A stretch of 64,000 bases of DNA, taken from positions 385,186 through 449,185 of the forward strand of contig NZ_KK073875.1 of the NCBI RefSeq assembly GCF_000585395.1, in the 5' to 3' direction. Shown here in pieces: positions 1 through 64,000 of the stretch; position 1 is the first letter of the stretch, and every line of letters starts with the position of its first letter. Position numbers and translations under genes: made by a program. Origin of the DNA: Saccharibacillus sacchari DSM 19268 (lineage in GTDB: Bacteria > Bacillota > Bacilli > Paenibacillales > Paenibacillaceae). The notes beneath the pieces were generated by a model that made no database searches, was not told where the DNA came from, and saw nothing but the letters and a program-made list of their open reading frames with translations.

Positions 1-435
1 ATAAGTGATGTTCTCTGCAGTTGATACTTCGTAAAAATGGTACCCTAGTAAAGATAAGAGGGGATTGAAATGATAAGCATTAGTGCCCCAAATAACAATA
101 AAAAAGATAAACATTATAAACAATAAAATTTGTCCATTTACTTTGTCAGTTCCTAATGAAAGAAAAGGAAGCAAATAAGCCACTAAAAAACCGACCACTT
201 CACCATCTGTCACTTTTATTGAATTTATAGGAAAGTTTATAACCTCTAGTTTCTCTTTAGCAATTTTTATTATTTGAATACAACCTATCAACAATATAAC
301 TATTAATAATGTAATCAATGAAATTAAAGTAAGTGAACCGCCTCGTACCCACACAACAAACGCATATGTTAATAAAATTGGGGAGAATGAGGTCAGCACT
401 AACATCGCTTTAGCTAATCTATTTATACGAATCAC
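1..435 (-). CDS. partial multi-pass membrane protein, possibly KwaA-like (Kiwa defence)
   Basis: This minus-strand reading frame is open to the left edge, so the C-terminus is missing. The visible 145 codons encode about four hydrophobic segments, near residues 11-29, 36-56, 76-92 and 101-115. A soluble-looking stretch with NPLLSLLGYHFYEV follows. The layout and the NPLL...GY.FYEV motif remind me of KwaA-type membrane proteins of the Kiwa anti-phage system. That is a recollection of the family, not an alignment. A perfect AGGAGG sits at 440-435. In-frame starts after it are GTG 435 (overlapping the SD), ATT 432, ATA 426 and ATG 405, and none has ideal spacing, so the start is uncertain. Base composition is far more AT-rich than the rest of the window, and an Mrr-like nuclease lies upstream on the same strand. 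A kwaB partner would lie beyond position 1. It could instead be an unrelated membrane protein. Confidence 0.5.
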   Translation of the reverse strand, partial: MIRINRLAKAMLVLTSFSPILLTYAFVVWVRGGSLTLISLITLLIVILLIGCIQIIKIAKEKLEVINFPINSIKVTDGEVVGFLVAYLLPFLSLGTDKVNGQILLFIMFIFFIVIWGTNAYHFNPLLSLLGYHFYEVSTAENITY

Positions 436-587
436 CTCCTATCAAATTTTATGGATAATATAATTTTACCTACTGTGATCTTGAACGCAAATAAAGGTGA
501 CTTGAATTCTCTTTTCATATTTAAATGCTATTCACATATTTCGAAATAAAAATTAGCTATATTTTATGAAAGTTCAAAGTAATTACG

Positions 588-680
588 TATAACGTTCCTG
601 TATTCACGACTCGGCGTATGCCGGGTGTCCGACGAATGTCGGACCAAGGACGAAAGTCCGCAGCGTGAATATTATGTTAT
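588..680. repeat. cloverleaf-shaped inverted-repeat element
   Basis: An outer 8-bp stem, TATTCACG (601-608) with CGTGAATA (664-671), is extended by TATAAC (588-593) facing GTTATC (675-680). It encloses three hairpins in a row: CGGC/GCCG (612-623, loop GTAT), GTCCGAC/GTCGGAC (627-644, loop GAAT) and GGAC/GTCC (648-659, loop GAAA). The fold is a four-way junction. It could be a small mobile repeat of MITE type or a structured RNA. It lies between the membrane-protein gene and the 3' end of the nuclease gene. Confidence 0.6.
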
Positions 681-1573
681 CTGAAGTCGTTCTTTTCTTT
701 GTCGTTTTTATTTATACGTTCTTTTATGACTCCATTAGAAAATATAGTTTTTATTTTCCCTTGCTCTATATATTCAATTACTCCTATTAATTCTTTGGTG
801 TAGTCAATCTCAATGGTTTCTATAGCAGGAGGCGCTATAGAGTATTCGACTTGATACTCTTTTAATTTCATTCGTAAATTGTTGTAGCTAATAAATGCCT
901 CTTCAAATGCTTCTACTTTAGTAAATTCACCGTACTGTTCATTTTCAGACAACGTTAATCTATTCATTAAGTCATTGATAGAGTATCTGTCATCATTAAC
1001 TATATCTTCAATTATAATTTCAGTACTCGTCCCAGAAACTTCGATCGGTTTAGTGACATCCAAATCTGTATTTTTTTCTAACCATTCTTTATCAACTACT
1101 GGGCTAAAAGTTTTAATGATTGCTGGAGACTTAATATAAAGGCGCATATCAATCTTCCTTATTAAAGGTGTACCGTTCGCGCTTAACCAGTCAGAGTTGT
1201 TTTGTTCTCTAACAATCAGTAAACTGATTTTATTTTGCTCCGCCTTTTTTTTAGCTCCTGACTGATAACCCTTTTTAGTAGCAAAAACTAATTTTAAATC
1301 AGGAATATCTCTAGCTTTTCCAACCAAAGAATCAATTTTATCAATTGAAATATCAGAATTATAATCTTTGCATTCAATAATTGTTTTATAAACCAATCCT
1401 GCAAGCTCATATTCCCAGTAAATATCGAACTGTCTTTCGATTCCCCAGTTATCTTTAATCAGTTTATTGACTTCTACTTTAATATTTTTTTTGGCAGTAA
1501 ATTCATCTGAGTCAAGAAGTGCTTGTTGCAACTTAGCAACAAATAATTCATATTCTCTACCTGTATTTTTCAT
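677..1573 (-). CDS. Mrr-like restriction endonuclease domain protein
   Basis: This 298-residue protein carries the sequence features of an Mrr/PD-(D/E)XK nuclease in its N-terminal half. QFDIYW (about residues 48-53) supplies the Asp, and TIIECKDY (about 64-71) supplies the E-x-K motif. Helical SLVGKARDIPDLKLVFAT and a GYQSGAKKKAEQ segment follow, both typical of the Mrr_cat fold. The C-terminal half has no domain I recognise. The start is ATG 1573 with AGGAG seven bases upstream. No methyltransferase or ATPase subunit is adjacent, so it resembles a solitary Mrr-type enzyme that would act on modified or foreign DNA. Its AT-rich composition contrasts with the neighbouring ABC-F gene and suggests transfer. 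The family assignment is fairly safe, the substrate is unknown, and a defence role is inferred from the family and the neighbour. Confidence 0.8.
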   Translation of the reverse strand: MKNTGREYELFVAKLQQALLDSDEFTAKKNIKVEVNKLIKDNWGIERQFDIYWEYELAGLVYKTIIECKDYNSDISIDKIDSLVGKARDIPDLKLVFATKKGYQSGAKKKAEQNKISLLIVREQNNSDWLSANGTPLIRKIDMRLYIKSPAIIKTFSPVVDKEWLEKNTDLDVTKPIEVSGTSTEIIIEDIVNDDRYSINDLMNRLTLSENEQYGEFTKVEAFEEAFISYNNLRMKLKEYQVEYSIAPPAIETIEIDYTKELIGVIEYIEQGKIKTIFSNGVIKERINKNDKEKNDFR

Positions 1574-1604
1574 TTAAATTCTCCTGAATTTATTATTTGT
1601 TTAC

Positions 1605-1710
1605 GATTTCAGATAACGTCTTATTCATAAACTTCGCTTCCACCATTTCATTTATAGTATTCACGAATTTCGTATATCTAGCACTCTTCCGATTATTCAC
1701 GACCCTCTTT
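1605..1710. repeat. degenerate copies of the TATTCACGA repeat
   Basis: Upstream of the nuclease gene, the 312-base gap 1574-1885 contains AGATAACGTCTTATTCA (1612-1628), AGTATTCACGAA (about 1658-1669) and GATTATTCACGACC (about 1693-1706). These match the arms of the cloverleaf element at 588-680 (TATAACGTTCCTGTATTCACGA). The nuclease gene is therefore bracketed by related repeats, the upstream one decayed. I see no convincing gene in the gap. A 62-codon plus-strand frame here is low-complexity and lacks a ribosome binding site. Confidence 0.45.
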
Positions 1711-1795
1711 TTCTTCTATACCTTCTCCCAATGCCTAATCGCTTACTTTTTCCATTTTAGCATCGTTAGGGAAATTTGGATATAAAGTTTCGCAG

Positions 1796-1835
1796 CAAAA
1801 AGAGGCCTTAAGATGGATAACCATCTCAAGACCTC
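1796..1835 (-). terminator. Rho-independent terminator of the ABC-F gene
   Basis: GAGGCCTTAAGATGG and CCATCTCAAGACCTC form a 15-bp stem with two mismatches and an ATAA loop. On the minus strand the stem is followed by a run of T residues (complement of 1797-1801), as expected for the gene ending at 1886. Confidence 0.8.
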
Positions 1836-1885
1836 AATCCTTTATGCCTAAACTTATTCTCTATCCGGCTTACTCTCGACGAAAA

Positions 1886-3856
1886 TCAGCCTTTCCCCGC
1901 CTCGATCTGCTCCGCTAGTTCATTCAAATAGGTCCAACGCTCCATCAGCTCTTCCAGCTTCGCTTCCGCTGCTGCCTGCTGCTGCATCAGCTCCTGAAGC
2001 TTCGCGGAATCGCTGGCTGAGCGCTCCATCTCAGCGGCGATGTCCTCGATCTTCTTCTCGGCCGCTTCGATCGTCTCGTCGATCGAGTCGTACTCGCGCT
2101 GTTCGTTATACGTAAACTTCGCTTTTTTCGCGGCAGGAGCGGGAGCGGCGTTATCGGCAGTAGCCGTGTTAGCTGCACCGTTACTTTTTCCAGTATCGGA
2201 AGAGCCTTTAGCCGACGCGCCAGCCCCTTTCCCGCCTTCCGAAAACCCGTCCTTCAACGAGCCTCCACCCGTACGTTCCATATACTCGCTGTAATTCCCC
2301 GCGTGAATCGCTACTTTCCCGCCGCCTTCAAAAGCAAACAGCTTATCGCACACCCGGTCCAGGAAGTAGCGATCGTGGGATACGGTAATCATGACGCCCG
2401 GGAAATCGTCCAGATAATCTTCCAGCACCGTCAACGTCTGAATATCCAGATCGTTTGTCGGCTCGTCGAGCAGCAGGACGTTCGGCGCGGCGATCAGGAT
2501 GCGCAGCAGGTACAGCCGACGGCGCTCGCCGCCGGACAGCTTGCCGATCGGCGTCCACTGGGCGGTCGGCGTAAACAGGAAGCGTTCCAGCATCTGCGAC
2601 GCGGTCACGGTGCCTTCTTCCGTTTTCACCGTCTCGGCCGCTTCTTTGATATAGTCGATCGCCCGCATGCTCGGGTCCATCTCGGCGGCTTCCTGACGGA
2701 AGTAGCCGACGCGGACGGTGGAGCCTTTATCCACGGTGCCGCTGTCCGGTTCCAGGTCACCCGCGATCAGATTAAGTAAGGTGGATTTGCCGCGTCCGTT
2801 CGGGCCGACGATACCGATCCGGTCGCCCGGGACGGTCATGTAGGTCAGGTCGTCGATCAGCAGGCGTCCGGCCATCGACTTGCCGACGTGGTCGAGTTCA
2901 AGCACTTTGCGGCCCAAACGTGCGGATAACGTCGCCATTTCCATATCGCCGGCTTTTTGCTGCGGCTTGTCGTCTTGAAGCTGTTCAAAACGGTCGATCC
3001 GCGCTTTCTGCTTGGTCGAACGGGCTTTCGCGCCGCGACGGATCCAGGCCAGCTCTTTGCGCAGCAGGTTTTGCCGTTTGTCTTCGGTCGCCGCTTCGCG
3101 TTCTTCGCGTTCCGCCTTCAATTCGAGGAAACGGGAATAGTTTGCGGTGTAGCGATGCATTTTTCCGTAATCCAGTTCCAGCATGACGTCCGCGACCCGA
3201 TCCAGGAAGTAGCGATCGTGCGTCACCATGAGCAGTGCGCCGCGGCGTTTTTTCAAGTAGGTTTCCAGCCATTCCACCGATTCCGAATCGATATGGTTGG
3301 TCGGCTCGTCCAGGATCAGCAGTTCGGACGGCTGCACCAACGCCGCCGCCAACGCGACGCGTTTGCGCTGACCGCCGGATAACGTCCCCATTTTCACGTC
3401 AAACGTATCCAGACCCAGCTTGGACAATACGCTTTTGGCTTCGCTTTCGATGCTCCATGCGTTCAGCCGATCCAGCTCTTGTCCGGCTTTGAGCAGACTC
3501 TGCTGAAGCTCATGCGAATCCGGCTCCCGTTCCAGCTTCAATGCCGTTTCGCTGTAAGCGCGCGCTGCCGCCAGCTCGTCGCCTTCGCCATGCAGAAGCT
3601 GCTGGAGCACCGTCAATTCCGGATCGAAATCCGGATTCTGCGCCAAGTAACGAATCCGCATGCCGCTGCTTTTGACCACCTGACCCGAATCCGGCTGCTC
3701 GATGCCCGCGATCACTTTCAGGAACGTCGATTTGCCGGTACCGTTCACGCCGACGACGCCGATCTTATCCTGATCTTCCATGCCGAACGAAGCTTCGTCG
3801 AACAGCACCTTTTCCCCATAGCTTTTGGATATACGTTCAACGGTCATGATATTCAT
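1886..3856 (-). CDS. ABC-F family ATP-binding protein, Uup/YfmR-like
   Basis: This 656-residue cytosolic protein has two ABC nucleotide-binding domains and no membrane segment, so it belongs to the ABC-F family that acts on ribosomes. The first domain has Walker A GVNGTGKST (36-44), signature LSGGQRKR and Walker B LLILDEPTNHID. The second has GPNGRGKST, LSGGERRR and LLLDEPTNDLD. A long charged linker separates them. A low-complexity Gly/Ser/Ala segment leads to a C-terminal coiled coil (about 585-656), which is the mark of the Uup/YfmR branch. Related proteins relieve stalled ribosomes or act in assembly. Antibiotic-resistance ABC-F proteins are an alternative, but the coiled-coil tail favours the housekeeping type. 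The start ATG 3856 follows AAGGGGA by 11 bases. ATG 3847 is a second in-frame possibility. Confidence 0.92.
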   Translation of the reverse strand: MNIMTVERISKSYGEKVLFDEASFGMEDQDKIGVVGVNGTGKSTFLKVIAGIEQPDSGQVVKSSGMRIRYLAQNPDFDPELTVLQQLLHGEGDELAAARAYSETALKLEREPDSHELQQSLLKAGQELDRLNAWSIESEAKSVLSKLGLDTFDVKMGTLSGGQRKRVALAAALVQPSELLILDEPTNHIDSESVEWLETYLKKRRGALLMVTHDRYFLDRVADVMLELDYGKMHRYTANYSRFLELKAEREEREAATEDKRQNLLRKELAWIRRGAKARSTKQKARIDRFEQLQDDKPQQKAGDMEMATLSARLGRKVLELDHVGKSMAGRLLIDDLTYMTVPGDRIGIVGPNGRGKSTLLNLIAGDLEPDSGTVDKGSTVRVGYFRQEAAEMDPSMRAIDYIKEAAETVKTEEGTVTASQMLERFLFTPTAQWTPIGKLSGGERRRLYLLRILIAAPNVLLLDEPTNDLDIQTLTVLEDYLDDFPGVMITVSHDRYFLDRVCDKLFAFEGGGKVAIHAGNYSEYMERTGGGSLKDGFSEGGKGAGASAKGSSDTGKSNGAANTATADNAAPAPAAKKAKFTYNEQREYDSIDETIEAAEKKIEDIAAEMERSASDSAKLQELMQQQAAAEAKLEELMERWTYLNELAEQIEAGKG

Positions 3857-3894
3857 CGCCGTTCAGTCCCCTTTCATGCTCACGCTCTTTTTCT

Positions 3895-3932
3895 ATAAAA
3901 AAACGGACCCCCGCTGCCTGCGGAAGCCCGTT
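3895..3932 (-). terminator. terminator after the tetR-type gene
   Basis: Read on the minus strand, ACGGGCTTCCGCAGG pairs imperfectly with the GCGGGGGTCCGT side and is followed by seven T residues. It separates the TetR gene from the ABC-F gene. Confidence 0.7.
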
Positions 3933-3946
3933 CGTCCTCCAAAATC

Positions 3947-4522
3947 TCAGTTCAATTCCCCTTCGCTGCCGCGCAGGAACAATCGGACGGTTTGATCCAC
4001 CCGCAGCTCCAATTCTTCGCGCGTGAAGTCGCCTTCGAACAGAATATCCATCTTCAAGCGATCCAGCATCCCGATAAAAGCTTTGGCGTAAAAGTCCGGA
4101 TCCGGCATGCCCGCTTCTTCCAGCACGTCTTTCACCGTCGCCATATAGCGGGTCAGAAATCCGTGCATCATCTTCATAAGTTCAGAGTCGTTATTAGGCG
4201 CGTGGAAAAACAGCTTGCCGTGCGACTTTCGCTCGTAATAATACTCCAGATGATGCTCGGCGACCTGTCGCAGCTTGGGCAGCAGCCCGTCCGCATGCTT
4301 GACGCGATAATTCAGGTTGCGCAAAAAGGTATCCCAATCCCGCCGAGTCACCGCAATAAATAGTTCTTCTTTGCTTTTAAAATATAAATACATCGTCCCT
4401 TTAGCGATTCCGGCATGCTCGGTAATATCCGAAATTTTGGTTTCATAGAACCCTTTTTGACCGAAAATCTCAAAGGCCGAGTCCAGAATCGCTTCATGCT
4501 TTTCCCTCTGCGCTCCGCTCAT
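3947..4522 (-). CDS. TetR/AcrR family transcriptional regulator
   Basis: This 191-residue protein has a canonical TetR N-terminal DNA-binding domain: ILDSAFEIFGQKGFYETKIS, then DITEHAGIAKGTMYLYFKSK as the helix-turn-helix (about residues 13-55), then a variable helical C-terminal ligand domain. The most likely start is ATG 4522, eight bases after GGGAGG. An in-frame GTG at 4531 overlaps that SD. The start overlaps the stop codon of the upstream DUF92 gene by the four bases ATGA, so translation of the two is probably coupled. Its target is unknown. Candidates are its own operon or the ABC-F gene just downstream. The ligand cannot be read from the sequence. Confidence 0.9.
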   Translation of the reverse strand: MSGAQREKHEAILDSAFEIFGQKGFYETKISDITEHAGIAKGTMYLYFKSKEELFIAVTRRDWDTFLRNLNYRVKHADGLLPKLRQVAEHHLEYYYERKSHGKLFFHAPNNDSELMKMMHGFLTRYMATVKDVLEEAGMPDPDFYAKAFIGMLDRLKMDILFEGDFTREELELRVDQTVRLFLRGSEGELN

Positions 4523-5340
4523 CCGAACCACCTCCCTGCCAAAACCATAATCGTCAATGCCAGCCCGCCGCCCGCGACCGAGGACAGCAGGTTTACCGCA
4601 TCGTTATTCATGAAAGACCATCCGCGATAACGCGTGGTCGCCGCTCCGCAATGCGTGCGGCTTTCGACGCTTTTCCCGCATACCGGGCAGCGGTACATCA
4701 CTTGCACCGTCGCGCCCAGGTACGAATCGACGAAAGCGCCGACGGTTCCGCCCAGCGCTCCCGCGGGAATCCATGCCCACCACGGCCAATCCGGTCCGCT
4801 TTTCGTCCAGAGCAGCAATACGAGCGCCGCAGTTCCGATCATGCCCGCGCCGACGACCGCAGCCGCGCTGCCGCGAAGCGACACGCCTCCGGACGTCCCC
4901 GCAGGCAGCGGCTTCCACGTCACGATCGATCGCGGCGGGCTTTTGCTCAGGCTGCCCCATTCGGTTGCCCAGGTGTCCGCGGTCACGGTCGCCATCACGC
5001 CGACGAACGCGCCGAACCAGAGCGGAGAAGGCCAGATATAGTTACCGAGACACAGCACCATGCCGATCCCGCCGTTGGCGAGCACCTGCACCGCGTCGCG
5101 CCGACCGCTTTTTTCGTACATTTGCTCGGCTTGACGCTTCTCGGCCTGCTTGACCTTGGACAATATGCTCGATGTGATAAAGAAGAGCAGCAGTAGGCCA
5201 AACCAGAACAAATCGCCCGCCCCGTAATAAATCGTGCCCATAATAATCGCCACGATCGCGCCGGATGCCGACAACGATCGTTTGGCGTAAGCGGCGCCCG
5301 CTACGAGGCAGGCGCCGACCGCTCCGATGATCCAATCCAC
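4519..5340 (-). CDS. DUF92 family membrane protein
   Basis: This 273-residue integral membrane protein has about six hydrophobic segments. It shows the DUF92 landmarks: an N-terminal AKRSLSASGAIVA segment, the loop ATVTADTWATEWGSLSKSPPRSI, GTSGGVSLRG, and GALGGTVGAFVDSYLGATVQ. A CPVCGK...C pair near residue 218 could bind a metal. DUF92 proteins are related to phytol/farnesol-phosphate kinases (VTE6-type), so a role in isoprenoid phosphate metabolism at the membrane is possible but unproven here. The start is GTG 5340 with GGGAGG about 11 bases upstream. It is followed by tetR with a 4-base overlap and preceded by the FAH gene after 42 bases, so the three genes probably form one transcript. 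Confidence 0.85.
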   Translation of the reverse strand: MDWIIGAVGACLVAGAAYAKRSLSASGAIVAIIMGTIYYGAGDLFWFGLLLLFFITSSILSKVKQAEKRQAEQMYEKSGRRDAVQVLANGGIGMVLCLGNYIWPSPLWFGAFVGVMATVTADTWATEWGSLSKSPPRSIVTWKPLPAGTSGGVSLRGSAAAVVGAGMIGTAALVLLLWTKSGPDWPWWAWIPAGALGGTVGAFVDSYLGATVQVMYRCPVCGKSVESRTHCGAATTRYRGWSFMNNDAVNLLSSVAGGGLALTIMVLAGRWFG

Positions 5341-5382
5341 TTGATGATACGCCTCCCGCGCGGAATCCGCCCTCGCCGTCTA

Positions 5383-6003
5383 TTAGCCGACGGTGCAGCC
5401 GCCCCATTTTTCTTCGTTCCAGTACAGCTCCAGCACGTCGCCCGCAGCCGTCGGACCGACGCCTTCCGGCGTGCCGGTATAGATCAGGTCGCCTTCGCCG
5501 AGGCCGTAGTGCTCTCCGATGTAATCGATCAACGTTTGCAGGTCGAAAATCATGTTGGCGATGCTGCCGCGCTGCACGACTTCGCCGTTTTTGCGCAGCG
5601 AGAACCAAGCTTCGTTCAACGCGTCCAAACCCGGGAATTCAATTTCTTGCGTCAACGGAGCAGAATTTCGGAAGCCTTTGGCCGCCGTCCACGGATGCCC
5701 TTTGGCCTTAATCTTCGACTGGACGTCGCGCAGCGTGAAATCGATGCCTAGCGCGACGGAAGCGACGATGTCTTCAACTTTGATGCCCGGCTCGTACGCG
5801 CGGCCGATCCGCAGCACAAGCTCCGTCTCGAAATGAACCTCGCCCGCGTCTTGCGGCAAAGCGATCGTTCCTTCGTCCAGCGCGCAGATGGCATGGGACG
5901 GCTTCAGGAAGATCATCGGTTCGGAAGGAACGTCGTTACCCAGTTCTTCGGCATGCTTTTTATAATTGCGTCCTACGCAGTACACGTTATTAACAGCGAT
6001 CAT
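5383..6003 (-). CDS. fumarylacetoacetate hydrolase (FAH) family protein
   Basis: This 206-residue single-domain FAH-fold enzyme carries the family metal-site landmarks: VGRNYKKHAEELG near the N-terminus, PMIFLKPSHA, HFETELVLRIG with the metal-binding E-x-E, GIDFTLRDVQ, KGHPWTAAKGF, and IYTGTPEGVGP near the C-terminus. Members cleave C-C bonds in acylpyruvates or act as oxaloacetate decarboxylases or isomerases with Mg2+ or Mn2+. The length and motifs fit the YcgM/FAHD1-like acylpyruvase or oxaloacetate decarboxylase group, but the substrate cannot be fixed from sequence. The start ATG 6003 has AAGGTGGGG upstream. It lies head of the DUF92-tetR pair and only 29 bases after the glycerophosphodiesterase stop. 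Confidence 0.88.
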   Translation of the reverse strand: MIAVNNVYCVGRNYKKHAEELGNDVPSEPMIFLKPSHAICALDEGTIALPQDAGEVHFETELVLRIGRAYEPGIKVEDIVASVALGIDFTLRDVQSKIKAKGHPWTAAKGFRNSAPLTQEIEFPGLDALNEAWFSLRKNGEVVQRGSIANMIFDLQTLIDYIGEHYGLGEGDLIYTGTPEGVGPTAAGDVLELYWNEEKWGGCTVG

Positions 6004-6032
6004 TGAAAATCCCCACCTTCATCAATTTTGAG

Positions 6033-6809
6033 TTAAAAAGGCATCCAGCGACGCCACAGCGCCCGTTCGCGGATCTCCGGCAGCTTGAGCGCGAGCAGCC
6101 AGCGATCCGGGCGATTCGTGCAGATCATCAGATCCGGGTGCATGGAGCCGAGCTCGCGCATGCGGCGAATATGATCCACCGTCCAGACCATAACGTCGAT
6201 GCCGCGTTCAATTATCGAGCGGACGAACGCCGCATCCACTTTTCCATGCGCGATCGATAACAGCGTGCAACCGCACTCTTGCAGCCGCTGCTCCAAATCC
6301 GGAGGACGATGATCGATAATCAATCCGCGGCGCACACCCGGTGCGAGAGCACGGACTTCAAGCAGCGCTTCCCGTATAAAAGAGGTCAAGATCACATCCT
6401 GCTCCATCTTGCGCAGCGCGACCTCTTTCAGCACGGCCGCCGCAAGTCCCGTATAGCTGTCCGCTTTGGCTTTCAGTTCGATGTTGACCTTCAATCGTCC
6501 GCGAACCTCGTCCAGCAGCTCGCCGAGCGTCGGAATCCGTTCTCCGGCATACCAGCGGGATTTCCAACGCCCGGCGTCCATTTTTTTCAGCTCGGCCAAT
6601 GTATGATCGCGGACGATGCCGCTACCTCCCGCCGTACGGCCGAGCGTAAAGTCATGGATGACCACCGGCACGCCGTCGCTCGACAGCTGAACGTCGATTT
6701 CGATCCAGTCCACTTCTTTGATCTTCATCGCCAGCCGCATCGCGGCCAGCGTATTTTCAGGCGCCGCGCCCGAGAATCCCCGGTGCGCGACGCAGCGATT
6801 ATTCAACAT
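6033..6809 (-). CDS. glycerophosphodiester phosphodiesterase family protein
   Basis: This protein of about 258 residues has a GDPD TIM-barrel fold. Catalytic and metal motifs are visible: AHRG near the N-terminus with GAAPENT, the pair EIDVQLSSDGVPVVIHD (E-x-D, then H-D), and NIELKAK. Members hydrolyse glycerophosphodiesters to sn-glycerol 3-phosphate and an alcohol. No signal peptide is evident, so it is probably cytosolic. The minus-strand frame extends to 6887, but the extra residues come from the palindromic repeat at 6849-6956. ATG 6809 has GGGAGATGA eight bases upstream and begins just before CVAHRG, so I prefer it. ATG 6821 is also possible. Confidence 0.9.
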   Translation of the reverse strand: MLNNRCVAHRGFSGAAPENTLAAMRLAMKIKEVDWIEIDVQLSSDGVPVVIHDFTLGRTAGGSGIVRDHTLAELKKMDAGRWKSRWYAGERIPTLGELLDEVRGRLKVNIELKAKADSYTGLAAAVLKEVALRKMEQDVILTSFIREALLEVRALAPGVRRGLIIDHRPPDLEQRLQECGCTLLSIAHGKVDAAFVRSIIERGIDVMVWTVDHIRRMRELGSMHPDLMICTNRPDRWLLALKLPEIRERALWRRWMPF

Positions 6810-6848
6810 CCGATTATTCATCTCCCGCGAACATTTAACCGAATACCT

Positions 6849-6956
6849 TAGTACCTTGACCGCATCAAATCTAAGGTTTGCGTTCATCGGAAACCCGCAC
6901 GCTTCAAGCGGGTTTTCGAGGGGCGTAAACTAACATATTAAGCGGTCAAGGTACTA
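6849..6956. repeat. palindromic element M1 (MITE-like, TA-bordered)
   Basis: Perfect 15-bp terminal inverted repeats, TAGTACCTTGACCGC (6849-6863) and GCGGTCAAGGTACTA (6942-6956), enclose an inner hairpin: AAACCCGC (6891-6898) with GCGGGTTT (6908-6915). Flanking GGTTTGCG and CGTAAAC blocks can pair as well. It abuts element M2 and shares the TAGTA junction with it. It lies directly upstream of the glycerophosphodiesterase start, in its probable leader. Confidence 0.8.
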
Positions 6957-7061
6957 GTACTCTGTATCACTCAAATAGTAGGTTTACGTTTGGCCGAAAC
7001 GCACATGGGTCTAGTGCGTTTCGGACGAGCGTAACCGTACATTCATCTGATACAGAGTACT
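6956..7061. repeat. palindromic element M2 (MITE-like), next to the capA stop codon
   Basis: Perfect 14-bp terminal inverted repeats, AGTACTCTGTATCA (6956-6969) and TGATACAGAGTACT (7048-7061), surround GGTTTACG (6981-6988) and CGTAACC (7030-7036). At the centre is a 10-bp hairpin, CGAAACGCAC (6995-7004) with GTGCGTTTCG (7014-7023). The right end lies two bases from the stop codon of the CapA-like gene (7064-7066), so it may serve as its terminator. Confidence 0.8.
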
Positions 7062-7063
7062 TG

Positions 7064-8659
7064 TCAATTCGCACGAACCTGTCCGTCGGCATCGATCCGC
7101 ACGCCGGGCGACAGATTATCGATACGCTTCAGCAGCTTCTGCGCATCCGCCTTCTGCATCGGAACCGGACGACCCAGCTCGGCCCAATACGGAACCAGCT
7201 TCATCGAGCAATCGCCGTTTTTGCTGCACTCCGCCTGGAAAACGCCGGTCTCCCACGTCTTGGCCGTCGCGGATTTCGTAAAAATAAAGTTGCCGGTTCC
7301 GTATGCGATCCACTTGCCTTTGTACTGCTCGAAGCCTTGCAGCACGTGCGCGTGACCGCCGATAATCAGATCCGCTCCGGCGTCAATCATGGCGTGCGCC
7401 AATGTTTTCTGATTTTCGTCGGGCATATCGACTCGTTCTTTGCCCCAGTGCGCGATCGCGACCACGACATCCGCGTTTTTGCGAGCTTCCGCTACGGCTC
7501 GGGCGGCGGCTTTCGGATCGTAGGCGCTTGCCGCGCCGGGATGATCCGGGCCCGCGGCCCAATTCGTTTCCGGAAGCACGCGGCTGACGCCGACGATCGC
7601 GATTTTGATGCCTTTGCGTTCGACATAGACCGGAGCATAAGCGGCCGAAGCGTCTTTGCCTGCCCCGACATGCGCGATGCCTGCTTTGTCCAGGTGCTTG
7701 ATCGTATCCAATAACCCTTTGATTCCCTGATCGAGCGTATGGTTGTTCGCCAGATTGACGACATCCACGCCCGCATCCTTCAAAGGACCAAGCGCCTTCG
7801 GCGACGACTTGAATACGAATGATTTATCCGCACCCGTCGTGCTCAGCGCCGTAACCGGCGTTTCAAGGTTTATAACCGTCAAATCGTCGTTTTTAAACCG
7901 TTTTTGCACATAAGTGTACGGGTATGCGTAGCCTTCCTGCTCTAACAGCGACTGTACCTTGCCGGAAAAAATCACGTCTCCGGCAAAAGTGAGATTAACG
8001 ACCTTGCCACTGTCGGTCTTGGACGAAGCCGCGACGTCTTGCGGCTCGGGAACAGCCGTCGCCTCGAAGTCGGCAGCCTGGTCTTCGGTTTCCGTCCCAG
8101 ACGAAACGTCTTCGTCCTGCGGCTGAGCATCGCCTGCATCGTCAGCACGCAACTCGTCGGCCAGGTCGCCTGCCGACGGCACGGCCGCGCCTATGGCGGA
8201 ACCGGCGGTCAGAGGCGGATTCCCGTCTTCGGAATCCGCTTCGCCGCCGCTTGGCAGCGCGTCTCCGGCCTCGTCTTCGGCCGGAGACTCCACGTCCGGC
8301 TGCGTATCCGTGCCGGACGGCTCTTCCGGATCGGCTGCATCGCTGCCGGTCTGCTCCTCCCCGGCCGCCGCTCCGGAAGCGGCCGGCTCTTGGCCCTCGG
8401 ACGATAATTCCTCGTCCGCCAAGCCCGGCTCTTCCGCGATCCCGGCCGCGGAAGCCAGCGCAGATTCATTCTGCGCGGCTGCCGCGCGCAAAGCCGCAGC
8501 CGTGCTGGCTTCTCTAGCAGCATGTTCGCGCGCATACACCAGCGCGCCGCCTGCAACCACCAATATCGCCAATATCATATTAACCGTCAACAATACCCGG
8601 CGCTTTCGCTTCCGGGCTTTTTGGGTTCGAGTGCTTCTCGAACGCGGGGAATCATTCAA
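7064..8659 (-). CDS. CapA family membrane-anchored metallophosphoesterase-like protein
   Basis: This 531-residue protein begins with a basic segment (RSRSTRTQKARKRKRR) and a single membrane helix (about residues 24-43). A disordered Ala/Glu/Asp/Ser-rich linker of about 160 residues follows, and then the PGA_cap domain (about 220-510). Visible motifs are LTFAGDVIFSG, VINLETPVT, VNLANNHTLDQG, VAIAHWGKE and IIGGHAHVLQGFE. The Asp, Asn-His and GHxH residues match the calcineurin-like metal site of CapA/PgsA proteins. B. subtilis CapA belongs to the poly-gamma-glutamate machinery, but capB and capC are not nearby, so the substrate is open. It probably faces the cell exterior. The start ATG 8659 has AAGGAGA about 13 bases upstream. 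Confidence 0.88.
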   Translation of the reverse strand: MNDSPRSRSTRTQKARKRKRRVLLTVNMILAILVVAGGALVYAREHAAREASTAAALRAAAAQNESALASAAGIAEEPGLADEELSSEGQEPAASGAAAGEEQTGSDAADPEEPSGTDTQPDVESPAEDEAGDALPSGGEADSEDGNPPLTAGSAIGAAVPSAGDLADELRADDAGDAQPQDEDVSSGTETEDQAADFEATAVPEPQDVAASSKTDSGKVVNLTFAGDVIFSGKVQSLLEQEGYAYPYTYVQKRFKNDDLTVINLETPVTALSTTGADKSFVFKSSPKALGPLKDAGVDVVNLANNHTLDQGIKGLLDTIKHLDKAGIAHVGAGKDASAAYAPVYVERKGIKIAIVGVSRVLPETNWAAGPDHPGAASAYDPKAAARAVAEARKNADVVVAIAHWGKERVDMPDENQKTLAHAMIDAGADLIIGGHAHVLQGFEQYKGKWIAYGTGNFIFTKSATAKTWETGVFQAECSKNGDCSMKLVPYWAELGRPVPMQKADAQKLLKRIDNLSPGVRIDADGQVRAN

Positions 8660-8775
8660 GACGTGGAATCTCCTTCAGCTTATTCGGGCATTTCTCAAAA
8701 CGTACAACCGATATCGAAAACTATTCTTCATTATAGCAGGTTATCCGGCAGAAGGAGAATAAGCGCCCGCAAAAA

Positions 8776-8819
8776 CGAAAAAAGCCGCCTCCTTATCCTG
8801 AAGATAACGGAAACGGCTT
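8776..8819 (-). terminator. terminator of the heme operon
   Basis: On the minus strand, AAGCCGTTTCCGTTATC pairs with GGATAAGGAGGCGGCTT around a TTCA loop and runs into a T-rich tail. It lies about 110 bases beyond the hemG stop at 8927. Confidence 0.8.
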
Positions 8820-8926
8820 GCGCCTGATTTTCATTTTCGGGAATAAAACCAGACGCTTTTCGCAAAACAAACAGCTTTTTGCTCGTTGTCTCAATCTACT
8901 GCTCGTTTACGTTCGCCTTCTGCCTC

Positions 8927-10354
8927 TCACACCGCAGACATCGCCGGAACCGCGCTCGCCATTTCCGTCGAAATCTCTTTCGCCTGACGGATACAATCCG
9001 GCAAACCTACACCGTCGTAACCGGCTCCGGCAATATAGACCCCCGGCAGTTCTTTCGCCATTTGCTCACGCAAATTGGCGATTTGCTGCTTGTGACCTAC
9101 CGGGTACTGCGGCATGGAGTTGTTCAAGCGCGTCACTTCGGTGAACAGCGGCTGTGCATCGATATCCATCAGATCCAGAATGTCTTTGCGAACCAACTCC
9201 ACCAGCCCGGCGTCATCCTGTTTCAACGCTTCCTGCTCGCCGGCCCGTCCTACGTAACATCGCATCAGCACTTTATCGTCCGCGCTGGTGTGCAGCCACT
9301 TGGTCGATGTCCAGGTGCAGGCGGTAATCGTACGTTTTTCTTTGCGCGGAACCAGGAAGCCCGATCCGTCGAAGGTCGTTCGGATATCCTTTTTATCAAA
9401 GGCCAACACGACGTTCGCCACCGACACGTAATTTATCGCATCCAGCGCCGACGCGTCCACGTGAGGCGACAGCAGCCTCGATGTGGCAAAAGTCGGCGTA
9501 GTCGCCACGATAGAGTCCGCCGCAAGCAGACTTCCGTCCTCCAACTCCACGTTGTAGCCGCCTTCGGGCCGCTTGCGGATCGAAGAAGCTCCCGTGTTCA
9601 ATCGCAGATCGACCGTTCCCGACAATTCCGTAATCAAAGCATGAATCAGACTTTGCAGTCCCTGGCGGAAAGTCAGGAACATGCTTTTTTTCGTCCCGGT
9701 ATGCGTCTCGACAGGCTTGCGTCCCGTCATCATGCCTCGGATCAGGCTGCCGTGTTCGCGTTCGACGGCGCCGAACTGCGGAAACGTCGATTCCAGGCTC
9801 AAGCTGCGCGTATCGCCTGCGTAAATGCCCGCAAGCAGCGGTTCGGTCACGTTTTCCAATACTTCGTGCCCCAGCCTGCGCTCGATGAAGTCGCCCAACG
9901 ATTCGTCTTCCTCGCTCCGGCGCGGCGGCAGCACGTAATCCATCAACGCACGCAGTTTGCCCACGGGCGAGACCAGTTTGCTTGCGAGAAACGGCTTGAT
10001 TTGCGTCGGAATGCCAAGCACGAGTCCCGAAGGCATCTCGTGCAGCTTACCTTTATGCAGCAGGTAAGTTTTTTTGGCATCCGGGTTGGTCGTCACCAGA
10101 TCATGATCGATCTCAAGGTCTTTTGCCAGGTCGACCATCGCCGTCTTGCGTGCCAGGAACGAATCCGGGCCTTTTTCAATAACGAAGCCTTCCTTGTGCA
10201 ATGTCTCGATCTTCCCGCCCCATGTATTCCCTTTTTCCAGCACGGTCACGTTCGGCTCAAAGCCCGCTTCGCGCAGGAAGTTCCGGGTGTAAAAGGCGGC
10301 GCTAAGGCCCGTAAGGCCTCCGCCGATGATGACGACGTTACGCTGTTCAGCCAT
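8927..10354 (-). CDS. hemG: coproporphyrinogen III / protoporphyrinogen oxidase (CgoX/HemY type)
   Basis: This 475-residue flavoprotein oxidises the porphyrinogen ring in heme synthesis. In Bacillota it usually converts coproporphyrinogen III to coproporphyrin III. The N-terminus has the FAD dinucleotide motif VVIIGGGLTGLSAAFY and an adenine-binding VTVLEKGNTWGGKIET. C-terminal GVYIAGAGYDGVGLPDCIRQ is the second FAD signature. DSFLARK and FPQF lie in the usual substrate-domain positions. The gene overlaps hemH by eight bases and is the last gene of hemE-hemH-hemG, an order typical of Bacillus-group genomes, where the gene is called hemY or hemG. The start ATG 10354 has AAGGGG upstream. Confidence 0.94.
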   Translation of the reverse strand: MAEQRNVVIIGGGLTGLSAAFYTRNFLREAGFEPNVTVLEKGNTWGGKIETLHKEGFVIEKGPDSFLARKTAMVDLAKDLEIDHDLVTTNPDAKKTYLLHKGKLHEMPSGLVLGIPTQIKPFLASKLVSPVGKLRALMDYVLPPRRSEEDESLGDFIERRLGHEVLENVTEPLLAGIYAGDTRSLSLESTFPQFGAVEREHGSLIRGMMTGRKPVETHTGTKKSMFLTFRQGLQSLIHALITELSGTVDLRLNTGASSIRKRPEGGYNVELEDGSLLAADSIVATTPTFATSRLLSPHVDASALDAINYVSVANVVLAFDKKDIRTTFDGSGFLVPRKEKRTITACTWTSTKWLHTSADDKVLMRCYVGRAGEQEALKQDDAGLVELVRKDILDLMDIDAQPLFTEVTRLNNSMPQYPVGHKQQIANLREQMAKELPGVYIAGAGYDGVGLPDCIRQAKEISTEMASAVPAMSAV

Positions 10355-11300
10355 GAACCAGCGCCCCTTTTTTGCATTCGGTCACGATACAGTCGGCTAT
10401 CGTCTGCATGTACAGCGGATCGGTGTTCAGCGAATCGATGCGCATCAGGCGAACATCTAGCTCCGCGGCCACTTCCTGCGCTTCAATATCGAGATCGTAC
10501 AACACTTCCAGGTGATCCGATACGAAGCCGAGCGGCGATACGAGCATGTAACGAACTTCTTTTTCCGACAGCTCTTTCATCGTATCCAGCACGTCCGGAC
10601 CGAGCCAAGGCTCTGCCGTGCGTCCCGCGCTCTGCCACGTGAACTGCCAGTTGGTCACGCCTGCCGCAGCCGCGACCGCTTCGGACGTTTCCAGCAGCTG
10701 GTCGCGGTACGGATCGCCGATCGACAAGATGCGTTCCGGCAGACTGTGCGCGCTGAACAGCACCTTGACCTCGTCGCGCGGCGCGCCACTTTCCACGAAC
10801 GCGTCCAGCTTGGCTGACACGCGCTTCGAGAACGCTTCGATCAGTTTCGGATGCAGATGGTAGCTTTCGACAAAACTCATCTTGACTCCGGCTTCTTCCG
10901 CCGTTTCCTTCGCGCGCTTGATGTAGCTGCCCACGCTCATCGTCGAGTAATGCGGAGCCAGTACGATACCGATCGCTTCGGTAATCCCGTCGGCCGCCAT
11001 ATTCCGCACGCCGTCTTCGATAAACGGATGCGCATGCTTCAATCCTTGATAACACACGAATTCCGCATCCGGCAGATTTTGCGCGTTCAACTCGGCCTGA
11101 ATGCCTTCGACCTGACGGTCGGTATTTTCGCGCAGCGGGAACACGCCGCCCACGATCGCTTCGTAGCGGTCTTTCAGTTCTTTGAGCTGCTCAGGCGCGG
11201 GCGGGTTGCCTCTGCGGATATGGGTGTAGTACGCTTCGACGTCGTCCAGACTTTTTGGCGTTCCGTAAGACATGACGAGTACTCCGATTTTTTTCTTCAA
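10347..11300 (-). CDS. hemH: ferrochelatase (coproporphyrin ferrochelatase, CpfC type)
   Basis: This 317-residue enzyme inserts Fe2+ into the porphyrin, and in Bacillota the substrate is normally coproporphyrin III. The N-terminus KKIGVLVMSYGTP and DDVEAYYTHIRRGNPP match monofunctional ferrochelatases. KVLFSAHSLPERIL contains the catalytic His, and QFTWQSAGRTAEPWLGPDV and GFVSDHLEVLYDLDIEA carry the other active-site Glu and His region. The start is TTG 11300, with AGAGGGGAAATCAAG just upstream. It overlaps hemG by eight bases and follows hemE after 128 bases, so translation with hemG is probably coupled. Confidence 0.94.
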   Translation of the reverse strand: MKKKIGVLVMSYGTPKSLDDVEAYYTHIRRGNPPAPEQLKELKDRYEAIVGGVFPLRENTDRQVEGIQAELNAQNLPDAEFVCYQGLKHAHPFIEDGVRNMAADGITEAIGIVLAPHYSTMSVGSYIKRAKETAEEAGVKMSFVESYHLHPKLIEAFSKRVSAKLDAFVESGAPRDEVKVLFSAHSLPERILSIGDPYRDQLLETSEAVAAAAGVTNWQFTWQSAGRTAEPWLGPDVLDTMKELSEKEVRYMLVSPLGFVSDHLEVLYDLDIEAQEVAAELDVRLMRIDSLNTDPLYMQTIADCIVTECKKGALVHG

Positions 11301-11380
11301 CTTGATTTCCCCTCTCTTGCCATGATAGGAGTCGGCTTCGGCCGCTCCAAGTCCGATCTTTTATACGTTAACGTTTTTTG

Positions 11381-11411
11381 AAGCGCGAAAAGCCGCCTTG
11401 GAGCGGATTTT
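11381..11411 (-). other. intergenic hairpin between hemE and hemH
   Basis: GCGAAAAGCCGC pairs with GCGGATTTTCGC around a short loop. No good U-tract follows on the minus strand, so it looks more like an mRNA-stability or processing hairpin in the hemE-hemH leader than a terminator. Confidence 0.4.
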
Positions 11412-11428
11412 CGCCTTGTTCCCTTTAT

Positions 11429-12499
11429 TTAACCCCGAGCGATAACGCGCGACAGCGCCTGGGCCGAGTATTCATGCACGTATCCGGTCAACTCGCGCAG
11501 CTTGTCCAGCGAAGCTTCCGGGAACAGGCCGTGTCCCAAGTTGAAAATGTATCCCGGCTGCTGCACGCCTTCATCGATAATTTTCGCCGCGCGCTCGTGA
11601 ATGAGTTCCTGCGGTCCGGTCAATACGAACGGATCGAGGTTGCCCTGCACCGCATAACCAGGTCCCAGTCTTCGACGTCCTTCGGCAATCGATACGCGCC
11701 AATCCAATCCGATCACATTGGCTTTCAGCCCGCGCAGCGTCGGCAGCAGTTCGCCTGAAGCGACACCCGGGAAGTAAATCTTCGGCACGTTCTGCATCTC
11801 CGGCATCGCCGACAGCTCGTCGAAGATCCGCGTGATCGTCGGCAGCACGTAATGGGCAAAGTCCGCCGGAGACAGCGCGCCGACCCAACTATCGAACACC
11901 TGGAATGCTTTGCCGCCGTTTTGCACGTGTGCGCGCAGATAAGCGATCACCATGTCGCCCAGCTTGTCCATCAGCGCGAACCAGGTTTTCGGCTCGCTGT
12001 ACATCATCGTTTTGGTACGGATGTAATTTTTCGACGGACGGCCTTCGATCAGGTAACTGGCGATGGTAAAAGGAGCCCCGGCGAACGTGATCAGCGGCAC
12101 GTCCAGCTCGCGGTCCAGTATCCGGATCGTTTCCAGCACGTGGCCGAGATCGCCTTCGACGTCGATCGGGCGCAGACGTTCCACGTCGGCCAGATCCCGG
12201 ATCGGATTGTCGATAACCGGGCCGATATCCTTCACGATGTCAAAATCGATCCCCAGCGAAGCAACTGGATTCATGATGTCCGAATACAAAATGGCCGCGT
12301 CCACGCCCAGCTTGCGCACCGGCATCAGCGTGACTTCGGCCGCAAGTTCCGGTTGGCGGCAAATTTCGAGCAGCGAATAATTTTCTTTGATTTTGCGATA
12401 TTCCGGGTCGTATCGGCCGGCCTGCCTCATATACCAGACAGGCAGACGGTCGACCTCTTGACCATAACAGGCCCGGATAAAACGATCATTGTAAGTCAT
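11429..12499 (-). CDS. hemE: uroporphyrinogen decarboxylase
   Basis: This cytosolic enzyme of about 356 residues decarboxylates uroporphyrinogen III to coproporphyrinogen III. The signature RLPVWYMRQAGRYDPEYR lies near residue 20. The Asp of YSDIMNP, the tract PLITFAGAPFTIASYLIEG, and DSWVGALSP with GLDWRVS also match the family. The frame extends to 12547, but ATG 12499 (MTYNDRF) has GGAGG ten bases upstream and matches the usual N-terminus. It is the first gene of hemE-hemH-hemG, which supplies the last common and coproporphyrin-branch steps of heme synthesis. The earlier steps (hemA to hemD) are not in the window. Confidence 0.95.
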   Translation of the reverse strand: MTYNDRFIRACYGQEVDRLPVWYMRQAGRYDPEYRKIKENYSLLEICRQPELAAEVTLMPVRKLGVDAAILYSDIMNPVASLGIDFDIVKDIGPVIDNPIRDLADVERLRPIDVEGDLGHVLETIRILDRELDVPLITFAGAPFTIASYLIEGRPSKNYIRTKTMMYSEPKTWFALMDKLGDMVIAYLRAHVQNGGKAFQVFDSWVGALSPADFAHYVLPTITRIFDELSAMPEMQNVPKIYFPGVASGELLPTLRGLKANVIGLDWRVSIAEGRRRLGPGYAVQGNLDPFVLTGPQELIHERAAKIIDEGVQQPGYIFNLGHGLFPEASLDKLRELTGYVHEYSAQALSRVIARG

Positions 12500-12634
12500 G
12501 TCGATAAGAGCCTCCAATACCGGTTGATAACGGTCTATAAAATACATTCAATTTTAATTATGCGCTTTTGAAACGTTTGTCACAAGCTGTGATTGCGACG
12601 ATTGTTTGACGTTTTCCTACCTATATATTATCCA

Positions 12635-12676
12635 CCCGAAGCAGCCGTTTGGAAACCGCTTCGGGCATTTTCTCAT
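12635..12676. terminator. possible terminator hairpin between O-methyltransferase and hemE
   Basis: CCCGAAGC and the complementary GCTTCGGG, separated by about 17 bases, form a stable stem after the O-methyltransferase stop. The T-tract is weak on both strands, so terminator function is uncertain. Confidence 0.4.
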
Positions 12677-12683
12677 TCAACGT

Positions 12684-13340
12684 TCACGTATTCTTCACCA
12701 TTGCGATCGCCAACCCGTCGTAAGCGGGCAGCAGCGTTCCGAGCAATCTCGGGTCATCCGCCATCCGGCGATTGAACTCCCGCACGATTTGAATCGCCGG
12801 GCCGTTGCGCTCGAAATTCAGCGTGCGTCCGCGCAGCAGCAGATTATCCGCCACGATCACCGCGCCCGGATTCGCCATTTCGATCGCCATATCCAAATAG
12901 TTCAGGTAGTTCAATTTGTCCGCGTCGATAAAAAAGAAGTCGAATTTCTCGCCGGCCGCTTTCAACTGCTCCAAGCTGTCCACCGCAGGTCCGATCATGT
13001 ATCGCGTCTGATCGCCGAAACCCGCTTCGATCAGATGGTTTTTCGCGACTTCCGCATAATCGGGCCGAATCTCCAGCGAAGTGATCGAGCCGCCTTCCGC
13101 CATGCCGCGAGCCATGCAGATCGCGCTGTATCCGCCGAGCGCGCCTATTTCCAAAATGTGCTTCGCCCCCATCAACGTCACCAGCAGCGTCAGCATTTTG
13201 CCGTATCCCGGCGCTACCGACACGTCCGGCATTTTCGCGGCGTGGATTCTTTCCTTGATTCTGAGTAAAAGGTCGTCCTCGCGGGCGAGATCGTCCATAT
13301 AGATTTCGGCAGCCGAAGCGCTCGTATGCAAGTCGTTCAT
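12684..13340 (-). CDS. class I SAM-dependent O-methyltransferase
   Basis: This 218-residue protein belongs to the cation-dependent catechol/caffeoyl-CoA O-methyltransferase family. Motif I is ILEIGALGGYSAICMA. The acidic SAM-ribose loop is TSLEIRPDY. FDFFFIDADKLNYLNYLDMA with VADNLLLRGRT supplies the usual metal-binding Asp and Asn residues. Bacterial members methylate small catechols, and the relative TrmR methylates a tRNA hydroxyuridine, so the substrate is open. The frame begins at 13370, but ATG 13340 (MNDLHTSAS) follows GGAGAGTGA and is the better start. It is a monocistronic-looking gene, divergent from the THUMP methyltransferase. Confidence 0.88.
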   Translation of the reverse strand: MNDLHTSASAAEIYMDDLAREDDLLLRIKERIHAAKMPDVSVAPGYGKMLTLLVTLMGAKHILEIGALGGYSAICMARGMAEGGSITSLEIRPDYAEVAKNHLIEAGFGDQTRYMIGPAVDSLEQLKAAGEKFDFFFIDADKLNYLNYLDMAIEMANPGAVIVADNLLLRGRTLNFERNGPAIQIVREFNRRMADDPRLLGTLLPAYDGLAIAMVKNT

Positions 13341-13422
13341 TTTCTTCACTCTCCGTTTTCGCTTATCCATTGTTTCCGAATATATTGTAACCTCAGCAGT
13401 GTTCCCCTATAATTGAGCATTG

Positions 13423-13460
13423 GGCGCACGAATACCCCCGGAAGCGCGTTTTGCGCCCGG
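13423..13460. other. GC-rich hairpin in the divergent promoter region
   Basis: TTGGGCGCA and TTGCGCCC face each other across about 20 bases between the divergent O-methyltransferase and RNA methyltransferase genes. It could be an operator or the leader hairpin of one of them. No T-run follows. Confidence 0.3.
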
Positions 13461-13588
13461 ACACGTCAGTCTTCATCTGATCATTGTACGATTTTATCGC
13501 AGGCTTCACAAGCGGCTTAACCGATTTTCTTCGCTGCGCCGCGGATCTTTATCGCCTGCTTTCACCTTTAATAAACGGAGCTGAACTT

Positions 13589-14734
13589 ATGAGAATTCCT
13601 GAACAATTAACCCTGATCGCAACCTGTGCTATGGGCATCGAAGCAGTCGTCGCGCGCGAATTGAAAGACCTCGGCTATGCCGATGCCCGCACGGAAAACG
13701 GCCGCGTCACCTTCACCGGCACGCCTGCCGATATCTGCCGCGCCAACCTGTGGCTGCGCACCGCCGATCGCGTCTTGATCAAAATGGCCGAATTCCCTGC
13801 CGTCACGTTCGAAGAACTGTTCCAAGGCGTCAAAGCCGTCGATTGGGCAGGCTTCATCCCGGAGTACGGCGAATTCCCGGTCAACGGACGCTCGCACAAA
13901 TCGCAGCTGTCCAGCGTGCCGGCTTGCCAATCCGTGACGAAAAAAGCGGTGGTCGAGAAAATGCGGGAATCGTACGGAACCGAATGGTTCAACGAAGACG
14001 GTCCGCTGTTCACGCTCGAAGTGACGATGCTGAACGATATCGCCACGATCACGCTCGACACGACCGGCCCTTCGCTGCACAAACGCGGCTACCGCAAAAC
14101 GACCGTCGAAGCGCCGTTGAAAGAAACGATGGCCGCCGCGCTGATCCTGCTCAGCCGCTGGGGCCCGCACCGCCCGTTCTACGATCCGTTCTGCGGCTCC
14201 GGCACGCTGCCGATCGAAGCCGCGCTGATCGGCTGGAATATCGCGCCGGGCCTGCGCCGCAGCTTCCCGTCGGAACGCTGGGATTTCGTGCCGGAAGAAT
14301 TGTGGAACCAGGCGCGCGACGAAGCATTCGACGCGGTGCGCGACGAGATTCCGCTGAACATCGGCGGCAGCGATATCGATCCGGAAGCCGTCGAGGTCGC
14401 CAAAGCTTCCGCCAAACGCGCGGGTCTCGGCACCGAAATTTCGTTTAACGTCCAGCCTGTCGCCCGCTTCAAAGCGGAAGGCAAATTCGGCTGCGTAATC
14501 ACCAACCCGCCTTACGGCGAACGTCTCAGCGAAGAAGAGGAAGTCGAGAAAATGATCCGCCAGCTCGGACGCGCCGCGCTTGATCTGCAGGATTGGTCGT
14601 TCTTCGCGATCACGCCGACCGAAAACTTCGAGCAAAACTTCGGCAAAAAAGCCGACAAACGCCGCAAACTGTTCAACGGACGCATCGAGTGTCAGTTCCT
14701 GCAATTTTTGGGACCTTTGCCTCCGCGTCGTTAA
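13589..14734 (+). CDS. THUMP domain class I SAM-dependent RNA methyltransferase (RlmL/YpsC-like)
   Basis: This 381-residue protein has an N-terminal ferredoxin-like/THUMP RNA-binding region (about residues 1-160) and a Rossmann methyltransferase. Motifs include YDPFCGSGTLPIEAALIG (motif I), the acidic GGSDIDPEAVEVAKASAK, and CVITNPPYGERLSEEEE, whose NPPY marks N-methylation of a base exocyclic amine. The family methylates guanine N2 in 23S rRNA (E. coli RlmL N-terminal half, B. subtilis YpsC). The frame opens at 13484, but ATG 13589 (MRIPEQLTLIATCAMG) follows GGAG by nine bases. The next gene starts nine bases after this stop. Confidence 0.92.
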   Translation: MRIPEQLTLIATCAMGIEAVVARELKDLGYADARTENGRVTFTGTPADICRANLWLRTADRVLIKMAEFPAVTFEELFQGVKAVDWAGFIPEYGEFPVNGRSHKSQLSSVPACQSVTKKAVVEKMRESYGTEWFNEDGPLFTLEVTMLNDIATITLDTTGPSLHKRGYRKTTVEAPLKETMAAALILLSRWGPHRPFYDPFCGSGTLPIEAALIGWNIAPGLRRSFPSERWDFVPEELWNQARDEAFDAVRDEIPLNIGGSDIDPEAVEVAKASAKRAGLGTEISFNVQPVARFKAEGKFGCVITNPPYGERLSEEEEVEKMIRQLGRAALDLQDWSFFAITPTENFEQNFGKKADKRRKLFNGRIECQFLQFLGPLPPRR

Positions 14735-14743
14735 GGAGTGACT

Positions 14744-16744
14744 ATGTTGCGAATATTGAATTCTTCATCAACAAGACCCGGCCCCAAGCCGGGTCTTCTC
14801 TTTACCTCGGTCCTTTATGTGTTGTTCGTGCTTCTTATGCTGGGCAAGCTGCGCCTGCTGCATGGCAATCTGCAACTTCCGTACATCAATATGGGTGCTA
14901 CGGATTTTCTGATCGCCGCAGGCTGTGTGCTGGCTTTATCATTTTGGGTATTCTGGCTGCCTGTGCGCGCTCGCTTATGGGCATTGGCGCTGCTGGACCT
15001 GCTGCTGACGGCGCTGATCTTCGCAGACCTCGTCTATTTCCGCTACTTCGGCGACTTTCTGACCGTTCCCGTGCTGCTGCAAGCCGGGCAGGTGGAATCG
15101 CTCGGCGGCAGCATCGCGGAACTGCTGCGCTGGCGCGACCTTTGGCTGTTCGCCGATTGGCCGCTGATGCTGGCTGCCGCGCTGTGGGGCTGGTCGAGAC
15201 GACGTAAAAATGTTCGGGGCTTCTCAGGCACATCCGCGTACTCGCTCGGAACGGGTACGTCCTCTTCTTCGCGCAGAAGAGTCCGTTTCCTCCAACGATT
15301 TGCGGCCGGACTTCTGGTGCTGGTCATCGGGTTCTCCGCCGCCTTTTTCCCGATTCGACACGCTTCCCAGACCTGGGCCAAAAACCTGTTGGAAAACAAC
15401 TGGTGGAACATGTCCATGTACAACGTGACCGGGTTGCTCGGCTTTCACGCGATCGACGCTTACCGTTACGCGCAGACCGCGATCGGCAAAGGGCAATCGT
15501 TATCGGATGAACGTTTGACGGAAATCCGCGACTGGTTCGAGAAAGGCCGCGCCTCTCGCACAGGTCCGGCAGAATTGCTGGGCAAGTACAAAGGCAGCAA
15601 CGTCGTCATGGTGCAGGGTGAAGCGTTCATGAACTTTTTTGTCGGAAAAGAAGTGAACGGACAGCCGATCACTCCGAATCTCGACGCGCTGATGGCGGAC
15701 AGTCTGTATTTCGATCACTTTTACCAACAAACCGGGCAAGGCCGTACCTCCGATGCCGATCTTGCCGCCAACTTTTCGCTGCATCCGCTGCCTTCGGGTT
15801 CCGTTTTTATCCGGTACGCCGACAACGAATTCGAGACTTTGCCTTCGATCTTGAAAGAACAAGGCTATTCGGCCAACGTATTCCACGCCTACGACGGCAG
15901 CTTCTGGAATCGGAATCGGATGTATCAGGAGATGGGATATGATCGTTTTTATACGGAAAAAGATTACGTGATCGACGAACCGCTCGGCTGGTCGCTCGGG
16001 GATCGCTCGTTCTTCAATCAGTCGGTCGGGTTTATGGAAAACACGCCGGAGCCGTTCTATTCGTTCCTGATCGGTCTCAGCAGCCATCATCCGTATAATT
16101 TGGCGCTGAAAGACGAAGACAAACTTCCGGTCGGCGAGTTCGAAGGCACGACGTTCGGCGATTATTTGCAGTCGGTGCATTACGTCGATTCGGCTTTGGG
16201 CGACATGGTGCAGCGGTTGAAAAACGACGGACTATGGGAAAATACGATCTTCGTCTTCTACGGCGACCATGACTTTTCACTCGACGAGCACGAAGCCGTA
16301 GGAACCTTGTTGGGCGATGACGTATCGGAGTTCGAATATACGCAGATGATGGGCCAGGTCCCGCTGCTGATCCATCTGCCGGACGGCGAGCTGGCCGGGA
16401 CATATGAGCAGCCTGGCGGTCAGCTCGATATCATGCCGACGTTGCTGTCGCTACTGGGAGTCGATGCCGGCAATTACGCGCTGATGGGCAGCAATCTGCT
16501 TGACGATTCCAAGCAGGAACGACTCGTCGTGCTGCGAACAGGCGCATTTACCGACGGCAAAATCTACTACGAACCTTCTCCTGACGGCGTGTTCGAAAAT
16601 GGGATCTGCTATGACCTCGCAACCGGACAACCGACCGACGTGGAACAAGCACGGGCAGGATACGACGAAGCGGTAAAGCGTCTGGCGATCTCGGACGATG
16701 TGCTGGCGAAAGATTTGATTCCGACGCTGGATTTAAAAAAATAA
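14744..16744 (+). CDS. LTA synthase family sulfatase-fold protein (LtaS-like)
   Basis: This 666-residue protein has about five N-terminal membrane helices (residues 20-210) and an extracellular alkaline-phosphatase/sulfatase domain. Landmarks are VMVQGEAFMNF (metal Glu), QTGQGRTSDAD with the nucleophile Thr, GLSSHHPYN, and FYGDHDFSLDEHE with the metal Asp-His. These match LtaS-type glycerolphosphate transferases, which polymerise lipoteichoic acid from phosphatidylglycerol. Paralogues act as LTA primases, so the exact role is open. ATG 14744 lies five bases after AAGGAG. An in-frame GTG 14738 overlaps the SD. Unusually, a terminator-like hairpin (14773-14797) sits inside codons 10-18. Confidence 0.9.
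   Translation: MLRILNSSSTRPGPKPGLLFTSVLYVLFVLLMLGKLRLLHGNLQLPYINMGATDFLIAAGCVLALSFWVFWLPVRARLWALALLDLLLTALIFADLVYFRYFGDFLTVPVLLQAGQVESLGGSIAELLRWRDLWLFADWPLMLAAALWGWSRRRKNVRGFSGTSAYSLGTGTSSSSRRRVRFLQRFAAGLLVLVIGFSAAFFPIRHASQTWAKNLLENNWWNMSMYNVTGLLGFHAIDAYRYAQTAIGKGQSLSDERLTEIRDWFEKGRASRTGPAELLGKYKGSNVVMVQGEAFMNFFVGKEVNGQPITPNLDALMADSLYFDHFYQQTGQGRTSDADLAANFSLHPLPSGSVFIRYADNEFETLPSILKEQGYSANVFHAYDGSFWNRNRMYQEMGYDRFYTEKDYVIDEPLGWSLGDRSFFNQSVGFMENTPEPFYSFLIGLSSHHPYNLALKDEDKLPVGEFEGTTFGDYLQSVHYVDSALGDMVQRLKNDGLWENTIFVFYGDHDFSLDEHEAVGTLLGDDVSEFEYTQMMGQVPLLIHLPDGELAGTYEQPGGQLDIMPTLLSLLGVDAGNYALMGSNLLDDSKQERLVVLRTGAFTDGKIYYEPSPDGVFENGICYDLATGQPTDVEQARAGYDEAVKRLAISDDVLAKDLIPTLDLKK
14773..14803 (+). 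terminator. terminator-like hairpin inside the start of the LtaS-like gene
   Basis: AAGACCCGGC (14773-14782) pairs perfectly with GCCGGGTCTT (14788-14797) over ten bases with a CCCAA loop, followed by CTCTTT. It would be placed correctly to end transcripts of the upstream RNA methyltransferase, yet it falls within codons 10-18 of the downstream gene. Confidence 0.6.
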
Positions 16745-16782
16745 CTTCTCGCTCCGCGCCAACTTTTTTCGCAGCAGCCCAT

Positions 16783-16824
16783 AAAAAGCCCCGAATTCCG
16801 TCAATCCGGAACTCGGGGCTTTTT
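16783..16824. terminator. bidirectional terminator
   Basis: AAAAAGCCCCGAATTCCG and CGGAACTCGGGGCTTTTT form a long stem with A and T runs on both sides. It serves the LtaS-like gene on the plus strand and the DUF1450 gene cluster on the minus strand. Confidence 0.9.
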
Positions 16825-16871
16825 GGAAATCGGTCATACACGCAGCTCAATGCCGAGCCGCGACGTGCCGA

Positions 16872-17099
16872 TTATGATTTTTTAATAAAAGGCGCGACCT
16901 TTTCCAGCACTTCGGCTTCTGTCGGAGCGCTGACGTAACGGCCGTTGATGAAGACGAATGCCCGTTTGCCGCAAGGACCGCAGTACGACTTGCAGCCCAC
17001 TTTGATCTCGGCATCGGGAGCCATTTTTTGCAGCTTCGGCACGATGGTCTTCATGCGTACGTGCTGACATTTATCGCAAACGCGAATATCGTTAGCCAT
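16872..17099 (-). CDS. DUF1450 family protein (YuzB-like)
   Basis: This 75-residue cytosolic protein has CDKC near the N-terminus and KSYCGPCGKRAFVFINGRYV in the middle, followed by APTEAEVLEKV. The spaced cysteines and small thioredoxin-like layout match the DUF1450/YuzB family, whose fold resembles [2Fe-2S] thioredoxin-like ferredoxins. Its function is not established. ATG 17099 has AAGGGAAG upstream. It follows the HesB-like gene after 27 bases on the same strand, so the two are probably co-transcribed and share an iron-sulfur or redox theme. Confidence 0.85.
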   Translation of the reverse strand: MANDIRVCDKCQHVRMKTIVPKLQKMAPDAEIKVGCKSYCGPCGKRAFVFINGRYVSAPTEAEVLEKVAPFIKKS

Positions 17100-17126
17100 G
17101 ATTCTTCCCTTCTTCTTCGGCAGTTC

Positions 17127-17432
17127 TTAGTGGTCGCCGTGGTTACCCTTCGACGGATTCGTGATCACGAATCCTTCTTCCTGGGTGCTGTACAGATAAT
17201 CGATCTTGATTCCGTCAAGCAGCGGCTCGCTGGCATCGACCAGAACGCTGATATCCTTGTCGGTCGCAACCAACTCGTCGCCGTCTTTTTGCTTATCCAG
17301 ATCCATGCCGTAGTGGGCGTGGTCGCCGTGCGAATGCGTAATGAATACGCGAACGTTCATTTCTTTGTTTTCTTCCTTGTTCAACTCTTCCAGCAGTTTC
17401 TTCGCAGCGTTGCGCGTAATTTTGACCTTCAT
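17127..17432 (-). CDS. HesB/IscA-like fold protein (YneR family)
   Basis: This 101-residue protein begins with MKVKITRNAAKKLLEELN and contains HGDHAHYGMDLDKQK, then SVLVDASEPLLDGIKIDYL and GFVITNP. That arrangement is the HesB/IscA-like (YneR) fold. The cysteines that bind Fe-S clusters in true A-type carriers are absent, so iron-sulfur delivery cannot be assumed. The His/Asp-rich loop could bind metal. ATG 17432 follows GGAGGAG closely. It sits directly upstream of the DUF1450 gene. Confidence 0.82.
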   Translation of the reverse strand: MKVKITRNAAKKLLEELNKEENKEMNVRVFITHSHGDHAHYGMDLDKQKDGDELVATDKDISVLVDASEPLLDGIKIDYLYSTQEEGFVITNPSKGNHGDH

Positions 17433-17502
17433 GACAGACTCCTCCCGCCTGCGGTTTCAAACCGCGGCTCTTCATAAGATGATAGTGCAGCAAAAGGCAG
17501 TC

Positions 17503-18315
17503 TCAACCTTGCATGGATGCGACCTGCCAAATGGCTTTCGTTCTTGCGATATACTCGGCCAGCCACTTTTGTGCGATTTTCTCGAACATATCCGATTCTC
17601 CGCTGTGCAAGAACCGATGCTCGGGAATGGAATCGCCGGTTTCCAACTGCCCTTTTTCATACAAAATCGTACTGACTTCGCGAGCCGTCTCCTCCGCCGA
17701 ACTGATCAGCTTCACCGACGGTCCCATCACCCGCTGAATGGTGTCCGCAAGGAACGGATAGTGGGTGCAACCCAAAATCAGGCAGTCGAGCGGCAGCGCA
17801 CGCAATGGGAGCAGTTCGTTTTTGACGATCTCATACGTGGCCCGACCGCTAAAATGCCCCTGCTCGACCAAAGGAACAAACGACGGACATGCACGGCTGA
17901 CCACATTGACAAAAGGAGAGATCTGTTTCAACGCTTGGGCGTATGCCCCGCTATCGACTGTTCCTTTTGTGCCGATGACTCCGATAATGCCGTTGTTTGC
18001 TTTGCTGATCGCCGCGCGGGCACCCGGATGAATGACGCCGACAACCGGAATATCCACCTTCTCCGCAATCGTATCAAGCGCTGCGGCGGTGGCCGTATTA
18101 CAGGCGATGACGATCATTTTGGGATTGAACGTCATGAGATAATCGACGATCTGCTCCGTAAATGCGCGGACTTCCATGAGATCGCGCGGTCCGTAAGGGG
18201 TACGCGCCGTATCTCCGAAATAGATGATTTGTTCTCTCGGCAATTGACGCATGACCTCTCTGGCCACGGTCAGGCCGCCGACTCCCGAATCCATTATCGC
18301 AATAGCTTGCTGCAC
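17503..18315 (-). CDS. murI: glutamate racemase
   Basis: This 270-residue enzyme interconverts L- and D-glutamate to supply D-Glu for peptidoglycan. The family signatures are IAIMDSGVGGLTVAREV at the N-terminus, IVIACNTATAAALD with the first catalytic Cys, and LILGCTHYPFL with the second. YFGDTARTPYGPR is also typical. The start is GTG 18315 with AAGGAAG upstream. The gene is alone on its transcript as far as I can see. The Bacillus name racE would be equally fitting. Confidence 0.95.
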   Translation of the reverse strand: MQQAIAIMDSGVGGLTVAREVMRQLPREQIIYFGDTARTPYGPRDLMEVRAFTEQIVDYLMTFNPKMIVIACNTATAAALDTIAEKVDIPVVGVIHPGARAAISKANNGIIGVIGTKGTVDSGAYAQALKQISPFVNVVSRACPSFVPLVEQGHFSGRATYEIVKNELLPLRALPLDCLILGCTHYPFLADTIQRVMGPSVKLISSAEETAREVSTILYEKGQLETGDSIPEHRFLHSGESDMFEKIAQKWLAEYIARTKAIWQVASMQG

Positions 18316-18462
18316 GAGTACACGCTTCCTTCATATCGTTTTCCCGAACATCCACCTCTTATGGACACAACACCGCAAAAGATGGACCGGGGTTAAAATT
18401 AAGCCTAAACTCTATCATAGCGAAGCGACTCCCTCGCCGCAAGCAGCTTTTGGACGAATCGA

Positions 18463-19569
18463 TTACTCCTCTTCGGAAGTCGATGCATGCGAATCTTGCG
18501 TGGGCGGAGTCTGACGACTCTCCTGCATCCGGTACTCGCGCTCGGAGCGGAACTCGGTTCCGTCTTCTTCGCGCAACCGATAACCAGAGCCTGAATCTTC
18601 TTCGTCATCTTGCCAAGCGTTCGCTTCATCCTTCTCGTACCCGACCGGATCTTCCGTTTGCGTTCCGGCATAATGAGGATGGCCCGGATTGAGGTCGATC
18701 ACCGCGCGTTCGGGAGCCAGGACGGAGCGCTGGCGCTCGCAGCGCCATCTGAGTCCGGCACCGCCGAGCAGTTGTCCGTCGGCTGCTTCGCCCGCGTTGC
18801 CGTAGACGTAGTAAGAGGCGCCGTAGATCATCGGAATCACCCGGTCCGGCGTCATATCCACTACCCGGCACTGAATGTCCGGCACGCCGAGAGCGGTCAA
18901 GCCGAGCGTATCGACCAGCACTTCGTTTTGCCGCTGCATCTGATAAACTCTGACGTTCAACGCTCCGTAGAGAGGCTCGTTCGGATAAGAGGCCAAGAAA
19001 GTTCCCGCATCGATCAATTGTCCGCTCGGCTGCCAATAGATCGCATCACAGCCCGTCGTCTCGATCACGCTTGCCAAGACGGACTGGAACATATCAATCC
19101 GACGCTCAAACGGCAGCATGGCCGCGTACCAATCGCATAGCGTTACCGCATACCGATACTCTTCAAGCCGCTCCGCTCCGCCTTCCCATTTCCAGCTTTG
19201 CTGAAGCACGCCTTCCCAATTCAGATCCTCGCGAATCTCTCTGGGCTCGAAGATTCTCGTCTGCGCGGGCACTTCCGCATCCGTGAAATTCACGGTGTAA
19301 TCGGCATGGTAAAAAACGGCGGCCAGCTCGAAACGGTCGCTGCCCGTCGTCTCCTTGCGACGCAGCGCCTCGTTCTCCACTTGTTCCGTCTCCCGAAACG
19401 GTCCCGTGTTGATCGCGGTCTTGCGAATGCGTTGATGAATCCGCTCAAGAATAAGCGAAGGTTCCAGCTTCGGTTCCTCCCGGAATAATAACTCGACTGC
19501 GTATACCGGAAGGAATCCCGGTTTCATTTTCTTGCCTTCTTTTGGTTGTTGCCCTGCCGAATCGGCCAT
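18463..19569 (-). CDS. DUF4261 domain-containing protein
   Basis: This 368-residue soluble protein has a middle region (about residues 15-280) that matches what I recall of DUF4261: PGFLPVYAVELLFREEPKLE, AIYWQPSGQLIDAGTFLAS, and YQMQRQNEVLVDTLGLTALG. The C-terminal 80 residues are acidic and low-complexity with many Asp, Glu, Ser and Thr. No catalytic motif is obvious. Start codon ATG 19569 has GGAGGGGG ten bases upstream. An internal ATG before KPGFLPVYAVE is an alternative. It is followed by racemase on the same strand after 147 bases and preceded by the DUF86 gene after 39 bases. Confidence 0.75.
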   Translation of the reverse strand: MADSAGQQPKEGKKMKPGFLPVYAVELLFREEPKLEPSLILERIHQRIRKTAINTGPFRETEQVENEALRRKETTGSDRFELAAVFYHADYTVNFTDAEVPAQTRIFEPREIREDLNWEGVLQQSWKWEGGAERLEEYRYAVTLCDWYAAMLPFERRIDMFQSVLASVIETTGCDAIYWQPSGQLIDAGTFLASYPNEPLYGALNVRVYQMQRQNEVLVDTLGLTALGVPDIQCRVVDMTPDRVIPMIYGASYYVYGNAGEAADGQLLGGAGLRWRCERQRSVLAPERAVIDLNPGHPHYAGTQTEDPVGYEKDEANAWQDDEEDSGSGYRLREEDGTEFRSEREYRMQESRQTPPTQDSHASTSEEE

Positions 19570-19608
19570 GTGTCTGCTTCCCCCTCCGTGTCTATCCGGT
19601 ATGTTCGC

Positions 19609-20049
19609 TTAGTTTGGCCTGCCGCTCTCGCCAAGTTCGCTAAGCAAATACCGGTTCACCCGATCCGCAAACTGCTTCAAGGCGGCAGGCAGCTCCATTG
19701 TCAGCGTGTGCAGGGCTTTACGATCCCATTCGTAATAATCCTGCACCAACGGACGACGCAATCTGACCAGTCGCAACATCACCTCATGCAGCTGATCGTC
19801 GATCACGGTCTCCCCGTGAATAATGTCTATAATATCCTCGTAACTGCCCGCATCGCGCATAATGAATCCGTCGATCAGATAGCTTCCGATATCCGTGACG
19901 GCTTCCAATGCCAGATGCAAAGCGCGCTCTTGCGCCATTCCTTGCAGGAGCGTTCCCTCCCACTGCGCAGCGACCAAACGCATCGCTTCGATCGTCTGCG
20001 GCAGCGACAGCAGGCGCTTCTCGATCTGTTCCCGATTGACGTAATACAA
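19609..20049 (-). CDS. DUF86 (HepT-like) family protein with altered motif
   Basis: This 146-residue helical protein matches DUF86/HepT (YutE-like): an N-terminal IEKRLLSLPQTIEAM, HLALEAVTDIGSYLID in the middle and RLRRPLVQDYYEWD near residue 98. HepT RNases of toxin-antitoxin pairs use R-x4-6-H, usually in an RN-x-LVH-x-Y context. Here the His position is Gln103 (codon 19741-19743), so RNase activity by that mechanism is unlikely. No MntA-type nucleotidyltransferase partner is adjacent. The start is TTG 20049, eight bases after AGGAGG, so it is well supported. It is probably co-transcribed with DUF4261. Confidence 0.8.
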   Translation of the reverse strand: MYYVNREQIEKRLLSLPQTIEAMRLVAAQWEGTLLQGMAQERALHLALEAVTDIGSYLIDGFIMRDAGSYEDIIDIIHGETVIDDQLHEVMLRLVRLRRPLVQDYYEWDRKALHTLTMELPAALKQFADRVNRYLLSELGESGRPN

Positions 20050-20156
20050 TGCCGGTTCCTCCTGTGTATCCGCTGCGGCTGAAGTCGCAAACCGCTCGGT
20101 TCCTGGATTTTCGCGTTTCGTCTTTCCGCGATATGTAGTAATCGCGTAAACCGATA

Positions 20157-20447
20157 TTAGATTTCGTAGTCGACGGCGTACGAGACTTCTTTGACGCCAT
20201 TGATGTATTCGATAATCTTCTGGTGTTCCGGATGCGTCTGATAGCCTTGCAGATCATCCAGCGTCTCTACCGTTGCCGTCAGCGCGATATCGTAAGAACG
20301 CTCGGTGCGCAGGATATCCGTTCCGATCTCCAGCGATTTGAGCTGCTCGATCTTGCCTTCCATGCTGCGCAAAACGTCTGCCGCCTCCGCTACGCTTTCC
20401 GCCGAACGGTTTTTCAATTTAAAAAAGACGATATGTTTAATCATCAT
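20157..20447 (-). CDS. Dabb family (stress-responsive A/B barrel) protein
   Basis: This protein of about 96 residues is typical of the dimeric alpha/beta-barrel Dabb family: IKHIVFFKLKNRSAESV at the N-terminus, LEIGTDILRTERSYDIALTA in the middle and YQTHPEHQKIIEYINGV near the end. Members are small and cytosolic with varied or unknown roles. Three ATG codons lie at 20453, 20447 and 20444 after AAGGAG. The second has the best spacing (six bases). It stands just upstream of the DUF86-DUF4261 pair on the same strand. Confidence 0.85.
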   Translation of the reverse strand: MMIKHIVFFKLKNRSAESVAEAADVLRSMEGKIEQLKSLEIGTDILRTERSYDIALTATVETLDDLQGYQTHPEHQKIIEYINGVKEVSYAVDYEI

Positions 20448-20585
20448 GTTCATCTCCTTCTGCCGTTGAATTGACCTTCAAAAAAGCTCATAAAGAAACT
20501 ATATCATAAGGAGAGCGGTTACAGCCAAAATCGAACACGGCGATTTAGCGAAAATGCGTCGTCCTTTGTCAAAGTCGGCGCAAAG

Positions 20586-20624
20586 AAAAAGACCGTTTGC
20601 CGTGATTCCGACAAACGGTCTTTT
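20586..20624. terminator. bidirectional terminator after the LPXTG gene
   Basis: AAAAAGACCGTTTG and CAAACGGTCTTTT form a 13-bp stem about 30 bases beyond the surface-protein stop on the minus strand, with A/T runs on both sides. Confidence 0.85.
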
Positions 20625-20654
20625 CCCGCTCAAGCAAAGTGTTTTTCTTAACGA

Positions 20655-22676
20655 TTAACGCGAACGACGAAAACGAATTGCAGCACCGGATACCATCAGC
20701 AGCAAGCCTGCGTACAGGAACATCGCGTCGCTGCCGGTTTCTCCTGTTTGAGGCAGTTCGGAAACGCCGGTCCAATTCATCGAAGCCGCAGAGTTCGCTG
20801 CATCCGTTGTCGTAGCGTCCATTGCAACTTCCGCGGTTGGCGTCGCTGCGATCGTCACAGGACGTTCTCCGATATCGGCCGTCGATGCATCTGCTGTTAC
20901 AATCGCTCCATCCGTCACGCCGCGGTTGTCATCCATTTCAGGCGACAACTCATCAAACTCGTCACCTTCCGATGCTGTAGCTGTCGTAACGTTGTTTCCA
21001 ACCGGTTCTCCGTCTTCGTCGTCGGCAGGCAGCGCACTTGGCGTATTGCCCGAAGACGCGATTACGGTTCCCGGTACGGATGCTGCGACTACGCCGTCAA
21101 CCGTGATTCCGCCGTCGTTACCGCCCGTGCCTGGGTTTGGCGTCGTACCGCCATCGTTACCGCCAGTGCCCGGGTTCGGCGTCGTACCGCCATCGTTACC
21201 GCCAGTGCCCGGGTTCGGCGTCGTACCGCCATCGTTACCGCCCATGCCTGGGTTCGGCGTCGTACCGCCGTCGTTACCGCCCGTGCCTGGGTTAGGCGTC
21301 GTACCGCCGTCGTTACCACCCGTTCCTGGGTTCGGCGTTGTTCCACCATCATCGTCCCCACCGTTACCCGGGTTTGGCGTGGTGGTGCCGCCGTCATCGT
21401 CTCCGTTACCCGGATTCGGAGTCGTTCCTCCGTCATTTCCTCCCGGTGCTGCTGGAGTAAATGTAGAGTTTTCCAGCACCGACACCTGAACGCCAGGCAG
21501 AATGCCGTTCAAGTTCAAATCAAGCAGCGAGGAATTGTTGGACGTTCCATCTCCGTTCACGGAATTATTGTTGCCCAGAACCGTCAGTCCGACGTCGTTA
21601 CCGAGCAGATCGTCGAGATTCAGGTTCAGCAGAGAATCGGAATTGCTTTGCGTTGCCGGGTTCGTCGTACCGGAGTTCGTGTTGTTGGATTCGTTTTCCA
21701 GCACGCCCAAATGAATATTGTCGCCCAATACTTCGTTAAGGTCTACGTTCAACAAGGAATCGTAGCTGTTATTCGTCGTTGTTGGGTTCGTCGATCCATT
21801 GGTTGCGCCCGAATTCGTGTTGGTTGCTTCATTTTCCAATACGCCGACGTGAACCGTTTCTCCCAAAACTTCGTCGAGGTTCACGTTAACCAGCGAACTC
21901 GATTCCGTATTTGCTGTAGCGGCTGGTGTTCCTGTTGTCGCACCGGAAGTTGTGTTGGATTCTTCGTTTTCCAGTACGCCCACTTGGACGCTTTCGCCCA
22001 ACACTTCATCGAGGTTCACGTTAACCAGCGAACTCGATTCCGTGTTTGCTGTAGCGGCTGGTGTTCCCGTCGTTGTACCGGAAGTTGTGTTGGATTCTCC
22101 GTTTTCCAGTACGCCGACGTGGACCGTTTCTCCCAACACTTCGTCGAGGTTCACGTTAACCAGCGAACTCGATTCCGTGTTTGCTGTAGCGGCTGGTGTT
22201 CCCGTCGTTGTACCGGAAATTGTGTTGGATTCTTCGTTTTCCAGTACGCCCACTTGGACGCTTTCGCCCAACACTTCATCGAGGTTCACATTCAGCAATG
22301 AGCTAGATTCCGTCGTTGTTGTAGCGGCTGGCGTTTCTGTTGTTGCACTGGAGGTTCTAGTGGATTCTTCGTTCTCCAGTACGCCGACATGCACATCATC
22401 GCCCAGCACTCCGCCAAGATCTACGTTGACCAGCGCATCGTAATTCGTTGCCGCACCATTGCTTCCAGCACTGCTTGTCTCACTCGGCAATACATTGACT
22501 TGCAGCGTATCCCCGAGCAGGCCGTCGGCATTGAGGTTCAGCAGCGAACGACTTTCCGTCTGAGGCGCGCCGCTGTCGGTCGTCGTAACTTCCGCAGCCG
22601 ATGCGGCTCCTTGAGCCAATACGAGTGTGACTGCCGCAAATCCTGTTGTCATCAGTGCTTTTACCGTCTTTTTCAT
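20655..22676 (-). CDS. LPXTG-anchored repeat-rich surface protein
   Basis: This 673-residue exported protein has a signal peptide (residues 1-28, ending ASA-A). Nine copies of a roughly 22-residue module with consensus LLNVNLDEVLGESVQVGVLE follow, spaced about every 45 residues between 45 and 403 by Thr/Asn/Ser-rich linkers. A Gly/Asn/Pro tract (about 411-535) contains 13-residue repeats TTPNPGTGGNDGG. The C-terminus has a sorting signal: LPQTG (641-645), a hydrophobic helix and RFRRSR. A sortase would therefore link it to peptidoglycan. I do not recognise the module. Its alternating hydrophobic pattern suggests beta-solenoid or amyloid-like packing. No sortase gene is nearby. ATG 22676 follows AAGGGAG. 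It is second in an operon after the secreted protein ending at 22708. Confidence 0.88.
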   Translation of the reverse strand: MKKTVKALMTTGFAAVTLVLAQGAASAAEVTTTDSGAPQTESRSLLNLNADGLLGDTLQVNVLPSETSSAGSNGAATNYDALVNVDLGGVLGDDVHVGVLENEESTRTSSATTETPAATTTTESSSLLNVNLDEVLGESVQVGVLENEESNTISGTTTGTPAATANTESSSLVNVNLDEVLGETVHVGVLENGESNTTSGTTTGTPAATANTESSSLVNVNLDEVLGESVQVGVLENEESNTTSGATTGTPAATANTESSSLVNVNLDEVLGETVHVGVLENEATNTNSGATNGSTNPTTTNNSYDSLLNVDLNEVLGDNIHLGVLENESNNTNSGTTNPATQSNSDSLLNLNLDDLLGNDVGLTVLGNNNSVNGDGTSNNSSLLDLNLNGILPGVQVSVLENSTFTPAAPGGNDGGTTPNPGNGDDDGGTTTPNPGNGGDDDGGTTPNPGTGGNDGGTTPNPGTGGNDGGTTPNPGMGGNDGGTTPNPGTGGNDGGTTPNPGTGGNDGGTTPNPGTGGNDGGITVDGVVAASVPGTVIASSGNTPSALPADDEDGEPVGNNVTTATASEGDEFDELSPEMDDNRGVTDGAIVTADASTADIGERPVTIAATPTAEVAMDATTTDAANSAASMNWTGVSELPQTGETGSDAMFLYAGLLLMVSGAAIRFRRSR
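21075..21446 (-). repeat. 39-bp tandem repeats in the surface-protein gene
   Basis: About eight tandem units encode TTPNPGTGGNDGG with slight variants (GNGDDD, GMGGND). Several neighbouring units are nearly identical at the DNA level, which marks a region prone to slippage and length variation between strains. Confidence 0.85.
21468..22544 (-). repeat. nine-copy LLNVNLDEVLG module array, central units 135 bp
   Basis: Modules start at residues 45, 82, 127, 172, 217, 262, 308, 349 and 384. The four units between residues 125 and 305 are almost identical in DNA and protein, with a 45-residue (135-bp) period. The outer copies have diverged, suggesting recent internal expansion of the central part. 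Confidence 0.85.
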
Positions 22677-22707
22677 TAGTTATCGCTCCCTTTTATTTTT
22701 TTGATTT

Positions 22708-24285
22708 TTACGTCAAAAAGGGAGCTTGCTTCGGTGGTGAAAAAGGCGGGGCGTTGATCCATTGACTGCCTTCCGTATCTGAAGTGGCTTTCAAACGATA
22801 TAACGAGTCCGAAGCTACCGGCATGAATCCGGTATACAGCTGCGCGATCGGAGGCTGAGGCCCCGCAAATCCAGAGCCGCCTTGCGACGATCCCGAAGCG
22901 CCGCGCGTCGGCGAGCCTTCGCTTAACAATCCGGGTACGACCGGTGCTTGCGGCTGACGGCCTTCACGTGGTGCAAGAGGCGCTGCCTGCTTGCCCTTCG
23001 GCTCTGCAAGTTCCGCCGAAGAATCCGAGGAAGAGGTCTTGTTCTCGCGAACCTGAGTAACTCCCCCGTCTCGCGAAGACGTGCCTAACGCTTCTTCATT
23101 CGGTAATATACCGGCTACCTCTAGTGTAGAAGGATCTGGTAACAGCTCCGCAGTCATACCAACCGGCTGTTCTTCCAACGAAAGTTCTTCTGCATCGTCC
23201 AGCCCGTAACCCGCAATCGATACGGATTGGTTCGGCTCGGTCAACGGTTGTTGTTCGGTCACTGAAGGCTGATTCTCCGGTAAAACGGGAACGAGCACCT
23301 CGCCGACGACAATACGCTGAGCTTCCTGAATGTGCACCACCTGTCCGGCTACCGTATTCGGCGCGCCGTCAGATTGGGAAGGGTTAACTGCCCCGTGTCC
23401 ACCGTCCGAGACTCTGGCCCCGCCCGAAGACTCGGTCGTCGTTGGAGCAGGCACCGTTGTCTCCGACCCTGTCGTTGGTACTGTCGGTTGTTGTCCGCCC
23501 TGACCGCTTCCCGGTTCCTGATCGTTCCCCTTACCCGGCTCTTTATCCGGTTGCGAAGGCGTCGGCGTCTGTGTTCCGGGGTTGGTCGGTTGAGTCGGAA
23601 CAATCGGAATCGCAGGCAAGCTTGGCGTCCCGCCGCCGCTTCCCGGCTGGGTAATCGGCTTCACCGTTTCTTTTACGGTCTCTGCCACCGTCTCGACGAC
23701 TTCGCCAACCGTATTTCCGGCTCCTTCCGTTACAGGTCCGACGCTTTCCACGATCTTTCCGACATTTTCCGTCGTGTTTTTGACCGTCTGATCTACCGCT
23801 TTGACGGTTTGCCCCGTTTCTTCCAGCAATGTGCCTACAGGATCGGCAGCCTTGCCGTTTAATGCTCCTGTCACTTGAGGAACGGTGTTCAGCGGAATGT
23901 CAACGGTTTCATTCACGATGACATTTGCGTCTTTCACCACTTGTTCCACGGTATTGACCACATTGCCTACACTGTCTGCTGTTGGAGTCGTAACCGGTTC
24001 AAGCAGCCCTCCAGCCGCTTTTCCCGTAACATCTAACGTATTCTGGACCACTTGCTGCGTCTGATTTAAGGTTCCGCTTACCGTTTGCTCCAGCGCGCCC
24101 GTCGCGCCGCTTACCGTCTGATTGACTGAATCGGATACGCCGCCGACCGTTTGATCGACGACATCAACCGCTCCTTTAAGCACATTGTCCAAAAGTCCGG
24201 GGGCGAACTTAGCCTCGGCGGAGTGGGTCTGGAAGACCAGTATCCATGATGCCGCCAAGACGATCGCTAGCATTCGTCTTTTCAC
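22708..24285 (-). CDS. secreted helical-repeat and proline-rich protein
   Basis: This 525-residue exported protein starts at GTG 24285, seven bases after AAGGAGG. A longer frame from 24306 includes the SD and is not used. A signal peptide ends near HSAEA. Residues about 35-240 form an amphipathic heptad-like region with recurring TV..TV and VxxTVxxT patterns (QTVGGVSDSVNQTVSG). This predicts a long helical or coiled-coil stalk. The next part is rich in Pro, Gly, Thr and Gln, and the C-terminal part is low-complexity. No LPXTG, catalytic motif or known domain was seen. It lies 31 bases upstream of the LPXTG gene on the same strand, so the two are probably co-expressed cell-surface proteins. 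The function is unknown. Confidence 0.75.
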   Translation of the reverse strand: MKRRMLAIVLAASWILVFQTHSAEAKFAPGLLDNVLKGAVDVVDQTVGGVSDSVNQTVSGATGALEQTVSGTLNQTQQVVQNTLDVTGKAAGGLLEPVTTPTADSVGNVVNTVEQVVKDANVIVNETVDIPLNTVPQVTGALNGKAADPVGTLLEETGQTVKAVDQTVKNTTENVGKIVESVGPVTEGAGNTVGEVVETVAETVKETVKPITQPGSGGGTPSLPAIPIVPTQPTNPGTQTPTPSQPDKEPGKGNDQEPGSGQGGQQPTVPTTGSETTVPAPTTTESSGGARVSDGGHGAVNPSQSDGAPNTVAGQVVHIQEAQRIVVGEVLVPVLPENQPSVTEQQPLTEPNQSVSIAGYGLDDAEELSLEEQPVGMTAELLPDPSTLEVAGILPNEEALGTSSRDGGVTQVRENKTSSSDSSAELAEPKGKQAAPLAPREGRQPQAPVVPGLLSEGSPTRGASGSSQGGSGFAGPQPPIAQLYTGFMPVASDSLYRLKATSDTEGSQWINAPPFSPPKQAPFLT

Positions 24286-24518
24286 TGATTCACCTCCTTT
24301 CTGCATCCGACATCTCCTGCTTTTGACCCAATTCGACCACTTTGTTGAAAAGTGTCTAAACTGTGTCTACTCCTTTTTTACCATCCATTTTTTCTGTCGA
24401 AACTCATTTTTAAGCAAAAAGTAAAAAGATCCCATATATGAAAAATGAACAACTCGCTTACTGCCTGGTTTTCTTGCTTTGAATTTTTTTCATAATGTTT
24501 GAATAGTCAGGAACGCGC
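24286..24518 (-). promoter_or_regulatory. AT-rich leader/promoter region of the surface-protein operon
   Basis: This gene-free stretch must hold the promoter of the secreted-protein/LPXTG operon. I see no clear -35/-10 pair. It contains a direct repeat of GTGTCTA (about 24353-24368) and one TGTCGAA (24395-24401), which matches the Spo0A 7-mer. A single 7-mer is weak evidence. Confidence 0.3.
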
Positions 24519-24555
24519 AAAAAAGCCGTCTTCCCGAAGGAAAACGGCTTTTCTT
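24519..24555 (-). terminator. terminator of the L25/Ctc gene
   Basis: AAGCCGTCTTCC and GGAAAACGGCTT pair around CGAA. A/T runs flank both sides, and the hairpin lies about 40 bases beyond the stop of the gene at 24593. Confidence 0.85.
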
Positions 24556-24592
24556 CATTTCGTTATAAACAAACGTTCGGTCAACGTACGGC

Positions 24593-25216
24593 TTACTCGG
24601 ATTTCTCCTCGTCGCCTACGCGCTCCGGTGCCACTTCCGGCTCTTCCGCAGCTTCGGCTTCCGGCTCTTCGAGCACTTGAGGAACGATCACGGAAGCGAT
24701 CACTTCCTCCTCCGAAGAAAGCAGCTTAACTTTATCCGACAGCTTCAGATCTGCCGCAGTCAGCTTGTCGCCGATCTCCAGATTGGAAATGTCGATCTCC
24801 AGCGTGCTCGGAAGATCGTCCGGCAGTGCCTCGATTTCGAGCTCTGTAGCCTGAACCTGGAAGATGCCGCCTTCCTTCGTTCCTTTGGCTTCACCCTGAT
24901 AATCGATCGCGATCGTGGCGCGAACGACTGTGTTTTTGTCGATTTGCAGGAAATCCGCGTGAATGATTCGCCCGCTGACACGCTGTACGTCCTTGATCAT
25001 GACTTGGGACGTCGAACCGTCTTTCACCTTCAGGGAGAAAATGTCCGCGCCGCCTCTTTGCACGTGGCGAAGCAGATCCTTGGCATCGACATGAACAGGA
25101 ATGCCGTCTGCTTTCTTGCCGTACACTACGGCAGGAACGCGCCCGCTTTCGCGCAGAACTCTGATATCGGAACGTTTAAAACCGCTTCTTTTTTCAGCTT
25201 CAAGTGCTTTACTCAT
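24593..25216 (-). CDS. ctc: 50S ribosomal protein L25 / general stress protein Ctc
   Basis: This 207-residue protein binds 5S rRNA in the large subunit. The N-terminal L25 domain has RVPAVVYGKKADGIPVHVDA and RIIHADFLQIDK. The TL5/Ctc C-terminal beta domain carries LEIDISNLEIGDKLTAADLKL. A Glu/Ala-rich acidic tail ends the protein, as in long L25 forms. The frame opens at 25249, but ATG 25216 (MSKALEAEKR) follows GAGGAGG and is the evident start. In B. subtilis ctc is SigB-dependent. I did not find a clear SigB promoter here. Confidence 0.94.
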   Translation of the reverse strand: MSKALEAEKRSGFKRSDIRVLRESGRVPAVVYGKKADGIPVHVDAKDLLRHVQRGGADIFSLKVKDGSTSQVMIKDVQRVSGRIIHADFLQIDKNTVVRATIAIDYQGEAKGTKEGGIFQVQATELEIEALPDDLPSTLEIDISNLEIGDKLTAADLKLSDKVKLLSSEEEVIASVIVPQVLEEPEAEAAEEPEVAPERVGDEEKSE

Positions 25217-25381
25217 GATTACTCGACCTCCTCGGAATTGGACAATCAACGATTCGGAAAGAACTGGAATACCGGCCTGGCCGGGCTTTCCGTCGTCTTC
25301 ACGTTATTCTATTACCCCGCAGACGCTAACTTGTATCACATGCTCGAAATGGCCGGAAAACAAGTTCGAAAAAAACTCCGC

Positions 25382-27952
25382 TCAATCCGCCGTTTTTTCT
25401 GCGACTGAAGCCAGGTACGGAGCCAGATAAGGAGCGGTACGGCTCTCTTTGTTCTCCGATACTTCATGCGGCGTTCCCGCCGCCACGATCTTTCCGCCTT
25501 GAGCCGCCGCTCCCGGTCCCAGATCGATGATCCAATCGGACTGCGCGGCGATCCGCATATTATGCTCTACCATGACGACCGCATGCCCGGCTTTCGCCAA
25601 CGCGTCCAAATGGCGCAGCAGCCGATCCGCGTCGACCGGATGCAGGCCGTTGGTCGGCTCGTCCAGCAAGTAGAGCGTACGGCCGCGCTGCGTGCGCTGA
25701 AGTTCGGAAGCCAACTTGATGCGTTGCGATTCGCCGCCCGAAAGTTCGGTCGCCGGCTGACCGAGTTTCAAGTAGCCGAGTCCCAAGTCCAACAGCACCG
25801 ATAACGGACGAGAGATCGACTGCTGATCCGCAAAGACCTCGGCCGCTTCTTCCACGGTAAGCCCCAACACGTCGGCAACGTTCAGGTCGTTCCATTGCAC
25901 CTCAAGCGTCTCGGGGTTATAACGCGCCCCTCCGCATTCCGGGCAAGGCACGTAAAGGCTCGACAAAAACATCAGCTCGATCTGGACGAAGCCTTGCCCT
26001 TCGCAGTTCGGACAGCGTCCCGCCGCCACGTTGAACGAAAAACGGCCGGCTTTGTATCCTCTTTCCCGCGACAGCGGCGCATTCGCGAACAGCTTGCGCA
26101 CATGGTCGAACAATCCGGTATATGTCGCCAAGTTGGAGCGCGGCGTGCGTCCGATCGGCTTCTGGTCGATTCGCACCAGGCGGCGCAGCGAATCCAGATC
26201 GCCGGAGATTTTTCCCGATACCTGCCGGCTTTGGCTTTCTTCCTCTTCTTCTTCCGGATCGGACGGAAGATCGCCCAGGCGCGGAGCCAGCAGCGCCGGA
26301 AGCGCCGTCGAGACGAGGCTCGACTTACCCGAACCGGACACTCCGGTCACCGCCGTCAAGCAGCCGAGCGGAATATCGACGTCTAACTCATGCAGATTGT
26401 TGAACGAAAGCTGCCGGATCTTCAGCCAGCCTTCGGGCTGCCGCGGTTCCCGGAGCGCGGCAGGCGTTTCCGCGAACACGTATCGGCGGGTGATCGATTC
26501 TTCGACCGATTCCAGACCCGCGGGCGGGCCGCTGTACAAGACTTTCCCTCCGCGTTCGCCCGCTTCCGGTCCGATATCGACCAGCCATTCGGCATGCTTG
26601 ATCACGTCGAGATTATGCTCGACGACGAGTACCGAATTGCCCGCGTCGCGCAGCGCGGCGAGCGATTCCAGCAGCGCTTCGCCGTCGGCGGGGTGCAAGC
26701 CGGCCGACGGCTCGTCCAGCACGTAAGCGACGCCGAACAGCTTGGAGATCAACTGCGTCGCCAAACGCAGGCGCTGAAGCTCGCCCGACGACAACGTAGG
26801 CGCCGGACGATCCAGCGACAAATGGCCGACGCCGATCGCGATCAACCGTTCCAACCGGCTCGATACGTCGTCGACCAGACGTTTGGCGACCTGCGCTTTT
26901 TCGGTTTCCCGTTCGGGACTCTTGGCGCCTTTTGCCGAATACGCGCGATGCAGGCGAACGCCTTCTTCCAGCTTTTCCCGAAGCTCTGCGACCGGCAACC
27001 GGAACAATTCCGCGATATCCAGTCCCGCGAATGTCACCGAAAGCGCCTCGCGCTTCAGTCTTTTGCCTTCGCACGCCGGGCAAGGGCGAACTTCCAGATA
27101 AGGCTCCAGCCGCTGCCTGCGTCCCGGCGTGTCGGCAGAAGCGTACATATTGAGCAGTTGACGCCGGGCGCCCGTATAATTGCCCATGTAGTCGGGACGT
27201 CGTCCGGCGCGGACGGCTTCCCGGATTTCCTCGTAACTCAGGTCGGGATAGACCGGCGCCGAAGGCTTTTCTTCGGTGAACAAGATCCAATCGCGGTCTT
27301 TTTGCGGCAGGTCTTTCCACGGTTTATCCACGTCGTACCCGAGCGAGATCAAAATATCGCGCAGGTTCTGTCCGTGCCAAGCTCCCGGCCAAGCCGCGAT
27401 CGCGCGCTGCCGGATGCTGAGTTCGGGATCCGGCACCATCGATTCTTCGGTCGCGTCGTAAATGCGTCCGAGTCCCTGGCATTCCGGGCAAGCGCCTTGC
27501 GGCGTATTGGGCGAAAAGTCTTCGGCATACAGCACGGCTTGGCCGTCCGGATAATCGCCGGCCCGCGCGTACAGCATGCGAAGCACGTTGGACACGGCGG
27601 TCAAACTGCCTACGGTCGAGCGTTCCTGCGGCACGCTCCGCTGCTGCTGAAGCCCCACCGCCGGAGGCAGTCCTTCGATGCTTTCGACCTGCGGCGCGCC
27701 CGCCTGCTGAATCAGTCTTCGCGCATACGGCGCGACCGATTCCAAATAACGCCGCTGCGCTTCGGCATACAGCGTGCCGAAAGCGAGCGACGACTTGCCG
27801 GAACCGGACACGCCGGTAAAAACGACCAGCGAATCGCGCGGAAGATCGAGATCGGCATGTTTTAAATTATTTTCGTTCGCCCCGCGCACGCGGATCATGC
27901 CGTCGGATTCGCGTCGGCGCTCGGAGCGTGAAGAGAAGAAGTCGGCATTCAT
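25382..27952 (-). CDS. UvrA-like ABC ATPase (UvrA paralogue, UvrA2/DrrC type)
   Basis: This protein of about 856 residues resembles UvrA but is roughly 90 residues shorter than housekeeping UvrA, mainly in the first half, where the UvrB-binding and insertion regions are reduced. It has two ATPase modules with GVSGSGKSSLAFGTLYAEAQ and GVSGSGKSSLVSTALP as Walker A, and LSSGELQRLRLATQL and LSGGESQRIKLASEL as signatures. Zinc-type cysteines are CPACEG, CPNCEGQGF and CPECGGARYN. An acidic insertion (SDPEEEEEESQ) follows the second Walker A. Such paralogues occur in DNA-damage or drug-resistance contexts (DrrC). ATG 27952 (MNADFF) follows AAGGGGG by six bases. The longer frame to 28159 runs into a palindromic repeat and is rejected. 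Confidence 0.88.
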   Translation of the reverse strand: MNADFFSSRSERRRESDGMIRVRGANENNLKHADLDLPRDSLVVFTGVSGSGKSSLAFGTLYAEAQRRYLESVAPYARRLIQQAGAPQVESIEGLPPAVGLQQQRSVPQERSTVGSLTAVSNVLRMLYARAGDYPDGQAVLYAEDFSPNTPQGACPECQGLGRIYDATEESMVPDPELSIRQRAIAAWPGAWHGQNLRDILISLGYDVDKPWKDLPQKDRDWILFTEEKPSAPVYPDLSYEEIREAVRAGRRPDYMGNYTGARRQLLNMYASADTPGRRQRLEPYLEVRPCPACEGKRLKREALSVTFAGLDIAELFRLPVAELREKLEEGVRLHRAYSAKGAKSPERETEKAQVAKRLVDDVSSRLERLIAIGVGHLSLDRPAPTLSSGELQRLRLATQLISKLFGVAYVLDEPSAGLHPADGEALLESLAALRDAGNSVLVVEHNLDVIKHAEWLVDIGPEAGERGGKVLYSGPPAGLESVEESITRRYVFAETPAALREPRQPEGWLKIRQLSFNNLHELDVDIPLGCLTAVTGVSGSGKSSLVSTALPALLAPRLGDLPSDPEEEEEESQSRQVSGKISGDLDSLRRLVRIDQKPIGRTPRSNLATYTGLFDHVRKLFANAPLSRERGYKAGRFSFNVAAGRCPNCEGQGFVQIELMFLSSLYVPCPECGGARYNPETLEVQWNDLNVADVLGLTVEEAAEVFADQQSISRPLSVLLDLGLGYLKLGQPATELSGGESQRIKLASELQRTQRGRTLYLLDEPTNGLHPVDADRLLRHLDALAKAGHAVVMVEHNMRIAAQSDWIIDLGPGAAAQGGKIVAAGTPHEVSENKESRTAPYLAPYLASVAEKTAD

Positions 27953-28094
27953 GATCAAGACCCCCTTTGCGGATTTTCGTTCTCGGACAAGATCGGCAGC
28001 CGATCCTGTCCTGATACGTTTACCGCATTCGGAAGTCCTTAAATCAGTTCGGCGCTTTCCGTTGGTTCGAAACTGCCGAAACCGTTCCGAACAC

Positions 28095-28139
28095 AAAAAA
28101 AGACCGGCTTCAGGCCCTGACAAGGCTCGAAGACAGTCT
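28095..28139 (-). terminator. terminator of the oxidoreductase operon
   Basis: On the minus strand, AGACTGTCTTCGAGCC pairs with GGGCCTGAAGCCGGTCT and is followed by seven T residues. It lies just past the palindrome at 28144-28202, about 75 bases beyond the stop at 28213. Confidence 0.75.
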
Positions 28140-28143
28140 CCTT

Positions 28144-28202
28144 TAGGGCGTGTACGCAAACTCCGTCAAGATGCATGGCGTTGAGTTTGCGTACACGCCC
28201 TA
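28144..28202. repeat. perfect 20-bp-arm palindrome R1, TA-bordered
   Basis: TAGGGCGTGTACGCAAACTC (28144-28163) and its exact reverse complement (28183-28202) surround a 19-base loop. The outermost TAGGGCGTGTA recurs alone at 43366-43376. It looks like a minimal MITE-type element or paired transposon ends with the inside deleted. Confidence 0.8.
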
Positions 28203-28212
28203 GCATGAAAAA

Positions 28213-29334
28213 CTAGATGTTCCGTCCGGCATTGAACGCGCGCGTCTCATTACCGATCGATTTCGCCGCGCTGCCCGCATTCAGCACCACCGGCAGTCCC
28301 GTCTCCGCGCTTTCATAAAAAGCATCCACGACCTCCGCGAAATACAAGCCATGCTCCGCCGGAGCAATCAGATTTTGCTTTTCATCCTTAATGCAATCGA
28401 CAAAATGACGAAATTCGCCGGTCAATTGCAGAAACGGATTGATTTTAAGTTTGGGCGTCATATCGAGACAAATTCCGTTATGCTCCCCGAACAAATTCAA
28501 AGTCCCGTTGATCAGCGTGGCCCCGCCTTTGGTTCCCATCAGTTCCACGTAGAACCGTTCTTCTTCAATATTGGCAGCCCAACTGAAATCGAGGGCCAGG
28601 CTTGCTCCGTCTTCCAAAGCAATATAACCGTGCGCAGCATCTTCGACGTCGAAAATGCCATTCTCGATTCCGGTATAGCCATGCCGGTTCCGCGTTCCGG
28701 TCTGCATGAAGTTCTGGTAAACTCGTCCCGCTGCATACGAGACTTTGGGCATGCCCATGAAATACAGCGCCAGATCGATATAATGCGCTCCAAGATCGAT
28801 CAACACGCCGCCTCCGGCACGGGCTTTATCCGTGAACCATGTTCCGCGCCCAGGAATGCCGCTGCGACGCATCCAACCGGCTTTGGCGCTGTAGATATGG
28901 CCGAGGTTGCCGTCGTCGATCCACTTTTTCAAATAGATCGCTTCGTTCGTAAAACGGTTGTTCAACCCGATCATGACCTGCTTGCCGGAACGGTCCCTCG
29001 CTTCCACGATCCGCCGGGCTTCCTCCGCATGCAGAGTAAGCGGCTTCTCGCAGTGCACATTTACGCCATGCGACAACGCATATTCCGTAATCTCGGCGTG
29101 CAAAAAGTTGGGCGTGACGACGCTGACGATGTCCGGCTTCTCCGCTTCGATCATTTCTTTGTAATCGCTGTACGCATTCGGTACGTTATGCCGGGCCGCC
29201 ATCGCGGATGCTTTGCCGAGATCGACATCGCAGATCGCAACGACTTCGATGTCGTGCAGCTCTTTATAGCCGTGGATATGCTTTTTCTCGGCGTTGCCTC
29301 CGGCTCCGATCAAGGCATACTTCAATTTGTCCAT
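28213..29334 (-). CDS. Gfo/Idh/MocA family oxidoreductase
   Basis: This 373-residue NAD(P)-dependent dehydrogenase has the N-terminal Rossmann motif YALIGAGGNAEKKHIHGYKE, the family signature HCEKPLTLHAEEARRI around residue 95, and the C-terminal alpha/beta domain with GAHYIDLALYFMGMP carrying the catalytic His region. Members act on sugars, inositols or their derivatives. ATG 29334 has GGGGGA upstream. It follows the sugar isomerase/epimerase gene after 31 bases on the same strand, a pairing often seen in inositol or rare-sugar catabolism. The substrate cannot be deduced. Confidence 0.92.
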   Translation of the reverse strand: MDKLKYALIGAGGNAEKKHIHGYKELHDIEVVAICDVDLGKASAMAARHNVPNAYSDYKEMIEAEKPDIVSVVTPNFLHAEITEYALSHGVNVHCEKPLTLHAEEARRIVEARDRSGKQVMIGLNNRFTNEAIYLKKWIDDGNLGHIYSAKAGWMRRSGIPGRGTWFTDKARAGGGVLIDLGAHYIDLALYFMGMPKVSYAAGRVYQNFMQTGTRNRHGYTGIENGIFDVEDAAHGYIALEDGASLALDFSWAANIEEERFYVELMGTKGGATLINGTLNLFGEHNGICLDMTPKLKINPFLQLTGEFRHFVDCIKDEKQNLIAPAEHGLYFAEVVDAFYESAETGLPVVLNAGSAAKSIGNETRAFNAGRNI

Positions 29335-29365
29335 GCTGATTGTCCCCCTTTTTCCAAACGATAGA

Positions 29366-30157
29366 CTACGGTTGCAGCAGCAGCTTGCGGAAATAATCGG
29401 CCGAATAATCGATGCCCGCCGCCGCCAGTTCGTCCGGCAAAGACGATTTGCGCGGTTCGATGCTCAATCCGGCGTTATATCCGGTGCTTCTGAGCACCGC
29501 CAGGAATGAAGGCCAATCCGTCTGATCCAGTCCTGCCGGCGGTTCGTCGACTTTCACTCCGTTCACCAACAGCGATCCTTTAAGATGAACGTGATAGAAG
29601 CGATGCCCCCAATCCAGCGCCTCCTGCAAATAATCTCCCTCGAAAAAGCGCGCATGCGACGGATCGAACTTGATGCCCAGCTCCGGCAGATGGCCGTGCA
29701 CGATTCTCCAGACGTCCGGCGTATTCACGAAATTCACTTTGCGGCAATTATACGTGGAAATTTTCACGTTTTTGCCTTGCGCGTAATCGATCAGCTTGCT
29801 GAAAAATCCGATAGCCGCCGTGCAATTTGCATAAAAAGACAGCTCTTCGACGTAATTGCAGCCCACGACGAAACTGCGGCATTCCAGCGCGGAAGCAACG
29901 TCGATCAGTTTGCAACAGCGCTCCAGTTCTTCCGCAATGATCTCTCCGTTTGGATCGATCCGCTCCGACTTCCAGCGTCCGATCGAACCGATCTCGATTC
30001 CGTACTGCTGGCTCCACTGCGCAATCTGTTCCCGACGATCGCAGAATGCGTCCACGTCGTCTCCCTCATTCACGCAAAACTCCAGGAAGCTGAGCCCTCT
30101 GCGCTCGGCTTCAACGAAGCTCTTTTCTTCAACTGTTGCGATGATTCCCAATTTCAT
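29366..30157 (-). CDS. sugar phosphate isomerase/epimerase (AP endonuclease 2 superfamily TIM barrel)
   Basis: This 263-residue protein has the xylose-isomerase-like TIM-barrel layout. An N-terminal KLGIIATVEEKSFVEAERRG is followed by SFVVGCNYVEEL, a central glutamate region, and IKFDPSHARFFEGDYLQEA with HRFYHVHLKGSLLVNG. The Asp-x-x-His and His-x-His residues fit metal ligands of this family. Related enzymes include inosose isomerases and tagatose epimerases. It is the first gene of a two-gene operon with the Gfo/Idh/MocA dehydrogenase. The operon's regulator may be the GntR/LacI-type gene beyond tRNA-Leu, but there is no direct evidence. Confidence 0.85.
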   Translation of the reverse strand: MKLGIIATVEEKSFVEAERRGLSFLEFCVNEGDDVDAFCDRREQIAQWSQQYGIEIGSIGRWKSERIDPNGEIIAEELERCCKLIDVASALECRSFVVGCNYVEELSFYANCTAAIGFFSKLIDYAQGKNVKISTYNCRKVNFVNTPDVWRIVHGHLPELGIKFDPSHARFFEGDYLQEALDWGHRFYHVHLKGSLLVNGVKVDEPPAGLDQTDWPSFLAVLRSTGYNAGLSIEPRKSSLPDELAAAGIDYSADYFRKLLLQP

Positions 30158-30203
30158 GCCTGGCGGCTCCTTTTCATTCCGGTTTGTCTATTTCTACCCT
30201 ATC

Positions 30204-30233
30204 AAAAACGGATTCTCTTGGGAATCCGTTTTT
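30204..30233. terminator. perfect 12-bp hairpin with T/A runs
   Basis: AAAAACGGATTC and GAATCCGTTTTT pair exactly around TCTTGG. It lies between the isomerase promoter region and tRNA-Leu and can act as a terminator on either strand, including read-through from tRNA-Leu. Confidence 0.8.
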
Positions 30234-30297
30234 GCGACACTTTTGCAGTCTGTTATTGCGCCTGTTTTTCGAATGCGATCTTTTGTCGAGAAAAACA

Positions 30298-30340
30298 AAA
30301 ATCCCCTGAATCGTCCTGAGACGAATTCAAGGGATTTTTA
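30298..30340 (-). terminator. terminator following tRNA-Leu
   Basis: On the minus strand, AATCCCTTGAAT pairs with ATTCAGGGGATT, followed by a T-rich tail, beginning about ten bases beyond the 3' end of the tRNA. Confidence 0.8.
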
Positions 30341-30348
30341 TTCAATGA

Positions 30349-30432
<84 letters not shown>

Positions 30433-30551
30433 ATATCATGTGCCGGACAAAATGTCCTGCCCAAATAATATAACACGGTGAGCAAGCAGTGCGCAAGTCC
30501 TTTTGGCAAAAAACGTTCGCTGCCCGCTCTCACGGATTCATATGGCCTTTT

Positions 30552-31649
30552 TCACGTCAGCTGTACCACAGAACTTCGCTCAACCAACTCCGGCAGGTAT
30601 AAAAGTTCTTCTGTATCATCACTGGATCTTTCTTCTTGTTCGATCATCGCGATTAACCGCCTGGCCGCTTCCCGTCCCATTTCTTCCTTCGGATGCGTAA
30701 GCGTCGTCAACGGTACGCCTGCCGCCAGCGCAAGCGCCGAATCATCGAATCCGACAATCGACAACTCGCCGGGCACGGACACTCCCATTTCGCGAGCCGT
30801 GTTCAGGAGCGGAACGGCCAACGCGTCATTATAAGCAAATAATGCGGTCGGGCGATCCGTAGAGGCCAGCAGTTCGCGCAGCTTTTTCACTGGCAGCTTG
30901 TCCTTCTGCGACGTCGTATAGGTGACTACATGCTCCGGATCCAACGGAATTCCGGCTTCGCGGTGGGCATGCATGAATCCTTTCAGACGGTTAACCCCTT
31001 GCAGATCGTCCGTTTTGAAAAAACCAACGATACGGCGATGCCCTTGCTTAATCAGATAACGCGCCGCCGTAAGTCCGCCCCGCTCGTCGTCTACTTTTAA
31101 ACAAGGTACTTCCAGCTCGCGGTAACTCTCGTTAATCATCAGGAACGGCAAATTCTTCGACTGCATCGACAGGTAAAAAGAAAGATTCGGATTGCCTTCG
31201 GCACTCTTGGTCGGTTCGATGATCAGTCCGCTTAACGGCTCGCTCAACATCAGACGCAGACATTCCATCTCTTTTTCTTTGTCATTGTCCGTACTCGCCA
31301 GCAGCAACCGGTACCCCCGACTGCGCAATTCCGCCTCGGCACCCCGCACAATATGAGGAAAAATATAATCGGAGATATATGTGGTGACGATACCGATCGT
31401 GCGCGGCTGCGCCGCTTCTTCGCGAACGGCGGCATGTCGGACAAATGTTCCTTTTCCCTGCACGCGCTCCAGCAAACCTTGTTTTTCCAGCTCGGAGAAG
31501 GCTTGGCGGACCGTTTGGCGACTAAGCGAAAATTGCTCGGCTATCTCATTTTCGGAAGGAACCTGACTGCCGGGAGAGAGCTTTCCGCTTTCGATCCAGC
31601 TCAACAGTTCATTTTTTAAGATCATATATTTAGGAAGCCGCTTGCTCAT
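30552..31649 (-). CDS. GntR/LacI hybrid repressor, AraR-like
   Basis: This 365-residue regulator has an N-terminal GntR winged helix (about residues 5-72: PKYMILKNELLSWIESGKL, SENEIAEQFSLSRQTVRQAF, LERVQGKGTFV). It is fused to a LacI-type periplasmic-binding-protein sensor (TIGIVTTYISDYIFPHIVRG, GLIIEPTKS, YNDALAVPLLN, LSIVGFDDS). That fusion is the architecture of B. subtilis AraR, an arabinose-responsive repressor. No arabinose genes are near, so the inducer here is uncertain. ATG 31649 has GAGGTGA upstream. Two TTGTAC(A/G)TAC sequences upstream (31733-31742 and 31774-31783) could be its operators for autoregulation. Confidence 0.88.
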   Translation of the reverse strand: MSKRLPKYMILKNELLSWIESGKLSPGSQVPSENEIAEQFSLSRQTVRQAFSELEKQGLLERVQGKGTFVRHAAVREEAAQPRTIGIVTTYISDYIFPHIVRGAEAELRSRGYRLLLASTDNDKEKEMECLRLMLSEPLSGLIIEPTKSAEGNPNLSFYLSMQSKNLPFLMINESYRELEVPCLKVDDERGGLTAARYLIKQGHRRIVGFFKTDDLQGVNRLKGFMHAHREAGIPLDPEHVVTYTTSQKDKLPVKKLRELLASTDRPTALFAYNDALAVPLLNTAREMGVSVPGELSIVGFDDSALALAAGVPLTTLTHPKEEMGREAARRLIAMIEQEERSSDDTEELLYLPELVERSSVVQLT

Positions 31650-31732
31650 TGGATTTCACCTCGGTCCATAATTGACGATCATGATTCTTGTTAAAAGAGA
31701 GCGGTTTCAACTTTGAAAAAGATAGGCCAAGG

Positions 31733-31783
31733 TTGTACATACCTTTTGAGGAAGCATATGCTTTTACAAAGTCGTACGTACAA
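31733..31783. promoter_or_regulatory. pair of AraR-like operator half-sites
   Basis: TTGTACATAC at 31733-31742 and GTACGTACAA at 31774-31783 (TTGTACGTAC on the other strand) lie 84-134 bases upstream of the AraR-like start. As I recall, B. subtilis AraR boxes centre on TTGTAC, which these match. Spacing between centres is 41 bases, about four helical turns. Confidence 0.45.
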
Positions 31784-31817
31784 GAAAATCTTAATTGCGG
31801 CTTAGTCAAAATGCAAG

Positions 31818-32198
31818 CTAAAATTCCCCTTTCCATAACGGTTTGCACTCGGAATACCCCATCTCGTTAAGAAAAGTCCATGCATTCTCGATTAGAATCG
31901 TCTGACCGACCTGCCATGATTCCGGTTGTCGATGTTGCAAATGGGCAATGATTTCCGCAATAGATCGAGGTCTTCCCAGATGAATACAGGCGGCTTCTCC
32001 GTTTCGCTGCGCCGAGATTTCATAAAATGTCCAAGAAGTATGCGGATCTTCGTCAGGCAGGAAAGCCGGGAAGACCAGCACGATTTTGGTATTCTTTTGT
32101 TCTTTGGGCGAAAGGTGCAGCGTGAATCGGACTCCGCTCGTATGCCAATAGACGAAAGCTTGATCTCCGACTACAATCGTTCTGTGCGCGGTTTTCAT
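31818..32198 (-). CDS. hypothetical protein coupled to alpha/beta hydrolase
   Basis: This protein of about 126 residues has no domain I recognise. It is soluble and beta-rich by appearance (TIVVGDQAFVYWHTSGVRFT, TKIVLVFPAFLPDEDPH) and ends in a short helix-rich region (AEIIAHLQHRQ). No cysteines suitable for metal sites or catalytic motifs stand out. ATG 32198 overlaps the TGA of the upstream hydrolase gene (ATGA), so translation is probably coupled and a shared task is likely. A frame extension to 32225 contains the SD (AAGGAG) and is not used. Confidence 0.7.
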   Translation of the reverse strand: MKTAHRTIVVGDQAFVYWHTSGVRFTLHLSPKEQKNTKIVLVFPAFLPDEDPHTSWTFYEISAQRNGEAACIHLGRPRSIAEIIAHLQHRQPESWQVGQTILIENAWTFLNEMGYSECKPLWKGEF

Positions 32199-32956
32199 TT
32201 CCTCTCTTCTCCTTCCTCCAGCCATTCTCTAAGAATCGTGTTGAAACATTCCGGCTGCGCCGAAGGAATGCCGTGTCCGATACCGGGCAAAATCTTTTTT
32301 TGCGCTTTCGGATGAATCGACGCGATCTGCTCCGCCGACTTGCGCATGATTCTTTTTTCCTTTTCGCCGACCGTCACGAGAACACGAGCGTTCGAACGCG
32401 AGAATCCCGCTGGCAACCGATAGGTCAAGCTTTGCCGCAACATGCGGATCAGAGCATCCTGGCTGCTTTTCAAACTATGTGCATAATACGTCTCGAACTG
32501 CTCGGACGGAATATACAGCGCTTTGGCTTGAAGAGCCGAAAAGCGGCGATTGCGAATCAGCGGAAAACTGCAACGAACCATGGGACCGATCATTCTGTCG
32601 GCAAAAGGAAGCGGAGCAACCGAAGCGCTATTGAGCATGGCTCCGCGCAGCAGATGCGGACTGTCGTTCATCATTTGAATCACGATCTGCGCTCCCAGCG
32701 AAAAACCGACCGCGTAAATCGGCCGGCCTGCGCCTTTTTGCTTCGCCAGATCGATCAACTGCCGGGCGCTCTGTTCGATCGTGAACATCGGCTTTGTATC
32801 GGGCTGTTCCGATTCCGCCAGCTCCGGCACCAAACAATGATAATGTTGAAAAGACTCGACCTGACGATCCCACATCCATCCGCCTACCCCGCCGCCATGC
32901 ACGAATATCAATAAAGGAGCATTCGAATTTCCCGACTCCGTATACGTCCATTTCAT
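32195..32956 (-). CDS. alpha/beta fold hydrolase
   Basis: This protein of about 253 residues belongs to the alpha/beta-hydrolase superfamily. The oxyanion motif is LLIFVHGGGVGGWMWDRQ (residues 17-34). The nucleophile elbow is VGFSLGAQ (G-x-S-x-G), a late Asp/Glu region is RVLVTVGEKEK, and the catalytic His is in GIGHGIPS near the C-terminus. No signal peptide is seen. The substrate is unknown. ATG 32956 follows AAGGTGG by six bases. The longer frame to 32998 is less likely. It is the first gene of a two-gene unit with the small protein downstream. Confidence 0.87.
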   Translation of the reverse strand: MKWTYTESGNSNAPLLIFVHGGGVGGWMWDRQVESFQHYHCLVPELAESEQPDTKPMFTIEQSARQLIDLAKQKGAGRPIYAVGFSLGAQIVIQMMNDSPHLLRGAMLNSASVAPLPFADRMIGPMVRCSFPLIRNRRFSALQAKALYIPSEQFETYYAHSLKSSQDALIRMLRQSLTYRLPAGFSRSNARVLVTVGEKEKRIMRKSAEQIASIHPKAQKKILPGIGHGIPSAQPECFNTILREWLEEGEERK

Positions 32957-33082
32957 TAAAATCCACCTTTCTGACAGCACCTTTAGCGTTGGTTGCATAT
33001 TTTTGTATGTATTGATTTTAGCATATCTTGATTACTAACAAGGCTGTAGCGATAAGCCTCCAAAATAATTGTGACAATTTCA

Positions 33083-33147
33083 AGTGAATAATTTCACATT
33101 TGATGTGACTACAATCACCAACCCCTTGAATTTTAATTAAATATAAT
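33083..33147 (+). promoter_or_regulatory. nirB promoter with tandem Crp/Fnr-type boxes
   Basis: AGTGA-N6-TCACA (33083-33098) and TGTGA-N6-TCACC (33104-33119) each match the Crp/Fnr palindrome TGTGA-N6-TCACA at 9 of 10 positions. A TATAAT at 33142-33147 would place the start near 33154, so the boxes centre near -42 and -63. The -42 position is typical for class II activation by Fnr. No good -35 is present, as expected for an activator-dependent promoter. The 5' leader has a GC hairpin (33178-33212, GCGGCGG with CCGCCG). Confidence 0.65.
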
Positions 33148-33331
33148 GAGAATGTAAGTTAGATCAAATTTGAAATAGCGGCGGCTCGCCGGATCTTCCG
33201 GTCCCGCCGTTCAGTGAATGTTAACTTGTGAAGAAAGTCACATTATGATGACGAATCGCCTTTCCTGCCTTTTCACCTACAGGTCGCGATCTTCCCTACA
33301 CCGAATTCAAACGCCAAGGAGGCACATCGTT

Positions 33332-35770
33332 ATGACGAACGCAAAAGAAAAACTCGTCGTGATCGGCAACGGCATGGCCGGTATCAATACGCTGGAGCAA
33401 ATTCTAAAGCTGACCGATCGTTTTGACATTACCGTATTCGGTAGTGAACCTCATCCCAACTATAACCGGATCATGCTCTCCTACGTGCTCGAAGGAAGCA
33501 AGACCATTGACGATATCGTCATTAACGACTGGAACTGGTACAAGGATAACGGAATCGCCCTTCATACCGGACAGACGGTAACCGCAATCGATACCGCAAA
33601 TAAAACAGTTGTCACTGACGGCGGAATGACTGCATCTTACGATAAACTGCTGATCGCAACCGGTTCGAATTCTCTCATGCTCCCTATTCCGGGCAGCGAC
33701 CGCGAAGGCGTCGTCGGCTTCCGCGATATCGCGGACTGCGACCAAATGCTCGAAGCAGCCAAACAGTATAAAACGGCAGCCGTCATCGGCGGCGGCTTGC
33801 TCGGTCTCGAAGCGGCGAAGGGCCTTGTCGGTCTCGGCATGGATGTCACTGTGGTCCACCTGATGAACGACCTCATGGAACGCCAGCTCGATACTCAAGC
33901 TTCGGCGATGCTCAAAACGGAACTGGAACGTCAAGGCATCAAATTCGCGATGGGCAAATCGACCGCGGAAATGCAAGGCGACCACCGCGTGCGCAAATTG
34001 GTATTCACGGACGGCGAAGAACTGGATGCGGAATTTGTCGTTATGGCGGTCGGGATCCGTCCCAACAAACAAATCGGCGAAGTCAGCGGAATCGAGACCA
34101 ATCGGGGCATCCTGGTCGACGACTTTATGCGCACCTCGGCACCGGACGTCTATTCGGTCGGCGAATGCGCGGAACACCGCGGCATTTGCTACGGCCTCGT
34201 CGCTCCATTGTTCGAACAAGGCAATATTTTGGCGAAACATATCTGCGGCGTAGAGACAGCAGGCTATGAAGGTTCGATCACGTCGACCAAACTAAAAATT
34301 TCGGGCGTAGACGTATTTTCGGCCGGCGAATTCATTGAAGGTCCTCAGCATACCGTGATCGCGGCCAAAGACGAATGGAAACGCACGTATAAAAAAGTTC
34401 TGCTGGATCAAGGCAAAATCGTCGGCGCCGTATTGTTCGGGGACGTCACGGAATCGGCTTCGCTGCAAAAGTACGTTCGCGAAGGCACGGAAATGACGGA
34501 CGAAATCTACGGCGATCTGATGGGCGCGGGCGGCCACTGCGGCGGCAAGTCCAAGACGGCTGCTGTGGAAAAGATGGCGGACGACGAAATCGTCTGCGGC
34601 TGCAAAGGCGTCACCAAGAAAGTCATCGTCGATGCGATCAATGAAAAAGGACTGACTACGGTCGACGAGATCAAAGCCTGCACCGGCGCTACCGGATCGT
34701 GCGGCGGCTGTAAACCGGTCGTGGAACAAATCCTGAGTTTCGTCCTCGGCGACGGATTCAAGAAGACGGCCAAAACCGGCATTTGCGCTTGTACGCCGCT
34801 CAGTCGTCAAGAAATCGTGGCCAGCATCAAGGAAAAAGGACTGCGCACCACGAAAGAAGTCATGCACGTACTGGATTGGCATAACCCGGAAGGCTGCTCG
34901 AAATGCCGTCCGGCCGTCAACTACTACCTGGGCGTCATCTATCCGGGCGAACACAAGGACGAGAAAGAATCGCGCTTCGTCAACGAACGCATGAACGCCA
35001 ACATTCAAAAAGACGGTACCTACACGGTCGTTCCAAGAATGTACGGCGGCGTCACGACACCGGAAGATCTGAAGAAAATCGCCGACGTCTCGGTCAAATA
35101 CAATGTCAAAGCGGTTAAAGTCACGGGCGGACAACGTCTCGACTTGATCGGCGTGCAGAAGGAAGACCTGCCGAAAGTCTGGGAAGAACTCGATATGCCT
35201 TCGGGCTACGCCTACGCCAAATCGCTGCGCACGGTCAAGACTTGCGTCGGTTCGCAATACTGCCGCTTCGGCACGCAGGATTCGCTGGCCGTCGGCGCAA
35301 TGCTGGAACGCAAATTCGAACGTCTAGACTTCCCTGCCAAATTCAAGATCGCGGTAAACGGTTGTCCCCGGAACTGCGCCGAATCGTGCACGAAGGATAT
35401 CGGCATCGTCGGTAACGACGGCGGTTGGGAAATCTTCGTCGGCGGTAACGGCGGGATCAAAGCTCGTCTGGCCGACTCGCTGTGCAAAGTGAAAACCGAT
35501 CAGGAGCTGACGGATACCGTTGCAGCCGTCATGCAGTACTATCGCGAGACCGGTAATTACCTGGAACGGACATCGGAATGGGTAGAACGCATCGGTTTGG
35601 AAGAAATCTATAAAAAGACGGTCGAAGATCTTGAGTATCGCCGCACCCTGATCGACAGCATCGAACATGCGCTGACATTCGTCGAAGATCCGTGGAAGCA
35701 AGTGCTGAACGACAAGAAACTTCGCAGCGAACTGTTCGAAGCCGCGAAACCAACGGTTACGCAAGTTTAA
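33332..35770 (+). CDS. nirB: assimilatory/NADH-dependent nitrite reductase large subunit
   Basis: This 812-residue cytosolic enzyme reduces nitrite to ammonium with NAD(P)H. The order is an FAD/NAD oxidoreductase region (LVVIGNGMAGINTLEQ; AAVIGGGLLGLEAAKGL), two BFD-like [2Fe-2S] segments (CGCKGVT...CGGC and CACTPLS...CSKC), then the siroheme/[4Fe-4S] sulfite-reductase-type domain (TCVGSQYCRFG and NGCPRNCAES, supplying four Cys). The length matches Bacillus NirB/NasD. The frame opens at 33218, but ATG 33332 follows AAGGAGG and is the proper start. It is first in nirB-nirD-nirC and probably controlled by oxygen through the Crp/Fnr boxes upstream. Siroheme synthesis genes are not in the window. 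Confidence 0.96.
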   Translation: MTNAKEKLVVIGNGMAGINTLEQILKLTDRFDITVFGSEPHPNYNRIMLSYVLEGSKTIDDIVINDWNWYKDNGIALHTGQTVTAIDTANKTVVTDGGMTASYDKLLIATGSNSLMLPIPGSDREGVVGFRDIADCDQMLEAAKQYKTAAVIGGGLLGLEAAKGLVGLGMDVTVVHLMNDLMERQLDTQASAMLKTELERQGIKFAMGKSTAEMQGDHRVRKLVFTDGEELDAEFVVMAVGIRPNKQIGEVSGIETNRGILVDDFMRTSAPDVYSVGECAEHRGICYGLVAPLFEQGNILAKHICGVETAGYEGSITSTKLKISGVDVFSAGEFIEGPQHTVIAAKDEWKRTYKKVLLDQGKIVGAVLFGDVTESASLQKYVREGTEMTDEIYGDLMGAGGHCGGKSKTAAVEKMADDEIVCGCKGVTKKVIVDAINEKGLTTVDEIKACTGATGSCGGCKPVVEQILSFVLGDGFKKTAKTGICACTPLSRQEIVASIKEKGLRTTKEVMHVLDWHNPEGCSKCRPAVNYYLGVIYPGEHKDEKESRFVNERMNANIQKDGTYTVVPRMYGGVTTPEDLKKIADVSVKYNVKAVKVTGGQRLDLIGVQKEDLPKVWEELDMPSGYAYAKSLRTVKTCVGSQYCRFGTQDSLAVGAMLERKFERLDFPAKFKIAVNGCPRNCAESCTKDIGIVGNDGGWEIFVGGNGGIKARLADSLCKVKTDQELTDTVAAVMQYYRETGNYLERTSEWVERIGLEEIYKKTVEDLEYRRTLIDSIEHALTFVEDPWKQVLNDKKLRSELFEAAKPTVTQV

Positions 35771-35908
35771 GCTTTAACTTTACTGCCTGCCAATATCCCA
35801 TATAATGAAACGCCGTTGAAGAGAGCTGCCGATCGAATCAAGCAGTCCCCTCTTCTCCCCGTTTCATTCTTGCTTCACTATACTGATTATCCCGAGAGGA
35901 GCTTGACC

Positions 35909-36241
35909 ATGACTCCGCAATTAAACGCTGTAAGTTCGGTTGTACTGGATACGCTTGATCGCTTCCCAAGCCGAATCGGCCGCGTCTTCATCGTTGGCGA
36001 TACTGAAATTGCCGTATTCCGCACATCCGAAAATGAAATTTACGCGGTTGAAAATCTCAATCCCCATCCAAAAGGCGGCCCGTTAGCCGAAGCCATCGTA
36101 TCCGAACACTACATCTACGACCCGCTCTATGATTGGAAGATCGATCTGAAAAGCGGTCTTGTTCAAGATCCGGATCGCGGACAGGTTCGTACATTCCGTG
36201 TTGAAGTCGCGGATGAGCAAGTGATTCTGTTCACGAAGTAA
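35909..36241 (+). CDS. nirD: nitrite reductase small subunit NirD, Rieske-like but lacking cluster ligands
   Basis: This 110-residue protein has the Rieske-like beta fold of NirD: GRVFIVGDTEIAVFRTSENE, NPHPKGGPLAEAIVSEHYIY, DPLYDWKIDLKSG. Rieske ferredoxins use C-x-H and C-x2-H. Here the first Cys is Asn51 (His53 is kept), and the second pair is Asp71 and Tyr74, so a [2Fe-2S] cluster cannot bind. Enteric NirD also lacks the cluster, so the subunit may still support NirB structurally. ATG 35909 follows GAGGAG, and the frame's earlier start at 35816 is rejected. It lies 138 bases after nirB and before nirC. Confidence 0.88.
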   Translation: MTPQLNAVSSVVLDTLDRFPSRIGRVFIVGDTEIAVFRTSENEIYAVENLNPHPKGGPLAEAIVSEHYIYDPLYDWKIDLKSGLVQDPDRGQVRTFRVEVADEQVILFTK

Positions 36242-36244
36242 TCC

Positions 36245-36264
36245 AAGAGCCGGCTACGGCTCTT
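36245..36264 (+). other. hairpin between nirD and nirC
   Basis: AAGAGCCG and CGGCTCTT pair perfectly around GCTA just after the nirD stop. There is no strong T-run, so it may attenuate or stabilise the nirBD part of the transcript rather than end it. Confidence 0.5.
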
Positions 36265-36319
36265 CGGCTTCGTTGTTTCACCTGATTTGCACATTCGCGC
36301 GCCCAGGAGGCTGAAGGTT

Positions 36320-37147
36320 ATGTTTACCGAAAGTGTACGGTCCATTGTTGAAGCTGCTGCAAAAAAAAGAGATTTCATGAACGAACACCCGCTCCGTTAT
36401 TTCATTAGCGCCATGCTGGCAGGCGCCTATGTCGGGCTTGGTATCATTCTGATCTTCTCGCTAGGCGCTCCGCTCGCCGCGATCAAATCGCCCGTGCAAT
36501 CGCTGGTGATGGGCGCTTCGTTCGGGATCGCGCTCACCCTCGTTATTTTCGCAGGCTCGGAGCTTTTTACCGGAAACAATATGTTCTTCACCGCTTCCAC
36601 TCTGGCCCGTCGCACTTCGGTTAAAGACCTCGGCAAAAACTGGACGTTAGTGTTCTTCGGCAATCTGGCCGGTGCGGTGGTACTTAGTCTGCTTGTGCTG
36701 GGAACCGGGCTTTTCAAAGGAATCGCGCCGGAACATCTGATCTTCGCCGCTGCTGCCAAAAAAATGAGTTTGCCTGTAATGGAACTGTTTTTCCGCGGTA
36801 TTTTGTGTAACTGGCTCGTCTGTCTGGCGATCTGGATGGCAAGCCGGACCACGAACGATATCGCCAAAATCATGCTGATCTGGTGGTGTCTGTTCGCCTT
36901 TATCGCCAGCGGTTACGAGCACAGCGTAGCGAATATGACGCTGCTCAGTACCGCGTTGCTGCTGCCTGGCCATCCGGAAACGATCACGTTGGTCGGCTGG
37001 CTGCATAACATGATTCCGGTGACGCTCGGCAATATCGTCGGCGGTGCATTTTTCGTGGCCTGCGCCTACTGGATGATCTCTCCGGTTCGCAAATCTGCTC
37101 AAAACGAGGCTCCGGAAGCTCGGCAAGAAACTCGTCCGGCTTCTTAA
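36320..37147 (+). CDS. nirC: formate/nitrite transporter family protein (NirC-like)
   Basis: This 275-residue inner-membrane channel has six predicted helices. Matches to the FNT family include ISAMLAGAYVGLGIILIFSL, FGIALTLVIFAGSELFTGNN, NLAGAVVLSLLVLG, FRGILCNWLVCLAIWMA and SVANMTLLSTALLL. The GSELFTGN stretch is the characteristic broken-helix loop. The position after nirB and nirD argues for nitrite uptake or export rather than formate. ATG 36320 follows AGGAGG by nine bases, whereas the frame opens at 36287. A terminator follows at 37175. Confidence 0.93.
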   Translation: MFTESVRSIVEAAAKKRDFMNEHPLRYFISAMLAGAYVGLGIILIFSLGAPLAAIKSPVQSLVMGASFGIALTLVIFAGSELFTGNNMFFTASTLARRTSVKDLGKNWTLVFFGNLAGAVVLSLLVLGTGLFKGIAPEHLIFAAAAKKMSLPVMELFFRGILCNWLVCLAIWMASRTTNDIAKIMLIWWCLFAFIASGYEHSVANMTLLSTALLLPGHPETITLVGWLHNMIPVTLGNIVGGAFFVACAYWMISPVRKSAQNEAPEARQETRPAS

Positions 37148-37174
37148 GTTTCCTCGTTCAACATGCTTCTTGCA

Positions 37175-37205
37175 AAAGTCTTTGCCTATGGCGAAGACTT
37201 TTTTA
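37175..37205 (+). terminator. terminator of the nir operon
   Basis: AAAGTCTTTGC and GCGAAGACTTT pair around CTATG, followed by TTTT, 27 bases after the nirC stop. Confidence 0.85.
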
Positions 37206-37417
37206 ATTCCTCTTTTTACCAAAAAATCACTTATTCGAAACCGTTTTTTATCAAAACGCCCTAGTTCTTTATCCCTGTATTTTCAACAAAATTCGCTTTT
37301 AATATTGAATTAATCACAAATTACGCTTATATTCGATCCGTACTTAAGACTCATATTTTCATTTGCCCATTTTATTTTACTTAATAATCCATCGTAACTT
37401 TTCAAGCTTATTCCTAC

Positions 37418-37525
37418 TAGTGACTTGACCAAGTTAAACGTAAAGTTACGCCCATCTGAAACGCACCTAAAGCGTGTGCATTTCAGCCGAACGTAAACCT
37501 ATGGTTAAGGTTGGTCAGGCTACTT
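37418..37525. repeat. palindromic element M3 (MITE-like)
   Basis: Ends TAGTGACTTGACCAA (37418-37432) and TTGGTCAGGCTACT (37511-37524) are imperfect inverted repeats (11 of 14). The inner hairpin GAAACGCAC (37458-37466) with GTGCATTTC (37476-37484), and the CGTAAACC block, are shared with element M2. It occupies the gap between nirC and the first chemoreceptor. The rest of this 421-base gap (37206-37417) is AT-rich with nothing recognised. Confidence 0.7.
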
Positions 37526-37568
37526 TATCAACTATTGCTTTTATACGGAAAGGAAAGTGACTTAGAAA

Positions 37569-38414
37569 ATGAGTATCGTCGATTCAATGCTTGCCGTAGC
37601 CCCTTACCTGGGAAAAATGATGCGTGAAAATACCGCCGTCATCATTTATGATCGTACCCATATGCTGTATTATGCGCAACACGGAGACTTCGACATGGGT
37701 TACAAAACCGGAGATCAATTATATCCGGGCTTCGAAAACTTCGCTGCGTTGAAAGGTTCCAAAGAAGCCCGTCTGGACGCATACCCGGCGGAGATGTTTA
37801 CGTTTGGTTATCCGCTGCATTCCGTAACCATTCCTTTGCTCGAAAACGGAGAAGTCGCAGCCGTATTGACGATCAGCTACGACCAAACCAACCAGGAGAA
37901 GCTCCAAACGCTTGCCAACGACAACCGTTCGATTGCCGAGAACCTGGTCGATATGGTTCAGCATATTGCTGCTCATGCCGAAGAACTTCAAGCAACCAGC
38001 GAACAGATCCTCGTCAACACCAAAACGGCTGTACAGAATTCCGGCAAAATCACCAACGTCGCGACGCTGATCAAGGAAATCTCCGATCAGACGAACATGC
38101 TCGGCTTGAACGCCGCTATCGAAGCTGCGCGCGTCGGCGAGCTGGGAGCCGGATTCGGCGTTGTTGCTTCCGAAGTGCGCAAGCTGGCCGTCCACTCCAA
38201 ATCGGCTACAGCAGATATTGAGCTGGCACTAAAAGACGTGCAGGATTCGATCCGCGTCATGGAAAACGAAATTTCCCAAATCGTATCTTCGTCGCAAGAA
38301 CAAGCCAATCTCGTTACAAACTTTACGGACGTGATCGAACGCCTGCAAAAGACCGGAGAATCCATGCAGGATCTGGCGTCTAACCTGACCCGTTACCACA
38401 AAGAAGTCCGCTAA
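37569..38414 (+). CDS. soluble methyl-accepting chemotaxis protein (YfmS-like), copy 1
   Basis: This 281-residue protein has no membrane segment, so it should be a cytosolic chemoreceptor. Residues 1-120 form a small sensory domain ([40 protein letters not shown]). The rest is a short MCP signalling helical bundle with the hairpin-tip sequence [38 protein letters not shown] and a C-terminal [21 protein letters not shown]. subtilis YfmS has the same size and layout. ATG 37569 follows AAGGAAAG. A close paralogue lies directly downstream. The ligand is unknown, and the neighbouring nitrite genes raise the possibility of a link to nitrogen-oxide or redox sensing. Confidence 0.9.
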
Positions 38415-38463
38415 CGGAAAATATACGCCGCAAACCGACCCCAATTACTTGCCTTAACAACAA

Positions 38464-38506
38464 GAGCCGCCTGTCTCCGATTTGGAGCAAGCGGCTTTCT
38501 TTTTTA
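38464..38506 (+). terminator. terminator between the twin chemoreceptor genes
   Basis: AGCCGCCTGTCTCC pairs with GGAGCAAGCGGCT, followed by TTCTTTTTT, about 50 bases after the first chemoreceptor stop. Confidence 0.8.
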
Positions 38507-38585
38507 TAAAAACGTCTTCAAAATTCCGTTCTTTTTCCGATAATTAGGTAGGTAGGCGTTTATATCCGGAAAGGAATGTGAAACG

Positions 38586-39428
38586 ATGAACAAGTTAGAA
38601 GCATTGCTGCAAACCGCTCCTTTATTCAGTACGGTAGCCCGCGAAGAGGTTGCCGTCACCATCTATGATGCTACGCATGTCCTGTATTACGAGCAAGCGG
38701 GAAGCTTCCATCTGGGATATCATACGGGAGAACCGATGAAGGAAGGTTTCGAGAACTTCGTAACCCTGGAAGGCCGTACAGAGCCGTTCATTTTGAAGTT
38801 CCCGGAAGACTGGTATAGCGCGCCCCTCGAATCCGTCGTCGTTCCGGTTCTCGAAGACAACAAAGTGATCGCCGTATTAAATCTTACATATAATCAGAAG
38901 AGCCGCGACGAATTGAATTCGATCGTCAAGACGAACGGAGCGATTGCCGAGCAGCTGGGCGACATGACCCAAAGCATCGCCGCACATTCGCAGCAGCTTC
39001 AAGCCACCAGCGAGCAAATTTTGGAGAATACGAAAACGGCTGTGCAAAAGTCCGGCAAAATCACGAGCGTCGCTACGCTGATCAAGGAAATCTCCGACCA
39101 GACGAATATGTTGGGGCTGAACGCCGCTATCGAAGCTGCCCGCGTCGGCGAGCTGGGTGCCGGATTCGGCGTCGTGGCTGCCGAGGTACGCAAGCTGGCC
39201 GTTCACTCCAAATCCGCAACAGCGGACATCGAGACGGCTCTCAAAGACGTTCAGGACTCGATCCGCACGATGGAAGCCGAGATCGCGCAGATCGTCGCCT
39301 CTTCGAAAGAACAAGCCGAGTTGGTTTCTTCGTTTACCGACGTGATCGAGCGCTTGCAGCAGACCGGCAGCTCCATGCAAGACCTGTCTCAAAGCCTGCT
39401 GCAATATCATGTCAAATCGCATGCCTGA
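38586..39428 (+). CDS. soluble methyl-accepting chemotaxis protein (YfmS-like), copy 2
   Basis: This 280-residue paralogue has the same architecture as the preceding gene: an N-terminal sensory domain ([40 protein letters not shown]) and a nearly identical signalling bundle ([38 protein letters not shown]). The sensory halves have diverged much more than the signalling halves, as expected for a tandem duplication with new ligand specificity. ATG 38586 follows AAGGAATGTGAAACG, similar to the leader of copy 1. It has its own upstream region after a terminator, so the two may be expressed separately. Confidence 0.9.
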
Positions 39429-39453
39429 TCGGGCATGAACCGACAGGTTCGCT

Positions 39454-39729
39454 TCATACCTGAACTGCCCACCGGCCTTCGCCGGGATACGGGCAGTTTT
39501 TGCTTTTTAAATGGGCGATCACCGGAACCAGACAGCCGCATAGCATGCAGGTCGTCCCTCCGTGAAACTTCGGACAGTCTTTGCAAGCTTGCAGTCTCGC
39601 CTCATACACCTCTATATCAACCCTCAACTCCGGTGCAAACGCCGCCGAAGCAAGCAATCGCTCCATTTGCTTTTCGCTGACCGCAAACTCCTCGCTGCAT
39701 CCTCTGCAGGTTCGATGGGTACTCTGCAT
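39454..39729 (-). CDS. small Cys-rich protein, DUF6171-like
   Basis: This 91-residue protein has an N-terminal CRGC pair and a C-terminal cluster CKDCPKF...CMLCGC...NCPYPGE, so up to eight cysteines could bind zinc or an iron-sulfur centre. The C-terminal pattern matches what I remember of DUF6171. Its function is unknown. ATG 39729 follows AGGAGGGG by about five bases. The end of the gene overlaps the terminator of the convergent chemoreceptor gene. Confidence 0.75.
   Translation of the reverse strand: MQSTHRTCRGCSEEFAVSEKQMERLLASAAFAPELRVDIEVYEARLQACKDCPKFHGGTTCMLCGCLVPVIAHLKSKNCPYPGEGRWAVQV
39464..39501 (+). terminator. terminator of the second chemoreceptor gene, inside the 3' end of the convergent gene
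   Basis: ACTGCCC (39464-39470) pairs with GGGCAGT (39491-39497), followed by TTTTTGC. The inner part adds GGC and GCC. It lies within the last 16 codons of the DUF6171-like gene on the opposite strand. Confidence 0.7.
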
Positions 39730-40004
39730 CGTTTCCCCTCCTATCCGTTTGCTTTTTCATGAATGATTAAGGTTCGCCTTATCATTATAAAACGGAAATA
39801 AGTCGCCCCGTCAACAGTTGAGAAATTTCTTGCCGCTTGGAGCCGATTGGCTGTTTGCGCGCTTGCTTTTGTTACCCTGAAGACTCTAAACTATTACATA
39901 GAAAGAGTTTGCATAACTCATCGGTTGTCCGCGTTTTAATCAAAAGGTCGAAAACGTTTCTGGGCAGCCGAAAGTCTGATTCCGAAGGAGAGAACCGCGA
40001 TTTC

Positions 40005-41090
40005 ATGAAGGCCCTTAGAGATTTTTTCTACATTCCGGGGATTCGCAGGTCACTGGCGCTGATTCTGGCCCTCGTCCTGCTCATTTCGCTCCGGAGCATG
40101 CTCAGCATGCTGCTTATCACGTTTATCCTCACGTATCTGATGAACCGACTGCACCGTTTTATACGAAAAGGAACGGATCGCATCAAGCTTAACAGTAAAC
40201 TCGTGCTCGTCCTGACGTATGCCTTGCTGGTATTTGCGCTTGGATTCGGGATTTACCGTTACTTGCCCGTCTTCATCTATGAAATTCAGCAGTTAATCAA
40301 TCAGGTCATCTCCTTCTATAACAATCTGTCCAATCTGGCGTTGCCCGACAATACGTTTACGCGCTATATCATGAACTCCGTCAAGGAATTCGATATCGCG
40401 AGCTACGTCGAAGGCGGTCTGGACTTCATCGTGCACACGATCACCGACATCGGCAAATGGAGCCTCAACTTGTTTATCGCGTTCATTCTGAGCTTGTTCT
40501 TTAACTTGGAAAAAGACAAAGTCTCTTCGCTCATGTCGAAGTTCCGTTACAGCAAAGCGGCTTACTTCTTCACGGAGCTGGAATACTTCGGCCGCAAATT
40601 CGTGGCTTCGTTCGGCAAAGTGCTTGAAGTCCAGTTCATGATCTCGCTGACGAACTCCTTGCTCTCGCTAATCTTCCTGTGGGCGTTCGGATTCCCGAAC
40701 TTGTTCGCGCTATGGCTCATGATCTTCCTGCTCGGTCTTGTGCCGGTCATGGGCGTTGTCATCTCGCTCATCCCGCTCTGCGCGATCGCGTTCAACATCG
40801 GCGGCTTCAAAATGATTCTGTACATTCTGATTATGATCGTGGTGCTGCACGCGATCGAAGCTTATGTGCTCAATCCGAAATTCATGTCGAACAAAACGCA
40901 TCTGCCGATCTTCTTCACGTTCCTGATCTTGCTGCTGGGCGAGCATTTCCTGGGAGCATGGGGCTTGATTGTCGGGGTGCCGATCTTTATCTTCCTGTTG
41001 GATATTTTGGAGGTTCCGCTCGAGCCGGGAGGAAAAGCTTCCGCGAAGAAGAAAGGGGAACCGCCTATCATGCCGCCGAAGGTTCAGTAG
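40005..41090 (+). CDS. AI-2E family transporter (PF01594)
   Basis: This 361-residue integral membrane protein has seven to eight helices: RSLALILALVLLISLRSML, LVLVLTYALLVFALGFGIY, WSLNLFIAFILSLFFNL, MISLTNSLLSLIFLWAFG, FALWLMIFLLGLVPVMGVV and LGEHFLGAWGLIVGVPIFIF. The amphipathic middle region and the terminal helices match the AI-2E/YdbI-YtvI superfamily. Despite the name, most members are not autoinducer exporters, and some are Na+/H+ antiporters. ATG 40005 (MKALRDFFYIPG) has AAGGAG 14 bases upstream, slightly far. The frame extends to 39837 without a better start. Confidence 0.88.
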   Translation: MKALRDFFYIPGIRRSLALILALVLLISLRSMLSMLLITFILTYLMNRLHRFIRKGTDRIKLNSKLVLVLTYALLVFALGFGIYRYLPVFIYEIQQLINQVISFYNNLSNLALPDNTFTRYIMNSVKEFDIASYVEGGLDFIVHTITDIGKWSLNLFIAFILSLFFNLEKDKVSSLMSKFRYSKAAYFFTELEYFGRKFVASFGKVLEVQFMISLTNSLLSLIFLWAFGFPNLFALWLMIFLLGLVPVMGVVISLIPLCAIAFNIGGFKMILYILIMIVVLHAIEAYVLNPKFMSNKTHLPIFFTFLILLLGEHFLGAWGLIVGVPIFIFLLDILEVPLEPGGKASAKKKGEPPIMPPKVQ

Positions 41091-41114
41091 TTTCCGTGCG
41101 GTGGGTGACGCTGC

Positions 41115-41213
41115 GGGAGAAATTCGTTCAAGACGCTGTCTCACTCGGAAAATGGATTGAAGTTTTTAGTGGAATTTTCAGAGTTCAAAGGCGTCTTTCA
41201 CTGAATTTCTCCC
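41115..41213. repeat. inverted-repeat element R2, copy 1
   Basis: GGGAGAAATTC (41115-41125) and GAATTTCTCCC (41203-41213) form 11-bp arms. The motifs GTTCAA and GGCGTCTTTCACT inside, and CTCCGCTTCTGCGCTCG after, recur in the copy at 54533-54572. Here the loop is longer (77 bases) because of an extra insert. It follows the AI-2E permease gene. Confidence 0.65.
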
Positions 41214-41258
41214 TCCGCTTCTGCGCTCGTTCGCGGAACCTTTTTTAAAAGTAAGAAG

Positions 41259-41290
41259 ACCGAACCGGGGTTTGCGGTTCGGTTTTTTTT
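41259..41290 (+). terminator. terminator of the AI-2E transporter gene
   Basis: ACCGAACC and GGTTCGGT pair around GGGGTTTGC with a T run of eight. It lies after the R2 element. Confidence 0.85.
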
Positions 41291-41349
41291 GATAGTTTCC
41301 AAAAAGAATAAATTTGTTGTGTCGATAAAAGCGGCGGCAATACGCGGAC

Positions 41350-41522
41350 AAAAAAAGGTCCCCGTCGGGGTGGCTCCGACGGGGATACATATATCTCTCA
41401 AAGAGGGGTTACGTGTATATTAAGCGCTCAAGCTGAAAAGAAGCTGACTGTAACTTAAAGATTTGCTTAAAATTCGAACAAGTACAAAAAAAGGACCCCG
41501 ACGAGGTGGCTTCGTCGGGGTC
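41350..41522 (-). terminator. two tandem hairpin terminators downstream of the serine hydrolase gene
   Basis: Hairpin A (41350-41387) is GTCCCCGTCGG...CCGACGGGGA and hairpin B (41485-41522) is GGACCCCGACGA...TCGTCGGGGTC. Each has seven A residues on the left, hence a T-run on the minus strand. The sequences beyond each hairpin also resemble each other (AGAGGGG, ATAT, CTGAAAA, CTGA at matching offsets). The unit of about 135 bases is therefore duplicated. The 529-base gap 41091-41619 holds only these elements. Confidence 0.7.
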
Positions 41523-41619
41523 AAGCTCTATGATTAGAGGGGATTGAATATAAAATAACCCCGGAACCTGAAAACAACCTGAAACGCCGATGAAAGTTGG
41601 ATAAAAGACAGCGAGCGGC

Positions 41620-42783
41620 TTAAAGGGCGCCGTAGGCGGCAGCGCGGACACGCAGGTGATGATGTTCTTCCATGTTGGGCAGCATTTGGTGCATGTAGAC
41701 GATCGCCGTATTCGTTTCCGGCGAGATCGAAGTCCAGGTTCCGGCCATGCCTGTCCAGCCGAATTCGCCAAGCGGACTGTTGCTGCCGCCTGCGGCGCGG
41801 TCGATCAGGGTGCGAACGCCGAGGCCGTAGCCGTAGCCTGCCGAGTACGAGTTGGCGAAATCGGCGAGCTGCACTTCATTCAGTTGGTTGGTGCGCATCA
41901 GGTCGACGGTGCTGCGGCTCAAGATTCGGACCCCGTTCAGCGTGCCGCCTGCGGCGAGCATGCTGGCGAATTTCATGTAGTCGCGCGTTGTTGCGTACAA
42001 GCCTTGACCGCCGGGTTCCAGCAATGCGTCCGGCTGGTGCAGGGCATCCATTTCCTCCGATGCCGGAGTGAGCTTGCCGTCTTCGGCACGCTCGTACATG
42101 ACCGCCATCCGTTCCTTAATATCGTCGCGATAGCGATAACCGGTGTCTGCCATTCCGAGCGGTCCGAAAATTTCATCCTGCAAAAACTCTCCGAGCTTTT
42201 TACCGGAAACGGCTTCGATCAGCGCTCCGACCAAATCATGACCGTATCCGTACATCCAGCGCGTGCCCGGCTCGAACATCACCGGTGCTTGCGCTGTCGC
42301 GTTGACTTCTTCCTGCAACGTGTAGCGTCCGCCCGTCTTCTCGTTCAGCTCTTGGCGCAAACGCGTAATCTCGCGCGCGGTCAGCGATTCTCCGTACGGA
42401 TACGGATGCCCGGTCATCATGCCGAAGGCGTGCCGAACCAGGATCGGATTTTGCACGGGTTCGGTATGGACTTGTCCGTTTGCGTGCGTCACGGTCTTCC
42501 GTACATTCTTATACTCGGGCAGATACAGATGCAACGGCTCGTTCAGCAAAAATTTGCCGCGTTCGAACAGAATCATCGCTGCCGTGCAGACGACCACTTT
42601 GGTCATGGAATATAACCGAAATACCGTGTCGGCATCTACTGCGTTTCCTTTTTCCAGATTCGATTGTCCGAAATATCCTTCATATACGACTTCTCCGTCT
42701 TTCGCGATCATGCAGGCGCAGCCGGAAGGTCCTTGTTCCGTAAAAGACTCCAGCAGCGCGGATAAGTGATCGAATCGTGCCAT
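41620..42783 (-). CDS. serine hydrolase, class C beta-lactamase family
   Basis: This 387-residue protein has the beta-lactamase/penicillin-binding-protein-like fold. SMTK in VFRLYSMTKVVVCTAA supplies the catalytic Ser-x-x-Lys (about residue 67). YGYGHDLVGALIEAVSG occupies the Tyr-x-Asn position, and GWTGMAGTWTSISP fits the third motif region. No signal peptide is present, so it is cytosolic or exported otherwise. Such enzymes are usually esterases or D-amino-peptide hydrolases rather than resistance enzymes. The frame opens at 42861. ATG 42783 has GAGG eight bases upstream, and ATG 42789 is an alternative. It is followed by two terminators. Confidence 0.85.
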   Translation of the reverse strand: MARFDHLSALLESFTEQGPSGCACMIAKDGEVVYEGYFGQSNLEKGNAVDADTVFRLYSMTKVVVCTAAMILFERGKFLLNEPLHLYLPEYKNVRKTVTHANGQVHTEPVQNPILVRHAFGMMTGHPYPYGESLTAREITRLRQELNEKTGGRYTLQEEVNATAQAPVMFEPGTRWMYGYGHDLVGALIEAVSGKKLGEFLQDEIFGPLGMADTGYRYRDDIKERMAVMYERAEDGKLTPASEEMDALHQPDALLEPGGQGLYATTRDYMKFASMLAAGGTLNGVRILSRSTVDLMRTNQLNEVQLADFANSYSAGYGYGLGVRTLIDRAAGGSNSPLGEFGWTGMAGTWTSISPETNTAIVYMHQMLPNMEEHHHLRVRAAAYGAL

Positions 42784-42886
42784 TTGCATCGCCTCGTTTT
42801 CCGTTAGGTAGCGTATTTTTCTTGTATGCATAAAGAAGAATAATCCGCTTTCACGTTCCATTTTGGCAGATATGAAACGTTTTAGC

Positions 42887-43367
42887 TAGTACCTTGACCT
42901 CATAGCATCCAAGGTTTGAGCGCGACTTGAACAGATGCTTCGCCCTGCAACTTCGTTTTCATGAATCGTTCTGTCCATGATCGGCGGCTAGCACCTTGTC
43001 AACGCTAAAGGTAAGGTTTCGCCTCTCTGAGATTACGTATCTAACCCGTGTACGAAGTCTTTAACGGATCGCACATCCGTTAGAACGCTTTTTTTCGCGA
43101 TCTGAAATCCGTAACGGATAGTAGGGGCGCTTAAACCGGAAAAACAGATGAAATGAGCACGAAAATCGGCCTTTTTCACCGCTAAGCGTCGCCTCGTTCC
43201 GTTAAAAATCTCAATTCTCCAATTCGTAGCGCTAAGCGTCATGTCGATCCGTTACATGTCATCTCCCCCGGATTGCGCTTGTCCGATCAAGTTGAACGAA
43301 CCGATGCGGAGCGGGTCTTGATGGATGGACAACGCTGAACCTTAAATCTAATCCGGTCCAGGCAGTA
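42887..43367. repeat. degenerate composite of palindromic ends and AACGGA repeats (M5)
   Basis: The 678-base gap 42784-43461 lacks a credible gene. TAGTACCTTGACC (42887-42899) plus AAGGTTT matches the left end of M1. A second left-like end, TAGCACCTTGTCAACG, lies near 42990. GAACCTTAAATCTAATCCGGTCCAGG with GCAGTA ends at 43367 and matches the right end. Between them are TAACGGAT/ATCCGTTA hairpins (43062-43082), further TAACGGAT at 43112, and a direct repeat GCTAAGCGTC...TCCGTTA at 43181 and 43231. TAGGGCGTGTA follows at 43366. A 69-codon minus-strand frame here is rejected. Confidence 0.6.
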
Positions 43368-43410
43368 GGGCGTGTATCCAGCTTCGGTATGACTTTTTTC
43401 AAAAATTAGC

Positions 43411-43439
43411 TTGACCTTCATTAGTAGACATGGTATATT
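43411..43439 (+). promoter_or_regulatory. promoter of the tRNA-Ala/tRNA-Lys unit
   Basis: TTGACC (43411-43416) and TATATT (43434-43439) are separated by 17 bases and lie 23 bases before the tRNA-Ala 5' end. Confidence 0.75.
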
Positions 43440-43461
43440 CCATATTACGAGTTATCTGATC

Positions 43462-43537
43462 GGGGCCTTAGCTCAGCTGGGAGAGCGCATCGCTGGCAGC
43501 GATGAGGTCAGGGGTTCGATCCCCCTAGGCTCCACCA
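43462..43537 (+). tRNA. tRNA-Ala (anticodon GGC)
   Basis: The acceptor stem GGGGCCT/AGGCTCC with one G-U pair, D-loop AGCTCAGCTGGGAGAGC, anticodon loop CTGGCAG (anticodon GGC), T-arm GGGGTTCGATCCCC and an encoded CCA are all present in 76 bases. Confidence 0.96.
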
Positions 43538-43544
43538 CGTATAT

Positions 43545-43617
43545 GGATTCTTAGCTCAGTTGGTAGAGCATTCGACTCTTAATCGACAGGTCCAGGGTTC
43601 GAGCCCCTGAGAATCCA
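43545..43617 (+). tRNA. tRNA-Lys (anticodon CTT)
   Basis: The acceptor stem GGATTCT/AGAATCC, D-loop AGCTCAGTTGGTAGAGC, anticodon loop CTCTTAA (anticodon CTT), T-arm CAGGGTTCGAGCCCCTG and discriminator A are present. CCA is not encoded. The first anticodon-stem pair (27-43) is a T-C mismatch. It lies seven bases after tRNA-Ala on one transcript. Confidence 0.95.
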
Positions 43618-43621
43618 TCCC

Positions 43622-43658
43622 AAAAAGAAACGACAGAAATGTCGTTTCTTTTTTTTGT
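43622..43658 (+). terminator. terminator of the tRNA pair
   Basis: AAGAAACGAC and GTCGTTTCTT pair around AGAAAT, followed by a run of eight T residues directly after tRNA-Lys. Confidence 0.9.
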
Positions 43659-43755
43659 CTTCTTCTTCAAACTACAGAACTAGTTCCAAAGACCTTAATT
43701 CATTCGACCAAATAGGTCTTGCCAATAATAAATTGACACAGGATGTAAATTTTCA

Positions 43756-43784
43756 TTGCTACTTTCAAATAGGTATACTATAAT
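43756..43784 (+). promoter_or_regulatory. promoter of the riboswitch-controlled operon
   Basis: TTGCTA (43756-43761) and a perfect TATAAT (43779-43784) are spaced by 17 bases. They lie about 60 bases upstream of the riboswitch aptamer. A TTGACA at 43733 has no properly spaced -10. Confidence 0.65.
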
Positions 43785-43850
43785 TCTATTTGGCTATAGA
43801 GTGGAATTTATCTACTTTCATCAAGTGAAAATCCTTATACAATCTCATAT

Positions 43851-43930
43851 TTTGGCAAACTTATTGAAAAATAAGGACGCAAAGCTATAGGGACCAAATC
43901 CGTCGGGGTAGGTCAGCCAGTTGCATTCAA
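43851..43930 (+). ncRNA. cyclic di-GMP-I (GEMM-I) riboswitch aptamer
   Basis: Landmarks of the GEMM-I class occur in order. GGCAAAC (43854-43860) is followed by the short hairpin CTTATT-GAAA-AATAAG with its GAAA tetraloop, then GGACGCAAAGC (43875-43885), TATAGGGACC, and the receptor helix GGTCAGCCAGTTGC (43911-43924). GCAA at the start pairs with TTGC at the end to close P1. CCAGTTG (43917-43923) can instead pair with CAATTGG (43931-43937), which overlaps the following terminator. The expected result is that c-di-GMP binding frees the terminator and turns the operon off. The direction is inferred from pairing only. Confidence 0.88.
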
Positions 43931-43935
43931 CAATT

Positions 43936-43973
43936 GGCGAGGTATGGGTATTTGTACCCATTTTCGCCTTTTT
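43936..43973 (+). terminator. riboswitch expression-platform terminator
   Basis: GGCGA (43936-43940) pairs with TCGCC (43964-43968), enclosing TGGGTA with TACCCA, followed by five T residues. It ends 28 bases before the start codon of the decarboxylase gene. Its first two bases overlap the alternative pairing partner of the aptamer. Confidence 0.85.
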
Positions 43974-44001
43974 ACATTTTAGATTGGGGAGGAACCCAGG
44001 A

Positions 44002-45672
44002 GTGTCTAATTACAGAGAGAATTCCGTACAAACCTTTTTTCCAAGCGAGGATGGAAATCAAGAAGAACGTCAGCAGTTTATGCAGCTCATCGAGCAATTG
44101 ATTACAGGTGTCGACGATTTGAAAAACCCTAACGGCGTAAATTTGTTGGGCGAAAAAGAACGTTCGAAGTCCTTCTATACCGATTTGATTCGCAATAGCA
44201 CAATCCCGGCGGATAGCACGGACCAAAAAGAAGTAAACGAGCATTTGCTGAAGCTGCTGCACAATCACCCTTACCACTCCAAATATTTCTTGACGAATAT
44301 TCTGCCAATGGCAAGCACTCCGGGAATCTTGGGCATGATCACGGCATTCCTGGTGAATGGCAACAATCTTTGGGATGTATACGGTCCTGCCGGTGCCGAG
44401 GCGGAAGTTCGCGTCATCAGCATGATGTCCAAGCTGGTCGGATATGATCCGCAACTGAGCGGCGGTTATACGACATGGGGCGGTCAAGGTGCTATTTTCA
44501 CAGGCCTGAGATTGGCGATCGCCAAAGTTGCACCGGATGCTCCTCGTAAGGGCGTTCCGCGCAACCTGTATGCCTTTTGCTCGGAATCGGCTCATTACAG
44601 CTTGTTCAAATCCATGGAAGCAACAGGACTCGGCAGCGATAACCTGATTAAGATTCGCACCCATTCCGATAGCTCGATGGACACCGAAGACCTTCGTCAA
44701 AAGATGGAGAAAGTCATTGCCGAGGGCGGCATTCCGGTTTACGTCGTAGCGACTACGGGCACCACCGATGCGATGGGCATCGATAATGTTAAATTGATCA
44801 AGGAAACCGCTGCGGAAGTAGCCGCTCAACACGGTTTGCAGCGTCCGCATATTCATGCCGACTCCGCGCTCGGCGGATTTTTCGCCTTTTTCCGCGAGTA
44901 CGATTTTGCGGGCAATCCGCTGAAGTTCCCGACGCAAGTGTTGGGAGCTTTGCAGCAAATCAACAGCAGAATGCAATACCTGTCGCTGGCCGACACGCTC
45001 TGCTTCGACTTCCAAAAGCTCGGCCAAACGCCTTATTCGACAAGCCTCTTCCTGGTAAAAAATGCTGCTGATCTCCAGCTCGTTGATCTTGCCGAAGAAG
45101 AAACGCCTTATGTCGGACACCGGGGTTATGGCGATTATCACACGGGCTACACTTTGGAATGCTCGCGTATGGCAAGTTCGATCAGTATCTATAGCGCGCT
45201 TCTGGCATTCGGCGTGACCGGGTATCAACGTCTGCTGGCCCAGTTTGTCGAAGTCAACCTGGCATTCCGAGACGCGTTGCGCCGCGAAATTCCCGAAGCT
45301 GTGATCGTGAACGATGAAAATCCGGCGATCATGACGCTGTTCCGGATCTACCCGGATCGGAAGAACGATTTCCAAGCGGAATTGTCCGGCCAATGCTCAC
45401 TTGCTCATATCGAAGATACCAATCGTTTGAACGAGCAACTGTTCGAAGTCTTGGGCGAGAAAAGAGAGGTCATGTTCTTCGGGGATACGAAAAAACATTT
45501 GGTGGTGCCGACAAGCGACGGAAACCAAACTTCCCTGTCCGCCGCTAAACTGTTTGTCATTTCGCCTTATACGCAAGTTTCGCATGTGCCGGAAATCGTA
45601 GACTATCTCAAGCAAAATATCGACACCGTATTTCATTCCTATGCAGGTACGCTGCAACCAATCGGAGGGTAA
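44002..45672 (+). CDS. PLP-dependent (group II-type) amino acid decarboxylase
   Basis: This protein of about 556 residues has the fold-type I decarboxylase pattern. TTWGGQGAIFTGLRLAI is an SGGT-like substrate/PLP region. Later come VYVVATTGTTDAMGIDNV, HIHADSALGGFFAFF with the PLP-binding Asp, and DFQKLGQTPYSTSLFL, where Lys is the probable Schiff-base residue. It resembles glutamate/tyrosine/aspartate decarboxylase relatives, and the substrate is not readable. The frame opens at 43921, but GTG 44002 follows GGGGAGG by nine bases and lies after the riboswitch terminator. It is therefore the first gene under c-di-GMP control. A chemoreceptor gene starts three bases after its stop. Together they may link an amino-acid-derived product to motility or lifestyle switching. 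Confidence 0.86.
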   Translation: MSNYRENSVQTFFPSEDGNQEERQQFMQLIEQLITGVDDLKNPNGVNLLGEKERSKSFYTDLIRNSTIPADSTDQKEVNEHLLKLLHNHPYHSKYFLTNILPMASTPGILGMITAFLVNGNNLWDVYGPAGAEAEVRVISMMSKLVGYDPQLSGGYTTWGGQGAIFTGLRLAIAKVAPDAPRKGVPRNLYAFCSESAHYSLFKSMEATGLGSDNLIKIRTHSDSSMDTEDLRQKMEKVIAEGGIPVYVVATTGTTDAMGIDNVKLIKETAAEVAAQHGLQRPHIHADSALGGFFAFFREYDFAGNPLKFPTQVLGALQQINSRMQYLSLADTLCFDFQKLGQTPYSTSLFLVKNAADLQLVDLAEEETPYVGHRGYGDYHTGYTLECSRMASSISIYSALLAFGVTGYQRLLAQFVEVNLAFRDALRREIPEAVIVNDENPAIMTLFRIYPDRKNDFQAELSGQCSLAHIEDTNRLNEQLFEVLGEKREVMFFGDTKKHLVVPTSDGNQTSLSAAKLFVISPYTQVSHVPEIVDYLKQNIDTVFHSYAGTLQPIGG

Positions 45673-45675
45673 CAC

Positions 45676-47421
45676 GTGTTAAAGAATACATCAAATCCAT
45701 CCAAGAAATCCGCATTTGGCTGGTATAAAAATCATATTTCGGCAAAAATGATTTCTTCGATTATTTTGCTGATCGTATTTACTTGTACGGCGTTCTCGAT
45801 TGCAGAATCCCAAATCAGCAACCGGCTTACAAGCGAATTGGAAGCCCAATTCGATCTGCGGCTCGCCACAAGCATTCAGTCGATCAACGCTTATTTGGAA
45901 TCGATTCCCGAGAATCCGGCAGATATTGACGGAACCGACAATGCGGCGCACAAGAAAATCAAAGACAAGCTGGAGAACATACTCGTAACCGATACGTTGG
46001 AAAATGTGTACATTCTCAGCAACAACACGGGCAAGGAACAGCTCGTGATCCTGACCGGCGTAGACGATGATTTCGGAACAGATTATGCGTTTTCGGATGA
46101 AATGAAGACGGCTATCTCTTCTCAGAAGATGACGTACAGCTCGATCTACGAAGACGAGTACGGCATCCACAAATCGGTCTTCCTTCCTTTGAAAGACGGT
46201 AACGGAAATACGTTCGGGATTGCAGGCATCGATATTGACGCGAGCGTTATTCCGGCTACGCAAACCTTCATTTTCTGGTTCACCGTTATCATTGTCGCAG
46301 TCGTGATTGTCATCGGCGTTGCTGTAGCTTTCTTGCTCAGCCGCAGCCTGACTCGCCCGATCAACCGACTTGTGAACGCGACCCAAAAAGTCGCGGAAGG
46401 CGATCTGACCGAAGCATTGGTACTCAAACGCGAAGACGAACTCGGTACGTTAGCCGATTCGTTCAATACGATGCGGGGCAATTTGGAGACGTTGATTCAT
46501 CAAATCTCAAGTTCTTCCGAAGTGTTCTCGACGACGGCAGGCAATATCAATCAATCGTCCAATGAAATGGGAGCCAGCTCGCATCAGGTTGCCCTTTCCA
46601 TGAACAGCGTGAACGAAGGCGTATCCGAAGTCGTGGTCTCGATCAACGACAGCACCTCTTCGATCGTGGAAGCCAACGATGAATTGGCCAAGGTAACGAA
46701 CGAAGTCGCGGGCATGCAGCAAATGGTTCAGGAGGTCAGCTCCTATTCCAAAGACGGCCAAGTGCTCGTCGAGAAAACCTTGAACCAAATGAACGTGATC
46801 CAACAAGAGATGCGACAATCTCAAGAAGCTGCCGTTCAGCTCGATACGCGTTCCAAGGAGATCAGCGATTTTATCACGGTCATTACGCATATCGCCACGC
46901 AGACCAACTTGCTGGCATTGAACGCCTCGATTGAAGCTGCGCACGTGGGTGAACACGGTAAAGGCTTCGCGGTTGTTGCCGGAGAAGTCAAAAAGCTGGC
47001 CGAACAATCGTCCAATGCGGCCAACTCCATTACGGAACTTATTCACAGTACCCAACTGGACAGCCAATCCGTGCTTACAAGCATTGAACAAGGCAGTCAG
47101 GCTGTTGAAAAAGGACAAGAATGGATTAACGAGATGTCGGAGAACTTTAATACGATCTTCAACGGCGTATCCTCGTTCTCTTCCCAAATCGGCCATCTGA
47201 AAAACTCGCTCGATAAAACAGATCGTTCGTTCGAGCTGATTACCGATTCCATGCAAAAAATTTCCGGGATTACCGAAGAACAATCGGCCGGATACGAAGA
47301 AGTCGGAGCCGCGATCGAAGAGCAAAGCGCGACCATGCAAGAAATCGCGGGCGCCATTCGCAATCTGTCCCAAATGGCCGACGAGCTGCAAGCCTCGGTA
47401 CAATATTTCAAAGTATCTTAA
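45676..47421 (+). CDS. membrane methyl-accepting chemotaxis protein with extracellular sensor
   Basis: This 581-residue transmembrane chemoreceptor has TM1 near residues 17-40 and an extracellular sensor of about 155 residues (Cache-like by size, with [20 protein letters not shown] and [14 protein letters not shown]). TM2 lies near 195-220, followed by HAMP ([22 protein letters not shown]) and a full signalling domain. The tip is [20 protein letters not shown], and [20 protein letters not shown] follows. The start is GTG 45676, seven bases after GGAGG and three bases after the decarboxylase stop, so the genes are co-transcribed and under the same riboswitch. It may sense a ligand related to the decarboxylase reaction, which is inferred from linkage only. 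Confidence 0.92.
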
Positions 47422-47437
47422 CCGATTTCACACAACA

Positions 47438-47478
47438 AACAGGAGCATGCCGGAAATACCGACATGCTCCTGTTTTTA
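47438..47478. terminator. bidirectional terminator between chemoreceptor and fabF
   Basis: AACAGGAGCATGCCGG and CCGACATGCTCCTGTT pair almost perfectly around AAATA, with T-rich sequence on the plus side. It serves the convergent chemoreceptor and fabF-like genes. Confidence 0.9.
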
Positions 47479-47480
47479 TT

Positions 47481-48716
47481 TTATTCGTATCGTCTCAATA
47501 CAATCGCCGAATTATGTCCGCCAAATCCGAATGAGTTTGAAATCCCCACCTCCATGTCTACTCTTCTCGCTGCCTTCGCCGTATAATCCAAATCGCACAT
47601 TTCATCCGCCTGTTCCAAATTAATCGTCGGCGGCACGATCCCGGTGTGCAGCGACTTCAGTAATGCAACCGCTTCTACAGCCCCCGATGCTCCCAACATA
47701 TGCCCGGTCATCGATTTGTTTGCCGTAACCGGAATCCGATACGACATTTCGCCAAATACCGCCTTAATGGCTGCCGTTTCCGAACGATCGCCGATCACCG
47801 TACTCGTCGCATGCGCGCTGATTACGTCCACTTCGCCCGGCTCTATTTTCGCTTCTTTCAGCGCCAATCGCATTGCACGCGCCGCTCCATGTCCGTCCTC
47901 CGGCGTCGCTACCATATGGTACGCATCCGAACTCGCCCCGTACCCGACCACTTCGCCCAGAATCGTCGCTCCGCGCCCCAGCGCATGGCTGAGCGATTCC
48001 AGCACCAAAATCCCTGCCCCTTCCGCCATTACGAAGCCGTCGCGCTCTCCATCGAACGGACGGCTTGCTCGGGTTGGATCGTCGTTACGCGCAGACAGTG
48101 CCGTGGCATTCGAAAAGCTCGCCAGCGCAATCCCGTGCAGCGCCGCTTCCGTCCCTCCTGCGATCATCACATCCGAACGTCCGGCTTGAATATGGAAAAA
48201 AGCTTCGCCGATTGCCGTATTTCCGATGGAGCAAGCCGTTACCGGAGACATCGACGCGCCTAACGCACCATAGCGAATGCTAATTAACGCCGCCGCCATA
48301 TTGGGAATCATCGCCGGAACGAGCATCGGACTGACGCGTCCCGGCCCGCGGCTTGCCAGCGTTCCCGCCTGATCCATCAGCGTCCCGATCCCGCCGATCC
48401 CGGAACCGACATAGACGCCCATTCGCTCCCGGTTCGTTTTTTCCAAATCAAGCCCGGATTGTTCCATCGCCTGTTCGGCCGCAACTAGCGCGAACTGACA
48501 GAACCGATCCAACTTCCGCGCCTCCTTCGCTCCGAGCAAGCCCGACGCATCGAAATCCTGCACGGCTCCCGCAATGTTCACCTTATAACCGCCAGCCTCA
48601 AACGCTTCAATAAACGATACTCCCGACTCTCCCCGAACCAGACGCGACCAGAAGCTTTCCGTTCCGATCCCCAGCGGCGACACGACACCTGTTCCCGTGA
48701 CAACGACTCTTTCCAT
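47481..48716 (-). CDS. beta-ketoacyl-ACP synthase II (FabF family), orphan copy
   Basis: This 411-residue thiolase-fold enzyme condenses malonyl-ACP with acyl-ACP. The Cys of VTACSIGNTAIGEAF is the acyl acceptor. HATSTVIGDRSE and NKSMTGHMLGASGAVEA carry the two catalytic His residues. YVGSGIGGIGTLMDQ and the C-terminal NSFGFGGHNSAIVLRRYE are typical. FabF normally has HGTST, so the Ala in HATST is a small deviation. No acpP, fabD or other fatty-acid genes are adjacent. It is divergent from an MmyB-type regulator, so it may be a dedicated extra copy, either for lipid remodelling or a small polyketide-like pathway, rather than the housekeeping enzyme. ATG 48716 follows GAGGAGG. Confidence 0.9.
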   Translation of the reverse strand: MERVVVTGTGVVSPLGIGTESFWSRLVRGESGVSFIEAFEAGGYKVNIAGAVQDFDASGLLGAKEARKLDRFCQFALVAAEQAMEQSGLDLEKTNRERMGVYVGSGIGGIGTLMDQAGTLASRGPGRVSPMLVPAMIPNMAAALISIRYGALGASMSPVTACSIGNTAIGEAFFHIQAGRSDVMIAGGTEAALHGIALASFSNATALSARNDDPTRASRPFDGERDGFVMAEGAGILVLESLSHALGRGATILGEVVGYGASSDAYHMVATPEDGHGAARAMRLALKEAKIEPGEVDVISAHATSTVIGDRSETAAIKAVFGEMSYRIPVTANKSMTGHMLGASGAVEAVALLKSLHTGIVPPTINLEQADEMCDLDYTAKAARRVDMEVGISNSFGFGGHNSAIVLRRYE

Positions 48717-48865
48717 CCTGGACGTTCCTCCTCGAAATTCAGCCTTGAACCTTAACGATAGGCTTTGTATACCGCTATAATGTCATGTAAAATATCCTAG
48801 TACAAGTTATCGTTTATACGGGTATAAAAACTGCTCGATTCCTATTAAGGGAGGTTCGATCGTCC

Positions 48866-49714
48866 ATGAACTCTACTGCCAGACTCCAAGCACTATCCGT
48901 CTTTTTGAAAAGCCAACGAGCCAAAATTTCTCCGGAATCCTTCGGGTTCCCCGCAGGGACAAGACGTCGAACGCCTGGGCTGCGCCGCGAAGAAGTAGCC
49001 CAATTGGCCGGCGTAAGCACAACTTGGTACACCTGGCTTGAGCAAGGGCGCGATATTCAAGCTTCCCCTTCCGTGCTCGATTGCGTTGCCGGCGCGCTCA
49101 AGATGAATGCCGACGAACGCAAATATCTGTATTCGCTCGCGATCGAAGACGGCTCTGCCGCGTACGCGCCGGAATCTCAAACCCTTCGAATCAGTCCGTC
49201 TTTGCAAAAAATCATCACCGGACTTGAGCATTGCCCCGTGATCGTCTCGGATCGAATGTGCAATATAGTCGGATGGAATCAGGCTGCCTGCCACGTTTTT
49301 CTCGACTTTGATCGCATTCCGCCGGAAGAACGCAATATGATTCGCCTCCTCTTTTCACGGCGGGAATTTCGTCGGTTGGCCGTCAATTGGGAACAGTTCG
49401 CCAGCGGCTTTCTGTCCATGTTCCGCTCCTATTACGGCCGCTACGTCAGCGATGAATGGTACGAACGCTTTTTAGGCGAAATGACCGAAGCCTACCCCGA
49501 ATTCCGGTCGATGTGGGAACACGGGCAGGTCAGTTACGCCCCGGAAGTCCATCTTGAGTTTCGTCATGCGAAAGCCGGGAAAATGGTTTACGAACTGACT
49601 TCGCTGAGCGTATCCGGGCAGGATGACCTTCGCTTGAGCATTTACACGCCTGCGCCGGATACCCCTACCGAAAGCAAATTGCGACGTCTGATGGAGGAAG
49701 AAATTTTTTCGTAA
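48866..49714 (+). CDS. XRE/MmyB-type helix-turn-helix regulator
   Basis: This 282-residue protein has an N-terminal HTH (about residues 8-75) with the characteristic RRRTPGLRREEVAQLAGVST and TWYTWLEQGRDIQASPSVLD. The remainder is the MmyB-like PAS-type ligand-binding domain (GLEHCPVIVSDRMCNIVGWN, AACHVFLDFDRIPPEERNMI, LEFRHAKAGKM). MmyB-family domains bind fatty-acid-like ligands. That fits its position divergent from a FabF-type synthase, with a 149-base shared promoter region, but the link is inferred. ATG 48866 follows GGGAGG. Confidence 0.9.
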   Translation: MNSTARLQALSVFLKSQRAKISPESFGFPAGTRRRTPGLRREEVAQLAGVSTTWYTWLEQGRDIQASPSVLDCVAGALKMNADERKYLYSLAIEDGSAAYAPESQTLRISPSLQKIITGLEHCPVIVSDRMCNIVGWNQAACHVFLDFDRIPPEERNMIRLLFSRREFRRLAVNWEQFASGFLSMFRSYYGRYVSDEWYERFLGEMTEAYPEFRSMWEHGQVSYAPEVHLEFRHAKAGKMVYELTSLSVSGQDDLRLSIYTPAPDTPTESKLRRLMEEEIFS

Positions 49715-49795
49715 AACGCTATCTTTCTTCTATTAGAATGCAATTTAATCGAAAACGGTCTCGAAAAAAACATAAAGAAAGCGTATTCTTTTCTC

Positions 49796-49824
49796 TTGTC
49801 AAATCATCTGGTTCTTGTTATGAT
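49796..49824 (+). promoter_or_regulatory. promoter upstream of licT
   Basis: TTGTCA (49796-49801) and TATGAT (49819-49824) with exactly 17 bases between them precede the first RAT sequence. Confidence 0.75.
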
Positions 49825-49829
49825 TGCCT

Positions 49830-49902
49830 TGGGATTGTTACTGAAGAAGGCAAAACCCACCGCATATGCTAGCTGTATATGTGTTGGGTTTTGCCTTCTT
49901 TT
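49830..49902 (+). promoter_or_regulatory. RAT antiterminator site and overlapping terminator ahead of licT
   Basis: GGATTGTTACTG and GGCAAAACC (49832-49857) form a typical LicT/SacY ribonucleic antiterminator. It overlaps a terminator whose arms are AAGGCAAAACCCA (49847-49859) and TGGGTTTTGCCTT (49885-49897). LicT binding to the RAT would prevent the terminator from forming, so the gene is autoregulated. Confidence 0.88.
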
Positions 49903-49930
49903 CGTACCAATCTCTTTTCTAAACGTTGGG

Positions 49931-49944
49931 TGTAAGCGCTTATA
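49931..49944 (+). promoter_or_regulatory. cre (CcpA) site upstream of licT
   Basis: TGTAAGCGCTTATA matches the cre consensus TGWAANCGNTNWCA at 13 of 14 positions. It lies downstream of the promoter and terminator, a roadblock position for carbon catabolite repression. Confidence 0.65.
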
Positions 49945-49984
49945 TCGCCCGTTTCATGATTTCGCAGGATAAGGAGGGCGGCAG

Positions 49985-50821
49985 GTGATCATCGGGAAAA
50001 TTTTCAACAACAACGCCATAATAGCCAGTGACGCAGGCAAAAGTGAATTCGTGGTTATGGGACGCGGCATCGCGTTCAAGAAAAAGATCGGCGAGGCCGT
50101 AGATCAAGACCTGGTCGAGAAAATTTTCGTTTTGCAGCAAAAAGACGCTTCAGAAAAATTCAAGCTCCTGCTGGAAGATGTGCCGCCCGAGTATATCTCC
50201 TTATGTTACGACATCATCGAATACGGCAAAAACATGCTGGACGTGCCCTTAAGCGATTATATCTACGTGACGCTGACGGACCACATGAACAATGCGCTCA
50301 AGCTGCTGGAGGAAGGCATCACGACGACCAACCCGCTGATCTGGGAAATACGGCGCATCTATCCGAAGGAATTCGCGATCGGCAAGAAGGCGCTGGAATT
50401 CATCGAAGACTCAATCAGCAAAAAGTTACCCGAGGACGAAGCGGCGAACGTCGCGCTCCACCTCATCAATGCGCAGATCGACCAGTCTTCCCGCCGAACG
50501 GAAAACGTGACGGCGCAGACGGAAAAGATCAGCGACATCTTGAACATCATCAAGTACAGTTACGGCAAATCGCCGGACGAGAGTTCGATCAGTTACGAGC
50601 GGTTCGTCACGCATCTGCGTTTTTTCTTTCAGCGGATCGGCAAACCTCCTCGCGGCGAACTCGAAGACGACTTTTTGCTCAAGCAGGTCAAGTCGAAGTA
50701 CAAAAAAGCTTACGCCTGCATGCTCAAAGTCGAGACGTACCTTCAGATCGAACTGCCCGACGAAGAAAAATTGTACCTGACGCTGCATATCCATCGCGTC
50801 ACCCGGGAATCGGCCCCTTAA
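49985..50821 (+). CDS. licT: BglG/LicT family transcriptional antiterminator
   Basis: This 278-residue protein has an N-terminal RNA-binding CAT domain (residues 1-55, IIGKIFNNNAIIASDAGKSE, VVMGRGIAFKKKIGE) and two PTS regulation domains. PRD1 has YIYVTLTDHMNNALK and EIRRIYPKEFAIGKKAL. PRD2 has SYERFVTHLRFFFQRIGK and LPDEEKLYLTLHIHRVT. The PRD His residues are phosphorylated by HPr or the beta-glucoside PTS to set activity. The start is GTG 49985 after AAGGAGGGCGGCAG. It controls its own leader RAT and the second RAT before bglP. Confidence 0.94.
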   Translation: MIIGKIFNNNAIIASDAGKSEFVVMGRGIAFKKKIGEAVDQDLVEKIFVLQQKDASEKFKLLLEDVPPEYISLCYDIIEYGKNMLDVPLSDYIYVTLTDHMNNALKLLEEGITTTNPLIWEIRRIYPKEFAIGKKALEFIEDSISKKLPEDEAANVALHLINAQIDQSSRRTENVTAQTEKISDILNIIKYSYGKSPDESSISYERFVTHLRFFFQRIGKPPRGELEDDFLLKQVKSKYKKAYACMLKVETYLQIELPDEEKLYLTLHIHRVTRESAP

Positions 50822-50857
50822 CGGGACGTTCCTTTACGACAGAGCGCAAGCGTATTC

Positions 50858-50871
50858 AGTAAGCGTTATCA
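50858..50871 (+). promoter_or_regulatory. cre (CcpA) site upstream of bglP
   Basis: AGTAAGCGTTATCA matches the cre consensus at 13 of 14 positions and lies between licT and the second RAT. Confidence 0.6.
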
Positions 50872-50884
50872 ATTTCATAAAATC

Positions 50885-52921
<2,037 letters not shown>

Positions 52922-52943
52922 TCCTATTGCCGAAACATTTTGA

Positions 52944-54488
<1,545 letters not shown>

Positions 54489-54532
54489 GCTTCTGGGGAA
54501 AGTCCTATTCGGGGAAGAAGCTGGGGCGCTGC

Positions 54533-54572
54533 GGGGGAATTCGTTCAAAGGCGTTTTTCACTGAATTCCCCC
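54533..54572. repeat. inverted-repeat element R2, copy 2
   Basis: GGGGGAATTC (54533-54542) and GAATTCCCCC (54563-54572) are perfect 10-bp arms around a 20-base loop containing GTTCAAAGGCGTTTTTCACT. Outer arms AAGCTTCTGGGGAA (54488-54501) and TTCCCCAAAGCTT (54605-54617) pair imperfectly. Loop, arms and the following CTCCGCTTTTCGCCTCG resemble 41115-41230. It follows bglA and may act as its processing or termination signal. Confidence 0.65.
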
Positions 54573-54640
54573 TCCGCTTTTCGCCTCGTCCGCGAGCGGA
54601 AAATTCCCCAAAGCTTATAGTCAGCTTTTAAAAGTGAACA

Positions 54641-54713
54641 GCAGCTTGACCGCTTAAGATGTCAGGTTGTGCCCATCGCAAACCTTGAATTTAATGCGGT
54701 CAAGGTACTGCTT
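54641..54713. repeat. palindromic element M4 (shortened MITE-like)
   Basis: AGCAGCTTGACCGC (54641-54654) faces GCGGTCAAGGTACTGCT (54697-54713). The left end lacks three bases found in the M1 consensus. The inner AGGTTG/CAAACCT remains, but the GAAACGCAC hairpin is missing. Confidence 0.65.
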
Positions 54714-54764
54714 TAAGGACTTTGACTATTTTCCATCTCGTTATACCCGTAATACCCCCATGTT

Positions 54765-54844
54765 AAAGCCGCTCCCTGCTTCCCTCAGGGTATGGCGTTT
54801 CCGTGATCTTCGGTGAAGATGACGGGCACGCCGAGCGGCTTTTT
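54765..54844. terminator. long terminator hairpin with nested arms
   Basis: AAAGCCGCTC and GAGCGGCTTTTT form the outer stem. ATGGCGT with ACGCC and ATCTTC with GAAGAT pair inside. A T-run follows on the plus side. It lies in the 441-base gap between bglA and the NUDIX gene. Confidence 0.7.
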
Positions 54845-54929
54845 GTTATGCGTATTTTAGTTTGCGAGGCTTCGGTCGGTTGGCTATGCGCATAGACCAA
54901 CAGTCTTGATCCGACGCTTATCTAAGCAT

Positions 54930-55382
54930 TTATTCGCCTTCGTAATTAAAAGTATCGTACCACCGGCCTTGTTGAGCGTTTTTCCAGGCTTGTTTGATAA
55001 AAGGGATCGTTGTATCGGGCAGACTGTGCAGCGGGAACCAGGATAATTCTTGGCATTTATCCGGTTCGCGGTTGGTAATCTCGCCGTTCCAGCGGGTGGT
55101 TCGGAAAAAGAAGTCGATGCGTTCGTCGGCTTCCGGGTGAGGTGCGCCTATTTGCATGACGGCAATCAGACATAGGTCATCGGGATCGACGACGGCGCCG
55201 CATTCTTCGAAGGCTTCTCGGACGGCGGCTTGAAGGGCGATTTCTCCGCGGTCGATTTTGCCTGCGGGGAGTCCGTATTGGTTGTCGTTATGGCCTGTGT
55301 TTTGCCTTTTCAAGAGGAGGACTTGGTCTTGCCTCGTAAAAAAGATATGGGCGACGCTGACGCGTTTGAAAGTTGAGGTCAT
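54930..55382 (-). CDS. NUDIX hydrolase
   Basis: This protein of about 150 residues has the Nudix box G-x5-E-x7-REVXEEXGU in the form GKIDRGEIALQAAVREAFEECG (about residues 36-57), inside the usual alpha/beta/alpha sandwich (VAHIFFTRQDQVLLLKRQN upstream). Members cleave nucleoside diphosphates linked to another moiety. No extra domain fixes the substrate. Starts at 55400 and 55382 are both possible. The latter has GGAG 12 bases upstream. It is monocistronic and divergent from the lipoprotein gene. Confidence 0.9.
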   Translation of the reverse strand: MTSTFKRVSVAHIFFTRQDQVLLLKRQNTGHNDNQYGLPAGKIDRGEIALQAAVREAFEECGAVVDPDDLCLIAVMQIGAPHPEADERIDFFFRTTRWNGEITNREPDKCQELSWFPLHSLPDTTIPFIKQAWKNAQQGRWYDTFNYEGE

Positions 55383-55494
55383 GACGGCTTTTTTCTCCAT
55401 TCTGTCAGGTTTTGATTTCGGATTTCGCTTGCAACACTTTTCTATTTCTTTGCGTTATTAAAGATAAGAAAAAGGATTGATCAGGGAGGTTCGT

Positions 55495-56157
55495 ATGAAA
55501 AATGCTGCATGGTTTCGGGTGACGACGATCATGATTGTTCTATTCGTTACATGTACGGCTTGCGGAAATCCGTCGGAACAGTCGAATGGAACGAATAGCG
55601 CGCGTAAAGTCGGCCAAGAGCATCAGGATCGGTTTATTGCTCATTCCCAGCCTGAACTGATTCAATATGATAAAAATCAATTGGTGAACGAATCGGATGT
55701 GATCGTGTCCGGCATTGTGCTGTCGCAAGAAGTTCAAAAGGATTTTGAAGGACTTCCTGCAACGGATACATGGATACAAGTTCAAACGGTATATAAAGGA
55801 ACTTCTGCCGAGACTGTGGAAATACGAGCGGACGGCGGAGAGATGGAAGATGTCATTCATATCGTCGATGTTCCTACCCCGCTCCAGTTTTCTATTGGCG
55901 AAAAAGTAATGGTGTTCCTTAGTCATAATAAAGGTTCTCGGCCGGATCAGGAAGATTTCGGCTACTATGTGGTCGGACAAGCTCAAGGAAAATTTAATAT
56001 CGACGCGCTTTCGGAATCTTTGATCCAAAACGATACAGGCACGCACCGTTTCGATCTCCAAAACTTTCAGCAGGAAATCGATCAGATCGAGGCTTACAAC
56101 AAGAAACATAATACGCCCAGAACGACGTTACCCGAAGGGCAAGAAAGCCGGATTTAA
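55495..56157 (+). CDS. putative lipoprotein, function unknown
   Basis: This 220-residue protein has a lipoprotein-like leader (about residues 1-22, MIVLFVTCTAC) with Cys23 as the likely lipid-modified residue. The -3 position is Cys, so the lipobox is not ideal. The mature part contains DVIVSGIVLSQEVQKDFEG, TDTWIQVQTVYKGTS and IGEKVMVFLSHNKGSR, which look like a beta-rich domain reminiscent of small OB- or fibronectin-like folds. I do not recognise a named family. ATG 55495 follows GGGAGG. Its stop codon overlaps the stop of the convergent hydrolase gene. Confidence 0.75.
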   Translation: MKNAAWFRVTTIMIVLFVTCTACGNPSEQSNGTNSARKVGQEHQDRFIAHSQPELIQYDKNQLVNESDVIVSGIVLSQEVQKDFEGLPATDTWIQVQTVYKGTSAETVEIRADGGEMEDVIHIVDVPTPLQFSIGEKVMVFLSHNKGSRPDQEDFGYYVVGQAQGKFNIDALSESLIQNDTGTHRFDLQNFQQEIDQIEAYNKKHNTPRTTLPEGQESRI

Positions 56158-57242
56158 TAACGTAGAAATTCCCGCATTCCGCTCAAATAGCCTTTATCGA
56201 ACAATTGTTTTGGCATGAATATGGCAGTGAGGGCCGTCCAGAGCTTCGAGTCGACCATTTGCGGCTTCAGCATAGAGTGGTTGGCTTCTGGTAGACGTTG
56301 TACATCCAGTAGAGATTTCGGAATCTTGCTCCGGTATACGGCTTCGGTATTGTCCGAATCCACATTGATATCTTGGCCGCCCAGCACCAGATACACGGGA
56401 CTTTTAAAATTCGCCAATTCATCGGTCGAATCCGATTCGAAGTTTTTGCCGATAAAAGTCCAGCGGTCTTGTGAAACGGCTTCTTCATCGGATAAGGCGA
56501 CTTTCTCCCGATACTCTTCATAAGTCGCACGCTGCTTTAACAGTTCCAGCACAATGGCGTCTTCTTGTTCGACTTTTGCGATATCCGCTGTGGATGCTCC
56601 ACTCTGCTCCAATTCTTTTCGCGTATTATATCGTCCCTGCCGAATCCAGTTCACCGCGGGAGCTACGAGAATATGGAAGGCCAGATCAGGCTCGTCACGG
56701 TCAATTTTAGGAATAACCCAACCTGCCTGGCTTGCCCCCCACAGACCGATATGCGAAGCGTCGATCTCCGGCTGAGCGCGCGCCCACTCTATCGCATACC
56801 GTGTATCTCTCGCCCGATCCTCCATGCTCTGATCCAACCAGTTCCCCTCAGATCCGCCAACTCCCCTTTTATCCAAAGACAACGATGCATAACCTTCCTC
56901 GGCAAAAGCTTCCCATAATGGCTTATAAGCATCGTCATAAGTGGCATTCGTTGGACCGTCTCCATGGACGAATACAACCAATCCGAACGGACCGGAACTG
57001 TTTTTCGGCAGCACTAACACGCCCGTCAATATTCCCTCCGGCGTCTCGATCGACACCTGCCGCTCGTCAAAACGGAACGTATTTTGAACAAGGAACAAGG
57101 CGACGGCCGTCGCGACAATCGCAAGCATAACCGCCCCGGTGATCCAAAGCCGTTTTCTACGGAGAGATGGTTGGATTTGCTTGTACGGTTTCCGCTGCTC
57201 CGCAATCTGATTCTGATCTTCAATCGCTTGTCTTCTCTCCAT
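56154..57242 (-). CDS. membrane-anchored alpha/beta hydrolase (acyl-CoA thioester/peptidase-type)
   Basis: This 362-residue protein has one N-terminal membrane helix (about residues 30-50: LWITGAVMLAIVATAVALFL) after a basic cytosolic stretch. An extracellular alpha/beta hydrolase follows. GLVVFVHGDGPTNATYD gives the oxyanion region, GLWGASQAGWVIP the nucleophile elbow G-x-S-x-G, and VYLVLGGQDINVDSD with EANHSMLKP the Asp and His. Such proteins resemble YitV/BaaT-type or prolyl-oligopeptidase-like esterases. The start is most likely ATG 57242. AAGGAG lies 13 bases upstream. It is last in the merR-GNAT-hydrolase unit. Confidence 0.85.
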   Translation of the reverse strand: MERRQAIEDQNQIAEQRKPYKQIQPSLRRKRLWITGAVMLAIVATAVALFLVQNTFRFDERQVSIETPEGILTGVLVLPKNSSGPFGLVVFVHGDGPTNATYDDAYKPLWEAFAEEGYASLSLDKRGVGGSEGNWLDQSMEDRARDTRYAIEWARAQPEIDASHIGLWGASQAGWVIPKIDRDEPDLAFHILVAPAVNWIRQGRYNTRKELEQSGASTADIAKVEQEDAIVLELLKQRATYEEYREKVALSDEEAVSQDRWTFIGKNFESDSTDELANFKSPVYLVLGGQDINVDSDNTEAVYRSKIPKSLLDVQRLPEANHSMLKPQMVDSKLWTALTAIFMPKQLFDKGYLSGMREFLRY

Positions 57243-57300
57243 CTTGCTTCGAATTCTCCTTCCTTCATGCCTTGAGTCAAAACGTGTTATCTTTGGCGGC

Positions 57301-57951
57301 TCAACGAACATTCCTTTTCATCAGCTGCCAGTTTCGTTCGCCGAACAGCCATCCGCCCAGCGGCCGCCGCTCGGTTCGAACATATGAAAATCCCATGGAT
57401 TCATACAGCCGCATTGCACCCGAATTGTGTTCCGACACATGCAAGGAGAAAACTGTAAAGCCGTGTTGATAAGCAAAAGATAAAACCTGCTGCATCAGTT
57501 TCCGTCCGATTCCACACCCCCGATAACGAGAATGAACCGCCACATGCTCGACATAACATTCGCCCTCGGACGGCGTATACGCGAGTGCGGCCATTCCCGC
57601 TGTCAGACGCAATACGTCCCATAACCCGAATTCCAGCACAAGCGCGATGAGCGAAGGTTCGTTTGTCTGACTGCCGGCACGAAACGCATCATCTTTATAT
57701 CGAGGCGTTCCCTTCCAGGCAATCGTTCCGACGGGCGTATGTTTCAGGAAAGCTGTGTACTGCCGACAATCTCCTTCATTACGATACGGCCACGATGCGG
57801 CTAGCAAGCGGGCAATCTTTTCTTTATCCATTCGAGCGGAAGTCGCGAACTTTTTCCGAAATGAGCCGGCCAGCAATCGACATGCGTCGAGATGATAATC
57901 CGCACTGCTCGGTTCAATTCGAAGAGACGATAAGACTTCAAGATTCGTCAT
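57301..57951 (-). CDS. GNAT family N-acetyltransferase
   Basis: This 216-residue protein has a C-terminal GNAT domain. HVAVHSRYRGCGIGRKLMQQ is motif A, with the acetyl-CoA pyrophosphate loop R-G-x-G-I-G. LHVSEHNSGAMRLYESMGF is motif B. The N-terminal 80 residues are less typical. The substrate is unknown. ATG 57951 has GGGAAGAAG upstream. The start overlaps the end of the merR gene by 14 bases, and the hydrolase gene follows after 58 bases, so the three are co-transcribed. Confidence 0.9.
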   Translation of the reverse strand: MTNLEVLSSLRIEPSSADYHLDACRLLAGSFRKKFATSARMDKEKIARLLAASWPYRNEGDCRQYTAFLKHTPVGTIAWKGTPRYKDDAFRAGSQTNEPSLIALVLEFGLWDVLRLTAGMAALAYTPSEGECYVEHVAVHSRYRGCGIGRKLMQQVLSFAYQHGFTVFSLHVSEHNSGAMRLYESMGFSYVRTERRPLGGWLFGERNWQLMKRNVR

Positions 57952-58735
57952 CTTCTTCCCACTCTCCCACGCGGACTTGCAGCTCGACCTTCATCGAAGT
58001 CCCGCCGAACAGCGAGAGGTACGATTTTTCGATCAAAATAAAGATGTCCGCCTCAAAGCCGAAAGTTTCTTGGATATAGAGAAAAGCCTCTTCGATTCTT
58101 CGACCTACCTCCGCGTTATCGACAGCATCGAAGTTCTCGCACAGATACAGGCCGCGTTCAAGAATCCGATCGACCGAACACGCCTGCCGGTCGTCCTCTG
58201 CATCGAAATATAAAATCGTTCCTTGATCGCTCTGTACATAATATAAGTCTGTCTCGAACAAATTCGCCGGACGATTTTGTGCTTTCAGCAGCATTCTTGC
58301 CGTTGGCTCGGTTCGATCTCCAAGCTCTACCCAACGTACAAGTTTACGATCAGGTTGACGCCGTAGCTCTCGTTGGACGTTCTTTTGTGCCTGCATATTC
58401 GCTCGTTCCTCTAAAATATGCCGGGTAAAATATTCGATTCGTTGCAAACGAACAATCTCTCGCTGAAGCTGCTGCACGGAATCAAGCAAGAGCTGTTCAT
58501 GAGCTTCCGCATCGTCTTCATCAAACACCTTCCCGACCTCCGCTACCGGAATATTCAAGTTACGCAGCAGCAGAACATGCGACAGTCGGTAAATTTCGTC
58601 AACGCCGTAGCGCCGATAGCCGTTGGCTTCGATATGCGCGGGAAGCAGCAGCCCTTTTTCTTCAAAATAACGCACCTGATGCACGGACACTCCCATCAAT
58701 TGCGCAAATTCGCGTATGCTCAAAAAATCATTCAT
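57938..58735 (-). CDS. MerR family transcriptional regulator with C-terminal effector domain
   Basis: This 265-residue regulator has an N-terminal MerR winged HTH (SIREFAQLMGVSVHQVRYFE, GLLLPAHIEANGYRRYGVDE) and a dimerisation coiled coil (about residues 85-120). The C-terminal domain of about 140 residues (LYYVQSDQGTILYFDAEDDR, GLYLCENFDAVD, DIFILIEKSYLSLFGG) has GyrI-like character, suggesting a small-molecule effector. ATG 58735 follows AAGGGG. The promoter upstream has the 19-bp spacer and dyad expected of MerR targets, so it probably regulates its own operon. Confidence 0.92.
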   Translation of the reverse strand: MNDFLSIREFAQLMGVSVHQVRYFEEKGLLLPAHIEANGYRRYGVDEIYRLSHVLLLRNLNIPVAEVGKVFDEDDAEAHEQLLLDSVQQLQREIVRLQRIEYFTRHILEERANMQAQKNVQRELRRQPDRKLVRWVELGDRTEPTARMLLKAQNRPANLFETDLYYVQSDQGTILYFDAEDDRQACSVDRILERGLYLCENFDAVDNAEVGRRIEEAFLYIQETFGFEADIFILIEKSYLSLFGGTSMKVELQVRVGEWEEDDES

Positions 58736-58764
58736 GACCTTTCCCCTTTCCGATTCCTGTCTTT

Positions 58765-58795
58765 ACTATAAAGGTTAGGTCAGACCTAAGGTCAA
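58765..58795 (-). promoter_or_regulatory. MerR-type promoter/operator with 19-bp spacer
   Basis: On the minus strand, TTGACC (58795-58790) and TATAGT (58770-58765) are 19 bases apart, longer than the usual 17 and typical for MerR-controlled promoters. A perfect 15-bp dyad, TTAGGTCAGACCTAA (58775-58789), lies within the spacer. Confidence 0.8.
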
Positions 58796-58862
58796 TCTTT
58801 AAGTCGTATTTGCATGTTTGCCACCTTTTTCAACAAACTTACTAAAAATAACCGAAAAAGTG

Positions 58863-58909
58863 TTGACATTGATTGTGCACGAGGTATAATAAGGTCAAAG
58901 AAAGTCAAA
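58863..58909 (+). promoter_or_regulatory. clpE promoter and CtsR operator
   Basis: TTGACA (58863-58868) and TATAAT (58885-58890), spaced by 16 bases, are followed by GGTCAAA-GAA-AGTCAAA (58893-58909), an exact match to the CtsR heptad repeat RGTCAAA-NAN-RGTCAAA. It covers the expected start of transcription. A second partial GGTCGAA at 58914 may be a weaker site. The leader to the start codon is about 200 bases with no convincing gene. Confidence 0.88.
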
Positions 58910-59107
58910 GTCAGGTCGAAAGATCAAACTTTTACCTTGATGAACAAACTTGAAGAACGTCACCTCCGATTAGCGGTCTTCGATTCTGTGCAGCCTTTGA
59001 CTTTCGTTCCCCCTATTCCGGCAGGCCCCTTCTCCCCTGAAGGGACCCGCCGTTTCCTGAATCACATGAGAAATACTTAAATCGTACAATGAAAGGGGCA
59101 TGCCTTC

Positions 59108-61297
59108 ATGCGCTGTCAACACTGTAACCATAATCAAGCAACCGTCGGTTTGAGCCTCACCCTTAACAATAAATCCGAAAAAATGTTCCTTTGCGAAGAC
59201 TGCTACGCCAAAGTGAGCGGCGGCGTGCCGTTCGCGGCAGGCATGGGACAGTCTGGCCAATCACCGTTCGAAGAACTGTTCCGCGGCTTCATGCAAGGTC
59301 AGTCCTCCAACGGACAGCCATCCCGCCAACAAGGCGCTCAAGCGCAAAACGGTCGCCGCGGCGGCGGTCTGCTGGATCAACTCGGCCGCAACCTGAACGA
59401 TGCGGCTCGCGGCGGCAAGATCGACAACGTCATCGGACGCGACGAAGAGATCGATCGCGTGATCGAAATTCTGAATCGTCGCAACAAAAATAATCCGGTC
59501 CTGATCGGCGAGCCGGGCATCGGCAAGACGGCGATCGCCGAAGGTCTTGCGCTCCGCATCACGGAAGGCCAGGTTCCCGCGAAGCTTTTAAATAAAGAAG
59601 TATACTCGCTGGACGTCGCTTCCCTCGTGGCAGGCACAGGCGTCCGCGGTCAATTCGAAGAAAAGGTCAAGCAACTGATCGCCGAGCTGGAGCAGCGTCA
59701 AAACGTATTGCTGTTCATCGACGAGATTCATTTGCTGGTCGGCGCGGGTTCTGCGGAAGGTTCCATGGACGCGGGCAATATTCTGAAGCCGGTACTCGCT
59801 CGCGGCGAACTGCAAGTGATCGGCGCGACGACATTGAAAGAATACCGTCAGATTGAAAAAGATGCCGCGCTGGAACGTCGTTTCCAACCCGTGATGGTCG
59901 ATGAACCGACTGCCGAAGAAACGGTCGAAATTCTGAAAGGACTGCGCGCGAAATACGAGCAGTTCCACGGCGTTCGTTACCCGGACGAGACGCTTGAAGC
60001 GTGCGTGCGTTTGTCGAGCCGTTACATTCAGGACCGTTTCCTGCCGGACAAAGCGATCGACTTGCTGGACGAATCCGGAGCGAAATTGAATCTGCGCGCT
60101 TCCACGGGCGGAACCGATGAGATCAAGGCTCGTTTGGAACAAATCAAGATCGAAAAAGACGCCGCTGCACGGGAAGAAGATTACGAACGCGCCGCCAAGC
60201 TGCGCGATGAGGAAACATCCCTGACCGCTCGTCTGAACGGCGAAGTTCCGGCTGAAGAGATGCTTGAAGTCAGCGTCGAAGATATTCAAAACATCATCGA
60301 ACGCAAAACAGGCATCCCGGTCGGCAAACTGCAAGCGGACGAGCGCGGCAAAATGAAAAATCTGGCCGCGCGTCTGGAAAGCCGCGTCATCGGCCAAGCG
60401 GAAGCGGTCGACAAAGTTGCCAAAGCCGTTCGCCGCGGACGTGCCGGACTGCGCAACGATACCAAGCCGATTGCCTCCTTCCTGTTCGTCGGACCGACCG
60501 GCGTCGGCAAAACGGAATTGTCCAAAGCGCTGGCGGATGAATTGTTCGGCAGCAATGAAGCGATGATCCGTCTCGATATGAGCGAATACATGGAACGCCA
60601 CTCCGTGTCCAAGCTGATCGGCTCGCCTCCGGGTTATGTCGGTCACGAAGAAGCAGGGCAATTGACGGAAAAAGTCCGCCGCAATCCGTACAGCATCATC
60701 CTGCTCGACGAGATCGAAAAAGCGCACCCGGATGTTCAGCATATGTTCCTGCAAGTGCTCGACGACGGGCGTCTGACCGACAGCCAAGGCCGTACGGTCA
60801 GCTTCAAAGACACGGTTATCATCATGACGTCGAATGCAGGCACAACAGCCGAGAAGAAAATCACGATGGGCTTCACGGCGAAAACGGAAGAAACGCGCTC
60901 GATCATGAATTCGCTGGGTCAGCATTTCCGTCCCGAGTTCCTGAACCGTTTCGACGGGATCGTACCGTTTGCTTCACTCAAGGAAGAAGACTTGGTGACG
61001 ATCGTCGACAACATGCTCGGCGAGATCAAATCCAATCTGTCGGCGCGCGGCATCTCGCTGGATATCACGGACGAAGCGAAGCGCAAACTGGCCGAGCTGG
61101 GCTACGATCCTTCCTTCGGTGCCCGTCCGCTGCGCCGTATGATTCAACAACATGTGGAAGACGGCGTGACGGATTTGCTGCTGGATGACGAGGACGTAAC
61201 TGCCATCACGGTAGAGTTGGTTGACGATCAGATCGTGGTCGTACGAAACGAAGACGTTCAAACCAGCGTAGCGCCTCTGCTGCATAAAGAAGTCTAA
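59108..61297 (+). CDS. clpE: ATP-dependent Clp protease ATP-binding subunit ClpE
   Basis: This 729-residue Hsp100 unfoldase has an N-terminal zinc finger (CQHC ... CEDC, residues 3-35) in place of the usual ClpC N-domain, which identifies ClpE. D1 has Walker [10 protein letters not shown] and [13 protein letters not shown]-type segment, [14 protein letters not shown], lies in the linker. D2 has [20 protein letters not shown] and [11 protein letters not shown]. Working with ClpP, it degrades misfolded proteins during heat stress. ATG 59108 follows AAAGGGG. The CtsR box upstream explains its stress induction. Confidence 0.95.
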
Positions 61298-61331
61298 ACT
61301 TAATCCCTTTTCTTTTCGACAATATAGATAC

Positions 61332-61380
61332 AAAAAAGCTGCCTTGAACCGATTACCGGTTCAAGGCAGCTTTCTTTTTT
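61332..61380. terminator. bidirectional terminator between clpE and the rpiR-type gene
   Basis: AAAAGCTGCCTTGAACCG and CGGTTCAAGGCAGCTTT form an almost perfect 18-bp stem with T and A runs on both sides. Confidence 0.92.
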
Positions 61381-62231
61381 TACAATCCATTCGTCCGCTC
61401 GACATAAGTCTGACCGGACTGCTTCATCTCGAAGTTGCTTTCGTAGCGCAGATTGAACATGCACGAATACAAGACGTTTAATACATAATCAATCGCAATC
61501 TGGGAAGAAAAGGTCGCAATCTTGCCCATCGGATCTTCGCTGAGCGGCAGCGGAAGCACCAGATCGCACAGATTAGCGAGCGTCCCCTCGCTATTGGCGG
61601 TGATCGCGATCAGCTTGACCCCTTTTTGCTTCATCGTATCCGCATATGCCGCGTACCCCGATTGCCGACCGTGATACGTAATGAACACCGCGCAGTCTTC
61701 CGCTCCGGCATTATAGGCATGATAGCCTTGTTCCTGCATCAGGTGGGTCACATGCACAAGCCGATTGATCTTCAGCAGCTTCCCCTGAAAACTGAGCGCC
61801 CGCACCATGGAATCCCCTGTCGCGAACAGATACACCTGCCGCGCCGAATCCAGCATGGCGGCGGCAGCGTCCAGATCCGGTCCATGCAGCAGCTCCGCGC
61901 CTTCCCGCACGGTCGCCTGAGTCAAATCAGCGATGCGTGCGGCAATGGTCTCCGCGCTTTCTTTTAGACCGAAAGGCACGTTGGCATCTACGTCTTCGAT
62001 CCCTGCCGAACGCTCAAGCTCCGAAGCCAGCACAATCTTGAATTCGCGAAAACCGCTGACGCCCAGCTTTCGGCAAAGACGCACAATCGTGGGGTTGGAA
62101 GCATAAGCCGCCGCCGCCAACTGTCCGATCGTCATGCCCAGCACCTGCTCCCGACGCTCCAGCACATAGCCGGCAATCTCCCGTTCCGCTTCGGAGAAAC
62201 CTTCCCCGCGGCGTAATTTTTCAAGCAGCAA
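61380..62231 (-). CDS. MurR/RpiR family transcriptional regulator
   Basis: This protein of about 283 residues has an N-terminal HTH (about residues 1-80: AEREIAGYVLERREQVLGMT, IGQLAAAAYASNPTIVRLCR, LGVSGFREFK) and a C-terminal SIS sugar-phosphate-binding domain (VYLFATGDSMVRALSFQGKL, AVFITYHGRQSGYAAYA, VKLIAITANSEGTLANLC). It should respond to a phosphosugar. The frame opens at ATG 62273, which has no SD. TTG 62231 follows AGAGGG by seven bases and is the better start. A 15-bp palindrome lies upstream at 62279-62293. The sugar system it controls is not evident; the secreted protein and oxidoreductase beyond are candidates. Confidence 0.88.
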   Translation of the reverse strand: MLLEKLRRGEGFSEAEREIAGYVLERREQVLGMTIGQLAAAAYASNPTIVRLCRKLGVSGFREFKIVLASELERSAGIEDVDANVPFGLKESAETIAARIADLTQATVREGAELLHGPDLDAAAAMLDSARQVYLFATGDSMVRALSFQGKLLKINRLVHVTHLMQEQGYHAYNAGAEDCAVFITYHGRQSGYAAYADTMKQKGVKLIAITANSEGTLANLCDLVLPLPLSEDPMGKIATFSSQIAIDYVLNVLYSCMFNLRYESNFEMKQSGQTYVERTNGL

Positions 62232-62278
62232 TGAATTCCCTCTTTTCCCGTTTCGACTCCGAATCCCGATCATTCAAG

Positions 62279-62293
62279 CGTACTTAAAGTACG
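62279..62293. promoter_or_regulatory. palindrome upstream of the RpiR-type gene
   Basis: CGTACTTAAAGTACG is a perfect 15-base dyad with a single central base, 47 bases upstream of the preferred start. It may be an operator for autoregulation. Confidence 0.4.
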
Positions 62294-62406
62294 TATCCGC
62301 GAAGGCTTTGTCCGTTTCCATGTACTTCAATTATAATGTCCGCCGGGTCGAGCCACAACAGGCAGAGAGCGCCTATAATGGGGGTGGGAACTCTCTTGTT
62401 GTACCT

Positions 62407-63048
62407 TTAATTCGGGACAATGCTGGTCAACGAATTGGAAATAATCTCGATAAACGTTCCGGCGAATTCGCTGGTCGGCGCATGGACGCGGAACAGATAC
62501 GAATCCCCTTTTTCCGACGTCCAAATGATGTAGTTCCAAAGATTACCCTTCGAATCGCTTGCTTGTATTAACAGCTTGGCAGAAGCCATCGGGCTTTCGA
62601 ATAATTGGTCGCCGCTGTAACTGCTGACCGTACCGTACTTTTTCAACTCGGCTCTGCCCTGCTTACTCACTTTTTGCAGATTGAAGTTGGCCGGAAGTTT
62701 CTCGATCTGCGCGTTATAAGACGGATATTGGGTCAGGTAGATCTTGTTTTTCGCCTTGCTGAACGTATAGCCGTTGGCCACATAGAGCGAGTAGCCGTTG
62801 CCTTGCTTCAGGTGAGCCGTACGTTTGACGTTCTTGCCTTGAACCATTAGCGAAAACGACTGAGTGGCCGGACGCACACTTTTGCTGGCAGAGGCGGAGC
62901 TTGCAGCCGCAGCCGATAAGGTCGTGCCTGCCGCATGCGCCTCATTGGACAGCAGGGAATTATCGGAAGCTGCGAACGGGACGGCTAAGGAAAAAGCAAA
63001 AGTCAACGCGGCGATTTTACGGAATGGTTGGTTGAATGTACGTTTCAT
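62407..63048 (-). CDS. secreted protein of unknown function
   Basis: This 213-residue protein has a signal peptide (MKRTFNQPFRKIAALTFAFS, cleavage probably near EAHA-A) and a Ser/Ala-rich spacer. The mature domain is beta-rich, with LMVQGKNVKRTAHLKQGNGY, FSKAKNKIYLTQYP and WNYIIWTSEKGDSYLFRVHA. It has no cysteines, and I do not recognise it. ATG 63048 follows GAGGAG. The longer frame to 63117 is rejected. It stands alone and is divergent from the oxidoreductase gene. Confidence 0.75.
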   Translation of the reverse strand: MKRTFNQPFRKIAALTFAFSLAVPFAASDNSLLSNEAHAAGTTLSAAAASSASASKSVRPATQSFSLMVQGKNVKRTAHLKQGNGYSLYVANGYTFSKAKNKIYLTQYPSYNAQIEKLPANFNLQKVSKQGRAELKKYGTVSSYSGDQLFESPMASAKLLIQASDSKGNLWNYIIWTSEKGDSYLFRVHAPTSEFAGTFIEIISNSLTSIVPN

Positions 63049-63182
63049 GATTGAACACTCCTCTAATTTGGGTTTGGGGAACAGAGAACGAAAAGCCCCC
63101 TGGTCCTTGTGATGCATTAGACGGGAGTGTGCATCGAGGCATTACACTTTTCGCAAAATTAATTTGAAAAGAGGAATCATAG

Positions 63183-64000
63183 ATGAAGATCGGAATCGCA
63201 GGAAGCGGCATGATCGTACGAGTGGCTTTGGATGCGTTGGCAGCAATCGAAGGGACAAAAGTGACGGCGATCTGTGTGCGGGAGCGCAGCGAGCAGACCG
63301 GACGCGAACTGGCTGAACGTTATGGTATCGATACGGTCTATACGGACTACGATGTGATGCTCCAAGACCCGGACGTCGAATTTATTTATATCGGGATCGT
63401 GAACAGCTTGCACCATCACTATGCCAAACGCGCGATGGAGGCGGGCAAGCATCTTCTGGTGGAAAAACCGTTCACGTCGACCGTGGAAGAAGCGCGGGAA
63501 TTGATGGAACTGGCGGAGTCGAAAAAGCTTTACCTATTCGAAGCGGTCGTAACGCCGTATTCGCCGGATTACCTGAAAGTCCGCGAACTGCTGCCGGAGA
63601 TCGGTCAGGTTCGCCTGGTGCAAAGCAACTTCTCCAAGCGCTCCAGCCGCTACGGCGACTACCTGGAAGGCAAAGTGCTGCCCGCGTTCGATCCGGAACT
63701 GGCCGGAGGCGCGCTGTATGACCTGAACATTTACAATCTGCATTTCGCGATCGGCTTGTTCGGTCGTCCGAACGATGCACGCTATATCGGAAATATCGGT
63801 CCGAACGGGATCGACACGTCCGGCGTGCTGACGCTGGCCTACGATGGATTCGCGGCTGCCTGCCTGGCAGGCAAAGACTCCGACGGCGACTGCTTCACGC
63901 TTCTTCAAGGAGAGAACGGCAGCATCCGCGTGGACGGTCCGCCGAATATGTGCAGCTCGATCACGTTGAAGACGCGCGAACGCGAAGAGACGTTTGCGTT
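63183..64000 (+). CDS. Gfo/Idh/MocA family oxidoreductase, partial
   Basis: The first 272 codons of an NAD(P)-dependent dehydrogenase run to the window end. KIGIAGSGMIVRVALDALA is the Rossmann motif, LLVEKPFTSTVEEAREL the family EKP signature near residue 97, and LAGGALYDLNIYNLHFAIG the C-terminal domain with the catalytic region. It differs from the oxidoreductase at 28213-29334 and looks like the short dehydrogenase group (about 320-330 residues). ATG 63183 follows AGAGGA by seven bases. The substrate is unknown. Confidence 0.88.
   Translation, partial: MKIGIAGSGMIVRVALDALAAIEGTKVTAICVRERSEQTGRELAERYGIDTVYTDYDVMLQDPDVEFIYIGIVNSLHHHYAKRAMEAGKHLLVEKPFTSTVEEARELMELAESKKLYLFEAVVTPYSPDYLKVRELLPEIGQVRLVQSNFSKRSSRYGDYLEGKVLPAFDPELAGGALYDLNIYNLHFAIGLFGRPNDARYIGNIGPNGIDTSGVLTLAYDGFAAACLAGKDSDGDCFTLLQGENGSIRVDGPPNMCSSITLKTREREETFA

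Follow-up and report, generated by a model that had tools for sequence, protein, structure and literature searches.

A candidate c-di-GMP-I OFF switch upstream of a decarboxylase-chemoreceptor operon in Saccharibacillus sacchari and related Bacilli

The decarboxylase-chemoreceptor operon and its leader

The window analysed here, a stretch of 64,000 nt from Saccharibacillus sacchari DSM 19268 (NZ_KK073875.1, positions 385,186-449,185 of the forward strand; GCF_000585395.1), carries a two-gene operon preceded by a structured leader (Table 1). As the first-pass annotation had stated, the decarboxylase and the chemoreceptor are separated by a gap of three bases, the receptor's GTG following the decarboxylase stop codon at 45670-45672. 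Because the number of promoter-like sites did not exceed that in shuffled sequence (three found as compared to a mean of 4.7), the assignment of a sigma-A promoter is weak.

Table 1. Features of the operon and its leader (window coordinates).
Feature	Position	Strand	Basis
Possible sigma-A promoter of the operon, TTGCTA-17-TATAAT	43756..43784	+	10/12 consensus matches; weak
c-di-GMP-I (GEMM-I) riboswitch aptamer	43844..43928	+	RF01051, 64.4 bits
Putative antiterminator 5' strand, CCAGUUG, within the 3' strand of the aptamer core	43917..43923	+	Folding, related leaders
Putative antiterminator 3' strand, CAAUUGG, extending two bases into the terminator stem	43931..43937	+	Folding, related leaders
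Intrinsic terminator, stem 43936-43968 and U tract 43969-43973 (TTTTT)	43936..43973	+	-17.9 kcal/mol
Ribosome-binding site of the decarboxylase, GGGGAGGA	43986..43993	+	Sequence
Group II PLP-dependent amino-acid decarboxylase, 556 aa, GTG start	44002..45672	+	PF00282; structure model
Ribosome-binding site of the chemoreceptor, GGAGGG, within the decarboxylase 3' end	45664..45669	+	Sequence
Chemoreceptor, 581 aa: single Cache-type sensor, HAMP and MCP signalling domain	45676..47421	+	Pfam; structure model

Judged by its sequence, the leader is a c-di-GMP-I riboswitch. The Rfam covariance model RF01051 matched the plus strand with an E-value of 2.6e-10 and a score far above the gathering score of 35, which bears out the proposed GEMM-I class and excludes a chance aptamer. 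The location proposed earlier (43851-43930) held, its ends being a few bases off. G43855, which lies directly 5' of CAAA and is invariant across 17 aligned aptamers, occupies what we take to be the position of G20 in Vc2. According to excerpts of two reports, an A at this position moves the preference to cGAMP (PMC9262584, PMC6274999). The conserved G43855 excluded an aptamer of the cGAMP type. Elsewhere in the same genome, six aptamers lie in an adhesin/sortase region, and 31 GGDEF domains are encoded.

The longest decarboxylase frame begins at a TTG (43921) within the aptamer, and the GTG downstream of the ribosome-binding site is the likely start. The product matched PF00282 with 95.3 bits (cut-off 27), and its structure model (pLDDT 88.4) found group II decarboxylases as best Foldseek match (E 1.4e-27), in agreement with its earlier assignment to the PLP-dependent amino-acid decarboxylases. 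Identity to its 50 structural matches listed was 16-22%. K339, D287 and H198, which we take to be the PLP lysine, the PLP-binding aspartate and the stacking histidine, were invariant in 49 decarboxylase sequences and lie inside stretches aligned to a solved relative. Fold and PLP-site motifs are as in the Sphaerobacter decarboxylase (4rit), GAD67 (2okj) and the tryptophan decarboxylase of R. gnavus (4obv). Among the NCBIfam equivalogs for DABA, aspartate, tyrosine, histidine and glutamate, the best score was 93.9 of the 900 bits needed, below cut-off as were all others.

For the chemoreceptor, Pfam matches to MCPsignal (PF00015, 148.5 bits) and HAMP (PF00672, 61.9 bits) substantiated the proposed family. 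Hydrophobic stretches visible in the sequence fall within long flanking helices of the structure model. The sensor scored below the Pfam cut-off for a Cache domain (dCache_1, 17.0 of 45 bits), and a PDB sequence search with it returned no match below E 0.1. Its model adopts the Cache/extracellular PAS fold, with VIA Z 13-15 to Tlp3, WalK, DctB, KinD and DcuS, such that by predicted fold the sensor, at about residues 45-195, is a single Cache-type domain. In the genome as a whole, which measures 6.08 Mb, just 50 matches to the MCP signal domain exceed the cut-off.

Conservation of the pair and of its control

The coupling of decarboxylase and receptor, which the first-pass annotation had inferred from this one locus, recurs in relatives and so withstands the linkage check set out there. 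Of 80 related loci, 79 have a chemoreceptor within the cluster of the decarboxylase and 74 have it directly adjacent, and it adjoined the decarboxylase in all eight class-level loci read. The two genes occur head-to-tail, reversed, divergent and convergent, and a quick tree of 62 decarboxylases, which carries a long-branch warning and author-assigned arrangement labels, shows at least seven switches between arrangements; a symporter lying between receptor and decarboxylase (L069, L085) had no label of its own. Since convergent genes have no common promoter, co-transcription alone does not account for the pairing. Across 295 Paenibacillaceae genomes, enzyme and sensor were both present in 29, one alone in 2 and 1, and neither in 263 (Fisher 1.2e-36). 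The scores of the convergent receptors (57-63 bits) are only a modest excess, because the sensor profile also matches other Cache receptors of the S. sacchari genome with up to 51.5 bits. Three genomes depart from the pattern: the enzyme is missing from G226, which keeps riboswitch and receptor; G268 carries only the enzyme; and in G145, where riboswitch and enzyme are both present, no receptor lies alongside, the best match to the sensor family sitting next to an ATP-grasp gene instead. In one subgroup (group B, 21 of 80 loci), the two receptors inspected have only a short membrane anchor at the N-terminus, and neither yielded a sensor domain.

Our model R1, which comprises only eight base pairs and largely acts as a sequence profile, detected a riboswitch in 53 of the 80 clusters. 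Among 30 family-level loci, 21 carry one. Rfam and R1 were concordant in all 24 loci given to Rfam, 15 of them outside the R1 training set and nine used in it. Of the 27 clusters lacking a riboswitch, 16 carry a sigma-D-like motif upstream of the decarboxylase; these comprise all 16 loci of two close species groups, those of Bacillus pumilus and Bacillus licheniformis. Overall, 19 such near sites were found as compared to 0.60 expected, with a pattern that was relaxed after those leaders had been inspected. A sigma-D motif goes with expression in motile cells, where c-di-GMP is low.

Some clusters contain further genes. An SNF-family symporter is encoded upstream of the decarboxylase in five (L067, L069, L085, L141 and L144; Pfam-checked in L067 and L141). 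Bacterial members of this family import amino acids, so an amino-acid-type sodium symporter suggests that a substrate is taken up, not that a signal is exported. A 236 aa gene of group B is no more than GNAT-like (20.4 bits in L068, cut-off 20.7; no match in L079), and a "STAS-like" label for a gene of 119-122 aa was dropped, as two members had no Pfam or NCBIfam match. PDB sequence searches with both genes gave no match below E 0.1.

Terminator, antiterminator and direction of the switch

A terminator consisting of hairpin and T tract lies exactly where it had been proposed. A search across 56 leaders, run without a shuffle control, reported a hairpin with a T-rich tail for every one, and in 46 the energy was -10 kcal/mol or lower; for one leader (L034) it chose a wrong hairpin.

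The antiterminator proposed earlier, CCAGTTG with CAATTGG, fared less uniformly: the pairing is possible in the window and in 15 distinct related leaders, but is weak in many other relatives. For the window alone, 19 of 200 dinucleotide shuffles paired equally well. Across 16 related leaders, of which 15 are distinct, pairing holds in 94.2% of 120 antiterminator cells, as compared to 13.3-50.0% when the strands are slid, a figure that is descriptive because these riboswitch loci were chosen for their AATTGG-type linker after the linkers had been inspected; the corresponding shuffle control was uninformative (500/500). Among the 15, an inner mismatch occurs in two and the outermost pair is missing in five. 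Counted per leader, between 0 and 53 of 200 shuffles paired as well in the 16 related leaders and between 5 and 88 of 200 in 17 group B leaders, and several others did no better than chance (L051, 188/200; L064, 166/200; L023, 152/200). Tests of the duplex in single leaders against shuffles were mostly not significant. No covariation supporting the pairing was found in the leaders compared, as the aptamer strand of the antiterminator is invariant.

Folding the window leader free up to 43938 yielded the antiterminator (-25.6 kcal/mol), as compared to -16.5 kcal/mol with the aptamer pairs enforced and the ligand energy left out. When the leader was extended to 43975 with the aptamer enforced, the complete terminator formed. 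Of five further leaders folded at full length and ligand-free, two adopted the antiterminator (L014, L068) and three the terminator (L019, L078, L083). The earlier proposal of an OFF switch finds support in the window fold, the 16 related leaders and the sigma-D-like motif in Bacillus, but its direction is not clear in other leaders; we regard it as favoured, not proven. In the proposed mechanism, the aptamer 3' strand would pair with CAAUUGG at low c-di-GMP, as in motile cells, depriving the terminator of its base, and decarboxylase and chemoreceptor would be produced jointly. At high c-di-GMP, as in sessile cells, the ligand would hold the aptamer, the terminator would form and both genes would be silenced.

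An ON switch, or a riboswitch that is unresponsive in cells, would fit the weak antiterminator of many relatives and the three of five further leaders that fold the terminator without ligand. There is also a precedent. In the Bacillus cereus group, the c-di-GMP-I riboswitch Bc1 lies upstream of the chemoreceptor gene mcpE in 98.7% of 155 genomes, and excerpts of the report state that c-di-GMP left McpE of B. thuringiensis unchanged in vivo and that ligand addition opened terminator 1 instead of forming it (PMC11218506). Bc1-mcpE resembles the window in placing a c-di-GMP-I riboswitch and terminator before a chemoreceptor, and differs in having two terminators and, in those excerpts, no mention of a decarboxylase (PMC11218506). 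Against this reading stand the fold of the window leader, the antiterminator conserved in the 16 related leaders and, in Bacillus, the sigma-D-like motif upstream of this operon, and we consider it unlikely. The favoured OFF logic has a likeness in Cd1 of the C. difficile flagellar operon, where, in the available part of the report, the ligand favours the terminator and the target is motility, although that target is flagellar genes and not an enzyme-receptor pair (PMC9262584). Bc2-cap shares the aptamer class but, as far as the source excerpts go, controls a collagen adhesin gene (PMC4933901) in the ON direction (PMC11218506). The placement of such a riboswitch ahead of a chemoreceptor gene has already been published; of the decarboxylase partner we found no description in the listed titles and abstract openings of the open-licence literature.

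A possible sense-and-convert module

The conserved linkage suggests that enzyme and receptor would act as a motile-phase unit that senses and converts one amino acid or its amine. We rate it slightly better than an even call that an OFF-switched operon here and a single such functional module across Bacilli, built around a shared compound, hold jointly. Computation shows the aptamer and terminator, the order of the genes, the recurrence of the pair within loci and genomes, and the sigma-D-like motif in Bacillus loci that lack the riboswitch; both the activity of the enzyme and a compound common to it and the receptor are inferred here, as is the direction of the switch. Alternatively, the genes might be mere neighbours, each useful to motile cells (for example through pH buffering or an amine for other use), with no common compound. 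The two inspected group B receptors in which no sensor domain was found, the receptor and riboswitch without enzyme in G226, and the ATP-grasp neighbour of the sensor-family match in G145 would agree with this, but the recurrence of the pair in all four orientations and the near-perfect co-occurrence across 295 genomes speak against it, leaving it about as improbable as an ON or unresponsive switch.

Within a sense-and-convert module, the amine made by the enzyme might be released and read by the partner receptor as a self-generated signal. The tight genetic coupling would suit such a loop, and the GNAT-like group B gene, albeit below cut-off, could modify the amine. The idea of a receptor detecting the product is weakened, however, by the amino-acid-type symporters in some clusters, which suggest substrate uptake, and by the inspected group B receptors without a found sensor domain; we hold it to be the least probable of the alternatives. 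In a broader formulation, the decarboxylase would make or remove the compound its receptor reads. Motile cells would then navigate by a chemical that they themselves release or use up, while c-di-GMP, through the riboswitch, or sigma-D, through a promoter, would confine both proteins to the motile phase. Such a module would be previously undescribed in Bacilli, and we advance it tentatively, as clearly less probable than the joint reading above.

To our knowledge, no ligand has been assigned to the majority of chemoreceptors in soil Bacilli. Where a receptor family is accompanied by a dedicated enzyme, the hunt for a ligand comes down to one reaction, and once the substrate of the enzyme is found, the ligand of the receptor is probably that substrate or its product. 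The operon would also be a case in which c-di-GMP switches a metabolic enzyme jointly with a receptor. Given that, depending on the lineage, one and the same operon carries either a motif resembling that of the motility sigma factor or an RNA switch, it offers a testable regulatory swap. The recurrence of the pair in many soil Bacillus-type bacteria suggests that motile cells use one control for sensing and converting one compound.

Leader and genes in the window

The riboswitch and its two genes follow one another on the forward strand, with two tRNA genes upstream of the aptamer (Rfam) and the ribosome-binding site of the chemoreceptor gene inside the 3′ end of the decarboxylase gene. The genome, a single contig of 6.08 Mb, holds eight c-di-GMP-I aptamers and 31 GGDEF domains, and c-di-GMP is therefore a plausible ligand. 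By decarboxylase sequence, the closest named relatives are Saccharibacillus (87–93% identity). Elsewhere in the window, at 37569–39428, two short proteins of 281 and 280 aa with an MCP domain are encoded in tandem; a Pfam search detected neither HAMP nor a sensor domain in them.

Features of the gene pair and its leader
Feature	Position	Strand	Basis
c-di-GMP-I aptamer	43844–43928	+	Rfam, 64.4 bits against a cut-off of 35
Terminator (stem and U tract)	43936–43973	+	−17.9 kcal/mol, 3′ of the aptamer
Decarboxylase gene	GTG 44002, end 45672	+	best start, preceded by GGGGAGGA; PF00282 (Pfam)
Chemoreceptor gene	GTG 45676	+	HAMP and MCPsignal (Pfam)

Linkage of decarboxylase and receptor

The first-pass annotation had coupled decarboxylase and receptor from the window alone, and this pairing recurs in relatives. 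Relatives were sought in the species-genome collection with a pattern-based scan; it yielded 91, the 80 best of which were retained. Cluster genes were located by tblastn with the window receptor and the other cluster genes. A chemoreceptor lies within the decarboxylase cluster in 79 of the 80 loci; in the sole exception, L065, the decarboxylase is broken. The 59 loci of group A carry a window-type receptor, nearly always immediately downstream of the decarboxylase (spacing between −47 and +56 nt over 54 measured loci; upstream in L057). The 21 loci of group B encode a decarboxylase of about 47% identity in a cluster comprising a 119–122 aa gene, a 236 aa GNAT-like gene, the receptor and the decarboxylase, the first three all lying on the opposite strand to the decarboxylase in L079 and L086. 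The two group B receptors inspected have an N-terminal anchor, and no sensor domain was found in them. Overall, the receptor is the immediate neighbour in 74 loci (58 of group A, 16 of group B), counting L077 with its symporter remnant between the two genes, and one or two genes intervene in L067, L069, L079, L085 and L086.

At class level, the enzyme was found in 15 of 398 genomes, and a receptor adjoins it in all eight of these loci read with flanks, convergently in four; one of the eight comes from the same genome as L057 and another is of the B. pumilus type. A quick tree built on 62 decarboxylases implies at least seven changes of arrangement and at least four of riboswitch state. Among 295 Paenibacillaceae genomes (enzyme E ≤ 1e-60, sensor domain E ≤ 1e-20), 29 have both enzyme and sensor, two the enzyme alone, one the sensor alone and 263 neither (Fisher 1.2e-36, a p value only indicative for related species). 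Searching 10 genomes with a sensor profile gave the receptor beside the decarboxylase as the top match in eight, two of which (G000, G585) were part of the profile by construction; in G145 and G268 the top match lay elsewhere, and in the four convergent cases generic Cache receptors score close behind.

The exceptions to the pairing are informative. Genome G226 has riboswitch and receptor without the enzyme. In G145 the enzyme is accompanied by a riboswitch and a GNAT-like gene but by no receptor, and G268 has the enzyme alone with no riboswitch. At a second G145 site away from the decarboxylase (L147 1986–5188), an ATP-grasp gene stands with a c-di-GMP-I aptamer and a receptor from the same sensor family; here a different enzyme may have taken the decarboxylase's place as the receptor's partner.

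Riboswitch direction and a possible alternative control

With a model derived from 17 aptamers, c-di-GMP-I aptamers were detected before the cluster genes in 34 of the 59 group A loci and 19 of the 21 in group B, and at family level in 21 of 30 loci. All 24 loci submitted to Rfam gave the same result, 15 of them outside the building set. Compared by eye, the two groups do not seem to have related expression platforms. In the window and 15 related leaders, aptamer CCAGUUGC stands opposite a GCAAUUGG-type strand lying mostly outside aptamer and terminator, with 94.2% of cells paired against 13.3–50.0% when slid, a descriptive figure for leaders picked for this linker type. Of 15 distinct leaders, two have an inner mismatch and five lack the outermost pair; the alignment contains no covariation. 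In group B, aptamer GAUAGUC is complementary to GGCUAUC, the terminator 5′ arm, in 13 of 17 aligned leaders as judged by eye, with one mismatch in the remaining four.

Without ligand, the window leader up to 43938 is predicted to prefer the antiterminator (−25.6 versus −16.5 kcal/mol with the aptamer pairs enforced), as is the full-length leader (−39.3 versus −35.6), and enforcing the aptamer leaves the full terminator. The modelled folding of the window leader is thus that of an OFF switch, in which ligand favours termination, like Cd1 of C. difficile as described in PMC9262584. This logic is weakened, however, because the antiterminator pairing in many single leaders is no better than in shuffles, and because three of five further leaders folded whole without ligand form the terminator (L019, L078, L083; the antiterminator in L014 and L068).

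The riboswitch is missing from 27 of the 80 loci, 16 of which are Bacillus (pumilus and licheniformis groups). All 16, which are closely related, carry TAAA-N12..17-NCGATAT, a pattern loosened after a first look, ending 43–77 nt before the matched decarboxylase region; the riboswitch loci L070, L078 and L082 have it 167–186 nt upstream of the aptamer. These 19 near sites compare with 0.60 predicted from the rate elsewhere in the loci. We take the pattern to match the consensus recognised by sigma-D, the motility factor. If the riboswitch is indeed an OFF switch, the operon would thus be assigned to the motile phase by two unrelated controls. The motif is absent from the other 11 riboswitch-less loci. 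Paenibacillus contributes L038, L044, L045, L050, L053, L054 and L065 (about 4650–5000); L038, L045, L050, L053 and L054 share upstream DNA that by eye is partly palindromic (CCATTTCATGG-like), with neither aptamer nor sigma-D-like motif.

A c-di-GMP-I riboswitch likewise precedes a chemoreceptor in Bc1-mcpE, for which PMC11218506 reports no in vivo response. Among the matches listed from the open-licence literature, the decarboxylase partnership, its spread and the sigma-D-like alternative were not found. Elsewhere in the S. sacchari genome, six of the eight aptamers lie within 7 kb (C1:1942486–1949132; L119 6487–13133), including two tandem pairs, among transglutaminase-like genes, an ice-binding-like LPXTG adhesin and a sortase, a dense surface-protein region that is probably under c-di-GMP control. 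Another (C1:5151704–5151796; L120 2205–2297) precedes a 332 aa frame, and in L140 a second aptamer (9002–9085) behind the receptor precedes a 157 aa frame; neither frame has a Pfam match.

Enzyme, sensor and their possible shared compound

The decarboxylase looks like a separate branch of the group II PLP decarboxylases. Its AlphaFold2 model (pLDDT 88.4, input of 49 relatives) falls among these enzymes in Foldseek at 16–22% identity (among the 50 matches listed), and the matched enzymes act on glutamate, cysteine sulfinate, lysine, tryptophan, tyrosine and others. K339, D287 and H198 are invariant across 49 sequences, and no NCBIfam equivalog comes near its cut-off (best 93.9 of 900 bits). In the receptor, the sensor scores below cut-off against the Pfam Cache models, but its predicted structure (pLDDT 88.0) can be aligned at Z 13–15 to Cache domains and extracellular PAS domains, including those of Tlp3, WalK, DctB, KinD and DcuS.

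An SNF-family symporter lies ahead of the decarboxylase in L067, L069, L085, L141 and L144 (Pfam run on L067 and L141), preceded by the aptamer in the first three. The closest sequence match of the L067 symporter is 4us3 (E 6.9e-103), the structure of MhsT, a hydrophobic amino acid transporter. In L077 (4606–4800), the beginning of a symporter gene lies between the aptamer and the decarboxylase; its frame runs into a stop after a short distance, and it looks like a gene remnant. From their linkage, we infer that decarboxylase and receptor may share a compound, and a self-made amine is a possible signal. Since uptake, decarboxylation and receptor share one cluster, the arrangement suggests a module that senses and converts one amino acid.
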